Source: Pseudomonas silesiensis (GTDB lineage: Bacteria > Pseudomonadota > Gammaproteobacteria > Pseudomonadales > Pseudomonadaceae). Taken from it: a stretch of DNA of 64,000 nt. Position 1 is the stretch's first letter. The number at the start of each line of letters is the position of its first letter. This document shows, in pieces, positions 1-64,000 of the stretch. The translations under genes were made by a program, and so were the position numbers. The stretch lies in NCBI RefSeq assembly GCF_001661075.1, contig NZ_CP014870.1, positions 2,996,501 to 3,060,500 on the forward strand, written 5' to 3'. The notes below the pieces were generated by a model that was not told where the DNA came from, searched no databases, and saw nothing but the letters and a program-made list of their open reading frames with translations.

Positions 1-124
1 CGGCGCCATCGGTAGCATGAGTGATGTTGGCCGGCTCGGTGGCCGGGGTCTTGTAGTCCGGGCCGACGGCACAGGCACTCAGGGCCAGCACCAGCAGGCT
101 CGGCAGAAAGGCTTTCAGGCTCAT
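1..124 (-). CDS. oprN: Outer-membrane efflux lipoprotein, N-terminal 41 residues (OprN-like), cut by the window edge
   Basis: Only the start of the gene is present. It begins MSLKAFLPSLLVLALSAC, a lipoprotein signal peptide ending in the lipobox LSAC, followed by AVGPDY, which is typical of NodT/OprM-type outer-membrane factors. The ATG overlaps the mexF stop codon (ATGA), so translation is probably coupled. By context this is the outer-membrane channel of the MexEF pump. The product name rests on the N-terminus and operon position because the barrel and tunnel domains lie outside the window. Confidence 0.85.
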   Translation of the reverse strand, partial: MSLKAFLPSLLVLALSACAVGPDYKTPATEPANITHATDGA

Positions 125-3100
125 TGTTGCGCCTCCAGTTTCAGCGCCTTGGCCGCTTTGCGTTTCTCGCCGCGCTCCACGAAATTACGAATCAACACGT
201 AGAACACCGGCGTCAGCAACAGACCGAAGAAGGTCACCCCGAGCATCCCGGAGAACACCGCCACACCCATTGCGTGACGCATCTCGGCACCGGCACCGCT
301 GGAGAACACCAATGGCACCACACCCATGATGAACGCGAAGGAGGTCATCAGGATCGGCCGCAGACGCAGGCGGCACGCTTCGAGTACTGCTTCGAGCGGG
401 CTCATGCCTTCGTCCTGCTGTTTATCCTTGGCGAACTCGACGATCAGAATCGCGTTCTTGCAGGCAAGCCCCACCAGTACGATCAAACCGATCTGGGTGA
501 AGATGTTGTTGTCGCCTCCCGATGCAATCACCCCGGTGATGGCCGACAACAGGGTCATCGGTACGATCAGGATCACCGCCAGTGGCAGGCTCCAGCTTTC
601 GTACTGTGCCGCGAGTACCAGGAACGCCAGCAATACGCAGAGCGGGAACACGAACAGCGCAGTGTTGCCGGACAGAATCTGCTGGTAGGTCAGGTCGGTC
701 CATTCGTAGGTCATGCCGTTGGGCAGTTCTTCTTTGAGCAGTTTCTCGATGGCTTTTTCCGCCTGGCCGGAGCTGTAGCCCGGGGCAGCGGCACCGTTGA
801 TTTCGGCGGTGATGAAGCCGTTGTAGTGCATCACGCGATCCGGGCCCGAGGTGTCGCTGACCTTGATGAAGGTCGCCAGCGGGATCATTTCGCCCTTGTT
901 GTTACGCACTTTCAGCTGACCGATCTGGTCCGGCTCGAGACGGAACTGTTGCTCGGCCTGAACGTTGACCTGATAGGTGCGACCGAAGCGGTTGAAGTCG
1001 TTGGCATACAGCGAACCCAGGTAGATCTGCAGGGTGTCGAAGATGTCGCTGACGGCCACGCCATGGGTCTTGGCTTTTTCCCGGTCGATGGCGGCATCGA
1101 CCTGGGGCACGTTCACCGTGTAGCTGGTGAACAGGGCGGCCAGTTCCGGTACGTTGTGGCTTTTGTTGATGATGTTCATGGTTTCTTTGTACAGCTCGTC
1201 ATAGCCCAGGTTGCCCCGGTCTTCGATCTGCAGGCGGAAACCGCCAATGGTGCCCAGGCCTTGTACCGGCGGCGGCGGGAAGATCGCCATGTAGGCTTCC
1301 TGAATCCCGGCGAACTGGCCGTTCAACGCACCGGCAATCGCACCGGCAGACATGCTCGGGTCTTTACGCTCGTCGAAGGGTTTCAGGGTAACGAAGACGA
1401 TGCCGGCGTTAGGGCTGTTGGTGAACCCGTTGATCGACAGGCCGGGGAACGCCACCGCACTTTCCACGCCAGGCTGTTTCAAGGCCAGGTCGGACATGCG
1501 CTTGATCACGTCTTCGGTACGGTCCAGGCTCGAGGCATCTGGCAGTTGCGCGAAGGCCACCAGGTATTGCTTGTCCTGGCCGGGGACGAAACCGGTCGGG
1601 GTGCTGGAGAAACCGAAGAACGTCAGCACCATCAGGCCGGCGTACACCAGCAGGGCGATACCGCTGCTGCGGATGACCCGGCCTACCGTACCGACATAAC
1701 TGTGGCTGGCCTTGTCGAAGAAGCGGTTGAACGGACGGAACAACCAGCCACCGAAAATCTTGTCGAGGACCTTGGAGAAGCGGTCTTTCGGCGCGTCATG
1801 GCTCTTGAGCAACACCGCTGCAAGGGCTGGCGACAGGGTCAGCGAGTTGAAGGCCGAGATCACGGTCGAGATCGCAATGGTCAGGGCGAACTGTTTATAG
1901 AACTGCCCGGTCAAGCCGGAGATGAAGGCCGCCGGGATGAACACTGCACACAACACCAGCGCCGTCGCTATGATCGGACCGGTCACTTCGCGCATCGCAC
2001 GCTTGGTCGCTTCGACCGGCGTCAGGCCCAGTCCGATATTTCGCTCGACGTTCTCCACCACCACGATCGCATCGTCGACCACGATACCGATCGCCAGTAC
2101 CAGCCCGAACAGCGACAGGGCGTTCAACGAGAAGCCGAACAGGTGCATCACGGCAAAGGTACCGATCAGCGACACCGGCACCGCCACCAACGGAATGATC
2201 GAGGCGCGCCAGGTCTGCAGGAACAGGATCACCACCAACACCACGAGGATCAGTGCTTCGAACAGGGTGTGAACCACCGCCTCGATGGAACCGCGCACGA
2301 AGATCGTCGGGTCATAGACGATGCTGAAGTCCATGCCTTCCGGGAAGCTCTTCTTCAGCTCCGCCATCTTGTCGCGCACTTCGTTGGAAATCTCGATCGC
2401 GTTGGAACCCGGACGCTGGAAGATCGGGATCGCCACCGCCGGCTGGTTGTTCAGCAAGGAGCGCAGGGCGTATTGGCTGGAGCCCAGTTCGATGCGAGCG
2501 ATGTCTTTCAGACGCGTGATTTCACCGTTGTCGCCAGAGCGAATGATGATGTTCTCGAACTCTTCTTCGGACACCAGGCGACCCTGGGTGTTGACCGACA
2601 GCTGGAATGCCGTGGCATTCGGTGCCGGCGGGGCGCCCAAGGCACCGGCCGCCACCTGCCGGTTCTGCTCACGAATCGCCGTCACCACATCGGTGGCGGT
2701 CAGGTTGCGCGAAGCGGTCTTGTTCGGATCGAGCCACACCCGCAGCGAATAATCGCCCATGCCGAACAGCTGCACGTCACCGACACCGCCCAGGCGCGCC
2801 AGCTCGTCCTTGATGTTGAGCAAGGCGTAGTTGGACAGGTAGAGCATGTCGTAGCGTTTGTCCGGCGAGGTCAAGTGCACAACCATGGTCAGGTCGGGCG
2901 ATGCCTTGTCGACGGTGATACCGATGCGCGTCACTTCCTCGGGAAGCTTGGGTTCGGTGCGGGTCACACGGTTCTGCACCTGCACCTGCGCGTTGTCCAG
3001 GTCAGTGCCCAGGGCGAAGGTGATGGTCAGGGTGATCTTGCCGTCGGCGGTGGACTGCGAGGACATGTACAGCATGTTCTCGACACCGGTGATGGCTTGC

Positions 3101-3303
3101 TCCAGGGGAGCGGCCACGGTTTCACCGATGACTTTGGGGTTGGCGCCCGGGAAGTTGGCGCGGACCACCACGGTCGGTGGCACCACTTCGGGGTATTCGC
3201 TGATCGGCAACTGGAACAGCGAGATGGCACCGGCGATCAGGATCAGCAGCGACAGCACCGCTGCGAAGATCGGCCGTGAAATGAAGAATTGGGAAAAATT
3301 CAT
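121..3303 (-). CDS. mexF: RND multidrug efflux transporter MexF (HAE1 family)
   Basis: This 1060-aa inner-membrane proton antiporter pumps drugs through MexE and the outer-membrane channel. The length matches MexF (about 1062 aa). The N-terminus MNFSQFFISRPIFAAVLSLL is near-identical to P. aeruginosa MexF as I remember it. The TM4 proton-relay segment GIVVDDAIVVVENVERN, with paired aspartates, is present, as are the two large periplasmic loops and a second TM block after residue about 860. It lies 12 bp after mexE and overlaps oprN by 4 bp, so the three form one transcript. Known MexF substrates include chloramphenicol, fluoroquinolones and quinolone-signal precursors. That specificity is family knowledge and is not visible here. 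Confidence 0.96.
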   Translation of the reverse strand: MNFSQFFISRPIFAAVLSLLILIAGAISLFQLPISEYPEVVPPTVVVRANFPGANPKVIGETVAAPLEQAITGVENMLYMSSQSTADGKITLTITFALGTDLDNAQVQVQNRVTRTEPKLPEEVTRIGITVDKASPDLTMVVHLTSPDKRYDMLYLSNYALLNIKDELARLGGVGDVQLFGMGDYSLRVWLDPNKTASRNLTATDVVTAIREQNRQVAAGALGAPPAPNATAFQLSVNTQGRLVSEEEFENIIIRSGDNGEITRLKDIARIELGSSQYALRSLLNNQPAVAIPIFQRPGSNAIEISNEVRDKMAELKKSFPEGMDFSIVYDPTIFVRGSIEAVVHTLFEALILVVLVVILFLQTWRASIIPLVAVPVSLIGTFAVMHLFGFSLNALSLFGLVLAIGIVVDDAIVVVENVERNIGLGLTPVEATKRAMREVTGPIIATALVLCAVFIPAAFISGLTGQFYKQFALTIAISTVISAFNSLTLSPALAAVLLKSHDAPKDRFSKVLDKIFGGWLFRPFNRFFDKASHSYVGTVGRVIRSSGIALLVYAGLMVLTFFGFSSTPTGFVPGQDKQYLVAFAQLPDASSLDRTEDVIKRMSDLALKQPGVESAVAFPGLSINGFTNSPNAGIVFVTLKPFDERKDPSMSAGAIAGALNGQFAGIQEAYMAIFPPPPVQGLGTIGGFRLQIEDRGNLGYDELYKETMNIINKSHNVPELAALFTSYTVNVPQVDAAIDREKAKTHGVAVSDIFDTLQIYLGSLYANDFNRFGRTYQVNVQAEQQFRLEPDQIGQLKVRNNKGEMIPLATFIKVSDTSGPDRVMHYNGFITAEINGAAAPGYSSGQAEKAIEKLLKEELPNGMTYEWTDLTYQQILSGNTALFVFPLCVLLAFLVLAAQYESWSLPLAVILIVPMTLLSAITGVIASGGDNNIFTQIGLIVLVGLACKNAILIVEFAKDKQQDEGMSPLEAVLEACRLRLRPILMTSFAFIMGVVPLVFSSGAGAEMRHAMGVAVFSGMLGVTFFGLLLTPVFYVLIRNFVERGEKRKAAKALKLEAQQ

Positions 3304-3315
3304 CGTAGGGATCCC

Positions 3316-4569
3316 TTAACCGCGTGGTGTCGCAGCAGCCACTTTCACAACCGCACCCGACGCGACCTTGGCAGGTGCGACTTGGGGCAGGTTGCTGGCT
3401 TCCAGCGCTTGTCGTTGTTGAGCCAGAGCGGCGAGGGTTTCCTGGCTGGCCATCGGGATCACTTCAGGGGTGACCGGCGAACCAGGACGTACACGTTGCA
3501 GGCCCTTGACGATGACGGTGTCATCCTTGTTCAGGCCGTTGCGCACGATGCGCAAGCCTTCGATCTTCGGACCCAGCTCGACCGAGCGATACACGGTCTT
3601 GTTGTCGGCATCCATCACCAGCACGAACTTCTTGCCCAGGTCGGTGCCGACCGCTTCGTCGTTGATCAGCACGGCGGAGTAGGTGCCGCTGCCGACCAGT
3701 TTCAAGCGCGCGTAGAGACCCGGGGTATAAGTACCGTCAGTGTTATCGAACACCGCGCGGCCACGGATGGTGCCGGTCTTCGGGTTGACCTGGTTGTCGA
3801 CGAAGTTCATCACGCCCTGGTGCGGGTTGCCGTCTTCGTTGGACAGGCCGAGGTAAACCGGGGTGGTGGCGCCACGTTTACCCTCGCGGGCGAGGGCGGT
3901 GTACTTGAGGAACACGCGCTCGTCGGCGTCGAAGTAGGCATAGACCTTGTCGGTGGACACGACGCTGGTCAGCGCGGTGGTATCGGCGGTCACCAGGTTG
4001 CCCGCGGTGATTTCCGCACGGCTGACACGGCCACTGATCGGTGCGGTGACGCGGGTGAAGCTCAGGTTCAATTTCGCCAGATCAAGCTGCGCCTGGAGTG
4101 CGCCGACGGCGGCGCGGGCTTCCTGGGCAGCGCTGGTGCGCGAATCGGCCAGCTCGGCGGAAATCGCGTTGCTGGTGCGCAAGCGTTCACCGCGGCGGGC
4201 TTCGTTCTCGCTGCGGGTCGCGTTGGCGCGGGACTGGGCAACCAGGGCTTCGAGTCGGCGGACCTCAGCCTGGAACGGACGCGGGTCAATCTGGAACAGC
4301 AGGTCGCCTTTCTTGACCAAGGCGCCTTCGGTGAAAGCCACTTCATCGATCTGGCCGGAGACCCGAGGCCGGATCTCCACGGTTTCCGGGGCTTCGAGGC
4401 GCCCGGTGAATTCGTCCCATTCGTTGACTGGTTGTTCCAGTACCTTGGCCACACTGACCTTGGCCGCGGGCAGCGTGGCGGCGGTGTCCGGAGCCTTGCC
4501 GCAGGCGCTCATCACCAACATGGCCAACAGGGCCAAGGGGAAGCGCATATGTTTGAGAGATTGTTCCAT
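3316..4569 (-). CDS. mexE: RND periplasmic adaptor lipoprotein MexE
   Basis: This 417-aa membrane-fusion protein links MexF to the outer-membrane channel. I chose the internal ATG giving MEQSLKHMRF rather than one 20 codons upstream because it matches the MexE N-terminus and puts the lipobox (LVMSAC) at residues 16-21. The biotinyl-lipoyl-like segment with IRPRVSGQI, the coiled-coil hairpin (about residues 100-175) and the beta-barrel domain follow in the usual order. It is the first gene of mexEF-oprN. Two ATC-N9-GAT boxes 85-161 bp upstream suggest LysR-type control, most plausibly by MexT, whose gene lies at 34.8-35.7 kb. Confidence 0.95.
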   Translation of the reverse strand: MEQSLKHMRFPLALLAMLVMSACGKAPDTAATLPAAKVSVAKVLEQPVNEWDEFTGRLEAPETVEIRPRVSGQIDEVAFTEGALVKKGDLLFQIDPRPFQAEVRRLEALVAQSRANATRSENEARRGERLRTSNAISAELADSRTSAAQEARAAVGALQAQLDLAKLNLSFTRVTAPISGRVSRAEITAGNLVTADTTALTSVVSTDKVYAYFDADERVFLKYTALAREGKRGATTPVYLGLSNEDGNPHQGVMNFVDNQVNPKTGTIRGRAVFDNTDGTYTPGLYARLKLVGSGTYSAVLINDEAVGTDLGKKFVLVMDADNKTVYRSVELGPKIEGLRIVRNGLNKDDTVIVKGLQRVRPGSPVTPEVIPMASQETLAALAQQRQALEASNLPQVAPAKVASGAVVKVAAATPRG

Positions 4570-4653
4570 GGATGCATCCGCCAATGTATTGAGAATGGAC
4601 GGATGATGCTCGGCGAGCTGGTATCTCACGAATCGAATGAGGCAAAGGTAACT

Positions 4654-4730
4654 ATCATTCGGAATGATATAAGCGCGAAGTGAGCCCTCTAGTCTGCACC
4701 TTTCGTTAGGGGGCTATCAATTGGAATGAT
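4654..4730. promoter_or_regulatory. Two ATC-N9-GAT (nod-box-type) sites upstream of mexE
   Basis: Copy 1 (4654-4668, ATCATTCGGAATGAT) sits in a perfect 17-bp palindrome at 4653-4669. Copy 2 (4716-4730, ATCAATTGGAATGAT) is 62 bp further from mexE and differs at two positions. Both match the ATC-N9-GAT core of nod boxes bound by MexT-like LysR proteins. Read on the mexE strand, copy 1 continues N4 then ACCTT, close to the ACYAT end of the published MexT consensus. Binding is inferred. Confidence 0.6.
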
Positions 4731-4840
4731 GACAAATCACTGTTGCGGGGAACGCAAAAGACGGGTTCAAAACTGCATGGCGTTTTTCTCGGGCAAGGTG
4801 GATCGCCGCATTGCTCGTGTCCCGCAATGATATAACCGGT

Positions 4841-5080
4841 TTAGTCGCAGACCTCGCGAACGGCCTTCCTGGCAGCCTCGAGCTCCGCTGATCGCGGTGC
4901 CCGCTCCTCGAGCACTTGCGCATGTGACAGCGCTGCGTCACACAGTGCCTCCTGGTTCCGGCTCTCCTGCTGCGACCAGCCGTAGTACCCGCACACCGCC
5001 AGCACGGCGAACGCGAGCTGCGCTCCACGGCCCGCCCAATCCATCCAGTCGACGCCCGCCAGGGCCTTTCTGATGTTCAT
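4841..5080 (-). CDS. Small single-pass membrane protein of unknown function (79 aa)
   Basis: I do not recognise a family. The start MNIRKALAGVDW is preferred over one 16 codons upstream because GAGGGA lies at proper spacing before it. One hydrophobic helix (about residues 18-34, QLAFAVLAVCGYYGW) is followed by a charged tail containing two cysteines (C47 and C78), which suggests an anchored periplasmic or cytoplasmic tail. It is a single-gene unit between mexE and phaC, transcribed like both. Confidence 0.6.
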   Translation of the reverse strand: MNIRKALAGVDWMDWAGRGAQLAFAVLAVCGYYGWSQQESRNQEALCDAALSHAQVLEERAPRSAELEAARKAVREVCD

Positions 5081-5289
5081 CGCGGTCCCTCGTTGTGCTG
5101 TGCTCCAGTCTCTTTTGGCCACTCGCAAGGGGGGCGAGCGACCTCGAAAGGGGAACCCTGAAAGATCCCAGTATGGCGCTGGCTGGCTTTCGATGTACCT
5201 CCATATTGGGATCGGATGTAAAGCAGGGCTCCTGGTTGGAGGGGCAATCTGAAGTTGTTCGCAGGCGGCGCCTGCGACCGACCGCAGAT

Positions 5290-6966
5290 TCAGCGCAAGT
5301 GCACGTAGGTACCCGGCGCAGCCTCAGCCGCAGCATAAGCCCTGTTGCCCAGTTTACGGGGAGCCTTTTTATGAGCGCCCGAGCGTGCCTGCAGCCAGGC
5401 CAGCCAATGGGTCCACCAGGAGCCTGCCTGTTGACTGGCAGCTTCCATCCACTCCTGAGCCTCGACTGGCAGCTCGCTGCCGGTCATGAAGCGCGCCTTG
5501 GGGTTGCCCGGCGGGTTGAGGACGCTCTGGATATGCCCGCTGTTGGACACCACGAACTCGCCCTGACCGCCAAACAGATGCATGGAGCGGTAGCAGGCGT
5601 CCCACGGGGTGATGTGGTCGGTCAGGCCTGCAACGCAGTAGAAGTCACTGGTGACCTGACTGAGGTCTATCGGTGTGCCGCAGACCTCCAGAGCACCGGC
5701 GCGGGCGAGGGGATTGGTCTGGTACATGTCAATGAATTCGCCGTGCAGCGTGGCCGGCAGGTTGGTTGTGTCGTTGTTCCAGTAGAGGACATCGAATGCC
5801 GGCGGCTCGTTGCCAAGCAGGTAGTTGTTGATCCAGTAATTCCAGATCAAGTCATTGGGGCGCATCCAGGCGAAGACTTTGGCCAGCTCGCGACCTTTCA
5901 GCACGCCAGCCTGAGAGGAACGGCGCTTGGCGGCCACTAGCGACTTCTCGTCGGCGAACAGCCCGACCTGGGTGTCGGGGCGTATGTCCAACATACTGAC
6001 CGCCAGGGTAAAGGCATTGACCTTTTTCTCGTCCAGGGCAGCGTAGTGGCCCAACAGCGAGGACAGGGTGCAGCCACCGGAGCAGGCTCCGAAGGTGTTC
6101 AGGTCGGCGCTGCGGGTTATCGCAAGAACCGCGTCGATCGCTTCCTTCAAGGCTTCCACGTAGCTGGACAACCCCCATTCACGCTGTGCCTTGCCCGGAT
6201 TGCGCCAACTGACAGCGAAGGTCTGGATACCGCTGTCGAGGAGAAAACGGATCAGGCTCTTCTCCGGCGTCAGATCAAACAGGTAGAACTTGTTGATCTG
6301 TGGCGGTACCACCAACAATGGACGCGCCTGCACCTGCTCAGTACGGGGCTTGTACTGGATCAGCTCCAGCACCTCATTGCGAAACACCACCGCACCTTCG
6401 GTGATGCCCAGATTGTGGCCCACCTCGAAAGCCGTCTTGTCCACCTGGCTCGGCATGCCGCCGTTTTCGATCAGGTCCCGGGTCAGCTGCGAGAAACCAT
6501 CCAGAATGCTCTTGCCGCCGGTTTCAAAGAAGCGCTTGAGCGCTGCCGGGTTGGCCAGGGTGTTGGTCGGCGCCATCGCCTCGGTCAGCAGGCCAATGAC
6601 GAACTGACCACGATGAGCATCCTGCTCGCTAAGGTTGCTGGTGCTGATCCAGTCGTTCATCTCCTGACACCAGGCCAGGTAAGTCTTCATGTAGCGACGG
6701 TATAGCGGGTTGCGCTGCCAGGTCTGCTCGTCGAAACGTTTGTCTGCCGCTGCCGGCTTGAGCTGCGAGCGGTCGAGCAGGACATTTTTCAGCTCGACGC
6801 CGAATGCCGCCATATGCCGAGCGCTGTGCACGGGTTGCTTCAACACTTGTCGCAGGACCATGCGGGCGGTGCCGAGCAGATCGCGCCGGCGAGGACCGAA
6901 CGCCGGATTCAGGCTCAGCGTGTGCATCGCAGTTTGCTGGGAGAGGTCTTTATTTTTCTTGTTCAT
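5290..6966 (-). CDS. phaC: Class II poly(3-hydroxyalkanoate) synthase
   Basis: This 558-aa protein polymerises medium-chain 3-hydroxyacyl-CoA into PHA granules. The lipase-like box GACSGG contains the nucleophile C295. D450 (LTDHITPWD) and H478 (NSGHIQS) complete the triad, and the length is usual for class II enzymes. Pseudomonads normally carry phaC1 and phaC2 around phaZ with phaD-phaF-phaI. None of those genes is nearby, so this is an orphan synthase. I cannot tell whether the strain also has the standard pha cluster. The start MNKKNKDL has only a weak ribosome-binding site. Confidence 0.93.
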   Translation of the reverse strand: MNKKNKDLSQQTAMHTLSLNPAFGPRRRDLLGTARMVLRQVLKQPVHSARHMAAFGVELKNVLLDRSQLKPAAADKRFDEQTWQRNPLYRRYMKTYLAWCQEMNDWISTSNLSEQDAHRGQFVIGLLTEAMAPTNTLANPAALKRFFETGGKSILDGFSQLTRDLIENGGMPSQVDKTAFEVGHNLGITEGAVVFRNEVLELIQYKPRTEQVQARPLLVVPPQINKFYLFDLTPEKSLIRFLLDSGIQTFAVSWRNPGKAQREWGLSSYVEALKEAIDAVLAITRSADLNTFGACSGGCTLSSLLGHYAALDEKKVNAFTLAVSMLDIRPDTQVGLFADEKSLVAAKRRSSQAGVLKGRELAKVFAWMRPNDLIWNYWINNYLLGNEPPAFDVLYWNNDTTNLPATLHGEFIDMYQTNPLARAGALEVCGTPIDLSQVTSDFYCVAGLTDHITPWDACYRSMHLFGGQGEFVVSNSGHIQSVLNPPGNPKARFMTGSELPVEAQEWMEAASQQAGSWWTHWLAWLQARSGAHKKAPRKLGNRAYAAAEAAPGTYVHLR

Positions 6967-7347
6967 TCATGACACCCGGTAAGGCACCCAAGACGGGCGC
7001 CCGGAAGTTGTATGGCTGCGGGCAAGCGGCCGAGCCGTGTGCCGGCCGGGCGAGCCGCACAAAGGCAGGGTTTGCCACGCAGATTTTGTGAAGTTTATAG
7101 ACGGGGGGGCGGCCAGCATTTCATTGGGCGACAACGTTTTTTCAATTCATGACAATCCATGACCTTTGATCCGGGATTGTGCACGGCGTTGCCTGAGTGC
7201 AGCTTTTGGCCGTTCTCTGCCAGTTGTCACTACGGCGTGTGCTGGTCGGCACGGATGCAATTCGGGGGCTGAAGTGGTCGTCAGGCCCGCGGAGCTCATC
7301 GAAATGGGCCCCGCAGGTGCTTATGGATGACCAGATGCCCCTGAATA
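6967..7347. other. Intergenic, 381 bp upstream of phaC
   Basis: No convincing gene was found. The DNA holds the phaC leader and promoter region, including a G-run at 7105-7111. I did not find a clear sigma-54 (GG-N10-GC) or Anr motif. Confidence 0.5.
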
Positions 7348-7560
7348 TTAAGCGGGACGCGGTGCCTCAACAGGCGGGGTGCCGTCGTGAAACATCGTCT
7401 TCAGTTGAGCGCGCAGTTCCGGTGAGTCGGTGTGCTTGTGAACGCTGACTGCATGCTGTGCGGCGGCCTCGAGCAGTTCGCTTTCAGAGTCCGCGGACAG
7501 TGCGACTGAGCATTGGGAATCGCTCGGAAACTCGCGGCAGTCGATGTATTTACGCGCCAT
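7348..7560 (-). CDS. DUF1059 family small protein
   Basis: This 70-aa protein starts MARKYIDCREFPSDSQCSVAL and matches DUF1059 proteins, which are small predicted metal-binding proteins. C8 and C17 lie near the N-terminus and an H-rich segment (HAVSVHKHTDSP) follows. A strong AGGGAGGA site precedes the ATG. It is monocistronic. The function is unknown, but homologues are often stress-induced. Confidence 0.8.
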   Translation of the reverse strand: MARKYIDCREFPSDSQCSVALSADSESELLEAAAQHAVSVHKHTDSPELRAQLKTMFHDGTPPVEAPRPA

Positions 7561-7916
7561 GATAGGTTCCTCCCTATGACGAAGGCAGGCCGTGGCCTGC
7601 GTGAACGATCGCTCGAAGCGTCACCCCATGCATCAAAGGCAATTGCGTGTCACATCGAGTGTGCCGACCCTTGAAGTATAGGCCCACCCGATGTCAGGGT
7701 AGTTGTGCCAGGCATGGAAAACGGTCGTGCGCAAACAGGTAGCGGATCACGCTGGACCGGTACCCGTCCGGGTCAGACTCCAGTGGGGCATTGATGGCAT
7801 CCAGGTGTATATTGATAGTGTCGATCCAGATGGTTGAGGCGCTCGCAAATCGTCGGTGACGTGAAAGGCGAGAGCGCTGGGGGAGCTGGATATCCCGGAA
7901 CGTTTGGAGGTGTTAC
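7561..7916. other. Intergenic, 356 bp between the divergent DUF1059 and usp genes
   Basis: This should carry the promoters of both flanking genes. A perfect inverted repeat (GCAGGCC, 2-nt loop, GGCCTGC; 7585-7600) lies just upstream of the DUF1059 start and could be an operator or leader hairpin. A TTGAT half-site at 7812-7816 has no good ATCAA partner, so I do not call an Anr box. No ORF is supported. Confidence 0.45.
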
Positions 7917-8819
7917 ATGAGCCAATATCAACGACTCTTCTTGATAGCCGGTCCAGCCATGCGTCACACGCCGGCGTTGGAGCGAGCGGTCGCCATTGCC
8001 GAAGCCACCGGCGCAGCGCTGCACATCACGGTGTTTATCGAAGACTCCAACCTCTTGGGCCTGATGAACGCCGGTGCGCGTTTTCGTGAGGCCTGTCAGA
8101 AAGAGAACGAAACGTGGCTCAAGGATGAGGCCGATCTGATCCGCGGGCGCGGGGTGATGGTGAGTACCGAAGTGATTGTTACGCGCACCGCGCTGCAAGA
8201 AATACTTCGGCATGTGGCAGAAATGCAGCCGGACCTGGTGATCAAGGACGTGCACCACGAGTCGGCGCTCAAACGCGTTTTCATTACGCCGCTGGATTGG
8301 CACCTGTTGCGCGAATGTCCGGTGGCTGTGCATCTGGTCAGCGAAGTCAGGTGTCCACTTCCGCGGGTGGTCGTGGCGGCAGTCGATCCGTCACAACCCG
8401 AGACTCAGATCACTGGCATCAACGACCGCATCATCCAGGCGGCGAACGGATTGTCGATGCAATGCAGCGCGGAGCTGCATCTGCTGCATGCCTACGATCT
8501 CTCGCTGACACATATCTCCGACGCAGGCGCCGGGGCAGTGACGATGCCAGGCTTCAGCAGCGATGTGCGCAAGTCACTGCAAAAGTCATTTATCGCATTG
8601 GCCGCCCACTACGGCGTGCCCACTGAGCGACAACACTTCGTTGAAGGGCCGCCTGGCAAAGCGCTGGCCGACTTTGCAGCGCATCACCGGGCCGATGTGA
8701 TCGTCATGGGAAATGCGCATCGCAAGGGACTGGGCAAATGGGTGGGCAGCACGACGGAGCATGTTCTGTATCAAGTGCCCTGCAACATTTTCGCCGTTAC
8801 CGGGTCTGCGGATCAGTGA
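7917..8819 (+). CDS. Universal stress protein, tandem UspA domains
   Basis: This 300-aa cytoplasmic protein has two Usp domains (about residues 1-145 and 150-300). The second ends VIVMGNAHRKGLGKWVGSTTEHVLYQVPCNIFAV, carrying the G-x-G-(9x)-G-S/T nucleotide-binding pattern of ATP-binding Usps. TTGGAGG precedes the ATG. It resembles the second usp gene at 11626 along its full length. Such tandem-domain Usps in pseudomonads are often induced under oxygen limitation, which is family knowledge. Confidence 0.92.
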   Translation: MSQYQRLFLIAGPAMRHTPALERAVAIAEATGAALHITVFIEDSNLLGLMNAGARFREACQKENETWLKDEADLIRGRGVMVSTEVIVTRTALQEILRHVAEMQPDLVIKDVHHESALKRVFITPLDWHLLRECPVAVHLVSEVRCPLPRVVVAAVDPSQPETQITGINDRIIQAANGLSMQCSAELHLLHAYDLSLTHISDAGAGAVTMPGFSSDVRKSLQKSFIALAAHYGVPTERQHFVEGPPGKALADFAAHHRADVIVMGNAHRKGLGKWVGSTTEHVLYQVPCNIFAVTGSADQ

Positions 8820-9130
8820 ATGGATTCGCTATCGGACAAAACAGGAGACTGCGGATATTGCGCCAAGAATGGCTTACTTGCCCTTGGTCGGCGAAAACCT
8901 GACTAAAGTTCCGTTATTATAAATCGCTATTAACTTACGAGCGATTCGTAATTGCCGGCTAAAACCTCGTACCCACTGCACAAGCTCACTCTAAAAAAGT
9001 TCAATTAAACATTTTAAATATCCAATTAGTGAACTATACCGAAAAGTGCAATCGCTCCTGGCTCTTTGAAAAACAGCGTCGGCATTGTCTTGCCGGGGGT
9101 CAACACTTTGAACAGGGCAAGGAGTGTGCG
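8820..9130. other. Intergenic, 311 bp, AT-rich leader of the antiporter gene
   Basis: No gene was found. The stretch 8915-9040 is markedly AT-rich and presumably contains the antiporter promoter. An in-frame extension of the antiporter reaches 9029, but AAGGAG just before 9131 favours the later start. Confidence 0.5.
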
Positions 9131-10471
9131 ATGGCTGATTCGAGCAAGAAAATGGGCCTGATGGGGCTCACCACCCTGGTAACGGTCAACATGATGGGGT
9201 CGGGCATCATCATGCTCCCCACCAACATGGCCCAACTGGGTGCCGTCTCGCTGTTGTCGTGGATTTTCACAGCGATCGGCTCGATGGCCATTGCCTACTG
9301 CTTCGCCCAGTGCGGGGTGTTCTGCTCGCGTTCCGGCGGCTTGTCCGCCTACACCGAAGAGGCTCATGGGAAGTCGGGGTTCTTCCTCTGCTCGTACCTG
9401 TACTTCCTGTCCCTGGCGATCGCCAACGTCGCCGTCGCGATCTCGGCGGTGGGCTACATGAGCGCCTTCCTGCCCTGGCTGAGCAGTGGTGCCATCCCGC
9501 TATTCGTCGGCACGGTCGGGCTGATCTGGATCACCATCATCGCCAACTTCGGTGGCCCAAGCATCACCGGCAAGATCGGCGCGATCACCGTGTGGGGCGT
9601 GATCATTCCGGTGGCGGGCCTGAGCATCATCGGCTGGTTCTGGTTCGACGCCAACGTGCTGGAGGCCGCCTGGAACCCCAACAACCTGGCCATCTCCGAA
9701 GCCATCGGCAAGGCCATTCCCCTGACCCTGTGGGCCTTCCTCGGCATGGAATCGGCAGCCCAGGCCACCGATGCGGTGGAGGACCCCAAGCGCAATGTGC
9801 CGCTGGCCTGCCTGTTCGGCACTCTCGGTGCAGCCACTGTCTACGTGCTGTCGACCACGGTCATCCAGGGCATCATTCCGAACGCCGAACTGGCCAACTC
9901 CTCGGCGCCTTTCGCGCTGGTCTACGCCAAGATGTTCAGCCCGCTGGTGGGTAATATCGTCATGGCCCTGGCGGTCATGGCTTGCGTGGGCTCGCTGCTG
10001 GGCTGGCAGTTCACCCTGGCCCAGACCGCGAAGATGACCGCCGACCAGAACCTGTTCCTCAAGCTGTTCAGCAAGGTCAACGCCAGCGATGCGCCCGTGG
10101 TCGGCATGATCGTCTGCGGTGTGCTGCAGACGCTGATGGCGGTGTCGACCATTTCTCCCGATGCCGCTGCCCAGTTCAGCAAACTGGTCAGCCTGGCGGC
10201 CGTGACCAACCTGATCCCTTACATCACGGCGCTGACCGGTTTGCTGGTGATCATGCACAAGGCCCAGGTGGGGCCCGCGGTGTACTCGCGCAACCTGGTG
10301 GTGCTGCTGGTGGCGGTGGCCTACTCGTTGTATGCGCTATACGCCTGCGGCAAGGATGCGGTATTGGGCGGCACGCTGGTGCTCGCCTTTGGTTACCTGC
10401 TCTATGGCTTCCTCGCCAAGCGTTTCGTCGACGCGCCAACCGTCACCCAGGCCAGGACCGGCAATGTTTAG
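9131..10471 (+). CDS. potE: PotE-type amino acid/polyamine antiporter (APC superfamily)
   Basis: This 446-aa inner-membrane protein has about 12 hydrophobic segments. The start MADSSKKMGLMGLTTLVTVNMMGSGIIMLP is set by AAGGAG upstream and aligns with the PotE N-terminus (VNMMGSGIIMLPT). Further PotE-like stretches are ITVWGVIIPV, LWAFLGMESA and SLLGWQFT. PotE exchanges putrescine for ornithine. Related antiporters exchange arginine/ornithine or cadaverine/lysine, so the substrate is not certain. A solute-binding protein follows after 45 bp, with no decarboxylase adjacent. Confidence 0.85.
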   Translation: MADSSKKMGLMGLTTLVTVNMMGSGIIMLPTNMAQLGAVSLLSWIFTAIGSMAIAYCFAQCGVFCSRSGGLSAYTEEAHGKSGFFLCSYLYFLSLAIANVAVAISAVGYMSAFLPWLSSGAIPLFVGTVGLIWITIIANFGGPSITGKIGAITVWGVIIPVAGLSIIGWFWFDANVLEAAWNPNNLAISEAIGKAIPLTLWAFLGMESAAQATDAVEDPKRNVPLACLFGTLGAATVYVLSTTVIQGIIPNAELANSSAPFALVYAKMFSPLVGNIVMALAVMACVGSLLGWQFTLAQTAKMTADQNLFLKLFSKVNASDAPVVGMIVCGVLQTLMAVSTISPDAAAQFSKLVSLAAVTNLIPYITALTGLLVIMHKAQVGPAVYSRNLVVLLVAVAYSLYALYACGKDAVLGGTLVLAFGYLLYGFLAKRFVDAPTVTQARTGNV

Positions 10472-10516
10472 GCATGGCAATCAGGACTGCTCAGACTTGT
10501 ACACGGGGAACCGGAC

Positions 10517-11422
10517 ATGAACGTACCACTTGCAAAAACCATTCGCCTGCTGCTCGCCCTGGTGTTCACCGCGCTGCCGATGGTGGCGAGTGCCAACACC
10601 CTGGAGCGCATCCGCACCAGCAATGCCTTTACCCTGGGCTACGTGCCCGACCTGTCGCCCTTCAGCGTTCAGGATGGCGACAAAGCCAGCGGTTATGCCA
10701 TCGACCTGTGCCTGAAGATCGCCGACAAGCTCAAGACCGAACTCAACCTGCCCAACCTGCAGTTGCGGTACCAGCCCGTCACGGTCGCGGAAGAGACCAG
10801 CGCGGTGAAACTGGGCAAGGTCGACATCCTCTGCACGCCGACCCCGCCAACCCTCGAACGGCGCAAGACCATCAGCTACTCGATACCGGTGTATACCGCC
10901 GGCCTCTCGGTACTGGTGCGCAAGGATGCCGCCGAACCGCTGCTTAACGCGCTCAACGGCAAGGAGGCCAACCCCGGCCCGACCTGGCGGGGTACGATCA
11001 ACCGCGGCCTGGCCAACCAGACCTACGCCACCATCGAGGGCGGTGTGACCGAAGACTGGATTCGCGAGCGGATGCGCATGCTTGGCGTGATCGCTTCACT
11101 GGTGACCGTGGCCAACATCAACGAAGGTGCCAGCCTGGTGGCCGCGCGCAAGGCCGATGCGTTCTTCGCCGAGCGCATGCTGCTGAAAAACCTGGTGGCC
11201 AAGGGGGATGCCAACAATGACCTGATGGTCCTGGACCGCATCTTCGAGTTCGCCCCGGTGGCGATGATCGTCGAGCGCGGTGACGAAGACTTCCGCCTCC
11301 TGGTCGATATGGCCCTGAGCGAGGCTTATCGTTCCGGTGCCATCGAGCAGGAGTACGACAAGTACCTGGGCGGGATCGACGCGACGATGAAAAAGCTGTT
11401 CCGGGTGTATGCATTGCCCTGA
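10517..11422 (+). CDS. Periplasmic amino-acid-type solute-binding protein (family 3)
   Basis: This 301-aa protein has a signal peptide (residues 1-26, cut after VASA) and the two-lobed SBP_bac_3 fold signature (LGYVPDLSPFSVQDGDKASGY, VDILCTPTPPTLERR). No ABC permease or ATPase genes accompany it. It follows the PotE-like antiporter by 45 bp and is probably co-transcribed. It may therefore feed another ABC system or act as a sensor-type binding protein. The ligand is unknown. Confidence 0.85.
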   Translation: MNVPLAKTIRLLLALVFTALPMVASANTLERIRTSNAFTLGYVPDLSPFSVQDGDKASGYAIDLCLKIADKLKTELNLPNLQLRYQPVTVAEETSAVKLGKVDILCTPTPPTLERRKTISYSIPVYTAGLSVLVRKDAAEPLLNALNGKEANPGPTWRGTINRGLANQTYATIEGGVTEDWIRERMRMLGVIASLVTVANINEGASLVAARKADAFFAERMLLKNLVAKGDANNDLMVLDRIFEFAPVAMIVERGDEDFRLLVDMALSEAYRSGAIEQEYDKYLGGIDATMKKLFRVYALP

Positions 11423-11487
11423 ACAGCGTTCAGGAAAAACAAGGAAGGGAAGTCCCGCACGATTGGTTTTGGATCAAGCAGGGTGAT

Positions 11488-11501
11488 TTGATATATATCA
11501 A
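11488..11501. promoter_or_regulatory. Perfect Anr/FNR box
   Basis: TTGATATATATCAA matches TTGAT-N4-ATCAA exactly. It lies 125 bp upstream of the usp GTG start at 11626, so it can place that gene and the downstream hemerythrin under oxygen-responsive Anr control. Confidence 0.8.
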
Positions 11502-11625
11502 CATCAGTCACATTCCAGCGGAGCAACCTGAGTTAACGCTGGTGCTTGATCCGGCGTGGACGCAACGGCCGAGCCCTGCGATGAGCAGCGACAGGCGTTG
11601 AAATCCCTCTGCCTGGAGTCAGATC

Positions 11626-12513
11626 GTGAGCCAGTATGAACGGTTGTTACTCATCACCCACCTGGCCCTGCGCCATTCTCCGGCGATCGACCATGCAGCA
11701 GCGCTGGCCAAGGCCAGTGGTGCAAAGTTGCATATCATGGCGTTGATTCCTTCGTTAAAACTGTTGTCACTGCTCGAAGAATGCGATCGGAAACCAGTTC
11801 GCGAGCGTTACCTGCAGGACCATCGCGACTGGTTGAAGGACCAGGTCAGAAAATTCCATGGCAGAGGGATCGAGGTGACCACCCAGTTGGCTTGGGCTGA
11901 TGACATGGAGCAAGACATCCTTGAACATGTCAGGGAACTGCAGCCCAACGTGTTGATCAAGGAAATCCAACACGACGCATCACTCAAACGCGCGTTCTTC
12001 ACTCCGCTGGACTGGCACTTGCTGCGCCACTGCCCGATACCGGTTTATCTGGTGGGCGGCGTTCGTCATGCCTTGCCGCGCAAGGTCGTCGCGGCGGTTG
12101 ATACGACGGCGGGCGACTCTGAAAACAAAGAACTGAATGACCATATCGTCCAACAGGCTTCCAGTCTCGCGCAACAGTGTGATGCCGAATTGCATTTGCT
12201 TTATGCCTATGACATTTCGCAAGACTATCTGGAGGAATTGGGCGGTGGCTTGAAACTGTCGGAGCTGACCAATTGGCGGCGCAAAAAGTTGGAGAAATCG
12301 TTCCTGGAACTCGCCGGCCGATACGGTGTTCCCGCGGACCGTAGGCATTTCGTACTGGGGCATCCTGTTACGGCGCTGAGCGAGTTCGCCAACAAGCATC
12401 AAGTGGATGTGATCGTGATGGGCCGGGTCCAGGACCAGGGTCTGGTCAAGCTTCTGGGCAGCACGACTGAACATATTCTGTACCAGGTGCCTTGCAGCGT
12501 TCTGGCAGTCTAG
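11626..12513 (+). CDS. Universal stress protein, tandem UspA domains, downstream of an Anr box
   Basis: This 295-aa protein starts at GTG (VSQYERLLLITHLALRHSP), aligning with the start of the usp gene at 7917 (MSQYQRLFLIAGPAMRHTP). Two Usp domains are present, and the C-terminal one retains the ATP-type motif VIVMGRVQDQGLVKLLGSTTEH. A perfect Anr box lies upstream. The hemerythrin gene follows after 45 bp, suggesting a low-oxygen operon. The two usp genes look like diverged paralogues separated by the antiporter unit. Confidence 0.92.
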   Translation: MSQYERLLLITHLALRHSPAIDHAAALAKASGAKLHIMALIPSLKLLSLLEECDRKPVRERYLQDHRDWLKDQVRKFHGRGIEVTTQLAWADDMEQDILEHVRELQPNVLIKEIQHDASLKRAFFTPLDWHLLRHCPIPVYLVGGVRHALPRKVVAAVDTTAGDSENKELNDHIVQQASSLAQQCDAELHLLYAYDISQDYLEELGGGLKLSELTNWRRKKLEKSFLELAGRYGVPADRRHFVLGHPVTALSEFANKHQVDVIVMGRVQDQGLVKLLGSTTEHILYQVPCSVLAV

Positions 12514-12558
12514 CGCGGACGCTTCCTATAACAGCTGGTGTGGTAGTGAGGATTTGAT

Positions 12559-13017
12559 ATGAACGTCTTGCTTAATGAACTGCACGCTTATCATCATGAG
12601 GTTGCTACCAAAATTACTCAGATCAAAGCATTGGTGGGTAGGCTGAAGCATGAATCTGCTGGTGCCGATGACTTCAAGCAGTTGTTCAAGATGCTGGAAG
12701 CCTTGCATGGTGACGCAGAGCGACGCCATCATGAAAATGAAGAGCTTATTCGGCGGGCACTGCTAGCGACTGATGCACCGATCCACCAACGGGTCAAGGA
12801 TATCGAGCGAGATCATCTGGCATTTGGGCGTATTGCTGGACAGCTCAAGATGTTGGAAGACTCAACTCAGGAGGCAAGAGTGATCGCTGACACTATCGAA
12901 GACTTCATCAGGAAATACTACGATCATATGGAAGCTGAAGAGAGCATTTTCTTTCCGATGGCTGATAAGTGGTTATCAGACATCCAGTGGGAGGAAACAA
13001 AGCGTCAATGGCATTAA
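12559..13017 (+). CDS. Hemerythrin-like (HHE) di-iron protein
   Basis: This 152-aa cytoplasmic protein has the HHE pattern: H11-x-Y-H-H near the N-terminus, RRHHENEEL (about 54-62), then HLAFGRI and YYDHMEAEESIFFPM near the C-terminus. The His/Glu set can bind a di-iron centre for O2 or NO handling. GAGG precedes the ATG. It probably shares the Anr-controlled transcript with the upstream usp. Confidence 0.88.
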   Translation: MNVLLNELHAYHHEVATKITQIKALVGRLKHESAGADDFKQLFKMLEALHGDAERRHHENEELIRRALLATDAPIHQRVKDIERDHLAFGRIAGQLKMLEDSTQEARVIADTIEDFIRKYYDHMEAEESIFFPMADKWLSDIQWEETKRQWH

Positions 13018-13173
13018 GAGGGGGATGACGGCGCCCATGTCTAAAGGGAACAAAATGTGTTGGGTTCGTTGCGGCCAAAGATAATTCATGAAATCCGCCT
13101 ACGAGACCCTACGTTACGACTAACCTAATTGATCAAAACTCCTGTTATACAAAAATAACAATGAGGCTAGTCG

Positions 13174-13809
13174 ATGGAGATCTCGCGTTGGGCATTACTT
13201 TGTTTTTTACCCGGTGCATTTACGACACCCGCTTTTGCAGCAGACGCACAAAAAATATTCTCCCAAGGTGGGTCTAATCCAGGAGCCATCGCCTGCTCAA
13301 CCTGTCATGGTGCGGATGGCTTAGGGATGCCTTCTGCGGGTTTTCCAAGGCTTGCAGGCCTACCTGCTGATTACCTGACGAAGCAAATCTCTGATTTCCG
13401 CTCAGGTTCAAGGAGCAATCCAATAATGCTTCCAATCGCTCAGGCGTTGAGCGAAGACGAATCAAAAGCCCTCGCAGTTATGCTCGCCAAGATGCCAAGT
13501 CCAGCAGTAAAACCAGTGAATCGTGCGCACGTAGCGAAAGGACCAGGGGAAATCCTGGCTTTGAGAGGCGCATGGGATCGGAATATTCCCGAGTGCGTAG
13601 CGTGCCATGGTCCAAGTGGTATCGGTGTCGGTGCCACCTTTCCGCCACTCTCCGGTCAGTCGGCTCAGTACCTCAAATCACAATTGAATGCCTGGCGGCA
13701 AAATACTCGAAAAAATGATCAAGACGATCTCATGGGCCACATTGCGCGCTCACTCACCGATACCGAGGTCGAGGCTGTTTCCCAATATTTTGCTGAGCTC
13801 AGTAAATAG
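13174..13809 (+). CDS. tsdB: Dihaem c4-type cytochrome (TsdB-like)
   Basis: This 211-aa exported protein has a signal peptide (cut near AFA-AD, residue 22) and two c-type haem motifs, CSTCH (41-45) and CVACH (141-145), each in a class I domain, as in cytochrome c4. It ends 10 bp before a TsdA-like dihaem enzyme. TsdB-TsdA pairs in P. stutzeri have this order, with TsdB as the electron acceptor of thiosulfate dehydrogenase. The c4 assignment is firm, and the TsdB role is inferred from the neighbour. Confidence 0.75.
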   Translation: MEISRWALLCFLPGAFTTPAFAADAQKIFSQGGSNPGAIACSTCHGADGLGMPSAGFPRLAGLPADYLTKQISDFRSGSRSNPIMLPIAQALSEDESKALAVMLAKMPSPAVKPVNRAHVAKGPGEILALRGAWDRNIPECVACHGPSGIGVGATFPPLSGQSAQYLKSQLNAWRQNTRKNDQDDLMGHIARSLTDTEVEAVSQYFAELSK

Positions 13810-13819
13810 AGGCCTAGCC

Positions 13820-14737
13820 ATGAAATCCGTCATTGTTGCACTTATTACTTTCAACATTATATCAATGGCTTGTGCTACTGAAATTGTAGAACCAACCGCA
13901 CCACCCAAAATCCCGAATCCAACTCAGAATCAAGCTCCCACATTTCTCCCTCCCGCGGAGGAGACGCTACCTGACAATGCTTTTGGTCGATTAGTCCAGC
14001 AAGGCCACGCGATCTTTGTAGATACGAAAGCCAACGCATCCGAGTTCGTAGGAAACGGATTAAATTGCACCAACTGTCATTTAGAGCAGGGAAGAAAAGC
14101 CGACTCTGCCCCTCTTTGGGGGGCTTACACAATGTACCCGGCCTATCGAAAAAAGAACGACAAGGTCAATACCTACGCTGAGCGCTTACAAGGGTGTTTT
14201 CAGTTCAGCATGAACGGGAAACCGCCTCCAGCTGACAGTCAAGTCATCTCTGCTCTTACCGCATACTCATATTGGCTCGCAACTGGCGCACCTACAGGGC
14301 AAGAGCTGCCTGGACGTTCTTACCCCGAGATTCCTGAACCTACCGGAGGTTTCGATCTCGCCAAGGGAAAGGCAATCTACGCTAGGCAGTGTTCTGTATG
14401 CCACGGAGATGAAGGTGAAGGCCAGAAAGCCGGGGGCGACTATGTGTTTCCACCGCTATGGGGTAAAGATTCATTCAACTGGGGTGCGGGGATGCATCGA
14501 ATCAATACCGCAGCCGGCTTCATAAAATCGAACATGCCCTTGGGTAAGGGGGGAACGCTTTCCACCGATGAGGCATGGCACGTTGCAGCCTATATGAACA
14601 GTCACGAACGACCAAAAGACCCAAGGATGATTGCCGGCTCTGTCGAGCAGACCAGATTAAAATTTCACGCGAATGATGGGGTCAATCTCTATGGGCAAAA
14701 GGTGAATGGAGTGATAGTCGGCCAAGGTACTGAGTGA
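13820..14737 (+). CDS. tsdA: Dihaem cytochrome c, probable thiosulfate dehydrogenase TsdA
   Basis: This 305-aa periplasmic protein has haem motifs CTNCH (83-87) and CSVCH (191-195). The segment GNGLNCTNCHLEQGR plus YPAYR and RLQGCFQFSMNG is the TsdA arrangement. C126 fits the unusual cysteine axial ligand of the catalytic haem. TsdA oxidises two thiosulfates to tetrathionate or works in reverse. I chose the ATG at 13820 (AGAGG upstream, signal peptide MKSVIVALITFNIISMACA) over a 44-codon longer form overlapping tsdB. A tetrathionate-reducing direction is possible, and assignment to another SoxA-like dihaem family cannot be ruled out. Confidence 0.7.
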   Translation: MKSVIVALITFNIISMACATEIVEPTAPPKIPNPTQNQAPTFLPPAEETLPDNAFGRLVQQGHAIFVDTKANASEFVGNGLNCTNCHLEQGRKADSAPLWGAYTMYPAYRKKNDKVNTYAERLQGCFQFSMNGKPPPADSQVISALTAYSYWLATGAPTGQELPGRSYPEIPEPTGGFDLAKGKAIYARQCSVCHGDEGEGQKAGGDYVFPPLWGKDSFNWGAGMHRINTAAGFIKSNMPLGKGGTLSTDEAWHVAAYMNSHERPKDPRMIAGSVEQTRLKFHANDGVNLYGQKVNGVIVGQGTE

Positions 14738-14777
14738 GTCAGTACTGGCCCACACCTATTGCGCCTTGCGGTAGGCA

Positions 14778-15341
14778 TTATTTGCTCTGCACTACTCGAA
14801 CATGTGCATGGCTTATAGCTTTGTAGACGCGAATCGATCTTAAAATCGGCCACCAGTCATATAGAAAAATCTGCAGCGGTCGCCACATTGCCACCCAGCC
14901 AACGATCATCAGACTTTCGCGCGCTATGCCGACTACGGCGCTAGCACTAAGTTGGCCGATGACATCGGCTGCAACCAGGCAAAGGGTAACAAAGCCGATG
15001 CCGATCAACAGGCTAATGCGGCCTTCTCGAAGGAGGCGCTTCAACTCGCTGCGCGCGAGACCTGCTTTATGATCAAAGTAGTTGTGGATTGCCTCGACCA
15101 TGATCGTACTTGGATCGCCTTCTGTTGGCAGGTGCTCAAGGTGGATTGTGATACGAAGCAGGCTATCCGACGGAAACTCTGCTGCCCAGGTCTCGATGAA
15201 CGCTTCAGCTTCGCGATCAAGATCCTTGTTAAGAAAAGGTGTCGGATCCATCGAGTTGAACAACTGTCCAAGTTCGCTTACCCGGAGTTGAAGGTGATGC
15301 TCATGGTGATGTTTTTTTTTCATGGCATACTCGATTATCAT
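14778..15341 (-). CDS. Conserved-looking membrane protein of unknown function (187 aa)
   Basis: I do not recognise a family. The N-terminal half is soluble and acidic, with a histidine-rich start (KKKHHHEHH). Two hydrophobic helices follow (about residues 110-130, LLIGIGFVTLCLVAADVI, and 140-160, ESLMIVGWVAMWRPLQIFLY). An alternative start at codon 7 (15323) runs straight into nine adenines encoding three lysines, a tract prone to slippage. It is convergent with tsdA. Confidence 0.65.
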   Translation of the reverse strand: MIIEYAMKKKHHHEHHLQLRVSELGQLFNSMDPTPFLNKDLDREAEAFIETWAAEFPSDSLLRITIHLEHLPTEGDPSTIMVEAIHNYFDHKAGLARSELKRLLREGRISLLIGIGFVTLCLVAADVIGQLSASAVVGIARESLMIVGWVAMWRPLQIFLYDWWPILRSIRVYKAISHAHVRVVQSK

Positions 15342-15354
15342 GCATTGACAGTTT

Positions 15355-15370
15355 CGAGTCGCGCGACTCG
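15355..15370. repeat. Perfect 16-bp palindrome next to a TTGACA hexamer
   Basis: CGAGTCGCGCGACTCG is fully self-complementary and starts 5 bp after TTGACA (15345-15350). It lies between the divergent 187-aa membrane-protein gene and the small ORF at 15521. The position suits an operator in a plus-strand promoter. The function is inferred. Confidence 0.45.
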
Positions 15371-15520
15371 TTTGCGCGGCGCCTCTGTTCTAGCACAGCG
15401 CACTGACCGCCGCTGGCATCACCCTCAAATTCCAACTCCAATTTACACTACAGCCTGCCGGTGAACGGCGAGCTAGAGAGAACGTGATTGGCGCGGGCGG
15501 ATTATCCGAGGAGGACAGCC

Positions 15521-15640
15521 ATGAACGAGGAATTGAGAGGGATCGTATCAGCTGATGAGATTCAGCATCAGCTGATACGTCTGGATACCCTCGTGCGACT
15601 GCACTTTGATCAGGACGACGGCACGTTGAGCAGTCGCTAA
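15521..15640 (+). CDS. Small protein of 39 aa, unknown
   Basis: The ORF reads MNEELRGIVSADEIQHQLIR and ends GTLSSR. It is preceded by an unusually strong ribosome-binding site (GAGGAGG at 15509-15515). No family is recognised. The peptide is acidic and probably helical. Codons 9-20 contain a long inverted repeat (15545-15578), so mRNA folding or DNA binding may matter as much as the peptide. Confidence 0.45.
   Translation: MNEELRGIVSADEIQHQLIRLDTLVRLHFDQDDGTLSSR
15545..15578. repeat. 13-bp inverted repeat built from two ATCAGCTGAT palindromes
   Basis: The arms GTATCAGCTGATG (15545-15557) and CATCAGCTGATAC (15566-15578) are perfectly complementary around an 8-nt loop. Each arm contains the palindrome ATCAGCTGAT, and the two centres are 20 bp apart, about two helical turns. 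This is consistent with a paired operator or a stable hairpin inside the small ORF. Confidence 0.6.
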
Positions 15641-15706
15641 GGTGGCTCGAGTTGATTCAAAACGATCTCAGTCGAGCTCGGCAACGCGCCGCAGCGCAGG
15701 TGCCCA

Positions 15707-16510
15707 TTAGTTTTTCTTCTTGATTAGCTTTCCTATGTAGTACTTGAGGCTAAAACGATCTTTAGGCCTTGGCTTGTAGTGTGTTTTGTTTCTTTGTGCA
15801 GGGTCGGCCACCACGGTTGCTGCGGTGTAGTAATAGAGCGCTATGGATCTACGAGTGATGTGTGGCGGAGTCGTTAATGGTTCAGGATGCCCGTGATTGC
15901 TGTCCTTGTCTGTGTTGAAAATTACACAGCGGTTATAAATCGGCAGGATTTTTTTAAGGCAAGTCTTCATGTCGACATCCCAAAGCTCCAAATTTCCGCC
16001 GTATTCTTCTTGCCAGTCTTTGTTCAGATAGATAATGGCGTTCAGTCTTCGGTGGATATTGAGTTTCTTGTTGAGTCGGAAGTCCGAGTGAACGCCAAGG
16101 TAGCCACCACTTTTTGTTTCGTGCAGCCCGCCACCGGTGAAATAGGGGTCGGGTATCAAGCCCTCAATGCCCGTCAGTTTTTCAAGAAACTGCAACATGG
16201 GCGCGGAGTTAAAGGCGTTGAAAACAGCCTTCAGATAGGGCGTGCATTCGTTGGGGCTGATTTGGCGTTTATTTTGACCTTTATAGCCACGTTCGTAGAG
16301 CATTTCGTTGGCGGTGGGCTCGACTGGAAAGTTCGAACAAATATTTGCAATCAGGTCTTCCGGTAGAAAGTTATCGATGACGATGTGTGGAAATGGGGTG
16401 GCCTGGACGTAGCTATTTGCTAGCGATTGACCGAAAGCACTGGCCGCTTCTTGGTCGAAATCAAGCTCGGGGGAATGGGTGATGGATAGCCTGTTAATGT
16501 CGGGTGTCAT
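15707..16510 (-). CDS. 2-oxoglutarate/Fe(II)-dependent oxygenase (prolyl-4-hydroxylase-like)
   Basis: This 267-aa protein has the facial-triad motif H141-S-D143 in GVHSDF, a distal histidine (H206 or H208 in NHGHPEP) and R220/R221 (TRRSIALYYY) to bind 2-oxoglutarate. The start PFPHIVIDNFLPEDL is typical of P4Hc-type enzymes that modify sugars or peptides. It is AT-rich compared with its surroundings and follows a glycosyltransferase by 59 bp on the same strand. The pair may decorate a surface glycan. The substrate is not deducible. Confidence 0.8.
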   Translation of the reverse strand: MTPDINRLSITHSPELDFDQEAASAFGQSLANSYVQATPFPHIVIDNFLPEDLIANICSNFPVEPTANEMLYERGYKGQNKRQISPNECTPYLKAVFNAFNSAPMLQFLEKLTGIEGLIPDPYFTGGGLHETKSGGYLGVHSDFRLNKKLNIHRRLNAIIYLNKDWQEEYGGNLELWDVDMKTCLKKILPIYNRCVIFNTDKDSNHGHPEPLTTPPHITRRSIALYYYTAATVVADPAQRNKTHYKPRPKDRFSLKYYIGKLIKKKN

Positions 16511-16569
16511 CGCAACTCCAACGAGAAAATATAAAAATCTTTAAACGCCTTCAGGCAGCATAGCAAACA

Positions 16570-17511
16570 TTACTCATTGCGTGCTTTGGGTGTTTGGCTT
16601 TTGCTTTTTTCATTTGTCAGGCGCTGAAGGATATTGTTGTACATAATGGTTCGTCGATGCGTCGTTTCATAACCACCCGCCGCTGCGACAGTGCCCGACT
16701 GGATGTGATCAAGATAGTTGAATATCTTGCGTGGCGACAAACGCTCAACAACATAACCAAGTTCGGTCATACGGTCTTGGAGGGTATAGCCAGGCACTCG
16801 ATCATCCATCAAAAAATTCATGCCGAGCTGTTTGATCAGCTTGCAGTTCCATAATGTACAGAAGCTTTTAAGATAAACCTCCCTGTACGGTTTTGGCTCT
16901 CTGGAGCGTAGCCCCATGGAAAGCTTCATACGTCTGAAGTGATGTTTTAACAGTCGCGAACTGAATCGCCAAAGCGTTCTAGCGGTGCCGCGATTTAATT
17001 GTTCTACGCATCCAACGGCTACGACATTCGGATTAGATATGCACTTGTTTAACATCATCGAAAACACATTTTTATCGAAAATAAACGTATCAGTGTGCAG
17101 CAGGAATACATAGTCAGTGTCGATACGTTCCAACGCCATGTCGAGTGCTTTGCCATGCGCGATATGGCCAAATTCCTTTTCCGGAGTGCTTCGCTCGATC
17201 AGATTGATCCAGTCAAGTTCGCGTAAATACGTTGTGCTTTCATCGGCAGAGTAGTTATCAACCACCCATACTGGAATGCCGGTATCGATCGCATATTGGT
17301 GCAATAGATCCAGGCAGATTTTGGTAATTTCTGGTGTTTTGTAGTTGACAATGACAATGCTGAATGGCTTTTTGTCTTTGGTGGAAAAATCAGTGCCTTC
17401 CATTATGTATTTGCTCGATAGGGTTTTAAAGATAAGTGCGGATAATAGTCGCGCCTGTACAGAGCTGTCGCTTGTTATTATGCTCGCCAAATTAACCTGA
17501 TCAGAAATCAT
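16570..17511 (-). CDS. Family 2 glycosyltransferase
   Basis: This 313-aa protein has a GT-A fold starting FSIVIVNYKTPEITKICLDLL, a nucleotide-sugar segment VWVVDNYSADEST, and the DxD-like LLHTDTFIF near residue 140. There is no obvious transmembrane anchor. The GC content is clearly below the window average, which suggests acquisition from outside. It is transcribed together with the 2OG oxygenase, so rhamnosyl- or aminosugar-transfer to LPS or a glycoprotein is a reasonable guess only. A shorter start at M37 (17403) is possible. Confidence 0.8.
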   Translation of the reverse strand: MISDQVNLASIITSDSSVQARLLSALIFKTLSSKYIMEGTDFSTKDKKPFSIVIVNYKTPEITKICLDLLHQYAIDTGIPVWVVDNYSADESTTYLRELDWINLIERSTPEKEFGHIAHGKALDMALERIDTDYVFLLHTDTFIFDKNVFSMMLNKCISNPNVVAVGCVEQLNRGTARTLWRFSSRLLKHHFRRMKLSMGLRSREPKPYREVYLKSFCTLWNCKLIKQLGMNFLMDDRVPGYTLQDRMTELGYVVERLSPRKIFNYLDHIQSGTVAAAGGYETTHRRTIMYNNILQRLTNEKSKSQTPKARNE

Positions 17512-17935
17512 ACCTTTATTAAGTCGCTGGGCAGCTGATGAATGTTTATCGCTAGTATAGCCCCATGGCGAGTAGCGAATACGACTTTAATCGTACAAGA
17601 TAGCCACTATGTAAGTAAATGTTTTTGAAAGGTTTTTTTACACTTGTAGGTCTGTTAGAGAAATATTCTTGAATGGAAGTGAGTTGGGTTACCGTGCAGC
17701 GTCAGATGCATGGTTACTTCATGCGGCGTATCGCATCTGTATAGACTGAAAACGTCATGAATGGAGGTGAGTGACGCCATCAATTCGACTTCCTGATTGT
17801 GACATATTTTGAAACAAGCCAACGTCTCAATCGGTTGATCCTCCGGCATGGCAATGCACGAAACGTGGGGGGCGGGCAGGGGAACGCACGCTTCATTAGG
17901 TGTTTTTGGAGAGGTGTTTTTGGAGGACGCCCCCG
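17512..17935. other. Intergenic, 424 bp with a weak ORF and a short tandem repeat
   Basis: A 64-codon minus-strand frame (17655-17849, starting MPEDQPIETLACF) is open but has no ribosome-binding site and no recognised homologue, so I do not call it a gene. Two adjacent copies of GGTGTTTTTGGAG (17899 and 17913) form a 14-bp-period tandem repeat. The AT-rich 5' part probably holds the glycosyltransferase promoter. Confidence 0.4.
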
Positions 17936-18637
17936 CTAGACCACTGCGCCAAACAAGTGCCCCACCAAGGCCGTAATGCCCATGGCCAGAGCCCCCCAGA
18001 AGGTCACGCGCCAGGCGCCGGTCATGACGTTGGCCCCGCCAGCCTTGGCGGCAATGGCGCCCAATATCCCGAGAAACACCAATGACATGCCCGATATCCA
18101 GGGCACCACGCTGTGCTCCGGCGCGACAAACGTCACCGCCAGAGGCAGCGCGGCACCCACCACGAAACTGGCGGCGGAGGCGAGGGCAGCCTGCAAGGGT
18201 TTTGCGGTGAGGGTGGCGCTGATGCCCAACTCGTCCCGGGCGTGAGAGCCCAGTGCGTCATGGGCCATCAATTGATCGGCCACTTGATGCGCCAGTTCGG
18301 GTGATACGCCGCGATGCATGTATATGTTGGCGAGTTCGATGTGCTCGGCTTTCGGGTCGCTTGCCAGTTCTGCCCGTTCGCGGGACAGATCGGCCCGCTC
18401 GGTATCGGCCTGGGAATGCACGGAAATGTACTCACCAGCGGCCATGGACATGGCGCCGGCCATCAACCCCGCCATACCGGTGACCAGCAAAGTGGCGTGG
18501 CTGGCGTTGGCGGCTGCGACGCCGATCAGCAGGCTGGCGGTAGAGACAATCCCGTCATTGGCGCCCAGGACGGCGGCGCGCAGCCAGCCGATACGATCGC
18601 TTCGATGTGCCTCGGTGTGCCTGTGCATGAATTTCAT
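17936..18637 (-). CDS. VIT1/CCC1-family iron/manganese transporter
   Basis: This 233-aa membrane protein contains GWLRAAVLGANDGIVSTASLLIGVAAA, the conserved first helix of the VIT family. It also has GAMSMAAGEYISVHSQAD, a middle charged metal-binding helix region (DTERADLSRERAEL), and three C-terminal helices. Family members move Fe(II) or Mn(II) out of the cytosol. It lies 70 bp downstream of apbE on the same strand and may be cotranscribed with the flavin/iron-reduction-like module, although it could have its own promoter. Confidence 0.88.
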   Translation of the reverse strand: MKFMHRHTEAHRSDRIGWLRAAVLGANDGIVSTASLLIGVAAANASHATLLVTGMAGLMAGAMSMAAGEYISVHSQADTERADLSRERAELASDPKAEHIELANIYMHRGVSPELAHQVADQLMAHDALGSHARDELGISATLTAKPLQAALASAASFVVGAALPLAVTFVAPEHSVVPWISGMSLVFLGILGAIAAKAGGANVMTGAWRVTFWGALAMGITALVGHLFGAVV

Positions 18638-18707
18638 TGTTTAAGGGGACTCCCTGTCATTAGGCGGTTCACGTCGGACGGGTTCCGAGCGGGCCGGCAA
18701 TCGGCCG

Positions 18708-19679
18708 TCAGCGGGCTTCAATTTGCGCCTGCAACTGGCCGCCGACAATGGATATTTCTTTGAACTGTTGCCCTTCGCGCAGCACGAACAAAGCATCCAT
18801 CCCGCGTTCCTGAGCCAGGCGTGGGCCCTCGGTTTCCCCCAGGACCATCAGCGCCGTGGCCCAGGCATCGGCGAGCATGCACGAGGCCGCCACCACGGTG
18901 ACGGCGGCGAGCGGGTTGCACAGCGGCGCGCCGGTGGCCGGGTTCATGGTATGAGCATAGGAATGACCGGCCACATCGACCCAATGTCGATAGTCCCCGG
19001 AGGTCGCGATAGCGGCATCGCCAAGTTCCATCACGCCCATGACTTCACGCACGTCCCGGCTGGGCTTTTCCAGGGCCACGACCCAGCACTGGCCGTCAGG
19101 TTTGACGCCCCGGGCGCGCATTTCGCCATCGATGCCGACCAGGTAGCGGGTGATGCCCAAACCCTCCAGGCAACGGGCCAGTTCATCCACGCCAAAACCT
19201 TTGGCGATGCCACTCAAATCAAGGTTCAGCGGCACGCGCTTGCGCACCTGATTGCCTTGCGGCTCAACCACTAATGCGGCGCTGGCTAACAGCCGGGCGC
19301 GCGGCGCAATCGTGCCGATCGCCTGCTCTGTGACCGTTTGCTCCCCTGGGCCGAAGCCCCAGGCGTTCACCAGGTCACCGACAGCGATGTCGAAGGCGCC
19401 GCCGGATTGCTGACTGACGCGCAATGCAGCAGACAGCACCGTGGCCAGATCCTTGGGCACCGACACCCATTCCTGCTCGGGGGCGGCATTGAGGCGGTTG
19501 AGGTCCGAGTCGGGTTTCCAGGTGGACATTTGCTGGTCCACCCGGGCCACGGCGCGGGCCAGGCGCTGGCCAACTTCGTCGGTATCGATCCCGGCCCCGG
19601 CATAAAACAGGGCGGTGTAGCGGGTGCCCATGGTTTCGCCGTTCAGGCTATAACGCTGCAACTCAGTAGACATCTTCAC
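18708..19679 (-). CDS. apbE: FAD:protein FMN transferase (ApbE)
   Basis: This 323-aa protein has ApbE hallmarks: MGTRYTALF at the N-terminus, GGAFDIAVGDLVNAWGFG, LDLSGIAKGFGVD, and the Mg-binding/catalytic region HTMNPATGAP with TVVAASCMLADAWATALMVLG. It transfers FMN from FAD to a Ser/Thr in D-x-x-S/T-G-A-T/S motifs of exported proteins. The GTG at 19679 is chosen because AAGGA lies 7 nt upstream. An ATG two codons later is the alternative. No clear signal peptide is visible, so the compartment is uncertain. It overlaps the upstream reductase gene by 17 bp, and the DUF2271 gene two positions upstream encodes a matching acceptor motif. Confidence 0.93.
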   Translation of the reverse strand: MKMSTELQRYSLNGETMGTRYTALFYAGAGIDTDEVGQRLARAVARVDQQMSTWKPDSDLNRLNAAPEQEWVSVPKDLATVLSAALRVSQQSGGAFDIAVGDLVNAWGFGPGEQTVTEQAIGTIAPRARLLASAALVVEPQGNQVRKRVPLNLDLSGIAKGFGVDELARCLEGLGITRYLVGIDGEMRARGVKPDGQCWVVALEKPSRDVREVMGVMELGDAAIATSGDYRHWVDVAGHSYAHTMNPATGAPLCNPLAAVTVVAASCMLADAWATALMVLGETEGPRLAQERGMDALFVLREGQQFKEISIVGGQLQAQIEAR

Positions 19680-21843
19680 GGTAGCGTCCTTGTGCCTTGA
19701 GGGTCAGCACACTCAGGTTGAGAGGCGCCAACACTTCATCAAGGGCCTGCATCACGCCTTTGGCCATTTCGCGACTGCCACACACCAGCACTTGGGCACC
19801 TTTTTCAATCAGCCGGCGCAAGGCCAGGGCATCGCCGATCAGCCGGTCTTGCACGTAGCTGCGGTCCTGGACCTGAGAGAAGGCGGCGCGCAGAGCCGTG
19901 AGGCGACGGTCCGACAAGTATTGGTTGAGCTCCGGTTCATAGAGAAAGTCCGAGGCGGGGTTGCGCCCGCCCCAATACAAGTGCATCGGGTGTCGGGCCT
20001 TGTTGTTGCGGATAAAACCGGCCAGAGGACCGATGCCGGTACCGGCGCCGATCAGGATCACCGGGTGCGTGCCCGAAGCCGGACGAAATTGCGGATTGGG
20101 CTGGATAAAAGCTTCGATCTGCGCGCCGATGTTCAGGCCATGAAGGAATTCCGAACACACGCCACCGTTGTGTTTACGCACACAGATCTCCAGCACTCCG
20201 TCCTGGGAGCCGCTGGCCAGCGAGTAGAAACGCGGGACCGGGCTGCCGGGGGGCACAATCCCGACCAGGTCGCCGGCCAGAAAACCCGGCAGCTCGCCGC
20301 AGGCTTTGAAGCGCAGGATGTGGGTCGGCGCATTTACCTGTTCGCCATAGGCAATCCGCTCTGTCAGCTGCAATTGATGGGTACGCGGCTGCTGCGGGGT
20401 GTGAACCAGCGCCAGCTCCTGCCCCAACACGTCGCCCAACGCATGACCCCAGCGCGCAAACTCCTGAGAGGACTGGCGGTTGACGGTTTCCAACCCCAGC
20501 AATGGCGAGCCACCGGCCTGCAACATCGCGTCCTGCACCTGATGGGCGTACTGACAGAACTGCGCAAACTGGCGGTCGCCCAGACCTAGCACAGCAAAGG
20601 GCAGGCCGGGTTTGAGGCCGGTTTTGGCCAGCCGCGTCAGGAACTGCGAAGCCGAGGCCGGCGCATCGCCGTCACCGTGGGTCGCGGTGAGGATGAACAC
20701 CCGTTGGGCATTGCGGTAATCGCCTACCCATTCATTCATTGCCGCGCTATGCACTTGATGGCCACTCTGGTGCAAGGCGTCGTGCAAGGTTTTGGCAAAG
20801 CCCCAAGTGCTGTTGTTTTCACTGCCCACCAGAATCACGCTGTCGGCGGAGTGGGCAGGGCTGTTGTGGCGAATGTTCGGGCCAGCCTTGCGGCGACGCC
20901 ACCACAACAGGATGCCGGTCACGCTCATCAACGGCACGCAGAGGGCGCAGAGCCCCAGCGGCAGGCCCAGCCACCACAGGCCTTCGCCGGTGTGCAGCTG
21001 ATAGATCCATTCGTAGAGGTTTTGCATCGAGTCGTGGGCTTGATAGGACAACAAGGCGCCGCTGGCCTGATCCACGTAGCCGTCGCCCTGGGCCGTGCGC
21101 AGGGAAAACACATCGTGCGGGTTGCCGGGGCTCGGGAAGACCAGCTCGCGCAGGTCGTTCAGGTCGGTGGCCTGTAAGGCTTGCAGCTTCGCCACCGGCA
21201 AGGCCGGGCCGGCGCTGACGTGGGCGGGGAAGGCGGGCTCACTCTGACTGCCGTCGGCGATAAAGCCAAAAGTGGTGGCGGACATGTAGAGCCCGCTCAA
21301 TGCCGACAGCAGCAGCCCGAGCAAGGCCAGTCGCCCGACTTCAGCATGCCAGCGCTGGCTGAAGGTGCCCCGCAGTGGCCGCAGCAGGTTGCGCCAGCCG
21401 CCCAGGCGCCGGGCCAGCAATAGCGCACCGGACACCGACAGCATCAGCATGAACAGCGCGCCGACACCCGACACCCCATGGCCCGGCGTGCCAAGAAACA
21501 GCGAGCGGTGCAGGTCTTTCACCCACCGTGAGAACGTGGATGGCTCGTAAGGTCCGAGGCTTTTGCCGGTCAATGGGTCGACCTTTTCAGCCCCGGCCTG
21601 ACCGTTCTGGTTGTAGTAGACGATCACCGTGCCGGACGCTGTGCGCTGGATCTGCTCCACGCCCGGAAAGTGGCTGGCAACGCGCCCGGCCAGTTGGCCG
21701 ACGTTGAGTTGTCCGGCAGGAGTGGACGTGCTGTGCAGGCGTTCCAGGGCCGGGTCGACAGACAGGATCGCGCCGCTGATGGCCAACAACATGACCAGCA
21801 GGGCGGCGATCAGGCCAGGTAGGGAATGGAACTGACGAAGCAT
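19663..21843 (-). CDS. PepSY-TM / flavodoxin / ferredoxin-reductase fusion (transmembrane flavin reductase)
   Basis: This 726-aa inner-membrane protein begins with a PepSY-TM region (residues about 1-330, four hydrophobic segments, HRSLFLGTPGHGVSG and WIYQLHTGEGLWWLGLP with haem-ligand-type histidines). A flavodoxin domain follows (about 340-490, LVGSENNSTWGFA, TATHGDGDAP), then an FNR-type FAD/NAD(P) domain (about 500-726, RFYSLASG, GAGTGIGPLAGF, VCGSREMAKGV). It can carry electrons from cytosolic NAD(P)H across the membrane. Its neighbours ApbE and the DUF2271 protein suggest the acceptor is a flavinylated periplasmic protein. Resemblance to sulfite reductase flavoprotein is limited to the C-terminal half. 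Confidence 0.9.
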   Translation of the reverse strand: MLRQFHSLPGLIAALLVMLLAISGAILSVDPALERLHSTSTPAGQLNVGQLAGRVASHFPGVEQIQRTASGTVIVYYNQNGQAGAEKVDPLTGKSLGPYEPSTFSRWVKDLHRSLFLGTPGHGVSGVGALFMLMLSVSGALLLARRLGGWRNLLRPLRGTFSQRWHAEVGRLALLGLLLSALSGLYMSATTFGFIADGSQSEPAFPAHVSAGPALPVAKLQALQATDLNDLRELVFPSPGNPHDVFSLRTAQGDGYVDQASGALLSYQAHDSMQNLYEWIYQLHTGEGLWWLGLPLGLCALCVPLMSVTGILLWWRRRKAGPNIRHNSPAHSADSVILVGSENNSTWGFAKTLHDALHQSGHQVHSAAMNEWVGDYRNAQRVFILTATHGDGDAPASASQFLTRLAKTGLKPGLPFAVLGLGDRQFAQFCQYAHQVQDAMLQAGGSPLLGLETVNRQSSQEFARWGHALGDVLGQELALVHTPQQPRTHQLQLTERIAYGEQVNAPTHILRFKACGELPGFLAGDLVGIVPPGSPVPRFYSLASGSQDGVLEICVRKHNGGVCSEFLHGLNIGAQIEAFIQPNPQFRPASGTHPVILIGAGTGIGPLAGFIRNNKARHPMHLYWGGRNPASDFLYEPELNQYLSDRRLTALRAAFSQVQDRSYVQDRLIGDALALRRLIEKGAQVLVCGSREMAKGVMQALDEVLAPLNLSVLTLKAQGRYREDVY

Positions 21844-21868
21844 GTTCAGCCTCCAGAAATGGCGGGTG

Positions 21869-22339
21869 CTACAGATCGTAAGTGAAGGACTCGACGTAGG
21901 TACTGCCGGTCGCCGGCTTGCCGGCGCCCTTGGATGTCAACGGCACGCTGACATCGGCGCGAGCGTCGCGTTTGTCCTCGACGGCGCTGTCGATGCGGAT
22001 CTGATACCCGGCATCAATCAGGGTGTCTGCCAGTTCGACGCTGACTTTAAGCGTGCGCCCACTGCCGACACTGGCGCCGCTGACCCCGTCAAACTCGCTC
22101 GGGTTCATCCCGCTGCCACGGGCCCAGTCGCCCAGGTGCTTGTAGTACTTGGCTTTCTTGCCGGCCACCCAAAGGGTTTTCTGGTATTGGCCATTGGCGT
22201 CGGTCACGTAGATCGCCAGATAGGCATCATTGCCGTTGTAGTCCTTGAGCTGTGTGGTCAAGGTCACTTCACGGGCCTGGGCCAGACCCGGCAGGGCAAT
22301 GGCGCCGGCAAGGCAGGTGGCTGCGATGATCTTTTTCAT
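21869..22339 (-). CDS. Periplasmic DUF2271 protein with an ApbE flavinylation motif
   Basis: This 156-aa protein has a signal peptide (MKKIIAATCLAGAIALPGLAQA, cut at 22) followed by a DUF2271 domain (WVAGKKAKYYKHLGDW and related stretches). The segment D84-G-V-S-G-A-S90 fits the D-x-x-S/T-G-A-T/S motif modified by ApbE, making S90 the predicted FMN site. It lies 25 bp upstream of the PepSY-TM reductase. AAGGA sits 7 nt before the ATG. A much longer in-frame extension upstream lacks a signal peptide and overlaps the next gene, so I reject it. Flavinylation is predicted and not shown. Confidence 0.85.
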   Translation of the reverse strand: MKKIIAATCLAGAIALPGLAQAREVTLTTQLKDYNGNDAYLAIYVTDANGQYQKTLWVAGKKAKYYKHLGDWARGSGMNPSEFDGVSGASVGSGRTLKVSVELADTLIDAGYQIRIDSAVEDKRDARADVSVPLTSKGAGKPATGSTYVESFTYDL

Positions 22340-22431
22340 GAGGGTGTCCTTTTGATCGTTAGGTCGAGAGCCTGGACCTGCTTGCTGACAGCAACCTGAA
22401 GCGCAGGGAAAACTCATCGACAGGTGAGGCG

Positions 22432-22755
22432 TCATTCGGTGAGCGGGCTGCCGAGGTAATCCCTGGCATCGCCGTCGTCGCGAAAATGGATCTCGAGTGT
22501 GCGCAAACGCAGCGAGGCCGGTGAGTAGCTGGCTTCGATGGCGTTGCCTTTTCGATCCAACCCCTTGAGCTCGTAACAACCGTCGTCGACCTTGATGCGT
22601 TGCACGCTCCAGCCGTATTGCCGCTCGACCTGCTGACGCAAGGTTTCGCGCGGTTGCCAGTCGCTCACCGGGTCGCTGCAATCGTCATCGGCCAGGGCGT
22701 AAGCACTGAGCAGCAGGCTCAACAGCGTGGCACTGGCAATAAAACCTGATTTCAT
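22432..22755 (-). CDS. Small periplasmic PepSY-domain protein
   Basis: This 107-aa protein has a signal peptide (cut after YALA, residue 22) and a PepSY domain: LRQQVERQYGWSVQRIKVDDGCYELKGLD, then GNAIEASYSPASLRLRTLEI. AGGAG precedes the ATG by 7 nt. It is the first gene of the minus-strand flavin module and is divergent from the response regulator. PepSY domains often act as periplasmic inhibitors or sensor partners, so a role in signal input to the adjacent histidine kinase is possible. Confidence 0.85.
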   Translation of the reverse strand: MKSGFIASATLLSLLLSAYALADDDCSDPVSDWQPRETLRQQVERQYGWSVQRIKVDDGCYELKGLDRKGNAIEASYSPASLRLRTLEIHFRDDGDARDYLGSPLTE

Positions 22756-22794
22756 GATCTGTCTCCTGCCGAGGTCGGCGTCTGTGGCATACCC

Positions 22795-22858
22795 TAAGGT
22801 GCATTCCTGACAACCAGCTGAATCTTCAGATTCACGTCAGGTAAGGCGATTAAGGTGC
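22795..22858. promoter_or_regulatory. Divergent promoter region with a 16-bp palindrome and TAAGG repeats
   Basis: TGAATCTTCAGATTCA (22819-22834) is a perfect palindrome, flanked by CCTGAC (22806-22811) and GTCAGG (22836-22841), which are also inverted. TAAGGTGC occurs at 22795-22802 and 22851-22858, and TAAGG recurs at 22842 and 22851. Such direct TAAGG/CCTTA repeats resemble binding sites of PmrA/QseB-type regulators, so this is the likely autoregulatory site of the adjacent response regulator. Confidence 0.55.
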
Positions 22859-22887
22859 TGCACGACAACCATCACAGGGGGTGCCAG

Positions 22888-23547
22888 ATGCGGGTTTTAT
22901 TGGTCGAGGACGCAGCAGGGTTGGGGGAGGCGGTGCGCGAACAGATCGCTGATGATGGCCACGCCGTCGATTGGGTGCAGCGCCTGGATCATGCGCGCAA
23001 TAGCGTGCGCACTACGCCTTACGACCTGATCCTGCTGGACCTGATGCTCCCGGATGGTCGCGGGCTGGATTTTTTGCGTCAACAACGCTCGGCAGGAGAC
23101 GTGACCCCGGTGATTATCCTGACTGCGCAAGACCAGATTTCCGATCGTATTGCTGGCCTCAATGCTGGCGCCGACGACTACCTGGTCAAACCGTTCGACT
23201 TGTTTGAACTCTCGGCCCGTGTGGCGGCGGTGGCCCGGCGTTACAGCGGCAATCCCAATCCGCAGATCAAGCTCGGTGATTTGCAGGTCGACATGAGCGC
23301 CCGCACAGTGCAGCGGGCCGGCGCAACGGTGGACCTCACGGCGCGAGAATGGGCGCTGTTCGAGGCCTTTGTGCAGCGCCCCAGCGCGCTGCTGTCCAAG
23401 TCGCAACTGGAAGAGCGGCTGTATGCTTTCGGCGCCGAAATCGAGAGCAATACCATCGAGGTCTATATCAGCCGTTTGCGTAAAAAACTCGGGCGCGACC
23501 TGATTGAAACCGTGCGGGGCATGGGCTACCGGTTGATGTCCGCATGA
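22888..23547 (+). CDS. OmpR/PmrA-type response regulator
   Basis: This 219-aa protein has a receiver domain (MRVLLVEDAAGLGE; phospho-acceptor D51 in LILLDLMLPDG; conserved K in LVKPFDLFEL) and a winged-helix DNA-binding domain (about 125-219, LTAREWALFEAFVQRPSALLSKSQLEERLY, ending in GRDLIETVRGMGYRL). The start at 22888 has GGGGG upstream. Its stop overlaps the kinase start (ATGA). It is divergent from the PepSY/DUF2271/reductase/apbE operon, which it probably controls. Confidence 0.93.
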   Translation: MRVLLVEDAAGLGEAVREQIADDGHAVDWVQRLDHARNSVRTTPYDLILLDLMLPDGRGLDFLRQQRSAGDVTPVIILTAQDQISDRIAGLNAGADDYLVKPFDLFELSARVAAVARRYSGNPNPQIKLGDLQVDMSARTVQRAGATVDLTAREWALFEAFVQRPSALLSKSQLEERLYAFGAEIESNTIEVYISRLRKKLGRDLIETVRGMGYRLMSA

Positions 23548-24887
23548 AGCCGTCGTCAAGCCTGCAAAAACGTCTCGGCCTGGGATTGACGCTGGGCACC
23601 ACCTTACTGTGGCTGGCGGCGACCGTCGGTGCCTGGCTGGTGGTGCAACATGAATTGAACGAGGCGTTCGACAGCGCGCTGGAAGAAACCGCGCAGCGCA
23701 TCCTGCCCCTGGCCGTGCTGGAAATCAGCAACCGGGAAAATCCCCGTGAGGCGCAACATGTTGCCACCCTGAAAATGCACAAGGAATACCTGACGTACCT
23801 GGTGCGCGATGCCCAGGGCCAAATCCTGATGCAGTCCCACGACGCCAACCCGAAGATCTTCAACCAACATCCGGCCGAAGGCTTTTCAACCACAAAAAAA
23901 TACCGTCTGTACGGCGCCAGTGCGCTACGTGAAACAGTGTTTATCGAGATTGCCGAACCTCTGGAACACCGCCGTGAAGCGGCACGTGAAGCGTTGCTTG
24001 CCTTGTTGTTGCCATTATTGGCGCTGATTCCCATCAGCCTGTTGGGCACGTGGTTGTTTGTGCGCATCAGCTTGCGCAGTGTATTGGCCTATCGTCGTGC
24101 CGTGGAGGCTCGAGGGGTAGGTGATCTGTCGCCGATCAGCGGGGCGCGATTGCCGGCGGAAATCGCACCACTGGCGGAGGCGGTCAATCATCTGCTGGAG
24201 CGCTTGCGCAAGGCCTTGGAGAGCGAACGCAGCTTTACTGCCAACAGCGCCCATGAACTGCGTACGCCACTGGCGGCGACCCTGGCGCAAATCCAGCGAC
24301 TGCACCATGAGGCGCCCGAGGGCCCGTTGCGAGTACGTGCGGCGAAAATCGAAAACGCGTTGCGCGACCTGGCGCGACTCTCGGAAAAACTCATGCAACT
24401 GGCCAAGGCCGAAGGCGGTGGCCTGTTGTCCGAAACGCCTCAGGACCTGATTCCGTTGCTGGCCCATGGGGTCGACGAATGGAACCAACGCAGCGGCCAG
24501 CGCATTGCGCTGCAGTTGCCCAACCAGGCTTGCGTTTACTCGACCATCGACCCGGACGCTTTCGGCATTTTGCTGCGCAACCTGATTGAGAATGCGCTGA
24601 AGTATGGTGCAGCGGATCAACCGGTCGAAGTCAGTCTCACCGAACAGGCCCGACTACGGGTGATCAATGGCGGCCCAGCGGTGCCGGCGCCGGTTTTGCA
24701 GCACCTGACCGAGCGCTTTGTGCGAGGTCACAGTGAGATCAGCGGTTCAGGCTTGGGCTTGGCGATTACCAAAACCATTGTGCAGGGAGTCAATGCGAGA
24801 ATGAATTTGGTCTCGCCAGCAACAGGTCGTCGCGACGGTTTCGAGGTATGCGTCTGGTTACCGCTCGCATCAACTATTGAAGTCTGA
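23544..24887 (+). CDS. Sensor histidine kinase, partner of the upstream regulator
   Basis: This 447-aa inner-membrane kinase has TM1 at about residues 13-34, a periplasmic region of about 115 residues, and TM2 at about 150-175. A HAMP-like linker follows, then HisKA with H237 in SAHELRTPLAATLAQIQR and HATPase_c (N-box LIENALKYG, G-box GSGLGLAITKTIV). It belongs to the QseC/PmrB class. The periplasmic part lacks an obvious ExxE iron motif of BqsS type, so the signal is unknown. Its gene position points to redox, metal or the periplasmic PepSY protein. Confidence 0.92.
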   Translation: MKPSSSLQKRLGLGLTLGTTLLWLAATVGAWLVVQHELNEAFDSALEETAQRILPLAVLEISNRENPREAQHVATLKMHKEYLTYLVRDAQGQILMQSHDANPKIFNQHPAEGFSTTKKYRLYGASALRETVFIEIAEPLEHRREAAREALLALLLPLLALIPISLLGTWLFVRISLRSVLAYRRAVEARGVGDLSPISGARLPAEIAPLAEAVNHLLERLRKALESERSFTANSAHELRTPLAATLAQIQRLHHEAPEGPLRVRAAKIENALRDLARLSEKLMQLAKAEGGGLLSETPQDLIPLLAHGVDEWNQRSGQRIALQLPNQACVYSTIDPDAFGILLRNLIENALKYGAADQPVEVSLTEQARLRVINGGPAVPAPVLQHLTERFVRGHSEISGSGLGLAITKTIVQGVNARMNLVSPATGRRDGFEVCVWLPLASTIEV

Positions 24888-24919
24888 GGTCACCTTGGCA
24901 GCCGCTCGCGTGCTCGACG

Positions 24920-25093
24920 CAACCCGCTCTCCACGTTCAACCCTTCACGCACGGACGCCGGAACCTTGGGATTGCTCACAACGGCCTTGCCCAGCGCAGC
25001 GTCGGTGGGAGCCAGAAGAGTCGCCAGTATTGCCAATTCCAACGGCGGTACCTGTGGGAACAGCCAGATGCCGACCAGCCAACCACTAAGCAT
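24920..25093 (-). pseudogene. Fragment of a cation/proton antiporter
   Basis: The minus strand encodes [21 protein letters not shown], then [15 protein letters not shown] and [11 protein letters not shown], a core stretch of sodium/proton antiporters that normally continues into NDG. Homology stops abruptly at about 24920, and the frame runs into unrelated residues and a stop at 24890. There is no N-terminal half upstream. This is a dead remnant abutting the histidine kinase gene. Confidence 0.75.
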
Positions 25094-25404
25094 GGCAGCC
25101 CTATCATCAATAAGCGCAGCGGCAATCCTTCGTGCGCTCTTAGGACTTTAAGGTTGGCGTTGGCTGCATCTAATAAAGCTCAGGAATTCAGTGGACTTTG
25201 ACGGAAGGCAATGGACTGTTTTTTCTGGTAATTTATTGTTTTTAAACGATTTAATGGAAGTCTGTGGAATTCACTTGAAGACTATCCGGATCCCCAAAAA
25301 ACATTTTGACTGGGCTCTAGGGCGGTGGTTTCAGGCTGTAAAAAATTAGTGATGCCCCCATTTTTGCCCCCAATGAAACGGAAGGCCTGCGCGGCCCCGG
25401 GAAG
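25094..25404. other. Intergenic, 311 bp, resembles an integrative-element border
   Basis: No gene is supported. The stretch 25190-25300 is AT-rich with short GGA/TGGA-rich phrases, followed by two TGCCCCCA motifs (25353-25360 and 25365-25372) just before a truncated permease. This style resembles the DNA beside tRNA/tmRNA-type integrases, but no integrase or tRNA remains. The 11-bp sequence TGCCCCCAATG recurs at 34734-34744. Confidence 0.4.
25365..25375 (+). repeat. TGCCCCCAATG, left copy of a possible direct repeat
   Basis: The identical 11-mer is at 34734-34744 in the same orientation. The two copies bracket the pseudogene-rich interval. A short repeat of this length could arise by chance. 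Confidence 0.35.
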
Positions 25405-25627
25405 AAGCTCGGCCCAGGGCCTGATTACCCTGGCCACCTACGGCGTTGGCATGCTGATCGGTTTCTGGGTCGCGGGCCATGTCTCTGATTACTACGCCAC
25501 CCCTGCGGGTCACCAGTGGCAGAGCATCTGGTTGTTCCCGGCGTTCTTTTCCCTGGGTGTGGTGCTGGTGTTCATGTTTGCCTTTCGCGATGCGCGGCGG
25601 TCTGAGTTGGCGCCTGCCAAGGCTTGA
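25405..25627 (+). pseudogene. C-terminal fragment of an MFS nucleoside permease
   Basis: The frame AQGLITLATYGVGMLIGFWV, then VAGHVSDYYA and WLFPAFFSLGVVLVFMFAFRD, matches the last two or three helices of NupG/XapB-type nucleoside:proton symporters. The first ten or so helices are absent. Upstream codons (MVSGCKKLVMPPF) are unrelated. The break coincides with the TGCCCCCA motifs, as if an insertion or deletion truncated the gene. Confidence 0.7.
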
Positions 25628-25737
25628 GCGGTTATGACTTGATAACAACCCACCATGAAATGGCGATGCGCGGGGCGGGCGAAAACTGAATGGCGAACCG
25701 AATGCCTTTCAGAGCCCCGCGTTGGACAGTGCGATAT

Positions 25738-25916
25738 CAGTCGTGAGCGAGTGACACCGAGAGATCACGCCACGCCGCCAGTTCCTCATGACGCTTCTGA
25801 AGTTCGTCTTTAAAAGTCACGTGTAAGCCCAAGGGGGCAACCTCAAGTGCCAGGCATTCAGTGATGCCCTCGACCCCATATCTGGTCGCACAATAGGCCG
25901 AGGCAACTCACCCTCT
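25738..25916 (-). pseudogene. Fragment of a short-chain dehydrogenase/reductase (SDR)
   Basis: A minus-strand frame reads YCATRYGVEGITECLALEV, APLGLHVT, then FKDELQKRHEELAAWRDLSV and a stop at 25738. The first part is the SDR active-site helix (Y-x-x-x-R/K). The second part is the usual C-terminal tail, so the segment between them has been lost. No start codon or Rossmann N-terminus was found. The remaining DNA from 25628 to 26106 holds no intact gene. Confidence 0.65.
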
Positions 25917-26097
25917 GTAAACGACCGCGTGGTCCGCTGACTGTCTGAAATGCTCAGAAGAATCCTTGGAATAGGCAGTGATGCCGACAAAACGGGCAAA
26001 TGATCCCGGCAGGTGCGCCGCATACTGAAACCAGGATTCACCCGGGGTATCGACGGGTTTAACCAACGTCTATCCCATGGCAGCAATTTACAGATAG

Positions 26098-27276
<1,179 letters not shown>

Positions 27277-27393
27277 CCGTCAGAATGTGAAAGCCGCTGA
27301 AGGCGTCCAGTAGCGATTTTCCTCCACCCGGCGCGTTTTGGCGCGGGGTAGAGAAGGGCGTCATTGATCAACCCATTTGTATCAGGTACTCAA

Positions 27394-28527
27394 ATGAATC
27401 AGGTTACGCGTAAGGTGTTCGAGCCGTTTGTGTTCGACAACGGAATCGAGTTGCGCAATCGCGTGGCAATGGCCCCCATGACAACGTGGGCCGGCAACGC
27501 GGACGGTACTGTTTCCGACGAGGAAATTGCTTACTACCAGCGTCGGGTAAACGGTGTCGGTCTGGTGATCACCGGTTGCACGCACGTGCTCGCCAACGGT
27601 ATTGGATTCACCGACGAATTTGCAGCGTTCGACGATACATTCGTTCCCAGTCTCAAGCGATTGGCCAAGGCCGCGAAGAGCGGTGGTGCAACGGCAGTGC
27701 TGCAGTTGTTCCACGCAGGTAACAAGGCCGTTTTGGAGTTGGTGCCGGACGTTGTCAGCGCCAGTGCAGTGAGCATTGACGCAGGGCCGTTCAGCGTTAG
27801 CGCTACCCCACGCGCAATGACCCAGGAAGAAATCCACGACGTTATCCTGGCGTTTGGTGAGGCGACACGTCGTGCCATCGAGGCTGGATTTGACGGCATA
27901 GAACTGCATGGCGCCCACGGATTTCTGATCCAGAACTTCTTTTCTCCAAAGTTCAACCAGCGCGATGACGAGTGGGGCGGCTCACTAGAGAACCGTCTGC
28001 GTTTTCCATTGGCGGTTGTGCATGAGGTTCATCGAGTCATCAAGGCACACGCTGATCGACCGTTCCTGTTCGGCTATCGCATTTCGCCAGATGAATCTGG
28101 CGAAAATGGATTGCGCATCGACGACACCTGCGTGCTTGTCGATGGACTGATCGAAAGCGGTATCGACTATCTCCACGTCTCGTTGGGAAGCGTGCTGGAA
28201 ACGGTGACTGTCGACGGACAGGGCGACCAGACCACGGCGAAGGTGATTCTGGATCATGTCGACGGACGCATTCCAGTGATTGCCGCCGGGCAGATCAAGA
28301 CGCCCCGCCAAGCCGAGTAAGCGCTTGAACTCGGCCTGTCGCTCGTCGCGGTTGGACAGGGCCTTGTCATAAATCCTGACTGGGTGGAACTGGCAGAAAA
28401 AGGCCACGACGATCAGATTCAAAAGGCGCTGAACCCGGCACGCGTTTCGCAGATCGCAATTCCGCCAAAACTGTGGGGCGTAATCGTGGCCACCACGGGT
28501 TGGTTCAAGCTCCAGGGCGCACCGTAA
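27394..28527 (+). pseudogene. Old Yellow Enzyme-type NADH:flavin oxidoreductase interrupted by an in-frame TAA
   Basis: The reading frame starts MNQVTRKVFEPFVFDNGIEL and continues through the OYE barrel (ELHGAHGFLIQNFFSPKFNQR, then WGGSLENR). At 28318-28320 a TAA stops it after TPRQAE. The same frame resumes with ALELGLSLVAVGQGLVIN and continues to a natural stop at 28525-28527. A CAA-to-TAA change fits. The lost 69 codons include part of the FMN phosphate-binding site (VAVGQGL), so the truncated 308-aa product is probably inactive. Confidence 0.85.
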
Positions 28528-28812
28528 CGTAGATTTGGCCGTGGTGCGCAGCTGCGAACCTCAGTCAGCGTGCCTCTGCCACATGGGCTCTAGGCTCATT
28601 TCTGACACCAGCCCCACCCTGAGAAAGGCAATCCCGCCGCTCCTCAATCTCCCGTATTTGAGATCGCTTGAATCTAGCAAAGATGCCACTCGATCGAGCA
28701 AACACAACCGCTCTGCATTTCACATACTCCCAAGGTGCCTCAAGACCTGCCTGCGCTGTAGGCCGGTGGCGGGTGTTTCTGTGGAAAGTCGAACATACAG
28801 GCGAGTAGCGAT

Positions 28813-29559
28813 ATGCAAAACAACAGCATCCGGTTTGCGTGCAATGGCTGCGGGATCTGCTGCAAGGGGCGGTTGGTTCCACTGACGTTGAACGAGACAA
28901 GGCAGTGGCTGGAAAGAGGGCATGAGGTCGCGATCATACTGGAGGCGTTTGAGCAATCCATCTGGACTGCTGGGCCGCAACAGTTTGCCCACGCCGCAGG
29001 ACGCGCAGTCGAGGTGCCTTGCGGTAATTCCCATGTGCGGGCCGTTGCAGTGTTTGCGGGCAATGCGCTGGTGCAATGTCAAAGCCTCGGTGATGACGGT
29101 CGTTGCGGTATCTACGAAGAGCGGCCGCTGGTGTGCCGTATATACCCGGCGGAAATCAATCCGTTCATTGCCCTTGATCCGGAAAACAAGATTTGCCCGC
29201 CCGAAGTCTGGGAGGAGGGTGAAGTGTTGTTTACAGATCGGATCGTTGATCCGGTTCTTGCTGATCAGATTGAACGCTCCCGCCAGGCTGACAGAGAGGA
29301 TGCGCAGGCAAAAATTGCGCTGTGTGAAACCTTGGGGCTGAACGTGGCTGCATGGAAAGGAAATGCGCTGGCGGTGTACTTGCCAGATCGCCAGCAGCTC
29401 GCCGAGGCGATTGCCCGCTACGATGCTGGAAAAGTGGGACCTGCTCGTTCCAACTGGAAGGTCCGCGTCGATGCTCCGGCGTTGCGCCAGCAGCTTCACC
29501 AGGTGGGCTTGGCGTTTGATGACCAACTGCCAACTGACTACATTTTTCATGCGCTGTAG
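28813..29559 (+). CDS. YkgJ-family cysteine-cluster protein
   Basis: This 248-aa cytoplasmic protein starts with FACNGCGICCKGRL (C10, C13, C16, C17). Further cysteines (VPCGN, ALVQCQ, GRCGIYEERPLVCRIYP) follow, the CxxCxxCC...RPxxCRxYP pattern of the YkgJ/UPF0153 group, which probably binds Zn or Fe-S. It is longer than the usual YkgJ proteins (about 110-230 aa). It has no operon partner. The function is unknown. Confidence 0.85.
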   Translation: MQNNSIRFACNGCGICCKGRLVPLTLNETRQWLERGHEVAIILEAFEQSIWTAGPQQFAHAAGRAVEVPCGNSHVRAVAVFAGNALVQCQSLGDDGRCGIYEERPLVCRIYPAEINPFIALDPENKICPPEVWEEGEVLFTDRIVDPVLADQIERSRQADREDAQAKIALCETLGLNVAAWKGNALAVYLPDRQQLAEAIARYDAGKVGPARSNWKVRVDAPALRQQLHQVGLAFDDQLPTDYIFHAL

Positions 29560-29982
29560 GTACCAGCCGTTCTGATTGATTCGGGCAGCTTTCATTTCTG
29601 AAATATATTGAAATATCTAGGTCTGCGGGGTTGATGCTGCTTGATAAGCGTTGAATCAAGCAATCAATCGCGTTGATCGGGCAAGAAGTGAGGCTCGTTG
29701 GCGCAGCATACTGAGGTCATGGAGCTCGATCTGTTTCACATGGCGTGCCAACCGTCGGCCAAAGCGCTGCTCTTCAGCTCCTTCAATGTCGTCGCGCAGG
29801 TGCAAGCGCAGCGCTTGTCGACGTGAGCAACACGAATGATTTTCAGGGGGGGGGGCTGTGTTCATTGCCTTCAGTATTGCCGGGCTTAACGCGTGACAAT
29901 GATGTTCGGGATGCACAAATGGGTAGATGTATTGCCGAGCGAGCGGGCCGCGCTGCGCCTGGGGTTCGCCTTTCATTTTTGC
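29560..29982. other. Degenerate DNA, 423 bp, with a run of ten G
   Basis: No intact gene was found. A G10 tract lies at 29846-29855. The sequence leads into an XdhC remnant, and a few short frames (for example around 29770-29830) vaguely resemble an XdhC N-terminus but are broken by stops. I regard it as decayed coding DNA. Confidence 0.4.
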
Positions 29983-30309
29983 GTGCTTGCCAGCTATATT
30001 TCCCAAGGCGGATGCCACGCAGCGACGGCTATTGTCGCCTTGACTCATGATCCTCGACTTGACGACCTGACCTTGCTCGAAGCCGTCAGGACACCCGCAT
30101 TTTATATCGGCGCCATGGGCTCCCGGCGCACCAGTGAAAAGCGCATGGAAAGGGTCAGACGAATCGGCGGGCTGGACGACGATGCGCTTGATCGCATCCA
30201 TGCGCCGATCGGACTCAAACTGGGAAGCAAGACCCCGGCAGAGATCGCACTTGCGGTCATGGCCGACATTGTTCGGGTGAGTAACGGCGTGAGCCGTGCC
30301 CATCTCTAA
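29983..30309 (+). pseudogene. C-terminal remnant of an XdhC-family molybdenum-cofactor chaperone
   Basis: The frame carries TAIVALTHDPRLDDLTLLEA, then VRTPAFYIGAMGSRRTSEKR and KTPAEIALAVMADIV, the XdhC Rossmann C-terminus. Just upstream, about 30010, the matching segment (LYFPRRMP) is in another frame, so a frameshift is likely and the N-terminal half is lost. XdhC inserts sulfurated cofactor into xanthine-dehydrogenase-type enzymes such as the one encoded at 31.4-34.1 kb, which has probably lost its dedicated chaperone. Confidence 0.7.
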
Positions 30310-30333
30310 GTCTGGTTTTTTTGGGATTTGAAT

Positions 30334-31242
30334 GTGAATAGCGATGTGTCAAACGACCAAGTCATGACTGACATCACGCGTCTCGCTAAATCGGTCAGCC
30401 AGTTGGTTCCTTGCGATGGTGACCGCATTACCGACATTCCCGGTCTGAGCCTGCATCGGCGTAAAGCCGTTACGGCGCCCATGCATTGTATCTACGGCCT
30501 GGGAATTGGCGTGACCTTGCAAGGCGGCAAGCAGGTGATCGTCGGCAGTGAAGTCCTCTCCTATACACCCGGCGAGTCGATGGTGACCAGTGTCGATCTC
30601 CCGGTCACTTCCCATGTTACTCAAGCCAGCGTGCTCAAGCCATTCCTCGGCATGATGCTGGCACTCGACAGCACCACCGTGATGCAGGTCGCCGAGCGCA
30701 TGCGGTTATCGCAGCGTATGCGAGATGACGCGTTTCGTCCCGTGACCGTACAGCCTTTGGATGTGGGGGTGCTGGATGCGCTGAGGCGCTTGGTGGACCT
30801 GCTCAAAGAGCCCCACTGGATTGAGACCCTCGCTCCGCTGATCAAGGAAGAGATCATTGCCCGGCTGTTGAACGGAACCCATGGCCCGCAGTTGCTGCAT
30901 GTGATTGCCGCCGGTTCACCCAGTCAGCAAATTGCCAAGACATTAGCCTGGCTCAAAGTTAATTTCCGTCAGACGTTGCGCATGGATGATCTGGCGGCAC
31001 AAGCGCATATGAGTCCTTCCACGTTTCGCCAACACTTTCGGGCCGTGACCGGGATGAGCCCGCTGCAGTATCAGAAGCAGTTACGGCTACAAGCAGCTCG
31101 ACAGTTGATGCTCAGCCAGAATATCGATGCAAGCAGTGCGGGCGGGCTGGTGGGGTATGAAAGCTCATCGCAGTTCAGCCGCGAATACAGTCGCCTGTTC
31201 GGAGAACCACCTCAGCGCGACATCAAGCGGATTCGCCTGTGA
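30334..31242 (+). CDS. AraC-family regulator (YqhC-like N-terminal domain)
   Basis: This 302-aa protein has an N-terminal AraC_N domain (PCDGDRITDIPGLSLHRRKA, GIGVTLQGGKQVIVG). Two helix-turn-helix motifs follow near the C-terminus (MDDLAAQAHMSPSTFRQHFR, SAGGLVGYESSSQFSREYSRLF). The start is uncertain. GTG at 30334 follows GGGA, while TTG 30328 and ATG 30364 are alternatives. YqhC-type regulators sense aldehydes and control aldo/keto reductases, so the AKR at 26107 and the convergent molybdoenzyme operon are candidate targets. Confidence 0.88.
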   Translation: MNSDVSNDQVMTDITRLAKSVSQLVPCDGDRITDIPGLSLHRRKAVTAPMHCIYGLGIGVTLQGGKQVIVGSEVLSYTPGESMVTSVDLPVTSHVTQASVLKPFLGMMLALDSTTVMQVAERMRLSQRMRDDAFRPVTVQPLDVGVLDALRRLVDLLKEPHWIETLAPLIKEEIIARLLNGTHGPQLLHVIAAGSPSQQIAKTLAWLKVNFRQTLRMDDLAAQAHMSPSTFRQHFRAVTGMSPLQYQKQLRLQAARQLMLSQNIDASSAGGLVGYESSSQFSREYSRLFGEPPQRDIKRIRL

Positions 31243-31413
31243 CGGAATCAGTGGCGTGTGAGAGGAGCCTCTAACCAGGACGTTTGCAGCGTCCTGTTCG
31301 GCTCCCTCGCACGTATCCACTGGCAGGCACATAACCCCCCTCATTTCTCCCGGCCAACGCCCCACCTCGAACCGCTGGGTGACGTTGACGGGGTCTGGCT
31401 TCGCTTCGTCGAT

Positions 31414-33654
31414 TTATGTCAGCTTGAAAGGCAGTTCGCGTATTGGCTTACCCGTCAGACTGGCAATGGCGTTTGCAAAAGCGGGGGCCAGGGCCGGCAA
31501 GCCGGGCTCACCCATGCCGGTAGGCGGTTCGGCGCTCGGTACGACATGGACCGCGAACTCGGGCATGTCGGTGATGCGCGGAACGCTGAAGTCTGCAAAG
31601 TTGCTTTGCTGCACGACGCCGTCTTTCAAGGTGATGGCATTGCCTGGCAAACACATCGACAAGCCCATCAGCGCCGCGCCTTGCACTTGGGCCTCAACGC
31701 TGCGTGGGTTGACGACCAGGTTGCAATGGACACCGGCGGTCACGTGGTGCAGTACCGGGCGACCGTTCTGCACTGAGGCTTCCACCACATAAGCCACTAC
31801 CGAACTGAAACACTCATGGACCGCAACGCCCCACGCGTGTCCGGCAGGCAGTTGACGTTTGCCATACCCGCTCTTGTCCACCGCTAATTGCAGCGCTTCG
31901 CGATGGCGCGGGCTTTGCTCGCCAAACAGCTTCATTCGGTATGCCACCGGGTCTTGCTTCGTCGTTCGCGCAATCTCGTCGAGCAATGTCTCCATCACAA
32001 AGGCCGTGTGGGTAGAGCCCACGCTGCGCCACCACAGCACGGGTACGTTGAGCTTGGGATGGTGGACTGTCAGCCGCATCGGTAGGGGATAGGGGTCACG
32101 CATGCCTTCTGTCGCCGTCGGGTCAATGCCGTTCTTAATCTGTCCTCCAAACATCGTGTCGGTAAGGATCGATTGCCCGATCAAGACATGGTCCCACGCC
32201 ACCACCGTGCCGCTGTCGTCAAAGCCTATACGCGCGCGATGCAGGTGCATGGGGCGGTAATAGCCGCCCTTGATATCGTCTTCGCGGCTCCAGAGAGTCC
32301 GTATGGGAACATTCAGCCCAACTGACCGTGCGGCTTTAGCGACTTCACACGCCTGCACGATGAAATCACTGGTGGGCACACCACGCCGGCCAAAACCACC
32401 GCCGGCCGTTTGCACGTTGATTTGAATGTGCTCGGGTTTCAGATTCAGTACCTTGGCCGCTGCGGCACTGTCACCCCCCGGAAACTGAGTGCCAACCCAC
32501 AGTTGTGCGCCCTTATCGGAAATCTGCACGGTGCAGTTCAGCGGTTCCATGGGCGCATGAGCCAGGTAGGGAAATACGAACTCTGCCTCCAATTGATGCT
32601 TGGCTGTAGCAAGCGGTGCCATGTCGGCGTCAAAGTGGACCAAGCCCGGTTGCCCCGCTAACGCCCGGTACTGGATCAGTTGCTGTTCGCTGTCTACCTT
32701 CTCGACGGTGGCCAGGTCCCATTGCAGCTTCAATGCGTCGCGTCCAAGCTTCGCCTGCCAGTAGCCATCGGCAATCACCGCGACACCTTCGGCGCCGCCG
32801 TCCAGAGGTACTCGCAACGCGGCTTTTACCCCTTTAATTGCGCGTGCGGCGCTGTCATCCAGGGAGGCGATTTTTGCACCGAACACCGGTGGGCGCGCAA
32901 CGACGGCAGTGAGCTGTCCGGGCAAGTGCATGTCGATGCCGAAATCCTGCTGGCCACTGCTCTTGGCCTTGGCATCGATGCGCGTAGTGGCCTGGCCAAT
33001 GATGCGGAAATCCCTGGGATCCTTGAGCGTGACCTTGTCGGGCACGGGCAACGCCATCGCAGCCTCTGCCAGTTCCCCGTAACTCGCTTTAAGGCCTGCC
33101 GGGCCAAGCACCATGCCCGCTTGAGTGCTAAGGCGCGTGACCTCCACGTTCCAGCGTGCGGCCGCTGCAGCGAGCAGCATGGCCCGAGCGCGCGCACCCA
33201 GTTCGCGGTACTGGGTGTAGCTGTTTTTGATCGAATTGGAGCCGCCGGTGAGGTGCATGCCGAAGACCGGGTCCTGGTAGGCCGTGTTGTTATTGCCGTT
33301 GCGGCTACGCACGAGACTCCAGTCGGCATCGAGTTCCTCAGCGAGAATCATCGGCAGTCCGGTCTGAACGCCCTGACCGAACTCCAGCCGGTTGATCGTT
33401 ACAGTGACCTGACCGCTGGAGTCGATCTGCACGAATGCAGAGGGTTGCTGACTCGGTTTGAGCAGCGCAGCGTCACCGCCAGTGGCTTCCTGCGCCAGCG
33501 CCAAGTGCGGAAAGGCACCCAGAGCCAGGCCGCCAATCCCGACGATTTTGAGGAAACTGCGGCGTGGAAGTGTGAAGGCACCGTCGGCTTGGTCGCGTTC
33601 GAGTAGGTGTTGCAGGGAACGCGGAAGCTCTTGGGAAAAGATGTCGTTCAGCAT
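31414..33654 (-). CDS. iorB: Isoquinoline-1-oxidoreductase-like molybdopterin subunit (xanthine dehydrogenase family), Tat-exported
   Basis: This 746-aa protein has a Tat motif (PRRSFLKIVGIGGLALGAFP, residues about 30-50) and duplicated aldehyde-oxidase a/b hammerhead-type domains. The IorB-type molybdopterin motifs are GGGFGRRG, RRSVGSTHTAFVMET and a C-terminal EPGLPALAPAFANAI that includes the active-site glutamate. It works with the 2Fe-2S subunit encoded 12 bp upstream, hydroxylating N-heterocycles or oxidising aldehydes in the periplasm. The membrane cytochrome that often receives the electrons is not encoded here. The symbol is given by resemblance and the substrate is unknown. Confidence 0.82.
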   Translation of the reverse strand: MLNDIFSQELPRSLQHLLERDQADGAFTLPRRSFLKIVGIGGLALGAFPHLALAQEATGGDAALLKPSQQPSAFVQIDSSGQVTVTINRLEFGQGVQTGLPMILAEELDADWSLVRSRNGNNNTAYQDPVFGMHLTGGSNSIKNSYTQYRELGARARAMLLAAAAARWNVEVTRLSTQAGMVLGPAGLKASYGELAEAAMALPVPDKVTLKDPRDFRIIGQATTRIDAKAKSSGQQDFGIDMHLPGQLTAVVARPPVFGAKIASLDDSAARAIKGVKAALRVPLDGGAEGVAVIADGYWQAKLGRDALKLQWDLATVEKVDSEQQLIQYRALAGQPGLVHFDADMAPLATAKHQLEAEFVFPYLAHAPMEPLNCTVQISDKGAQLWVGTQFPGGDSAAAAKVLNLKPEHIQINVQTAGGGFGRRGVPTSDFIVQACEVAKAARSVGLNVPIRTLWSREDDIKGGYYRPMHLHRARIGFDDSGTVVAWDHVLIGQSILTDTMFGGQIKNGIDPTATEGMRDPYPLPMRLTVHHPKLNVPVLWWRSVGSTHTAFVMETLLDEIARTTKQDPVAYRMKLFGEQSPRHREALQLAVDKSGYGKRQLPAGHAWGVAVHECFSSVVAYVVEASVQNGRPVLHHVTAGVHCNLVVNPRSVEAQVQGAALMGLSMCLPGNAITLKDGVVQQSNFADFSVPRITDMPEFAVHVVPSAEPPTGMGEPGLPALAPAFANAIASLTGKPIRELPFKLT

Positions 33655-33666
33655 GGTGAGCTCCGG

Positions 33667-34140
33667 TCAGGCAAGGACTTTAGCGGCATCCGCCACCGCC
33701 GCGCGAATACGGGCGTAGGTACCGCAGCGGCAAATATTGCCCGCCATGGCTGAATCGATCTCGGCAGCGGTGGGTTGCTTGCCTTTGGGTTGGACTTTTA
33801 GAAAAGCCGTCGCGCTCATGATTTGACCGCTCTGGCAGTAGCCACATTGCGCCACGTCGTGCTTGACCCAAGCCTCATGCACGGCAGCACCGACCGGGTC
33901 GCTGCCATTTGTCGCCGCTTCGATGGTGGTGATCTTGCGACCCTCGGCCGCTGCTATTGGCGTCACACAGGATCGAATGGCCTGACCATCCAGGTGAACA
34001 GTGCAGGCGCCGCACAGCGCCGCGCCGCAGCCAAACTTAGTGCCGGTCATCCCCAAGGTGTCACGCAGGGTCCAGAGAATGGGGGTGCTGGGATCTACGT
34101 CAACCGTGTATTCACGGCCATTGATGGTGAGGACGCTCAT
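33667..34140 (-). CDS. iorA: 2Fe-2S subunit of the molybdoenzyme (IorA-like)
   Basis: This 157-aa protein has a plant-type ferredoxin domain with GTKFGCGAALCGACTVHLDG and a C-terminal helical [2Fe-2S] domain with CGYCQSGQ and GNICRCGTY. This is the standard small subunit of xanthine-dehydrogenase-family enzymes. It has no signal peptide and is presumably exported together with the Tat-tagged large subunit. It is the first gene of the two-gene operon. Confidence 0.92.
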   Translation of the reverse strand: MSVLTINGREYTVDVDPSTPILWTLRDTLGMTGTKFGCGAALCGACTVHLDGQAIRSCVTPIAAAEGRKITTIEAATNGSDPVGAAVHEAWVKHDVAQCGYCQSGQIMSATAFLKVQPKGKQPTAAEIDSAMAGNICRCGTYARIRAAVADAAKVLA

Positions 34141-34250
34141 GATAGGACAGCTCTCCGGAATGTGTGAGCAGCAGCTTGCTCTTAATAACGGCTAACTATA
34201 GAGCTGTGCCTGCGGGCCTGATTGCACAATCCGAGCAAATAATTGCCCAA

Positions 34251-34640
34251 TCATTGACCTTGCTGTGCGCTGAGTTGCACCGGGTCGGTTTCGATAAGCG
34301 TTCTGGACACGATCATCGACTTTGTCGTATTCACGTATTTCTGAAAATGGGCAGATGCGATGTGGCTTTTGTAGGCCGCTTCGTTTGCATAGATTTCGAA
34401 GAAGTGAAGGCGGTTCGGGTGGTCCTTTTCCGCCACCGAATAAATCGCGAGCACGCCTGGCTCAAGGCGAACAGAGTCAGCTATTTCCTCCTTGACCGCC
34501 GTTTGGTAAGCCGCCAATTGAGCAGGGTCTATCACGAGTTGTGCAATCCGCACGACTTTTTCGGTCGGCTCCGCGGCCAACACCGAACCTACCCAAATGC
34601 ATCCAACTACAACAGCTATACGCAGGACCGACATGTGCAT
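34251..34640 (-). CDS. Exported ABM-domain monooxygenase-like protein
   Basis: This 129-aa protein has a signal peptide (MHMSVLRIAVVVGCIWVGSV, cut after VLAA) and an antibiotic-biosynthesis-monooxygenase fold: RIAQLVIDPAQLAAYQTAV, EPGVLAIYSV and HFFEIYANEAAYKSH, a typical putative quinol monooxygenase layout. It lies 110 bp upstream of iorA on the same strand. It may belong to the same unit and act on a product of the molybdoenzyme. Confidence 0.82.
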   Translation of the reverse strand: MHMSVLRIAVVVGCIWVGSVLAAEPTEKVVRIAQLVIDPAQLAAYQTAVKEEIADSVRLEPGVLAIYSVAEKDHPNRLHFFEIYANEAAYKSHIASAHFQKYVNTTKSMIVSRTLIETDPVQLSAQQGQ

Positions 34641-34733
34641 TTATTCCAGATAGCTACTAATGTGGCATTCTCGGGACGTTGAGCAAGCCCTGGGGGCATC
34701 CTTTTCAAACCATCCAATGCATGCCCTCAGATG

Positions 34734-34744
34734 TGCCCCCAATG
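34734..34744 (+). repeat. TGCCCCCAATG, right copy of a possible direct repeat
   Basis: This matches 25365-25375 exactly. An inverted TGGGGGCA lies at 34691-34698, so both borders carry two TGCCCCCA-type motifs. This is the last non-coding DNA before mexT. Confidence 0.35.
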
Positions 34745-34826
34745 TAGCAATCCACTGGAAGTGAATGGAGCTCCATGGTTTGTGGAAAGGCAGAAGTGAT
34801 CAGCCGAACAGCCTGCCAGACGACGC

Positions 34827-35741
34827 CTAAAGACTTTCAGGGTCGCCAAAAAACATCTGAATCCGCGACCTCAACCATCGCTCCCCCGGATCATTGTCCT
34901 GGGACCCGCGCCAGGCCATGTGCAACTCAAAACTGCGCACCGGCAATGGCGGATCTTCAGCCCGCACACCGCCGGCCGCCGTCAACGCTTCTGCTGTGTA
35001 ATCCGGCACGGTGGCGACAATATCGGTGCCGCTGAGCAGGGTGCTCAGCCCGTTGAACTGCGGTACCGCGAGCACCACATGGCGTTTGCGCCCGAGCTTT
35101 TCCAGTTCTTCATCGATAAAGCCGCTCAGGTCGCCGGCGAACGACACCAGCGCGTGGGGCCGCGCGCAGAAATCATCCAGGCTCAAGGGCCCCGGCACGG
35201 TGTCGGCGCGTAGCAGCTTGGGCATGCTGCGGCGCAGCACTTTGCGCTTGGCGTTTGCCGGCAGGTCCGCGGTGTAGCTGACGCCGATGGAAATCTCGCC
35301 CGAGGCCAGCAGGCTCGGCATCAGGATGTAGTTGGCCCGCCGCACCACCAGCACGATCCCCGGCGATTCGGCGCGCAGGCGCTTGAGCAGCATCGGCAGC
35401 AGGGCGAATTCGACGTCGTCCGACAGGCCGATGCGGAAGACCGCGGTACTGGTCGCCGGGTCGAATTCCGCCGCACGGCTGACGGCGGTGGAAATCGAAT
35501 CGAGTGCCGGGGAGAGCAGGGCGAAGATTTCCACCGCGCGAGCGGAGGGCTCCATGCTGCGGCCCGTGCGCACGAACAATGGATCATCGAACAGCCCGCG
35601 CAGGCGCGAGAGCGCCGCGCTGATGGCCGGCTGGCCGAGGAACAGCTTCTCCGCAGCGCGGGTCACGCTGCGTTCGTGCATCAATGTTTCGAATACGATC
35701 AACAGGTTCAGGTCGACACGACGCAGGTCATTACGATTCAT
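34827..35741 (-). CDS. mexT: LysR-type regulator MexT
   Basis: This 304-aa protein starts MNRNDLRRVDLNLLIVFETL, near-identical to P. aeruginosa MexT. The helix-turn-helix is AAEKLFLGQPAISAALSRLR and the ligand domain includes DPATSTAVFRIGLSDDVEF. I chose the ATG at 35741 (AGGA 6 nt upstream), giving exactly the MexT length, over an upstream in-frame extension. MexT activates mexEF-oprN in response to redox or electrophile stress. It is divergent from mexS, as in P. aeruginosa, but is separated from mexEF-oprN by about 30 kb. Confidence 0.94.
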   Translation of the reverse strand: MNRNDLRRVDLNLLIVFETLMHERSVTRAAEKLFLGQPAISAALSRLRGLFDDPLFVRTGRSMEPSARAVEIFALLSPALDSISTAVSRAAEFDPATSTAVFRIGLSDDVEFALLPMLLKRLRAESPGIVLVVRRANYILMPSLLASGEISIGVSYTADLPANAKRKVLRRSMPKLLRADTVPGPLSLDDFCARPHALVSFAGDLSGFIDEELEKLGRKRHVVLAVPQFNGLSTLLSGTDIVATVPDYTAEALTAAGGVRAEDPPLPVRSFELHMAWRGSQDNDPGERWLRSRIQMFFGDPESL

Positions 35742-35995
35742 CTGGAGTCCTGGCAGAGTCCGGGCTTGACGGGAGCGGCCATTTAAGAACAATGACCGGC
35801 ATGAATCTTACGGGGAAAGGCTGCTACTCTGCACCGAATAATTCAGTTTCACTGGAACGGAGCCGCCAACCGTTGATCCTTTCGATGGTGCGGAATCAAT
35901 GACAGGCATGTCGACTATTAATAGCCACTGATGGTCTTGGGTCCAAAGCCCGGATAGAGTTCAGGGCATTAGAGGTTTCTTTGACGAGGTTTGCG

Positions 35996-37018
35996 ATGTC
36001 ACGCACGATCCGTTTTCACAAGTTTGGTCCAGCCGAGGTGCTCAAATGCGAAGAGCATGCGGCCGCTCTGCCTGCGCCGGGCGAAGTGCAGGTGCGCGTC
36101 GAGGCGATTGGCATCAGTTGGTACGACATCCTCTGGCGCCAGAACCTGGCATCGTCCCATGCTCGCCTGCCTTCTGGGCTTGGCCATGAGATGGCCGGCG
36201 TAGTCACCGCGCTCGGCGAGGGTGTCGATGACCTGGAAATCGGTGACAAGGTCGCCAGCTTCCCGGCCGAGAGCCCCAACGATTATCCGGTTTATGGCGA
36301 ACAGATCGTGCTGCCGCGCTCGGCGCTGACCCGTTACCCGGACGTTCTGACCCCGATCGAAGCCAGTGTGCATTACACGCCGCTGTTGATCGCCTATTTC
36401 GCCTACGCCGATCTGGCACGGGTCAAGCCTGGGCAATTTGCCCTGGTCACCGACGCCAGCCACTGCGCCGGACCTTCGTTCGTCCAGTTGGGCAAAGCCT
36501 TGGGTGTGCGGGTGATTGCCGCGACCAAGACGGCGGATGAACGGGAATACCTGCTGTCGCTCGGCGCCGAAAAAGTCATCGTCACCGAAGAACAGGATCT
36601 GCTGATGCAAATCAACAAGATCACCGATAACCGTGGCGTGGACGTGGTGTTCGACGGACTCGGCGGCCCACAGATGTCGCTGCTTGGCGATGTGCTCGCG
36701 CCTCGTGGCAGCCTGGTGCTCTACGGCCTGCAAGGCGGTAACCAGACGCCATTCCCGGCCTGCGCAGCGTTCCAGAAGAACATTCAGTTCTTTGTGCACT
36801 GTATCGGTAACTTCACCGGCAAGCCGGAGTTGGGCATCATTCAGGACCAGGCTGCGCTGCAACGGGCCTTGCGCGATATCAACCAGCTGACCGCGGACCG
36901 TGTGCTGCTGCCGCTCAAGACCCGGGTGTTCCCGTTTGCCGAGTTTGTCGAAGCACACCGCTACATGGACGAATGCCCTTGTCGCGAAAGGGTCGCCCTC
37001 CAGGTCGAACCTGCATAA
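35996..37018 (+). CDS. mexS: MexS, zinc-free quinone-oxidoreductase-like protein
   Basis: This 340-aa MDR-family dehydrogenase has a GroES-like N-terminal domain (MSRTIRFHKFGPAEVLKCEE) and an NADPH-binding Rossmann domain (about 150-300; LVTDASHCAGPSFVQLGKAL, VVFDGLGGPQMSLLGDVLAP). The ATG at 35996 follows GAGG, and a TTG five codons upstream is rejected. Loss of MexS in P. aeruginosa activates MexT and the efflux pump, probably through accumulation of toxic electrophiles. It is divergent from mexT with a 254-bp spacer and is followed by a strong terminator. Confidence 0.92.
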   Translation: MSRTIRFHKFGPAEVLKCEEHAAALPAPGEVQVRVEAIGISWYDILWRQNLASSHARLPSGLGHEMAGVVTALGEGVDDLEIGDKVASFPAESPNDYPVYGEQIVLPRSALTRYPDVLTPIEASVHYTPLLIAYFAYADLARVKPGQFALVTDASHCAGPSFVQLGKALGVRVIAATKTADEREYLLSLGAEKVIVTEEQDLLMQINKITDNRGVDVVFDGLGGPQMSLLGDVLAPRGSLVLYGLQGGNQTPFPACAAFQKNIQFFVHCIGNFTGKPELGIIQDQAALQRALRDINQLTADRVLLPLKTRVFPFAEFVEAHRYMDECPCRERVALQVEPA

Positions 37019-37025
37019 GCTCCTC

Positions 37026-37052
37026 AAGAGTCCGTGCCCTCCACGGACTCTT
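37026..37052 (+). terminator. Intrinsic terminator after mexS
   Basis: AAGAGTCCGTG (37026-37036) and CACGGACTCTT (37042-37052) form a perfect 11-bp stem with a 5-nt loop, followed by TCGTTTCT. It lies 8 bp after the mexS stop. Confidence 0.85.
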
Positions 37053-37207
37053 TCGTTTCTGCCACACGCCCTTCACATGAGACGTCCCATTGCCCTGGCA
37101 GTGGGTCAGTTCAGCAACTGAGCTGGTTTTTGCTCTCAATCTGTATCTTCTAATCAGCTAATAAGCCCTGATAATTGAATGATTACTTTCATCTCAAGGA
37201 ATGAGTC

Positions 37208-37456
37208 ATGGCCGGGTCTCAGGCTGATACTTTTCAATACGCCTCATTGATGCATGTTCGAGCACTAGCGGCTCGTAAAGCCGTTGCCCAAAAAACAGGG
37301 GTAACTTCCTTCCTTATTTCTTGTACTCAATGTCTGTGGGACGCTGTCGGACATTTCCTAGGACGTCCAGTATTGCCCCATGGCGCCGTATTTAGCGGGC
37401 TTCGCGGCGGCCTGTGCTTGGTCAACGTTGAAGCAGCCGTGACCCATTCCAATTAA
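37208..37456 (+). CDS. Small hypothetical protein (82 aa)
   Basis: No family is recognised. The ATG is preceded by AAGGA at good spacing, and an AT-rich promoter-like stretch (37130-37195) lies upstream. The sequence starts MAGSQADTFQYASLMHVRAL, is moderately hydrophobic in the middle and has two cysteines (ISCTQC). It sits alone between the mexS terminator and the unknown/MocR pair. Confidence 0.45.
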   Translation: MAGSQADTFQYASLMHVRALAARKAVAQKTGVTSFLISCTQCLWDAVGHFLGRPVLPHGAVFSGLRGGLCLVNVEAAVTHSN

Positions 37457-37583
37457 TTACCAAAAATTTAAGTGTTAGCATTTTGCAATAAAGACCGGCT
37501 TTCAGGCACGGGCTGGCGATCCATTGCACGGTGCCTATGTTTGTTTATGCACTGTTGAACTTACGCGTACCAGGTAAATGAAG

Positions 37584-39038
37584 ATGACCAATATCCATGA
37601 ACAAGCGATGACCTATGTCTATCAACAAGTACTGCAACGACTGCTGAGTTTCTTCTCTCGCGCCGAACGCACGGCATTGCAGCTGCTGATTCAACGCCTG
37701 GTGGTGGCGGCGGGGGGGATGGAGCGAATTGGCGACTACAAGGTGCTGGCGATCCAGTCCGGATCGCGTGACAGTTGCTATACCTTGGCACTGCTGCGAG
37801 CTGCACAATTGAGTATCGCCGGCCGCGCGCCCGCCACCTTCCGGTTACGCGTCGCTACCCTGCGCTTGAACGGCGACAGCTCCACGGCCCTGGAGAACAT
37901 CCACCGCAGCCACAGTGCCTTGTTTCTCTATGACGATCCACGGGTCGAAGTCCTGATGGTCGAGCATCGGGAGGTCCTGCCGTTCGATCACCTGGCGCCG
38001 ATCTCCGAGGCCGGCCGGGAATTCAATCGGCTCAACTTGTTGATGGTCGGGCATCGTCGAATCTGGAACGGGCCGCTTGATCTGTGGGACGACGGGTATC
38101 TGGCCACCGGCGAGTTCTACGGGCAAATCGCCCGCTGGGACAGCGGTGTCGATGCACTGCTCAGCAGCGACAGCCCTCGCCAGCAGAAGCGCTTTATCGA
38201 GGGGTTGAGGCGTGCGGCAGCGAAGGCCGGGCTCAGACCCTCGAATCACCATGAACCCGGCTACGAAGGGTTGTTCTCGCTGCTCGATGAATTGGGTAGC
38301 GACAGCTATCGCCGGTTGTATCCCGAAGACGACCGCGCTGCGTGGCGTCCTGCCGAGCGTTTTGAAGCCTGCCGTCGTACGACGTATATCGACATTCACG
38401 ACCTGCTGGTCACCAACCTGGAAGAGCGCTGGCCGCTGTTGACCGAGTTTCTCGGTTTTCAACCGGACGAACTGTCGGCTCAGCTGCGGGACAACGATTA
38501 CGTCAGCCTGCCTGTCTGCGCACACCTGCAGGGGTTGCAAGCGTGCTTCGTGCACGGCCATAGCTACGAGGCGGGCGTGGCCGACTACCTGCAATGGGCC
38601 CTGGTGATGATGCGTCGCAAGCAACTTCCCCAGCGATTGGGCGAGCAGGCGGTGGCGGCATTTGGCAACCCGGCGACCTCGGCCGAGCAGCGCGCACGGG
38701 CAGTGGCCGAGGTACAGAAGAGTCTTGGCTTGAGCGAGGCGCAGCTGGTGTGTCTGCTGTTCGCACCTTTTGGCGACAGCGGAGCAGCCCTTGAGCGCTT
38801 CCTGCGTCAGTGCCACCCCGGCATGCTCGTGGCGTTGCCTGAGTTGCACCGGGCCATGCAAGGCAATCCGGTGCCGGAGCAAATCGCGCAATGGATGGTC
38901 GACGTCAGCGGGCTGCCGGTCAATCTGATCGGCACGCTGTATCGCATGGGCCCGGTACCTGCCCCGGCGTTGCCGATGCAGGCCACCCTGTATGACGATG
39001 ACTGCGCCGTGGGGGGCGAATGGTCGGCGGGACAGTGA
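37584..39038 (+). CDS. Uncharacterised 484-aa protein coupled to a MocR regulator
   Basis: I recognise no domain. The protein is soluble, without a signal peptide or membrane helices, and rich in Leu/Arg. Its N-terminal part (about 1-180) looks alpha/beta (YKVLAIQSGSRDSCYTLALL; SALFLYDDPRVEVLMVEHRE). The C-terminal part (about 240-460) looks mostly helical. The ATG at 37584 is preferred over 37578 because AGGT lies 8 nt before it. Its last 19 bp overlap the start of the MocR-type gene, implying coupled expression. It is probably the target or partner of that regulator. Confidence 0.75.
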   Translation: MTNIHEQAMTYVYQQVLQRLLSFFSRAERTALQLLIQRLVVAAGGMERIGDYKVLAIQSGSRDSCYTLALLRAAQLSIAGRAPATFRLRVATLRLNGDSSTALENIHRSHSALFLYDDPRVEVLMVEHREVLPFDHLAPISEAGREFNRLNLLMVGHRRIWNGPLDLWDDGYLATGEFYGQIARWDSGVDALLSSDSPRQQKRFIEGLRRAAAKAGLRPSNHHEPGYEGLFSLLDELGSDSYRRLYPEDDRAAWRPAERFEACRRTTYIDIHDLLVTNLEERWPLLTEFLGFQPDELSAQLRDNDYVSLPVCAHLQGLQACFVHGHSYEAGVADYLQWALVMMRRKQLPQRLGEQAVAAFGNPATSAEQRARAVAEVQKSLGLSEAQLVCLLFAPFGDSGAALERFLRQCHPGMLVALPELHRAMQGNPVPEQIAQWMVDVSGLPVNLIGTLYRMGPVPAPALPMQATLYDDDCAVGGEWSAGQ

Positions 39039-40435
39039 AAGGACCAAGAGAAACCGACTTCGCCTATCAGGCGGTGTACCGCTACCTGACCAACCTGATC
39101 GAGGAACCGGCCAGCGACTCTCGAGTGCGCTTGCCATCGTTGCGCCAGTTGGCGGACCGCTTGAGCGTGTCGATCTCGACGATTCAGTACGCTTACTCAC
39201 TGCTGGAGAAGGAAGGGCGCGTGTACTCGATCGCCAAGTCGGGTTATTACGCGCTACCCGTGTCCTCCATCACGGTGCCCGGCAGTGGCCATGACTTGCT
39301 CGAAACGGTCTATGTGAATGCCAGGCGTCCCGGCATGCTGGTCTTGAGCGCCGATGAGCCGGCGTTGTTGCAACCCCTGGACCGGCCATTGCTGCTGCTG
39401 GAGAGGGAATTGCTGCGCCAGTATCCGCGCCAGCCACAATCGTCTTCGCAGCCTTGCGGAGAGCTGGAACTGCGTGCGGCGCTGGCCGCGCGGTATACCA
39501 CCTCGCCACTGCGTTGCTGGCACGCCGATGACGTGTACATCGGCGCAGACCTGCGTGGTGTGCTGGAAATATTGATCGCCGTGCTGTGCCTCAAGGACGC
39601 CACGGTGCTCGTCGAGTCGCCCTGCGACTGGGTGATTCTGCGCCTGTTGCAGGCTGCGGACGTGGAGGTGATCGAGCTGCCGCTGCAAGCCTGCGGCGGT
39701 CTGGACGTCGAGCGCCTCAAGGAGTTGCTGGAAACCAGGCCGGTACGCCTGGTGATGCTCTCATCCTCAGTGAACATGCCACGGGGCAGCCTGGCGCCCG
39801 ACGACAACCGACACCTTGTCGCGCAGTTGCTGGCGCAGCATGACAGTTGGGTCCTGGAAAACGACTGCTACGGTGAGCTCGGATTCGAGCCGGACGGGCT
39901 GCGGTTTCGCGACCTGCTGGACCCTGAACGGCTGATCGTGTTTTCCACGTTCGAAAAGGTCATCGGGCCCGAGGCACCCTACGGTTACCTGCTTTCGCGG
40001 CATCTGCGGGTTGAACTGCAACGACAGTTTTTGTTGCGCTCCTTTCGCCTGTCACCGATTCGACAGAAAGCCATCGCCCGCTTGTACGGCAATGGCCGTA
40101 TCGACCATCACCTGCAGGTGTTGCGGCGGTTACTCAAGGATCGAAAAGTGCAGATGACCCAGCTGCTGCAGGAGCGTCTGGGCGATGCCTTGCAGTTCGT
40201 CGATCCCCAGGGCGGTGCGACGATCTGGGCCCGTTCACTGCGCCAGGTCGATGTGCATCGAGTGTTTCAGCGTCTGCTCAAGCACCAGGTGGTGATCGCG
40301 CCGGGAGAACTGTTCAGTCTTCAGGGGTTGCACTCGCAACATCTGCGCCTGAGTCATACGTTCGGCGGCGATCATGATCTCGCTGCCGTACTGGGTCTGC
40401 TGGGGGATGCGTTGCGTCTGGAAGCGATCGACTGA
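39020..40435 (+). CDS. MocR-type regulator (GntR HTH fused to aminotransferase fold)
   Basis: This 471-aa protein has an N-terminal winged helix (residues about 10-75, RLPSLRQLADRLSVSISTIQ, YAYSLLEKEGRVY) and then a class I aminotransferase-like domain. It retains a lysine in the PLP position (FSTFEKVIGPEAPYGYLLS) and the upstream ENDCYGEL, which replaces the usual DDY motif, so PLP binding is likely but the site is altered. MocR proteins usually regulate a neighbouring gene, and here the only close candidate is the overlapping unknown gene upstream. Confidence 0.85.
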   Translation: MVGGTVKGPRETDFAYQAVYRYLTNLIEEPASDSRVRLPSLRQLADRLSVSISTIQYAYSLLEKEGRVYSIAKSGYYALPVSSITVPGSGHDLLETVYVNARRPGMLVLSADEPALLQPLDRPLLLLERELLRQYPRQPQSSSQPCGELELRAALAARYTTSPLRCWHADDVYIGADLRGVLEILIAVLCLKDATVLVESPCDWVILRLLQAADVEVIELPLQACGGLDVERLKELLETRPVRLVMLSSSVNMPRGSLAPDDNRHLVAQLLAQHDSWVLENDCYGELGFEPDGLRFRDLLDPERLIVFSTFEKVIGPEAPYGYLLSRHLRVELQRQFLLRSFRLSPIRQKAIARLYGNGRIDHHLQVLRRLLKDRKVQMTQLLQERLGDALQFVDPQGGATIWARSLRQVDVHRVFQRLLKHQVVIAPGELFSLQGLHSQHLRLSHTFGGDHDLAAVLGLLGDALRLEAID

Positions 40436-40556
40436 TCCGTTCGCGAAGCCGTCGCGTTTTATCGCGTCGCTTCGGGGATCGTTAATATCGCGCTGCGGTC
40501 AAACTGCCAGTAAACTGCGTCCCTATTCCTGACCACTCTATTCCCGAGGTTTTGCA

Positions 40557-42203
40557 ATGACACTCAGTCCTTTTGCGGGCAAACCGGCACCGGCAGAACT
40601 GTTGGTCGACATCCCGCGACTGGTAACGGCCTATTACACCGGCCAGCCTGATGCCGCCATCTCCACCCAGCGCGTAGCCTTTGGCACGTCCGGGCACCGA
40701 GGCAGCTCGTTCGACTTGAGTTTCAACGAATGGCACGTACTGGCGATCAGCCAGGCCATCTGCCTGTACCGCGAAGCCCAGGGCATCGATGGCCCGCTGT
40801 TCGTCGGCATCGATACCCACGCGTTGTCCACGCCGGCCGGGGCCAGCGCCCTCGAAGTGCTGGCCGCCAACGGCGTGACGGTGATGATCGCCGAAGGTGA
40901 CGAATACACCCCTACGCCTGCCATATCCCACGCCATCCTCTGCTACAACCGCGGACGCACGTCGGGCCTGGCGGATGGCATCGTGATCACGCCGTCCCAC
41001 AATCCACCGCAAAGCGGTGGCTATAAATACAACCCCACCAACGGTGGCCCGGCCGATACCCACATCACCAAGTGGATCGAAGCCAAGGCCAACGAACTGC
41101 TCGGCAACAAGCTGGCCGGCGTCAAGCGCATCAGCTACGAGCAGGCGTTGAAGGCTGGCACCACCCATCGTCACGATTACCTCAACACCTATGTGGCCGA
41201 CCTGATCAACGTGATCGACTTCGATGCCATTCGCGATGCCAAGCTGCATTTGGGCGTCGATCCGCTGGGCGGAGCAGGGGTGCGCTACTGGTCGGCGATT
41301 GCCGAGCATTACAAGCTGGACCTGGAAGTGGTGAACAAGCAGGTCGATCCGACCTTCCGTTTCATGACGGTCGATTGGGATGGCCAGATCCGCATGGACC
41401 CATCGTCCCCCCATGCGATGCAAGGTCTGATTGGCTTGAAAGAACGCTTCGACGTAGCGTTTGCCTGCGACCCGGATCACGACCGCCATGGCATCGTGAC
41501 CCCGTCCGGCGGCCTGCTGGCGCCGAACAATTACCTGGCGGTGACCATCGATTACCTGTTCCAGAACCGTCCGCAGTGGCGCGCCGATGCCGCCGTGGGT
41601 AAAACCGTGGTCAGCAGCGGCCTGATCGATCGCGTTGCCAAGCGCCTGGGCCGTCGTCTGTATGAAGTCCCGGTCGGCTTCAAGTGGTTTGCCGATGGCC
41701 TGTTCGACGGTTCACTGGGCTTTGGTGGCGAAGAAAGCGCCGGCGCTTCGTTCCTGCGCAAGGATGGCAGCGTCTGGTGCACCGACAAGGATGGCTTGAT
41801 CCCGGCCTTGCTGGCCGCTGAAATGACTGCTCGTACCGGGCGTGACCCAAGCCAGGCCTATCGCGCCCTGACCGATGAACTGGGCGAACCGTTCTCGGTG
41901 CGGGTCGACGCCAAGGCCAACCCGGAACAGAAAGCCTTGCTGAGCAAGTTGTCGCCGGATCAGGTCACCTCCACTCAACTGGCGGGCGAAGCCATTCAGA
42001 GCATTCTTAGCCATGCACCAGGTAACGACCAGGCCATCGGCGGCTTGAAAGTCATGACCGAAAATGGCTGGTTCGCGGCGCGGCCGTCGGGTACGGAAGA
42101 CATCTACAAGATCTACGCCGAGAGCTTTGTCAGTGACGAGCATCTCAAGCAGTTGGTGGCCGAGGCCCAAACCCTCGTGGATGGCGCTATTTCCGCGAAG
42201 TGA
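40557..42203 (+). CDS. pgm: Alpha-D-glucose phosphoglucomutase
   Basis: This 548-aa cytosolic enzyme interconverts glucose-1-phosphate and glucose-6-phosphate. It has the catalytic phosphoserine loop ([18 protein letters not shown]), the metal-binding loop (DPDHDRHG), the sugar-binding loop ([13 protein letters not shown]) and the phosphate-binding loop ([15 protein letters not shown]). The length matches bacterial Pgm. It is monocistronic, with a REP element immediately downstream. Confidence 0.96.
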
Positions 42204-42219
42204 CTGAGTACGCCATCGT

Positions 42220-42253
42220 CGGAACGCCGCCCGGAGCCAGCTCGCTCCTACAG
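42220..42253 (+). repeat. Single REP element
   Basis: GGAACGCCGCCCGGAGC followed by AGCTCGCTCCTACAG is the typical Pseudomonas REP end. It lies 16 bp after pgm. A similar copy with the same GAACGCCGCCCGGAGC head is at 55556-55586. Confidence 0.75.
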
Positions 42254-42315
42254 TTTCCTTACTGACTGGCACTACCCAATACGGTCGCCCCCTTTTTTAC
42301 CCCGCACTCACACGA

Positions 42316-43011
42316 TCAAGCCAGATCCACCAGCACGATTTCACTGTCCTCGATCGCCGTCACCCGCAACACCTGCTCATCGGCCACCGCCACACCGTCT
42401 CGAGCTTGTGCGCGCAACCCATTGATTTCAATGACTCCAGTCGCCGGTACCAGGTAGGCACGACGGCCATTGTCCAGGCGATACTCGGCGGACTCCCCGG
42501 CTTTCAGATTAGCGGCCACCAGTCGAGCATCAGCCCGAATCCGCAGGCTCTGATCGTCGCCGGACTTGCCGCTGGCCAGGGTCACGAAACCTTCGCGCTG
42601 ACCTTTCGGGAACGGCTTGGCGCCCCAGGACGGTGCCAGACCCGATTCGTTCGGGATGATCCAGATCTGGAAGATCCTGGTCTCGGTTGCCTCCAGGTTG
42701 TACTCGCTGTGGGCGATCCCGGTACCGGCGCTCATGACCTGAACGTCGCCCGCTTCGGTTCGACCTTTGTTGCCCAGGTTATCCTGGTGGGTGATTGCAC
42801 CTTCACGTACATAGGTGATGATTTCCATGTCCCGGTGGGGGTGTTGCGGGAAGCCCGTGCCGGGGGCAATCACGTCATCGTTCCATACCCGCAGGTTGCC
42901 CCAGTTCATGCGGTCCGGATCGTGGTACTCGGCGAATGAAAAGTGGTGGTGGGCATCCAGCCAGCCATGGTGGGCGCCGCCCAGGGAGTTGAAGGGTCTG
43001 AGTTCGAGCAT
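42316..43011 (-). CDS. Pirin-family bicupin
   Basis: This 231-aa protein has the pirin N-terminal cupin with metal ligands in FPQHPHRDMEIITYV, followed by AGDVQVMSAGTGIAHSEYN and IFQIWIIP. It resembles E. coli YhhW, a quercetin 2,3-dioxygenase-like protein. The C-terminal cupin is degenerate, as usual. Its physiological role in bacteria is unclear. It is monocistronic. Confidence 0.92.
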   Translation of the reverse strand: MLELRPFNSLGGAHHGWLDAHHHFSFAEYHDPDRMNWGNLRVWNDDVIAPGTGFPQHPHRDMEIITYVREGAITHQDNLGNKGRTEAGDVQVMSAGTGIAHSEYNLEATETRIFQIWIIPNESGLAPSWGAKPFPKGQREGFVTLASGKSGDDQSLRIRADARLVAANLKAGESAEYRLDNGRRAYLVPATGVIEINGLRAQARDGVAVADEQVLRVTAIEDSEIVLVDLA

Positions 43012-43248
43012 GATCGTCTCCGCAAGGGGTGATTGATGACGAGCATCATCTGCCAGCTACCGATCGATAAAAAGCGTAAAAAATGCCTAAATACAATCGA
43101 ATTAGTCGATGATTTAAGGGCTTGAGCCTTTCTCATCCAGCCTTCACTTCAGCGCATAAGCCAATGACCTGTAAGCATTTCACTAGAACTCAATGGAAAA
43201 TGCAGACACCATAGCGCTCAACAGCCTCACACCCTGGAGTCAGTCCGC

Positions 43249-45723
43249 GTGCCGCAACACACCCCCGATCTTCCTCCTGAACTTCGTCCGCTGGCCGAGA
43301 TGCCATTGCTCAAGCGTCTGGCCGCCCGGTTTTTTGGCCATGGCCTGACGCGTCTGCGCGCTCAACATCGCGCGTCCTGGCTGCATGGCCAGGCGGACGG
43401 CTTTCGCAGCGGGCATAGCGCCGGCGTCGATTACGGTTATAAGGAAGGCAAGCTTGAAGGGCTCGAGGAGGGCCGGCAGGTATTGCTGATCCGCGATTCA
43501 CGTTCCACCGAGCACCGTCCACCCGCTGTCGATGACCATCTCTTCGACGATTGGCGCCTGCCGCTGAGTGCCGAGCTGAAGAAGCGCATGAAGGCTGACG
43601 TCGCCCGGCTGTTGCCGCCTTACGCCCAGCCCAGCACCGCGCAGTGGAAGATGATTTTCAGCGACACCCCCTCGACCTCGGTGATTGCCGGGGCGGGCGC
43701 GGGCAAGTCGACAACCCTGGTGCTGCGGATTTTGCTGTTGAACCACTATCTGGGCTTCGAGTTGAGTTCGATGACGGTGGTGACCTTTACCCGGGAATCG
43801 CGCAAGGACTTCATCAACAAACTGGTGGAACTGTTTGCGCTCTGGGGGCGGGCGCTGAGTCTCAAGGAGGCGCGGGACCTGGTGCGCACTTTCCACTCGC
43901 GCATCCTGCCGATGGTCCGCAGCCTGGCGGGCTTCGAGCGGCTGCAAGCCTTTGAAAACCTCAGCCACCGTGTACAAGCAGGCGATGAGGAAGTCGACAG
44001 CAATCCGTTCGACCTGCGCATCAACGACGCCCAGCGCCAGCAGCTCAACGCCTGCTATCACAGCCTGCACACCCGGGATGAGCGTTTTCGTGAACTGATC
44101 AAGCCTTTGTCGCGTCACGCCTTGCAACTCAAGGAGCTGGAGCGTGATCACCCGGACGTGCAAAAACGCATGGCCGTGACCGAGCTGGCGGCCAAACGTG
44201 ATGAAGAGCTGTGCGATGTCATTGAAGACCTGTGGTTTCGCGCCGGTGCCTGGCCGATTCAGGGCATCGAGCCCAATCGCCAGACGTTCGATATCAATGG
44301 CGCCACCTTCCATTGTCACGGCTATATTCCGAGCCTGGACGCCTGGGTGGTGCTGGGATTCGACTCACGGGAAAACCCCCAGGTCAGCCGGCCGAACGCC
44401 AAGCTTTCCGTACGCGCGGAGTGGGCGGTAAAGCGCACCCTGTTTCAAGCTTTCTGTCGCAAGCCATTGATATGGCTGGACAGTTATGAGTCATCAAGAC
44501 GTGTGTTGGCCTCGCTTGCAGGGGATGCCAGCGCAGGGCCCGGCTTCGATTACAAGGTCAAGGGCGAGCTTGCTTCGGCGCCGTTGCTGGACTGTTTCGT
44601 GGCGGCAGCGGGGTTTATCGAGAATCTCGGCCTGGATGTTCCCGGCGCCGTGGGGCAGATGAGTTTTGCCAAGGACGACCCGGACCGGTTTTTCTTCGAG
44701 GCCTTGAGCCTGTACTGGCGAGCGCTGGAAGATCATCTGCTCGACCAGAAACCACCGGTGATGACTTACAACCGGATGTTCGCCTTGTTCAGCGAGCATT
44801 CGCCGGAAAACCTGAAACTGTTGAGCGATGAGCTGTTGCGGCCGATGTCGCACCTGATGATCGATGAGTTCCAGGACGTTTCGCCGCAGATCGTCTCCTG
44901 GATTCGCGCCAGCCTGGCCGAGATCCGCAGTCGCGGGCCAGCCATGCATGTGGGACGTGGTGCGCAACGTTCGTCGTTGCTCTGTGTCGGCGATGACTGG
45001 CAGTCCATCTATGGCTGGCGCGGCAGTTCGCCGACCTATTTCATGGAGTTCAGCAAGGAATTTCCGTCACCGGGCACGACCAGGGTCATGCTCAGCGACA
45101 ACTACCGCAGTCACCAGCACATCATCGATGCCGCCGAACATATAGTGCGCGCCGCTCCGGCGATCGCGGGCAAGAAGGCCAAGGCCAGCGGCGAGCCGAA
45201 GGCGTTGCTGCCGGTCAATGTGCTGGATAGGGACGATCAGGGGATGGCCGCGCGCTTGATGGAACACTATGGAAAGGGCGATTCAATCTTGATGCTATAT
45301 CGAAAAAGTAGTGATAAAGCATTGATAGAGCAGCATATTCAGTCTGTAGTTAATGTGGATTCTAGCTTGCCGTATGAGGCGCGGCGGCTGAAACAATTGA
45401 CCTACCACAGTGCCAAGGGGCTGCAGGCGGACGCGGTGTTTCTGCTGGGGGATTGTCAGCACCTGACCAGTTCACCCTACAAGAACCAGGTCTACCGCAT
45501 GGCGGGTCTGGGGAAGGCGGGCGACAGCGAAGCGTATGACAACGCGCAGAAAGACGAGATCCTGCGGCTGGCTTATGTCGGCATCACTCGGGCGGTGAGT
45601 CATTGCTACTGGTATGTCGACGGTCAGGACACCCAGGCGGCCAACCTGCCCAAGGCCTCCGACCGGATAGGTAAGGGCAAGGCGTTCTTCGTCGATCATC
45701 GGCAGGGCAAGACATCGGCGTGA
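43249..45723 (+). CDS. UvrD/Rep-like superfamily 1 DNA helicase
   Basis: This 824-aa protein starts at GTG (TGGAG upstream). Walker A GAGAGKST is at about residues 147-154, the Walker B-like IDEFQDVSPQ at about 538-547, motif IV-V LSDNYRSHQHIID, and the C-terminal motif TYHSAKGLQADAVFLLGD. A long unusual N-terminal region (1-140) and an insertion between motif Ia and II (about 240-500) resemble helicase IV rather than UvrD. The segment encoded by about 45271-45370 is AT-rich with rare codons, unlike the rest of the gene. Confidence 0.88.
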   Translation: MPQHTPDLPPELRPLAEMPLLKRLAARFFGHGLTRLRAQHRASWLHGQADGFRSGHSAGVDYGYKEGKLEGLEEGRQVLLIRDSRSTEHRPPAVDDHLFDDWRLPLSAELKKRMKADVARLLPPYAQPSTAQWKMIFSDTPSTSVIAGAGAGKSTTLVLRILLLNHYLGFELSSMTVVTFTRESRKDFINKLVELFALWGRALSLKEARDLVRTFHSRILPMVRSLAGFERLQAFENLSHRVQAGDEEVDSNPFDLRINDAQRQQLNACYHSLHTRDERFRELIKPLSRHALQLKELERDHPDVQKRMAVTELAAKRDEELCDVIEDLWFRAGAWPIQGIEPNRQTFDINGATFHCHGYIPSLDAWVVLGFDSRENPQVSRPNAKLSVRAEWAVKRTLFQAFCRKPLIWLDSYESSRRVLASLAGDASAGPGFDYKVKGELASAPLLDCFVAAAGFIENLGLDVPGAVGQMSFAKDDPDRFFFEALSLYWRALEDHLLDQKPPVMTYNRMFALFSEHSPENLKLLSDELLRPMSHLMIDEFQDVSPQIVSWIRASLAEIRSRGPAMHVGRGAQRSSLLCVGDDWQSIYGWRGSSPTYFMEFSKEFPSPGTTRVMLSDNYRSHQHIIDAAEHIVRAAPAIAGKKAKASGEPKALLPVNVLDRDDQGMAARLMEHYGKGDSILMLYRKSSDKALIEQHIQSVVNVDSSLPYEARRLKQLTYHSAKGLQADAVFLLGDCQHLTSSPYKNQVYRMAGLGKAGDSEAYDNAQKDEILRLAYVGITRAVSHCYWYVDGQDTQAANLPKASDRIGKGKAFFVDHRQGKTSA

Positions 45724-45761
45724 ACCTCAAAAGCGGCAGCTCCAGGTGGACGCAAATCCCT

Positions 45762-45861
45762 TGTAGGAGCGAGCTTGCTCGCGATGGTCGTTAACGATGA
45801 CGAGGGCTGCCTGGATGAACGAGGTGCCCTCGGTTTTTTCGCGAGCAAGCTCGCTCCTACA
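45762..45861. repeat. BIME: inverted pair of REP elements
   Basis: A 23-bp arm (45762-45784) starting TGTAGGAGCGAGCTTG and its exact reverse complement (45839-45861) flank a spacer that begins TGGTCGTTAACGATGACG. The same layout and spacer head occur at 50322-50421 and, degraded, at 55478-55586. It lies downstream of the helicase gene and before the convergent DUF1652 gene. Confidence 0.85.
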
Positions 45862-45888
45862 GGGGCTTGTTGTCTAGGTAATCAGCCT

Positions 45889-46164
45889 TCAGGCATAACT
45901 CCTGAGTGCCATCGGTGGAATGAAAGCCTCCAGCTCATCCTCCACCGCTTCGATAATTCGCTCTACATCCGCCGCATTCATGACCGTCGCGCAGGGAATA
46001 CCGGCGATGGCGATCATGGTCTCACCACTCGCACGGTCAAACAGACGGGCAATCATACTGCCCGGCGCATCCATGCTCGCCTCGAAACCCATGGGATGAA
46101 AATGCCAGCGCATCAGCTGGCAGGCATTTGGAAAGGTGACTTTGTTATAAAACCCTTTGTTCAT
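45889..46164 (-). CDS. DUF1652-like small protein
   Basis: This 91-aa protein starts MNKGFYNKVTFPNACQLMRW. It contains a DUF1652-like core (GSMIARLFDRASGETMIAIA then GIPCATVMNAADVERIIEAV), a family largely limited to pseudomonads. AAGGCGGG precedes the ATG. There is no operon partner. The function is unknown and the family match is from memory of the pattern. Confidence 0.7.
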   Translation of the reverse strand: MNKGFYNKVTFPNACQLMRWHFHPMGFEASMDAPGSMIARLFDRASGETMIAIAGIPCATVMNAADVERIIEAVEDELEAFIPPMALRSYA

Positions 46165-46426
46165 GTGTAGCCCGCCTTCTTCATCGAGCGCTTCCGTTAG
46201 CTCATGTTAGGAGGGAAGAGCCTTCATTGGCTCAACCGGTGACTGCCATTAAAAGTAGCATCTGCATGTGAAAATACTGTGGATTTCTCAGGCCGTTTAG
46301 CGATTGGTTCAGTTTTTTTTGACGCAAGTCACTCTTGGCTGGTTTTTTCGGTCAAGGTCACTATGGATTGGTCATTGTCGCCGAGGTGGAATTTCGGCAA
46401 GCTCGGCTTTTTTCCTCGAGTCGCTT

Positions 46427-47242
46427 ATGCACGCCGATGATGATGGTCCGTTGCAAACCCAGGCTACGGGCGAGACGGTGATGCGTTACCACCTGCGCTG
46501 GAAACACCGGGATCTGGACGGTGTCCTGGCGCTGTTTCACCCCGATGTTCAATACAACGATTTTTTCCAGAACCGGGTGATGGGCCTGGACGAATTGCGT
46601 GAGTACGTACGCAGCAGCATGCCCCGCGATCCCGATGAAGCCCTGGAGCACTCCGACCGTATTCGCCTGGACGGCAACACCGCGTTCATTCAATACCGCA
46701 TCACCCTGCGTGGCGGCGAAGGCCTGGTGTCGTTCCGGGCCAGCGAGGCGATTACCGTACGTGACGGGCTGATCTGGCAGGTCAACGAATACGCCTCCCT
46801 GGTGCATGAGCAGCCCGCCAGCAAAGCCGCCGGCAGCCAGCGCCCGGCTGTCAGCCGGCTCGGTCTGTCGCCACGGCAGCTGAGTTTCATGGCGCAAGAC
46901 CTGCAGCAGTACTTCCAGAAACGCCAGCCCTATCTCGATCCCGAACTCGACCTGCAGCGGGTGGCCGGGGAATGCGGATACAGCCGCAACCAGATTTCCT
47001 ATCTACTGAATCAAGTGCTCGGCCAGAGCTTCTACCGCTACGTCAACCAGGCGCGACTGCAGCATCTGCTCACGGCGCTGGAAGGCGCCACGCCGCCGCT
47101 GCGCATCGACGAACTGGCCTTTGCCGCCGGCTTCAATTCACTGTCGGCGTTCTACAAATGCTTCCGCCAGCACACCGGCCTCTCGCCCAAGGCCTATGCC
47201 AAACAAATTTCTTTGCGTGCACGCGCGCAAGACATCCTCTAG
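46427..47242 (+). CDS. AraC-type regulator with N-terminal NTF2/SnoaL-like domain
   Basis: This 271-aa protein has an NTF2/SnoaL-like cone fold at residues about 10-130 (MRYHLRWKHRDLDGVLALFH; GLIWQVNEYASL), which could bind a small ligand. An AraC DNA-binding domain follows at 160-271 (ECGYSRNQISYLLNQVLGQS; FAAGFNSLSAFYKCFRQHTG). I chose the start MHADDDGPL because upstream codons look unstructured. It is directly upstream of, and co-oriented with, the oxidase/cupin/PotF-like genes, which it probably regulates. Confidence 0.85.
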   Translation: MHADDDGPLQTQATGETVMRYHLRWKHRDLDGVLALFHPDVQYNDFFQNRVMGLDELREYVRSSMPRDPDEALEHSDRIRLDGNTAFIQYRITLRGGEGLVSFRASEAITVRDGLIWQVNEYASLVHEQPASKAAGSQRPAVSRLGLSPRQLSFMAQDLQQYFQKRQPYLDPELDLQRVAGECGYSRNQISYLLNQVLGQSFYRYVNQARLQHLLTALEGATPPLRIDELAFAAGFNSLSAFYKCFRQHTGLSPKAYAKQISLRARAQDIL

Positions 47243-47292
47243 CTCCACGCAATAGGATCGACGCCATCGAAGTTTGAGTGGCGGAGTCTGGC

Positions 47293-48699
47293 ATGTCGGC
47301 GTGGCGCACTATCAGTTTGTGGATGGATCAACTCGACGAGCCCTTGTTGGCGCGTCCGGCGCTGGAACGGGATCTGGACGTCGACGTGGCGATCATTGGC
47401 GCGGGGTACACCGGCCTCTGGACCGCGTATTACCTCAAGCGCCAGGCGCCCGAGCTGAACATTGCCATCGTCGAAGCGCAGACCGCCGGCTTTGGCGCTT
47501 CGGGCCGCAATGGCGGCTGGTTGATGGGGAACCTGTTGGGCGAGGATCGCTTGCTGGCCGACCTGTCGTCCGAACAGCGCCGGGCTTCGTTTGATCTGTT
47601 GCACAGCATCGCGGACGAAGTGGCGATTGTCCTCGAACGCGAAGGCATCGACTGCGATTACCGTAAAGGCGGAGCCTTGTATTGTGCCGCCCGTTATCCG
47701 GAGCAGGAAACCAGCCTGCGCCATTATCTGGACGGACTGTACCGCCAGGGTCTAACCGAAAACGATTATCGCTGGCTCAGCCCCGAGCAGCTGGCGCAAC
47801 AGGTCCGGATCGCCAAACCTTACGGGGGGATCTACGCACCGCACGTCGCGACTCTTCACCCGGCCAGGCTGGTGCGGGGGCTGGCCCGGACAGTCGAGCG
47901 CATGGGCGTGGCAATCTACGAGAACAGCCCGGTCACCCACTGGCAGTCAGGTGGCCTGCGCACGGCGAAAGCCGGGGTTCGCTGCCATTGGATCGTGCCG
48001 GCGGTGGAAGGCTACGCGGTCACGCTGCCGCCGTTGGGACGCTATCAGTTGCCGGTGCAAAGCTTGATCGTCGCCACTGAACCGCTGTGCGCGGCGACCT
48101 GGGATGAAATCGGCCTGAGTCGCGGCCAGGCCTTCAGCGAAAGCAGCCGTCAGGTCACCTATGGCCAGCGCACGGCAGACAACCGCCTGGTGTTCGGCGC
48201 GCGCGGCGGTTATCAGTTCGCCGGCAAACTGCGCCACGACTTTGACCTGACCCACAGCGAGGTCGAGTTACGGCGCTATCTGTTCGGCGAACTCTTCCCT
48301 CAACTCAAGAGCGTGCGAATCACCCATGCCTGGGGCGGCAATCTGGGCATGTCCCGGCGCTTTCAGCCGCACATGCTTTGTGACCGCACGAGCGGCATTG
48401 CCTTGTCCGGTGGTTACGGCGGGGAGGGGGTGGGTGCCAGCAACCTCGGCGGGCGGACGCTGGCCGACCTGATTCTGCAACGGGACAGCGAGCTGGTACA
48501 CCAGCCGTGGGTCATCCCCCAGGGCGGTCTCGAGGCGCTCAAGGCCTGGGAGCCGGAACCCTGCCGCTGGCTCGGTTACAACGCGATCATCCGCAGCTTC
48601 GTCCACGAAGACCAGACCCTGGCCAACCCGGCCACCGCGCCGTGGCGGCGCAAGCTCGCCAGCGGCGTGGCGGGTTTCATGGAAGGTTTCATGCAGTAA
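47293..48699 (+). CDS. FAD-dependent amine oxidase (PuuB/DAO family)
   Basis: This 468-aa flavoprotein has the dinucleotide-binding motif VAIIGAGYTGLWTAYYL near residue 32 and the PuuB-like GFGASGRNGGWLMG. A C-terminal FAD motif (GGYGGEGVGASNLGGRTLAD) completes the family signature. The enzymes oxidise gamma-glutamylputrescine or related polyamine derivatives to aldehydes. The ATG at 47293 follows GGAG, and a GTG five codons earlier is rejected. It lies between an AraC regulator and a cupin gene. The nearby PotF-like binding protein and Sad dehydrogenase support a role in polyamine or amino-acid-derived amine degradation. Confidence 0.87.
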   Translation: MSAWRTISLWMDQLDEPLLARPALERDLDVDVAIIGAGYTGLWTAYYLKRQAPELNIAIVEAQTAGFGASGRNGGWLMGNLLGEDRLLADLSSEQRRASFDLLHSIADEVAIVLEREGIDCDYRKGGALYCAARYPEQETSLRHYLDGLYRQGLTENDYRWLSPEQLAQQVRIAKPYGGIYAPHVATLHPARLVRGLARTVERMGVAIYENSPVTHWQSGGLRTAKAGVRCHWIVPAVEGYAVTLPPLGRYQLPVQSLIVATEPLCAATWDEIGLSRGQAFSESSRQVTYGQRTADNRLVFGARGGYQFAGKLRHDFDLTHSEVELRRYLFGELFPQLKSVRITHAWGGNLGMSRRFQPHMLCDRTSGIALSGGYGGEGVGASNLGGRTLADLILQRDSELVHQPWVIPQGGLEALKAWEPEPCRWLGYNAIIRSFVHEDQTLANPATAPWRRKLASGVAGFMEGFMQ

Positions 48700-48744
48700 A
48701 CGGCGCGCTCTTCATCTATATAGGCTTTATCGACAGGTACCCCC

Positions 48745-49086
48745 ATGGGCATTACTCAATTCAAGAACACCGCAACCCTGAAGCTGGACGAGTCGAACCC
48801 GGTCGCCGTGCCATTGGGCACACCGGTGGCGGTGGCCTCGACCACCAGTGTCGAACGCGACGACGGCGTCGAAACCGGCGTCTGGGAATGCACCCCAGGA
48901 CGCTGGCGGCGCCAGATCGTCGCCCAGGAGTTCTGTCACTTCATCCAGGGACGCTGCACCTTCACCCCGGATGACGGTGAAACCCTTTTCATAGAAGCCG
49001 GCGATGCACTGATGTTGCCTGCCAATAGCCTCGGTATCTGGGACATCCAGGAAACCGTGCGCAAGACCTACGTCCTGATTTTTTGA
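48745..49086 (+). CDS. Cupin-domain protein (DUF861/cupin_3)
   Basis: This 113-aa single cupin includes TGVWECTPGRWRRQIVAQEF and CHFIQGRCTFTPDDGE. The pattern is close to (S)-ureidoglycine aminohydrolase-type and other DUF861 proteins that accompany amine or amino-acid oxidases. It lies 45 bp after the FAD oxidase and 58 bp before the PotF-like gene, in the same direction. Confidence 0.85.
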   Translation: MGITQFKNTATLKLDESNPVAVPLGTPVAVASTTSVERDDGVETGVWECTPGRWRRQIVAQEFCHFIQGRCTFTPDDGETLFIEAGDALMLPANSLGIWDIQETVRKTYVLIF

Positions 49087-49144
49087 TCCTCTGATTGCCT
49101 GCAAACACTCCAATAAAAAGAACAATCCCTAGAGGAATTGACTC

Positions 49145-50230
49145 ATGATCCGAAAGACCCTGACTCTGGCCCCCTTGGCACTTGTCGCGACCCTCGGCCA
49201 GGCGGCCGAAACCGTCAAGATCTACAACTGGTCGAGTTACATCGCCCCGGACACCACGAAAAACTTCCAGAAGGAAACCGGTATCGGGTTCAGTTACGAC
49301 GTCTACGACAGCAACGAAACCCTCGATGGCAAGTTGATGACCGGCAACTCCGGCTACGACGTAGTGTTCCCGTCCAATCACTTCATGGCGCGGCAGATTC
49401 AGGGCGGGGCGCTGAAGACGCTCGACAAGAGTCAGTTGCCGAATTGGAAGAATCTCAATCCGGTGCTGCTCGACGCCTTGCAGACCAACGATCCGGGCAA
49501 CGAACACGGATTCCCGTACCTGTGGGGCAGCACGGGCATCGGCTACAACATCGCCAAGGTCAAGGCGGTATTGGGTGATGACGCGCCGGTGGATTCCTGG
49601 GACCTGATTTTCAAGCCTGAGTACATGGAAAAACTGCAGAAGTGCGGCGTGGCCATCCTCGACAATGGCCCGGAACTGCTGCCAGCAGCGCTGAACTACC
49701 TGGGACTGCCGCATCACAGCAAGAACCCGGATGACTATAAAAAGGCTCAGGCGCTGTTGCTCAAAGTCCGGCCGTACGTCAGCTATTTCCACTCGTCCAA
49801 GTACACGGGCGATCTGGCCAATGGTGACATCTGCGTGGCCGTCGGTTTCTCCGGGGACATCCTGCAAGCGGAAAGTCGTGCCAAGGAAGCCAACAACGGC
49901 ATCGAGATAGGCTATTCGATTCCCAAGGAAGGCTCCGCGATCTGGTTCGACATGGTCGCCATGCCTGTTGATGCGCCGGATGAAAAGGCCGGTTATGCCT
50001 TCATGAACTACCTGTTGCGGCCGGACGTCATGGCCGGCATCAGTAACCATGTGCGTTATGCCAACGGTAACCAACAGGCTGACAGCCTGATCGACCCGGT
50101 GATCAAGAATGACACCAAGGTCTACCCGAGCCCGGAGATGATGGGGAAATTGTTTGCGCTGGAGGCGATGCCGCTGAATGTCGACCGGGTTCGCACGCGG
50201 GTGTGGAACAAGATCCGGTCGGGGAGCTGA
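49145..50230 (+). CDS. Polyamine-type periplasmic binding protein (PotF/SpuD family)
   Basis: This 361-aa protein has a signal peptide (cut after LGQAA) and the PotF/PotD fold start ETVKIYNWSSYIAPDTTKNF. Family motifs SGYDVVFPSNHFMARQI, PYLWGSTGIGYN and RVWNKIRSGS are present. It binds putrescine or spermidine-like ligands for an ABC importer, but no permease or ATPase genes lie next to it. It is the last gene of the four-gene unit and is followed by REP sequences. Confidence 0.9.
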   Translation: MIRKTLTLAPLALVATLGQAAETVKIYNWSSYIAPDTTKNFQKETGIGFSYDVYDSNETLDGKLMTGNSGYDVVFPSNHFMARQIQGGALKTLDKSQLPNWKNLNPVLLDALQTNDPGNEHGFPYLWGSTGIGYNIAKVKAVLGDDAPVDSWDLIFKPEYMEKLQKCGVAILDNGPELLPAALNYLGLPHHSKNPDDYKKAQALLLKVRPYVSYFHSSKYTGDLANGDICVAVGFSGDILQAESRAKEANNGIEIGYSIPKEGSAIWFDMVAMPVDAPDEKAGYAFMNYLLRPDVMAGISNHVRYANGNQQADSLIDPVIKNDTKVYPSPEMMGKLFALEAMPLNVDRVRTRVWNKIRSGS

Positions 50231-50254
50231 CGAACACGTCGCCTGATACACAGC

Positions 50255-50421
50255 CTTCGCCGGCAAGCCGGCTCCTACAGGGTTCAGCGTTGACCACAAA
50301 CCATCGGTACGCCACTGATCGTGTAGGAGCGAGCTTGCTCGCGATGGACGTTAACGATAACGCTGGATGCCTGGCACCCCGCGGTGTTCTCAGGTTCTTC
50401 GCGAGCAGGCTCGCTCCTACA
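50255..50421. repeat. REP singlet plus a BIME
   Basis: A REP of the TTCGCCGGCAAGCCGGCTCC type lies at 50255-50280. A REP pair (arms 50322-50344 and 50399-50421, one mismatch) lies next to it, with the spacer head TGGACGTTAACGATAACG shared with the BIMEs at 45762 and 55478. The cluster separates the convergent PotF-like and sad genes. Confidence 0.85.
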
Positions 50422-50430
50422 GGGACCCAA

Positions 50431-51822
50431 TCAACGCCGATCCAGCCACACCGTCTGGGCATTGCAGAACTCGCGGACGCCGAAATGCGACAGCTCCCGG
50501 CCAAAGCCGCTTTTCTTCACGCCGCCAAAGGTCACCCGCGGGTCGCTGGCACAGTAACCATTGATGAACACGCCGCCGGTTTCCAGTTCGCCGGCCATCT
50601 GCTGCGCCAGTTCGACGTTGCGCGTGTAGATGGTCGAAGCCAGTCCGAACTCACTGTCATTGGCCAGCGCCAGGGCATGGGCGGCATCTCGTGCGGTGAT
50701 GATCGAGGCGACCGGGCCGAACAGTTCCTGCTTGAACGAGGTCATCTGGTCAGTGACATCGGCGAATACCGTAGGCTCGTAATAGTTGCCAGGACCTTCA
50801 GCCTTCTTGCCGCCCAACAGCAAGGTCGCGCCTTCTTCCAGGGTGTCGCGGACTTGCTGGTCCAGTTCATCACGCAGATCAAAGCGGGCCATGGGACCGA
50901 TGTAGGTGTCTGCAGCCAGTGGATCGCCGACGACCAGTTGGCGGGTGGCTTCGACGAACTTGCGCGTGAATTCCTCGACGATGCCCTGCTCGACGATCAG
51001 GCGCTTGGCTGCCGCGCAGACTTGCCCGGTATTCTGGTAACGGCCAATGACGGCGGCTTTGACTGCTTCGTCCAAGTCGGCGTCGTTGAGCACGATGAAC
51101 GGGTCCGAGCCACCCAGTTCCAGTACGCATTTCTTCATGGCAGCACCGGCCTGGGCGCCAATGGCCATGCCGGCGCGCACGCTGCCGGTGAGGGTCACCG
51201 CAGCGATGCGTGGATCGGCGATCGCCGTGGAGACGCCGTCCGGAGTGACATTGATCACCTCGAACACGCCTTCCGGGAAGTTGGCACGCTGCAAGGCATC
51301 GCGCAGCAGGTAGGCCGATCCCATTACATTGGGCGCATGCTTGAGGACGTAGGTATTGCCGGCAATCAAGGCTGGCACCGCACCGCGCAGCACCTGCCAG
51401 ATCGGGAAGTTCCACGGCATCACCGCGAGAATCGAACCCAGCGGGCGATATTCGATGCGCGCCTTGCCACCTTCGACCAGTGTCGGCTCGGCGGTCAGCA
51501 TGGCGGGGCCGTGTTCGGCATACCATTCGCACAGCTGTGCGCACTTTTCGATTTCGCCGCGGGCCTGGGTGACCGGCTTGCCCATCTCCACGCTAATCAT
51601 GTTCGCCATCGTCGCGGCGTTGTCGCGCAGTGTCCGGGCGAGGACGACCAGGGCCCGGGCACGTTGCTCGACCGGTGTACGGCGCCAGACCGAAAACCCG
51701 GCAGCGGCGCGGGCGAGGGCGGCATCCAGGTCTGATGCGGACTGGAAAGGGTAGTGGCCGATCTGCTCGCCAGTGGCGGGATTGATCGAAATGGCATGGG
51801 TGACGCTGGAAACCTGGGTCAT
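50431..51822 (-). CDS. sad: Succinate-semialdehyde dehydrogenase, Sad/YneI type
   Basis: This 463-aa NAD(P)-dependent aldehyde dehydrogenase has the motif MPWNFPIWQVLRGAVPALIAGN. The general base E is in CVLELGGSDPFIVL and the catalytic cysteine is in NTGQVCAAAKR. It matches the Sad/YneI branch that oxidises succinate semialdehyde to succinate at the end of putrescine/GABA degradation. It is divergent from the PtrR-like LysR gene, the same arrangement as yneI-yneJ in E. coli. Confidence 0.9.
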   Translation of the reverse strand: MTQVSSVTHAISINPATGEQIGHYPFQSASDLDAALARAAAGFSVWRRTPVEQRARALVVLARTLRDNAATMANMISVEMGKPVTQARGEIEKCAQLCEWYAEHGPAMLTAEPTLVEGGKARIEYRPLGSILAVMPWNFPIWQVLRGAVPALIAGNTYVLKHAPNVMGSAYLLRDALQRANFPEGVFEVINVTPDGVSTAIADPRIAAVTLTGSVRAGMAIGAQAGAAMKKCVLELGGSDPFIVLNDADLDEAVKAAVIGRYQNTGQVCAAAKRLIVEQGIVEEFTRKFVEATRQLVVGDPLAADTYIGPMARFDLRDELDQQVRDTLEEGATLLLGGKKAEGPGNYYEPTVFADVTDQMTSFKQELFGPVASIITARDAAHALALANDSEFGLASTIYTRNVELAQQMAGELETGGVFINGYCASDPRVTFGGVKKSGFGRELSHFGVREFCNAQTVWLDRR

Positions 51823-51922
51823 GGCACCGTCCTGCTGGGTGGGTATAGGCTCAGATTAAGCTGGCGGACGAATTCTGGAAACTGAATAATACTGAGCACA
51901 TCGTTCACGTTTGGAGAATGAC

Positions 51923-52801
51923 TTGGATCTGGTACAGCTCGAGATTTTCAAAGCCGTGGCCGAGCACGGCAGTATCAGCGTGGCCGCCCAGCACATTCAC
52001 CGGGTGCCTTCGAACCTGACGACGCGGATCAAGCAGCTGGAGCTGGATCTGGGCGTGGACCTGTTTATCCGCGAGAAAAGCCGTCTGCGGCTGTCTCCGG
52101 CCGGCTGGAGTTTTCTCGATTACGCCCGGCGCATCCTTGACCTGGTCCAGGAAGCCCGGGCCACGGTGGCGGGCGAGGAACCTCAGGGCTCGTTCCCCTT
52201 GGGTTCGCTGGAGAGCACCGCGGCGGTACGCATTCCCGAGCTGTTGGCCGCCTATAACCAGCGCTACGCCAAGGTCGAACTGGACCTGTCCACCGGCCCT
52301 TCCGGGACCATGATCGACGGTGTGCTGTCGGGCCGGCTGGCCGCCGCCTTTGTCGACGGTCCGGTGTTGCACCCGGCACTGGAAGGGGTGCCCGCGTTCG
52401 AGGAAGAGATGGTGCTTATCGCGCCGCTGAACCATGGCCCCATTCTTCGCGCACAGGACGTCAATGGCGAGAGCATTTATGCCTTCCGCTCCAATTGTTC
52501 CTATCGGCATCATTTCGAAAGCTGGTTCGCCAAGGACGCCGCGGTGCCTGGGCGGATTTTCGAGATGGAGTCCTATCACGGCATGCTGGCCTGCGTCAGC
52601 GCCGGGGCCGGCCTGGCGCTGATGCCGCGCAGCATGCTCGAGAGCATGCCGGGGTGCGCCACGGTGAGTGTCTGGCCGTTGTCGGAGTCGTTCCGGTTCC
52701 TGCGCACCTGGCTGGTGTGGCGCCGGGGTACGGTGTCGCAAAGCCTGACCATGTTCGTGCGCCTGCTGGAGGAGCGAGGGGTGGTGCAGGAGAACGCGTA
52801 G
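51923..52801 (+). CDS. ptrR: LysR-type regulator of putrescine use (PtrR/YneJ-like)
   Basis: This 292-aa protein has the winged-helix start [20 protein letters not shown] and [20 protein letters not shown]. The effector domain ([33 protein letters not shown]) is very close to E. coli YneJ/PtrR as I recall it. The TTG at 51923 is chosen because GGAG lies 6 nt before it and the result aligns with MDL-type starts. An upstream TTG (51911) overlaps that site. It probably controls the divergent sad gene. Confidence 0.87.
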
Positions 52802-52806
52802 CAAAC

Positions 52807-52826
52807 GGGAGCAGGTTGCTGCTCCC
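52807..52826 (+). terminator. Likely terminator after ptrR
   Basis: GGGAGCA (52807-52813) and TGCTCCC (52820-52826) form a 7-bp stem with a 6-nt loop, followed by TTTGC, 6 bp after the stop. The T-tract is short. Confidence 0.6.
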
Positions 52827-52987
52827 TTTGCATGCCCGGCGCTGAAAAAGCTGGTGGCAGTTCGCGAGTGCGGATGGCTTGGGCGGCGGGTTATCGGGTC
52901 GCGGCTAGATCACCCCGGCTGCACGCATTTGTTCGATGCGGTCCGCCCCCAGACCCGGTTTCCTCATGTGGGGTATCTCTCTTGTTA

Positions 52988-54151
52988 TTAGAAAGAGCGC
53001 GGCAGCCCGAGCAGGTGTTCGGCGACGTACGACAGGATCAGGTTGGTGGAGATGGGGGCGACCTGGTACAGCCGGGTTTCGCGGAACTTGCGCTCGACGT
53101 CGTATTCGCAGGCGAAACCGAATCCGCCGTGGGTCTGCAGGCAGGCGTTGGCGGCCTCCCAGGAGGCTTTGGCGGCCAGGTACTTGGCCATGTTGGCGCT
53201 GGCCCCGGCGTTCTTGCCGCTGTCGTATTCCTCACAGGCGCGCCAGCGCATCAGGTCGGCGGCCTCGATCTCGATATGGGCTTCGGCAATCGGGAATTGC
53301 ACGCCCTGGTTCTGCCCGATCGGGCGCCCGAAGACCACGCGATCACGGGCATAGGCGCTGGCTTTTTCGATGAACCAGCGACCGTCGCCAATGCACTCGG
53401 CAGCGATCAGCGTGCGTTCGGCGTTGAGGCCGTCGAGGATGTAGCGGAAGCCTTTGCCTTCCTCCCCGATCAGGCTGTCGGCAGGGATTTCCAGGTTGTC
53501 GAAGAACAGCTCGTTGGTCTCGTGGTTGACCATGTTGGCGATGGGTTGCACGGTCATGCCGTTGCCGATGGCTTCACGCAGGTCGACCAGGAAGATCGAC
53601 ATGCCTTCGGACTTTTTCTTCACCTCGGCCAAGGGCGTGGTGCGTGCCAGCAGGATCATCAGGTCGGAATGCTGGACCCGCGAGATCCATACTTTCTGGC
53701 CGCTGATCACGTACTTGTCGCCGCGCTTGATGGCGGTGGTCTTGATCCTGGTGGTGTCGGTTCCGGTAGTCGGCTCGGTGACACCCATCGATTGCAGGCG
53801 CAATTCACCGCTGGCCAGTTTCGGCAGGTAATAGCTTTTCTGCGCCTCACTGCCGTGACGCAACAGGGTGAACATGTTGTACATCTGCCCGTGAACGGTG
53901 CCGGAGTTGCCCCCGCACGCGTTCACTTCCTCAAGGATCACCGAGGCTTCGGCGAGACCGAGGCCGGAGCCGCCGTATTCGACCGGGATCATCGCCGCGA
54001 GCCAGCCGGCGTCGGTCAGGGCCTTGACGAAGGTTTCCGGGAAGCCTTTGTCTTCGTCGACCTTGCGCCAGTAAGCCGCATCGAATTCGGCGCACAGGGC
54101 GCGTACGCCCTCGCGGATGGCCGTGAGTTCTTCAGAGTTGCGGGCAGTCAT
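52988..54151 (-). CDS. Acyl-CoA dehydrogenase
   Basis: This 387-aa flavoprotein starts MTARNSEELTAIREGV, with GAGGAG 7 nt upstream. A 22-codon longer frame is rejected. It has the FAD/substrate motifs MGVTEPTTGTDTTRIKTTA and VISGQKVWISR, GEEGKGFRYILDGLNAERTL, and the C-terminal catalytic-region sequence LQTHGGFGFACEYDVERKFRE. It is 66 bp downstream of the TPP-decarboxylase beta gene and co-oriented. The combination suggests a pathway in which a 2-oxo acid is decarboxylated and an acyl-CoA is desaturated. The substrate is unknown. Confidence 0.9.
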   Translation of the reverse strand: MTARNSEELTAIREGVRALCAEFDAAYWRKVDEDKGFPETFVKALTDAGWLAAMIPVEYGGSGLGLAEASVILEEVNACGGNSGTVHGQMYNMFTLLRHGSEAQKSYYLPKLASGELRLQSMGVTEPTTGTDTTRIKTTAIKRGDKYVISGQKVWISRVQHSDLMILLARTTPLAEVKKKSEGMSIFLVDLREAIGNGMTVQPIANMVNHETNELFFDNLEIPADSLIGEEGKGFRYILDGLNAERTLIAAECIGDGRWFIEKASAYARDRVVFGRPIGQNQGVQFPIAEAHIEIEAADLMRWRACEEYDSGKNAGASANMAKYLAAKASWEAANACLQTHGGFGFACEYDVERKFRETRLYQVAPISTNLILSYVAEHLLGLPRSF

Positions 54152-54217
54152 TATTATTCTCCTCAGCGCGTCACGCACGGCATCTGCCCTGCGTGACCGG
54201 GTCCGGGCAAAGAGCAA

Positions 54218-54814
54218 TCAGATCGGGTTGAAACCCAGGGCAGCACGAAAGCGATTCTTGACGTAGTGACCGTCACGGGGTGGCAGCACCCGTGGCGGGT
54301 TTTGCGCCTTGATCTTGATCGTCGCGAGCTTGACCCCATCACGGGTTGCAAAGCGCTCGCGCAGGTCGTGCACGCCTTCCATGTCGCGGATTTCATCGGT
54401 CCAGCTGAAGCCGCACGTCTTCGCCACCTGGTCCAGGGAGATACCAAAACCGGCGTGACTGACCTGCATGCCGGTTTCACCAAAGTGACCGTTATCCAAC
54501 ACCGCGATAGTCAGGTTGGCGGGTTTTTGCAGCGCTACTGTGGCCAGCGCCCCGAACCCCATGAGCAGCTCGCCGTCACCGGTGACCACCACCACCGACT
54601 TGTCCGGCTGGGCGTTGGCCAGGCCGAGGCCGACGGTGATGGCGCTGCCCATGGCCGCCCACAGGTAATAATTCAGATCGTTGTCCCCGGCAGCCATGAC
54701 GTCGTAGGACGCCGAGCCCAGGCCGGTCACCACCAGCACGTCTTTACGGTCGGCCAGCAAAGCCTTGACCACTTCGCGGCGGCACAGGCTGTGGTTTGCG
54801 CTTACTTGACCCAT
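54218..54814 (-). CDS. TPP-dependent decarboxylase, beta (TPP-binding) subunit
   Basis: This 198-aa protein has the TPP/Mg motif GDGELLMGFGALATVALQKP followed by ...LTIAVLDN, the GDG-x(~25)-N signature. It resembles the C-terminal half of phosphonopyruvate and sulfopyruvate decarboxylases (ComE/Ppd type). It overlaps the alpha subunit gene by 13 bp. Sulfolactate or phosphonate genes are not nearby, so the substrate remains open. Confidence 0.85.
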   Translation of the reverse strand: MGQVSANHSLCRREVVKALLADRKDVLVVTGLGSASYDVMAAGDNDLNYYLWAAMGSAITVGLGLANAQPDKSVVVVTGDGELLMGFGALATVALQKPANLTIAVLDNGHFGETGMQVSHAGFGISLDQVAKTCGFSWTDEIRDMEGVHDLRERFATRDGVKLATIKIKAQNPPRVLPPRDGHYVKNRFRAALGFNPI

Positions 54815-55341
54815 TTCTTTTCTCCAATCAGGCGCTGACCGAGCAGCAGGGCAGTGGACGAATCACCGTTGAAGGCCATGGTCGCGGCACCATGCAGCAG
54901 CGGGGCGACATCTTCCGGGACGTCAGCGCGCCAGGTCATGACTTTCATCAGGTTCAGGGAGGCTTCAGTGGCTTGGCCCATGGGGTTCTGCCAGGCGTTG
55001 AACTCGGCCCAGTCGCCGCGCATGGTCACCACCATCAACAACGGGAAGCCGGCGCAGACTTGCAGGGCCAGGGTGTTGATGCAGTTGCCGACGCCGCTGG
55101 ACTGCATCAACAGCGCGCCGCGTTCTCCACCCAGCCAGGCGCCGGCGAGGTAGCCGATGCCTTCTTCTTCGGTGGTGAGGACGACCGCCTTGATGTCAGG
55201 GTCTGCGTACGACATGCGGATGGCCGCCGAGTGACCTGCATCCGGTACGAAGACCACGTGTTTGACGTCGTGGGCCTTGAGCACGCGAAACACGTCCTCC
55301 TGCCAGTCTTGTCCTACGGTGTGTTCGGCTTCTGTTGACAT
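54802..55341 (-). CDS. TPP-dependent decarboxylase, alpha (PYR-domain) subunit
   Basis: This 179-aa protein has the PYR domain features DWQEDVFRVLKAHDVKHVVF, the catalytic E in LTTEEEGIGYLAGAWLGG, and LLMQSSGVGNCINTLA, as in ComD-like subunits. The ATG at 55341 follows GGGAGA. A 49-codon longer frame is rejected because it runs back through non-coding DNA. It forms a heteromer with the beta subunit and is the first gene of the decarboxylase/acyl-CoA dehydrogenase operon. Confidence 0.85.
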   Translation of the reverse strand: MSTEAEHTVGQDWQEDVFRVLKAHDVKHVVFVPDAGHSAAIRMSYADPDIKAVVLTTEEEGIGYLAGAWLGGERGALLMQSSGVGNCINTLALQVCAGFPLLMVVTMRGDWAEFNAWQNPMGQATEASLNLMKVMTWRADVPEDVAPLLHGAATMAFNGDSSTALLLGQRLIGEKKWVK

Positions 55342-55477
55342 GCCAATCTCTCCCAAGCAGTGCTGCTTTTGTGTTTTCACACATTCTGGGAGTGCTGGAA
55401 GTGAACTGCGACTACCGTTTTTGTCTTTGAGATATGCCCGATTGGTATAGCTTGGCTGACCCCGGATCAACGCTGGC

Positions 55478-55586
55478 TGTAGGAGCAAGCTTGCTCGCGA
55501 TGGACGTTAACGATAACGCGGGTTTCCTGGATAAACACGACGCACTCAGGTTCTTCGTCGGAACGCCGCCCGGAGCGAGCTCCTAC
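55478..55586. repeat. Degraded BIME (two REP elements)
   Basis: A REP arm (55478-55500, TGTAGGAGCAAGCTTGCTCG) and a diverged partner (55556-55586, GAACGCCGCCCGGAGCGAGC) flank the same spacer head (TGGACGTTAACGATAACG) seen at 50345. Its right end abuts the stop codon of the candidate immunity gene, forming one edge of the effector insertion. Confidence 0.8.
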
Positions 55587-55587
55587 T

Positions 55588-56013
55588 TCAAGGGGGCGCG
55601 GTATCCGTTATGCATTGTTTCAGTCGATCCGAATCCGTGCCGCTGCCTTCGCTGTGATCAATGTCGCCGTTGGCATCGAGGTAGATGTGTGTGTTGGGCC
55701 ATTTCGGGGTTATGTTGACGCAGTGTCGGAGATCGCCATCGTTCCACCAGGAAATTTCCATGAAGAACTTCTCATCTGGAGACAAGAAGCCGTAATCACG
55801 TGTGCCGCCCCCAGGTTGCATCCGTCCTTTGAATATCCGGTGCTGTACGTTCCAGATGTACTTAAGTTGCTCCTTCGCGTCTTTGGAGTAGTGAACGGTC
55901 ACAGTAGGCAATGCAATATCCCAATGGGTGATGGCCAGAAACAAAGCCGGGATCCACAGCCATCGCATGTACCGAGTTCGGGGTTTACTTGCAGATGTGG
56001 ACACGAATTCCAT
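55588..56013 (-). CDS. Candidate membrane-anchored immunity protein to the PAAR effector
   Basis: This 141-aa protein has no recognised family. One hydrophobic helix near the N-terminus (about residues 17-31, RWLWIPALFLAITHW) is followed by a soluble acidic domain ending DRLKQCITDTAPP, predicted to face the periplasm. It overlaps the 3' end of the PAAR-toxin gene by 29 bp, the usual effector/immunity arrangement. A periplasmic immunity domain implies that the toxin acts in the periplasm. The start at 56013 has a poorly spaced G-run, and M16 (55968) is an alternative. Confidence 0.65.
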   Translation of the reverse strand: MEFVSTSASKPRTRYMRWLWIPALFLAITHWDIALPTVTVHYSKDAKEQLKYIWNVQHRIFKGRMQPGGGTRDYGFLSPDEKFFMEISWWNDGDLRHCVNITPKWPNTHIYLDANGDIDHSEGSGTDSDRLKQCITDTAPP

Positions 56014-57106
56014 CCCCCCAGTTCACGGGTGCAACCGCAAGCACTTCATTCATGATCATCTTCGCGGTGATCCCCCCGTTGGGGTGCTGCTTGTAGAGTT
56101 TAATGCCGATACTGATTGAGACTCTGTCAGCAACATCGTCCCATGACCGAAGCTCCGTCCATGGACTGGCCGTTGGGCGAGGGCCGGGGAGTTTTCTCTC
56201 CTGGTTGGGCTTTGCCAGTTCGGCAACCTTTCTCGCAGAGTCCGAAACTATCTGTTCAGCTCCAGCGCCATCCAGCAGCACACTTTCCGAGAGCCCACCT
56301 GCAATACCGACGTATCCATAGTGAATGTTCGACCAGATATCGTAGTAGTACTCGTACTTCCCTTGCTTATGTCGCACGACACCGTTGTACATTGCCTCCA
56401 GCTTCGGCTTGTGATCCCACTCCATATTTTGACCCACTTGCTTAGTCCAGATCGCCATCGCCTCCAGCTTTTTCGCCAATGCGATGCTATTGAAATTCGG
56501 TGGTCCGGCCAGTCTGGCGTACCAGGGTAACGCCCGAAACTCCCTGGCCTGCGCGCTGCTGTCGTAGTCGATCAGCTCCTTCATTTTCAACACGGCTGGA
56601 TGCTGGATGTTTCGATTCATCTCGCCTGCGATGTAGGCGGCAAGCTCTTCCATCTGGTCAGGATGATTGCAGCCCGCAGGACTACTAGTAGCTGCGCTGG
56701 AGTTGGCGAAAGGAGTAGCGGCTTTTTCTGCAAGCTTTGAATTGGCCGATTGGGCCCTTGTCATTGGGGTGCTATCTGGCTGGGCTGCTGACCGAGCACC
56801 TGTTCCGGAAGCTCGCGATCTTTCGATCGGTGCAATAAGCCGGTTGCTGCCCGGCGGGCAATCGCAGCGGATTTCCGCCCCGTCCAGCACGGTCGGTATC
56901 CCATTCCATTTCATGGCGGGCAGGCTGTCGATGATGACGCCGGCTTTGCCGCATTGCTTGCACGGGGTGGTTTTATCCCCGAGCCGCAACACCCCGCGTC
57001 CGCCTTGTGTCGCATTGGGCAAGCTACTGATGCACACCGCTCCGGTGGTCGTCAGGTCACCGTGCAGCCCTTGTCCAGATCCGTTGGCAGTGCCACGTCC
57101 CATCAT
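55985..57106 (-). CDS. PAAR-domain type VI effector with polymorphic toxin type 44 domain
   Basis: This 373-aa protein has an N-terminal PAAR domain (residues about 1-90; ANGSGQGLHGDLTTTGAVCI, RLGDKTTPCKQCGKAGVIID, GIPTVLDGAEIRCDCPPG) with cysteines typical of metal-bound tips. A low-complexity Ala/Ser linker (90-145) leads to a C-terminal toxin-44 (Ntox44) domain (150-373; NMEWDHKPKLEAMYNGVV, YDIWSNIHYGYVGIAGGLSE, DDVADRVSISIGIKLYK). It is delivered on the VgrG tip by a T6SS not encoded in this window. The type-44 assignment is by remembered pattern, and its activity is not established by sequence. Confidence 0.83.
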   Translation of the reverse strand: MMGRGTANGSGQGLHGDLTTTGAVCISSLPNATQGGRGVLRLGDKTTPCKQCGKAGVIIDSLPAMKWNGIPTVLDGAEIRCDCPPGSNRLIAPIERSRASGTGARSAAQPDSTPMTRAQSANSKLAEKAATPFANSSAATSSPAGCNHPDQMEELAAYIAGEMNRNIQHPAVLKMKELIDYDSSAQAREFRALPWYARLAGPPNFNSIALAKKLEAMAIWTKQVGQNMEWDHKPKLEAMYNGVVRHKQGKYEYYYDIWSNIHYGYVGIAGGLSESVLLDGAGAEQIVSDSARKVAELAKPNQERKLPGPRPTASPWTELRSWDDVADRVSISIGIKLYKQHPNGGITAKMIMNEVLAVAPVNWGDGIRVHICK

Positions 57107-57363
57107 TCAATCCTCGATGGGAGCTGTTCGCTGAAGCCGGCAAGCGGCTGCTGCGTGAACGGTGATTGATTCAGAGTGAGGAGAAATGCAGAGGAGGGTT
57201 CGTTGGTATACGACAGTTGCGAGAGTGAGCTCATTTCCATGATCCTGATCCTTGGGTGTTTTGGCTGCTTCTCCCTTATCGCCTGGGCAATGACATCGAT
57301 AAGAGGATGGAAAATCAGCAGGCCGTACCCTAGAAACATGGATATCGGAAGTAAGCAGGGCAT
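57103..57363 (-). CDS. Small hydrophobic ORF overlapping the PAAR effector start (86 aa)
   Basis: The frame starts MPCLLPISMFLGYGLLIFHP, a hydrophobic helix, followed by a basic segment (REKQPKHPRIRIM). It ends at 57103 so that its TGA overlaps the effector ATG (ATGA). The coupling suggests a small accessory or membrane protein of the effector cassette. GGGA lies too close to the ATG, no family is recognised, and a competing 87-codon frame overlaps it, so the call is tentative. Confidence 0.4.
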   Translation of the reverse strand: MPCLLPISMFLGYGLLIFHPLIDVIAQAIREKQPKHPRIRIMEMSSLSQLSYTNEPSSAFLLTLNQSPFTQQPLAGFSEQLPSRIE

Positions 57364-57444
57364 TTCCCAAAATAACGTAATACCAATGAATTTAGCGGGT
57401 AGGAATTTTCAGTGCGCCAAGGCGTTGTCACACGGTGACGCAAG

Positions 57445-57473
57445 AAAGGGCCCCTGGATGACAGGAGCCCTTT
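57445..57473. terminator. Bidirectional hairpin between the effector cassette and the transporter
   Basis: AAAGGGCCCC (57445-57454) pairs with GGAGCCCTTT (57464-57473) through a 9-nt loop, with one non-Watson-Crick position. It lies 21 bp after the transporter stop codon on the minus strand. Confidence 0.6.
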
Positions 57474-57494
57474 TAAACGACCTATCGGTCATCG

Positions 57495-58841
57495 TCAGAC
57501 CCTGGCAGCGTCCGGCCTTACTGAACCCTTCAACCCGGTCCGCTCTTCGATCTCTCCGGAACCGCTGATGTACCCATAACGCGACAGGTTCGGCATCAGC
57601 ATCGAGGCGATGAACGTGATGCTCACAATCGCCGCGACGTAGAAGAAGAAATACTCCTCGACCCCCTGTGAACGAAGCGACAAGGCCACATATTCCGCTG
57701 TGCCGCCGAACGCCGCATTGCCGACGGCATACGGAAAGCCCACTCCCAGAGCACGCACCGCAGGCGGGAACAGTTCGGCTTTGACGATCCCGGCAATCGG
57801 GGTGTAGAGCGACGCGATGGCCAGGCCGCCGAACACCAGCAGGAACGCCATGAACGGGCTGCTGACCGACTGCAGCGAATAGAGCAGGGGGATCACCAGC
57901 AGCATGGCCAAGCCGGAAAACATCAGCATGTGCGCCTTGATCCCGATACGGTCGGCAAGCAGGCCAAACAACGGCTGGCAGAACATGAAGCCGACCAGGG
58001 CGGCGGTCATGATGAAGCTCACCGTTTCCGGACTGAAGCCGGCGGAGATCACCAGGAACTTCTGCATATAGGTGGTGAAGGTATAGAAGTACAGCGACCC
58101 GCCGATGGTGAAGGCCACCACCAGGGCGACAGCGCGCTTGTGCTTGAACATGCCGCGCAACGAGCCGGCATCCTTGCGGTTCATGTCTTTTTTGGTCGCG
58201 GTTTCATGCATGGCGCGACGCAGGTAGACCACCACGATCGAGCTCAGGGCGCCGATGAAGAAAGGAATCCTCCAGCCCCACTCGCGTAATTCCTCGCCGG
58301 TGAGGGTTTGCTGGAGAATGACCACGGTCATCAAGGCCAGCAGTTGTCCGGCGATGATGGTGAAGTACTGGAAGGAGCCATAGAAGCAGCGCCGACCCGG
58401 TGTGGCGATTTCACTGATATAGGTCGCGCCGGTGCCATATTCCGCACCTACAGACAGTCCTTGAATCAACCTGGCGACTACCAGCATCACTGGCGCGGCG
58501 ACGCCGATCGTTTCATAGGTCGGCATTACCGCGATCAGCAGCGAGCCGGCGCACATCATGAACACCGAAATGATCATCGAGACCTTGCGGCCGCGAGTAT
58601 CGGCAATCCAGCCGAAAATCCAGCCGCCCAGAGGGCGCATGAAAAAGCCGACGGCGAACACGCCGGCCGTTGCGAGCAGCTGGCTGGTGGTGTCGCCCTT
58701 GGGGAAAAACGAAGCCGCAAAGTAGATGGCGGTGTAGGCATAAATGAAAAAGTCGTACCACTCCACCAGATTGCCTGAGCAGGCACCCATGATGGCCCTG
58801 ACGCGATTCGGGCTTTTGTAATGAGAGGCGTGATGAACCAT
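57495..58841 (-). CDS. MFS metabolite:proton symporter (MHS family, KgtP/ProP-like)
   Basis: This 448-aa inner-membrane protein has 12 predicted helices. It starts RVRAIMGACSGNLVEWYDFF and has the MHS motifs AVGFFMRPLGGWIFGWIADT, RGRKVSM and LIQGLSVGAEYGTGATYISE. Relatives import 2-oxoglutarate, citrate or other carboxylates. It is divergent from a LysR gene and points toward the TPP-decarboxylase operon, from which the toxin cassette now separates it. It may import the substrate of that pathway. Confidence 0.9.
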   Translation of the reverse strand: MVHHASHYKSPNRVRAIMGACSGNLVEWYDFFIYAYTAIYFAASFFPKGDTTSQLLATAGVFAVGFFMRPLGGWIFGWIADTRGRKVSMIISVFMMCAGSLLIAVMPTYETIGVAAPVMLVVARLIQGLSVGAEYGTGATYISEIATPGRRCFYGSFQYFTIIAGQLLALMTVVILQQTLTGEELREWGWRIPFFIGALSSIVVVYLRRAMHETATKKDMNRKDAGSLRGMFKHKRAVALVVAFTIGGSLYFYTFTTYMQKFLVISAGFSPETVSFIMTAALVGFMFCQPLFGLLADRIGIKAHMLMFSGLAMLLVIPLLYSLQSVSSPFMAFLLVFGGLAIASLYTPIAGIVKAELFPPAVRALGVGFPYAVGNAAFGGTAEYVALSLRSQGVEEYFFFYVAAIVSITFIASMLMPNLSRYGYISGSGEIEERTGLKGSVRPDAARV

Positions 58842-59131
58842 GGCGCAAACCCTCGAATCTTATTCTTGTAGTGAGTCGAGCGCTTGGGCGCCGACGTTGA
58901 CTGCAAGCTACCCCAGAGTCCCGAGGTGAATAAGCCGTCAGCCCGGCCTAACTGATATACCGAAATTCTATAGCTCGCCCTGCAGCCCGACGGGCCGGGG
59001 GCAAGCTCGTCTCCACCAGCGCCAGGCCCCCGGCGGCAAGGGCCTACAGCATTCCAAGAGGCGCCGATGCGTTTACACTGGCAGCACGCTCGGCGCATTT
59101 CGCGCCGGGCCCGACTTTGACTGGCCTGGCA

Positions 59132-60055
59132 ATGGATGTCGTTCAACTCAAGACCCTGATTCACGTGGCCGAACTGGGCAGTCTCAGCAAGGCCTCCGAC
59201 CGGCTGCACATCGCGCAACCGGCGCTCAGCCGCCAGATTCGATTGCTGGAAAAAGAACTCGGCACCTACCTGTTTGACCGACATGGGCGCGGCATGGAAA
59301 TTACCGATGCCGGTCGGGAAGTGTTGGCGCATGCCACCCGGATCATGGAAGAAATGGAGTCCATACGAAGCTCAGTGGTGGGGGGCAAGGCGTCTTTTCG
59401 CGGAACGGTGGTCATCGGTACGACACCGACAGTCGCCGAAATCGTCACCGTGCCCCTGGTGCGCAAAATCAAAGAGGCTCATCCGGATCTCGCCATCAGG
59501 TTTTCCTCGGCCTACAGCGGTTACCTGCTCGATTGGGTGCAACGTGGCGAACTGGAGCTGGCGATCTCCTACGATCCGCAACCCCTGCATACGCTGCGGA
59601 TCGTGCCGGTGATGATGGAAAACCTGCTGCTGATCGGTCCCGCCAGTGCCAACCTGTGCCTGGATACGCCGGTGTCGTTCGAGTCACTGGCCGAGCAGTC
59701 GCTGGTGTTGCCGAGCGCCAAACACAGCCTGCGGGTGATCCTGGATAACTGTGCGCGGGAAGTCGGGATCAAGCTCCAGACCAGCGTCGAAGCCGACTCC
59801 TTCGGCGCCATGATCGATCTGGTCCGCAATGGCTTCGGTTTCACTGCGTTGCCTTTGGCATCGATTTACCGGCAAGTCGAAGCAGGCGTGCTCAGTGCCG
59901 CGCCCCTGGTCGATCCCGTACCGATGCGCAAACTGGTCCAGGTCTTTCCCGCTGACAGGCGAGTCAGTCCGGCGGCGAAATTTGTTGGGGATGCGTTTAT
60001 CGAGATAACCGCCGATCTGGTCAATCGCAAGATATGGGCCGGGCACCTGCTTTGA
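59132..60055 (+). CDS. LysR-type regulator, divergent from the transporter
   Basis: This 307-aa protein has a winged helix (MDVVQLKTLIHVAELGSLSK, HIAQPALSRQIRLLEKELGT) and an effector domain (GTVVIGTTPTVAEIVTVPLV). The ATG at 59132 gives the usual LysR N-terminus, although the ribosome-binding site is weak. The 290-bp spacer to the MHS transporter contains TATA-CCGAAATTC-TATA (58956-58972), a possible but unproven operator. It probably controls the transporter and perhaps the decarboxylase operon. Confidence 0.88.
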   Translation: MDVVQLKTLIHVAELGSLSKASDRLHIAQPALSRQIRLLEKELGTYLFDRHGRGMEITDAGREVLAHATRIMEEMESIRSSVVGGKASFRGTVVIGTTPTVAEIVTVPLVRKIKEAHPDLAIRFSSAYSGYLLDWVQRGELELAISYDPQPLHTLRIVPVMMENLLLIGPASANLCLDTPVSFESLAEQSLVLPSAKHSLRVILDNCAREVGIKLQTSVEADSFGAMIDLVRNGFGFTALPLASIYRQVEAGVLSAAPLVDPVPMRKLVQVFPADRRVSPAAKFVGDAFIEITADLVNRKIWAGHLL

Positions 60056-60402
60056 ATTGGTGTCGATCAACTGATAGCCATGTAATGGCATTTACACTAG
60101 CCAAGTCCGAAAAAAGCAACTTGTTCAACAAAAAACAACTTGCCGATATTTAATATTTAAATTGCTGATTGTCGGACAATTACTTGAATCGGCTAATCCG
60201 GAAATTATATTTCGGCAGCGCATGCGTTGTTCTCGGGCGTTTGCGGGCGCAACTCGATTTGACGTCAAAAAAACACTAGACGGTTGATTTCAAATTGTGT
60301 CAGTTTTCTTTCGCCTTCACTGGGCGAGTGACAGGACGATCTCGCCAGAGATTGTCGTTATCCGAAAAAAACTGCTCCATAGCCAAACAAGGAAGTGTGT
60401 TT
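60056..60402. other. Intergenic, 347 bp, AT-rich upstream region of aprA
   Basis: No gene was found. The region 60090-60290 is strongly AT-rich (ATATTTAATATTTAAATTGC at 60146-60165), which suits the growth-phase and quorum-controlled promoter expected for alkaline protease. I could not place a lux box or a specific -35/-10 pair. Confidence 0.5.
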
Positions 60403-61860
60403 ATGTCGAAAGTAAAAAACACCGCTATTGATTCCGCCGAACAGGGATTCCAGCCATTGCAATCACTGGCTGTCCCCAGTTCCGCGTTCAACCAGGTCAA
60501 TAGTTTCAGCCACCAGTATGATCGAGGCGGCAACCTCATGGTCAATGGCAAACCCTCGTTCTCCGTTGACCAGGCCGCCACCCAACTGCTGCGCGACGGC
60601 GCGGCCTATCAGGACAAGGATGGCAGCGGCAAGATCGAGCTCACCTACACGTTCCTGACCTCGGCATCGTCGAGCACCATGAACAAGCACGGGATCACCG
60701 GGTTCAGCCAGTTCAGCGCGCAGCAAAAAGGCCAGGCGGTGCTGGCCATGCAATCCTGGGCCGACGTGGCCAATCTCACCTTTACCGACAAGGCCAGCGG
60801 TGGCGACGCTCACATGACCTTCGGCAACTACAGCGGCGGCCAGGACGGCGCGGCGGCCTTTGCTTACCTGCCAGGTACGGGGGCGGGATATGACGGTACT
60901 TCCTGGTACCTGACCAACAGCAGCTACCCGGTGAACAAGACGCCGGAGCTGAACAACTACGGCCGTCAGACCCTGACTCACGAAATCGGCCATTCCCTGG
61001 GCCTGGCTCACCCTGGCGACTACAACGCCGGCGAAGGCGCACCGACCTACAACGACGCCTCCTACGGTCAGGACACCCGCGGCTACAGCGTCATGAGCTA
61101 CTGGAGCGAAAGCAATACCAGCCAGAACTTCAGCAAGGGTGGCGTCGAAGCCTATGCGTCCGGCCCGTTGATGGATGATATTGCGGCCATTCAAAAGCTC
61201 TACGGTGCCAACGCCAGCACCCGAACCGGGGACACCACCTACGGCTTCAATGCCAACGCCGGTCGCGATTTTTTGAGCGCGTCTTCGTCGTCGGACAAGG
61301 TCGTGTTCTCGGTGTGGGATGCGGGCGGCAAGGACACCCTGGACTTTTCCGGATTTACCCAGAACCAGAGGATCAACCTCAATGAGGCCTCGTTCTCCGA
61401 CGTTGGCGGTATGGTAGGCAACGTGTCCATCGCCAAGGGAGTCGCCGTCGAGAACGCGATTGGCGGTTCGGGCCATGACCTGCTGATCGGTAATGGCCTG
61501 TCCAACGAATTGAAGGGCGGTGCCGGCAACGACATCCTGTTCGGCGCGGGCGGTGCCGACAAGCTGTGGGGCGGCGCCGGTTCAGACACCTTTGTGTTCG
61601 CGGCCCGCAGCGATTCGAAACCGGGCGCAGTCGACCAGATCCTCGATTTCGTCAGTGGCCTGGACAAGATCGACCTGACCGGCATTACCAATGGCTCGGG
61701 CCTGCATTTCGTGAACGCGTTCACCGGTGCGGCCGGCGATGCGGTGTTGACTTCTTCGGGCGGCAACAGCCTGTTGTCGGTGGACTTCTCCGGGCTGGGC
61801 GTGGCTGACTTCCTGGTCAGCACCGTGGGCCAGGCGGCTTACTCCGACATCGCTGCGTGA
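60403..61860 (+). CDS. aprA: Serralysin-family secreted metalloprotease (alkaline protease AprA)
   Basis: This 485-aa zinc protease has the metzincin site [15 protein letters not shown] (residues about 194-208), the Met-turn SVMSYW and the peptidase M10 C-terminal domain. It has RTX nonapeptide repeats ([29 protein letters not shown]) that bind calcium. There is no N-terminal signal, so export is by the type I system through the C-terminal end. I chose the ATG at 60403 (AAGGA upstream) over a frame 36 codons longer. Inhibitor and transporter genes follow. Confidence 0.96.
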
Positions 61861-61927
61861 TGTGAAGTGAAAAGGAGAGCGGCGCACACGCGCTGCACTC
61901 TGCCCCTTGATCGGAGCCAAGTGCCTC

Positions 61928-62350
61928 ATGATCCTTTACAGCTTCACCGACCGCACAATCGCGTTGCTATTGGCGACGTTCATCATGTTTTTTGGAGATT
62001 CAACCATGGCGAGCAGCCTGAAACTGGCGGACCCGTCGGAACTGGCCGGCAAATGGCAGGCGACCCTGTTCGCCAGAGAGGACTCGCCGCAATCCCCGGC
62101 GTTGCAGGACACCCCGGCAAACCTGTGCATCCTTGAGCTTAAAGCGAACCAGACCCTGGGTGAGGGCGCCGGTTGCCTGAGCGTCTGGCTGGGCGAGCAA
62201 GTAGCCGGTTGGTTCACCGAACCCGACGGCATTGCAATCACCGGGACAGAAGGCTCAAAGATACTGTTTTTCAGTCGGCAGCGCGTTGGGCTTTATCGAG
62301 GCACTTTAAAATCCGGGCTAGTCATTACGCTCTCGCCAGAAGTGCATTAA
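61928..62350 (+). CDS. aprI: Alkaline protease inhibitor (AprI/Inh)
   Basis: This 140-aa periplasmic protein has a signal peptide (MILYSFTDRTIALLLATFIM, with cleavage near TMA-SS) and a small beta-barrel inhibitor domain (LAGKWQATLF ... CILELKANQTLGEGAGCLSV). The cysteine pair and the mature N-terminus SSLKLADPSELAG, which plugs the AprA active site in known inhibitors, are present. It sits between aprA and aprD, as in other pseudomonads. Confidence 0.92.
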   Translation: MILYSFTDRTIALLLATFIMFFGDSTMASSLKLADPSELAGKWQATLFAREDSPQSPALQDTPANLCILELKANQTLGEGAGCLSVWLGEQVAGWFTEPDGIAITGTEGSKILFFSRQRVGLYRGTLKSGLVITLSPEVH

Positions 62351-62483
62351 GTCCATCCGCCGATCGATAGCGTTACAGACCGCAGAATAATAAGTTGTTA
62401 TTAAGTTGTAAGCAGTACTCACAATAAAAAGATCCGGCAGACCTCGCCAGCCATGGCAAGGGCTGACACCTCAGGAAGACCCC

Positions 62484-64000
62484 ATGAAGATGGCAAAGAG
62501 CACGGCTACTACGCCGTTAATCAAGGCGCTGGGCGACTATAAGAGCATCCTGATCAGCGTCGGTTGTTTTACCGCACTGATTAACGTGCTGATGCTGGTT
62601 CCGTCGATTTATATGCTCCAGGTGTATGACCGCGTATTGTCGTCGCAAAACGAAACGACGCTGGCCATGCTGACTTTAATGGTCGTCGGGTTCTTTGCGT
62701 TCATCGGCCTGCTGGAGAGTGTGCGCAGCTTCATCGTCATCCGTATCGGTAGCCAACTGGAGCGCCGTTTCAACCTGCGGGTCTATCAGGCCGCGTTCGA
62801 GCGCAACCTGTTCAAGGGCGAAGGCAACGCCGGGCAAGCCTTGGGCGACTTGACTCATATTCGCCAGTTCGTCACCGGCCCGGCATTGTTTGCCTTCTTC
62901 GATGCGCCGTGGTTTCCGGTCTATCTGTTGGTGATTTATCTGTTCGATGTCTGGCTTGGCGTGTTTGCCACGGTGGGTGCAGTGTTGCTGATCGGCCTTG
63001 CCTGCCTCAACGAATCGATGACCAAAAAGCCCTTGGGCGAAGCCGCCGGCTTTTCCCAGAAGTCCAGCCAGCTGGCCACCAGTCACCTGCATAACGCCGA
63101 AACCATTCAAGCGATGGGCATGCTCGGAGCGCTGCGCAAGCGCTGGTTTGAGGTGCATTCACGCTTTCTCGGCTTGCAGAATCAGGCCAGTGACACCGGC
63201 GCGGTCATCAGTTCCCTGAGCAAGACCTTGCGGCTGTGCCTGCAATCCCTGGTGCTGGGCCTCGGCGCGTTGCTGGTGATCAAGGGCGACATGACCGCCG
63301 GGATGATGATTGCCGGCTCGATCTTGATGGGGCGGGTACTGAGCCCCATCGATCAGCTGATCGCCGTGTGGAAACAGTGGAGCGGCGCCAAACTCGCTTA
63401 CCGCCGACTTGATGACTTGTTGCGCGCCTTCCCGCCGAGTGACGAGGCCATGGCGCTACCAACCCCGAAAGGCCAGATCACGTTCGAGCAGGTCAGCGCC
63501 GGTCCACCGGGACAACGGGCGGCGACCTTGCACCTGGTCAGTTTCAGCCTGGGCGCCGGTGAAGTGCTGGGGGTGCTCGGAGCGTCCGGTTCCGGTAAAT
63601 CGACCCTGGTCCGGGTGCTGGTTGGCGTCTGGCCGACGCTGGGCGGCACCGTGCGGCTGGACGGCGCGGATATTCATCGCTGGAACCGCGACGACCTCGG
63701 CCCCTACATCGGTTATCTGCCGCAAGACATCGAGCTGTTTAGCGGCAGCATCGCCGAAAACATTGCGCGCTTCCGTGAGGCAGATCCACAACAAGTGGTC
63801 GAAGCCGCGCAACAGGCCGGTGTCCATGAATTGATCCTGCGCATGCCCCAAGGCTACGACACCCTGCTCGGCGAAGACGGCAGCGGTCTGTCCGGCGGCC
63901 AGAAACAGCGTGTCGCCTTGGCCCGCGCCCTGTACGGCAAGCCACGGCTGGTGGTGCTGGATGAACCGAATTCCAACCTCGACACCGTCGGCGAGGCCGC
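62484..64000 (+). CDS. aprD: Type I secretion permease/ATPase AprD (3' end beyond the window)
   Basis: The first 505 codons are present, starting [20 protein letters not shown] with AGGAA upstream. The gene has a membrane domain (helices in residues about 20-310) and an ABC ATPase with Walker [10 protein letters not shown], signature [15 protein letters not shown] and Walker B LVVLDEPN. It exports AprA together with the membrane-fusion protein AprE and the outer-membrane AprF, whose genes should follow just outside the window. The frame is open to the last base. Confidence 0.95.

Follow-up and report, generated by a model that had tools for sequence, protein, structure and literature searches.

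Clusters that encode a PepSY-like membrane protein together with genes for flavinylation form a published class, of which 3220 are reported in the survey that describes them; 2833 contain DUF2271, 167 contain VIT1, and an NAD-binding domain is present in 1077 of the PepSY-like genes (Meheust et al. 2021, PMC8238504). The word 'sensor' is absent from the main text of that survey and 'two-component' occurs there solely in the title of a reference. FoxB of P. aeruginosa, a ferrioxamine reductase, is described with a PepSY_TM membrane part and two heme sites of two histidines each (PDB 7ABW, PMC11334425). In the BqsRS/CarRS system of the same species, an OmpR-family regulator recognizes two pentamers 6 bp apart, TTAAG-N6-TTAAG for BqsR (PMC4682146), and the sensor BqsS uses an ExxE glutamate motif in its periplasmic domain (PMC12666569). 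A cytosolic ApbE without signal peptide has been reported from Klebsiella pneumoniae, where it acts on a soluble fumarate reductase of the cytosol (PMC12052999).

The window analysed here is a stretch of 64,000 nucleotides from Pseudomonas silesiensis (C1:2996501-3060500 of a single-contig 6.82-Mb genome). Judged by sequence, the module in it is a member of the PepSY-like class; as in the survey (PMC8238504), a PepSY_TM protein is clustered with DUF2271 and ApbE. The gene for a PF03929 protein is accompanied by one for flavinylation; the class calls for a signal peptide on one or more of ApbE, FMN_bind, DUF3570 and DUF2271, and here DUF2271 has it; and the [S/T]GA[S/T] motif is found in DUF2271 of the window and of 74/74 homologues. 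The locus differs from the clusters as described there in its divergent two-component system with tandem boxes and in its signal-less ApbE, and no DUF4198 was found in the seven proteins scanned.

The fusion protein has the two conserved histidine pairs of the FoxB type in its membrane part, but unlike FoxB it is fused to a flavodoxin/reductase and has a partner that carries a flavinylation motif. The regulatory system shares with BqsRS/CarRS the OmpR-family regulator and the spacing of the pentamers, although the consensus here is TTCAG/GTCAG and not TTAAG; the HExxE of most of the sensor kinases may correspond to the periplasmic glutamate motif. The regulator scores 154.9 bits with full-length BasR/PmrA, against 95.1 bits with the receiver and 69.7 bits with the DNA-binding domain of CarR, which are single-domain chains. 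The ApbE of the operon lacks a signal peptide like that of K. pneumoniae, but its presumed substrate is exported.

The locus is very probably a flavinylated electron-export module. The explanation as a whole, a PepSY-type module with its own two-component system, cytosolic FMN loading before Sec export, control through three boxes and reduction of a metal, is held somewhat more probable than not.

Gene order, acceptor motif and electron path

The PepSY_2 gene (22432-22755, minus strand; Pfam 85.6 bits) encodes a predicted secreted protein of 107 aa with a hydrophobic N-terminus, in which Cys26 and Cys60 are conserved (at least 90% in 60 sequences). After 92 bp comes the DUF2271 gene (21869-22339, minus strand; Pfam 123.9 bits), whose product has 156 aa from the ATG at 22339 and a Sec-type signal peptide, and after another 25 bp the gene for the 726-aa fusion of PepSY_TM, Flavodoxin_1 and an FAD/NAD(P)H reductase (19663-21843, minus strand). 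The start of the gene for the ApbE flavin transferase, a GTG, overlaps the stop of the fusion gene by 17 bp (18708-19679, minus strand; Pfam ApbE 270.5 bits). The VIT1-family metal transporter gene (17936-18637, minus strand; Pfam 227.7 bits), 70 bp downstream, is probably the final gene of the transcription unit. The plus strand carries an OmpR-family response regulator (about 22888-23547, first possible start the GTG at 22855) that resembles PmrA/BasR and CarR(BqsR) and, overlapping it by 4 bp, a 2CSK_N sensor kinase (23544-24887) that resembles QseC/PmrB.

The gene content given in an earlier note on this DNA, with PepSY_2, DUF2271, fusion and ApbE on the minus strand and an OmpR-type regulator with its kinase running the other way, agrees with the Pfam families. 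Its proposal of one minus-strand operon, drawn from the close spacing and overlaps, may need correction, since a conserved operator-like box is found 61 bp ahead of DUF2271 and could give this gene a promoter apart from that of PepSY_2.

Homologous loci were fetched with the fusion as query, and the resulting 75 loci are hence unselected for DUF2271 or its motif. Fusion proteins with 96% identity to that of the window occur in strains such as P. frederiksbergensis AS1 and P. mandelii OWC5. A DUF2271 match was found directly upstream of the fusion in 74/75 loci (in L118 a partial match only), and the 75th locus, L115, is a partial fusion match. The acceptor motif D84-G-V-S-G-A-S90 of the window (22070-22090, minus strand; residues 84-90) recurs as D-G-[VIL]-[ST]-G-A-S in all 74 homologous DUF2271 proteins, and D84, G85, G88, A89 and S90 are invariant in an alignment of 32 sequences (that of the window and 31 homologues). 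As these loci were unselected for the motif, its sequence conservation indicates that DGVSGAS is not there by chance. This bears out its identification as the ApbE acceptor motif; the earlier note had held that homologous DUF2271 proteins never matching it would speak against the module, and the opposite was found. No acceptor motif was present in the other eight proteins of the unit that were checked. Searches with the DUF2271 model (mean pLDDT 75) gave no PDB match better than E 0.055.

Pfam divides the fusion into PepSY_TM, Flavodoxin_1, FAD_binding_6 and NAD_binding_1; the C-terminal part is CysJ/CPR-like, with matches to sulfite reductase flavoprotein and P450 reductase. Across 73 sequences, four histidines (H6, H112, H166 and H284) show at least 97% conservation, in a two-heme pattern. 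The AlphaFold model has four long helices (residues 7-36, 121-147, 161-191 and 290-320) with mean pLDDT 77 and pTM 0.45. Foldseek listed 50 PDB matches for this model, all of the diflavin-reductase type, and FoxB is not among the matches listed. From the positions of the residues, we infer heme pairing by H6/H166 and H112/H284.

NAD(P)H would reduce FAD and FMN in the fusion's cytosolic domains, and electrons would cross the membrane on two hemes held by these two histidine pairs to reach FMN on Ser90 of periplasmic DUF2271. The FMN-bearing DUF2271 would in turn pass them on to a metal, for which Fe(III) or a ferric chelate is the likeliest candidate. A route from NAD(P)H through the fusion to FMN on DUF2271 had been outlined before, and its course over flavins and two hemes fits the domains, the conserved histidines and the published class; the parts of it that we infer are the flavinylation and the direction of the electrons.

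Flavinylation relative to export

The module had also been called self-contained. The genes do lie together, but the term hides a contradiction, in that ApbE has no export signal and its DUF2271 substrate has one. Signals were predicted by two hydrophobicity rules on the Kyte-Doolittle scale, with start codons as predicted. The operon ApbE starts V-K-M-S-T-E-L-Q-R-Y-S-L-N-G-E-T and then enters the conserved core; these 16 residues before the Pfam core include no hydrophobic segment, the frame is open for just about 8 residues upstream of the start, and the N-terminal signal peptide or lipobox of a typical exported ApbE is not present. The N-terminus of DUF2271, MKKIIAATCLAGAIALPGLAQA (hydrophobicity 2.3), is predicted to be an ordinary Sec signal. 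Export through Tat, which would be a simple explanation for a preloaded cofactor, was rejected since a Tat motif was found in 0/74 homologues and in 0/55 loci of the phylum sample described below.

In 71/75 loci, the start of ApbE lies 17 nt within the fusion gene and no hydrophobic segment follows. The exceptions are one locus with no start ahead of a partial match (L082), two with an interrupted fusion frame (L116, L118) and one outside the listing (L088). As a class control, ApbE was found in 74/114 genomes, and the 29 best-scoring fetched loci were tested together with the two ApbEs of the window's genome. A hydrophobic N-terminus is present in 27 of these 31. The four others are the operon ApbE, the DUF2271-linked ApbE of L195 (from G430, the sole genome of the class control listed with DUF2271 over the cut-off), one with its N-terminus cut (L183) and one that is mis-registered (L176), in which a signal is visible on separate inspection. 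No clear signal was seen in seven further DUF2271-linked ApbEs, which came from a set of 20 other loci (highest value 1.54).

The phylum sample covers 398 genomes, 65 of them with DUF2271 over the cut-off, at 68 places. Without eight places already fetched (the window's included) and five fused ApbE-DUF2271 chains, 55 loci of 11-14 kb remain, 37 of which contain ApbE. DUF2271 has a signal in 54/55 by hydrophobicity alone and in 45/55 by the stricter rule. The linked ApbE is signal-like in 5/37 by hydrophobicity alone (L203, L211, L221, L240, L242) and in 2/37 by the stricter rule (L211 clear, with a lipobox; L221 marginal), against 27/27 control ApbEs, a set that omits L176, L183 and L195 as mis-registered, cut and DUF2271-linked, respectively. 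Many DUF2271-linked ApbEs (part of L202-L242) have, by eye, an R-[VI]-[LA]-[IV]-P stretch ahead of the core.

The number of ApbEs was checked in 44 genomes (37 of the phylum sample and 7 of the class sample). A single ApbE was found in 29/44, each time the DUF2271-linked one, and it is signal-less by the stricter rule in 28/29. FMN_bind proteins are encoded in 0/29 of these single-ApbE genomes; the window's genome has two. A strict [ST]GA[ST] site is present in the linked DUF2271 of 13/29, and 16/29 have variants such as TGPT, SGPT, SSAT and TQPT. Changed acceptor sites of these kinds beside a genome's only ApbE were seen in L152-L157 and part of L204-L242.

An ApbE without signal, a DUF2271 with one, and a linked ApbE that is often the only one of the genome suggest flavinylation before Sec export. 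The signal-less ApbE would attach FMN, taken from cytosolic FAD, to DUF2271 while this is still in the cytosol and ahead of its passage through Sec. The alternatives are flavinylation of DUF2271 prior to export, exit of ApbE by an undescribed route, or the lack of flavin on some DUF2271 proteins, and for the proteins with a strict motif the first is the simplest. Loading before export was at first given an even chance, which the recount of motifs (13/29 strict) lowered to slightly under even for this locus. The general form, in which a dedicated ApbE without signal loads DUF2271 across Pseudomonadota in the cytosol and the flavinylated chain then goes through Sec with no need for FAD export, is held a shade more tentatively still. 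If DUF2271 is loaded in this order, FAD export is sidestepped and a polypeptide with a covalent flavin has to fit through the Sec channel. No statement of flavinylation before Sec export was found in print in the literature searched, the coverage of which largely excluded subscription papers.

Published experiments show that co-expression of signal-truncated DUF2271 with ApbE in E. coli gives flavinylation, and that the DUF2271 of A. ursilacus is flavinylated in an ApbE-dependent manner that is lost on point mutation (PMC8238504). The A. ursilacus ApbE is there called 'signal peptide-truncated', so its authors saw a signal, which counts against loading before export. The variant motifs in 16/29 single-ApbE genomes and the lipoprotein signal on the linked ApbE of L211 also count against it, as does a second ApbE in the window's own genome (G000:C1:1917908-1918750, L036), which has a lipoprotein-type signal with a lipobox. 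An open frame upstream of this second gene reads like glyceraldehyde-3-phosphate dehydrogenase.

DUF2271 could instead receive its FMN in the periplasm once it has been exported, from the lipoprotein ApbE or from an operon ApbE exported along an undescribed route. With the lipoprotein ApbE as the enzyme, the signal-less one would have another task, for example cytosolic FAD hydrolysis, an activity known for some ApbEs (PMC12052999). Two plasmid copies of the module (L268, L270) point the same way; they have DGLTGAS in DUF2271 but no apbE within the 24-28 kb examined, and therefore another, probably periplasmic ApbE may serve there. Such periplasmic flavinylation is hard to reconcile with the 29 genomes that keep a linked ApbE and have neither a second ApbE nor FMN_bind, and with the strict motif in 13 of them; it is considered possible, with a chance of around one in three. 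Six single-chain ApbE-DUF2271 proteins, the five of the phylum sample (L257-L261) and L161, were set aside; a hydrophobic segment lies within the first 70 residues in 6/6 and their motifs are mostly degenerate.

The two-component system and its candidate operator

The two-component system adjoins the module in 54/75 loci. Alignment of the spacers between regulator and operon revealed a conserved block of two outward-facing tandem repeats, KTCAG-N6-KTCAG, with an 11-bp period. In the window, the form TTCAG-N6-GTCAG occurs 67 bp ahead of PepSY_2 (22807-22822, minus strand), facing the regulator (22825-22840, plus strand) and 61 bp ahead of DUF2271 (22385-22400, minus strand). KTCAG-N6-KTCAG is a candidate operator of the regulator, placed before the regulator itself, PepSY_2 and DUF2271. 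At a distance of 61-69 bp, such a box points toward the first gene of the operon in 54/54 loci with an adjacent two-component system, a count that overstates independence because many of these loci are close relatives; four have a second box further upstream. A box faces the regulator in 47/54 of these loci and precedes DUF2271 in 39/59 loci with PepSY_2.

The claim that the module has its own two-component system gains strength from this adjacency and from the boxes facing the operon, and the system very probably controls the module. The phosphorylated regulator would activate itself, PepSY_2 and the DUF2271 operon through the three tandem boxes. That the system is instead a mere divergent neighbour with another regulon would agree with the 20/74 loci that have the module and no adjacent two-component system (one, L060, cut by a contig end), of which 10 have a loose box match. 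This is, however, quite improbable. Single-base shuffles of the spacers contain the box in 0.5%, against all 54 real spacers, and diverged boxes occur at the same distance in loci of Alcaligenaceae, Lysobacter (TTAAG-N6-ATAAG) and Thermomonas. Plasmid and alphaproteobacterial copies with a regulator 75-77% identical repeat the box, which was seen in L268, L270 and L271, whereas L269, with a regulator 47% identical, has none.

Seven of the genomes without an adjacent two-component system have no kinase above 36% identity among the matches listed, and 6/7 keep the box at the usual distance (L055, L086, L096, L101, L102 and L108).

A wider regulon was rejected: exact copies of TTCAG-N6-GTCAGG number 6 genome-wide, and the reversed pattern that served as control has 3. 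Two of the six are the divergent pair at the locus and one lies inside an open frame (L119); L122-L124 were left out of the placement. Control by Fur was rejected as unconvincing, the best match in the loci listed being 13/19 to a 19-bp Fur consensus. The tandem boxes give a regulator and a candidate operator for a class whose survey cites Fur control (PMC8238504). PepSY_2 was considered as a dedicated partner of the kinase and rejected, being present in 15 loci without an adjacent two-component system and absent in 10 with one. Since its presence does not follow that of the system, PepSY_2 looks tied to the redox module.

The acceptor and the plasmid copies

HELNE (residues 36-40) follows the first hydrophobic segment of the kinase. 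Among 55 kinases, HExxE is present in 51 and missing in 4, RExxE is found in 1 and DYRED in 0. HExxE is named among iron-sensing motifs (PMC9769818). VIT1 follows ApbE in 34/75 loci, and on two plasmids a VIT1 just 29% identical to that of the window directly follows the fusion, in the same place. Genes for PepSY/DUF2271 proteins are tied to iron in Caulobacter, where they are Fur targets (PMC11870441), and respond to iron in Alteromonas (PMC7190382).

Iron had been put forward as a candidate acceptor on account of the metal transporter. The VIT1 genes and the HExxE motifs favour that candidacy, and the chance that iron is the main acceptor is put at about even. VIT/CCC1 proteins are exporters from the cytosol, and an uptake role of VIT1 is therefore uncertain; VIT1 may equally well serve in tolerance of iron or manganese. 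Iron uptake through VIT1 was proposed in the survey (PMC8238504).

Copper or another periplasmic oxidant might be the acceptor in place of iron, as CrpH, which belongs to another subfamily of PepSY_TM proteins, has been linked to copper and to heme-copper oxidases (PMC13038864) and one plasmid copy of the module adjoins Czc/Cus-type efflux genes. Against the recurrent VIT1, its distant form at the same place on the plasmids, and the iron response in Caulobacter and Alteromonas, this seems unlikely.

A DUF2271 homologue was found on 97 plasmid records, 71 of them conjugative. Four plasmid stretches were read (L268, L269, L270, L271), three of them with annotation, and all three place the module in the neighbourhood of phosphite or phosphonate genes; one of them has metal efflux genes next to it as well. 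L268 (Citrobacter pPSV) and L270 (Marinobacter NP-4) have the two-component system, the boxes, a ferric-reductase-like gene, DUF2271, the fusion and VIT1, and L271 has the two-component system, PepSY_2, DUF2271, the fusion and ApbE. In the genus sample, DUF2271 was over the cut-off in 65/398 genomes, and the patchy occurrence of the module fits exchange between strains. The Janthinobacterium plasmid (L269) carries metal efflux genes, a non-orthologous two-component system, PepSY, DUF2271 and a PepSY_TM gene that is shortened near an IS66 element.
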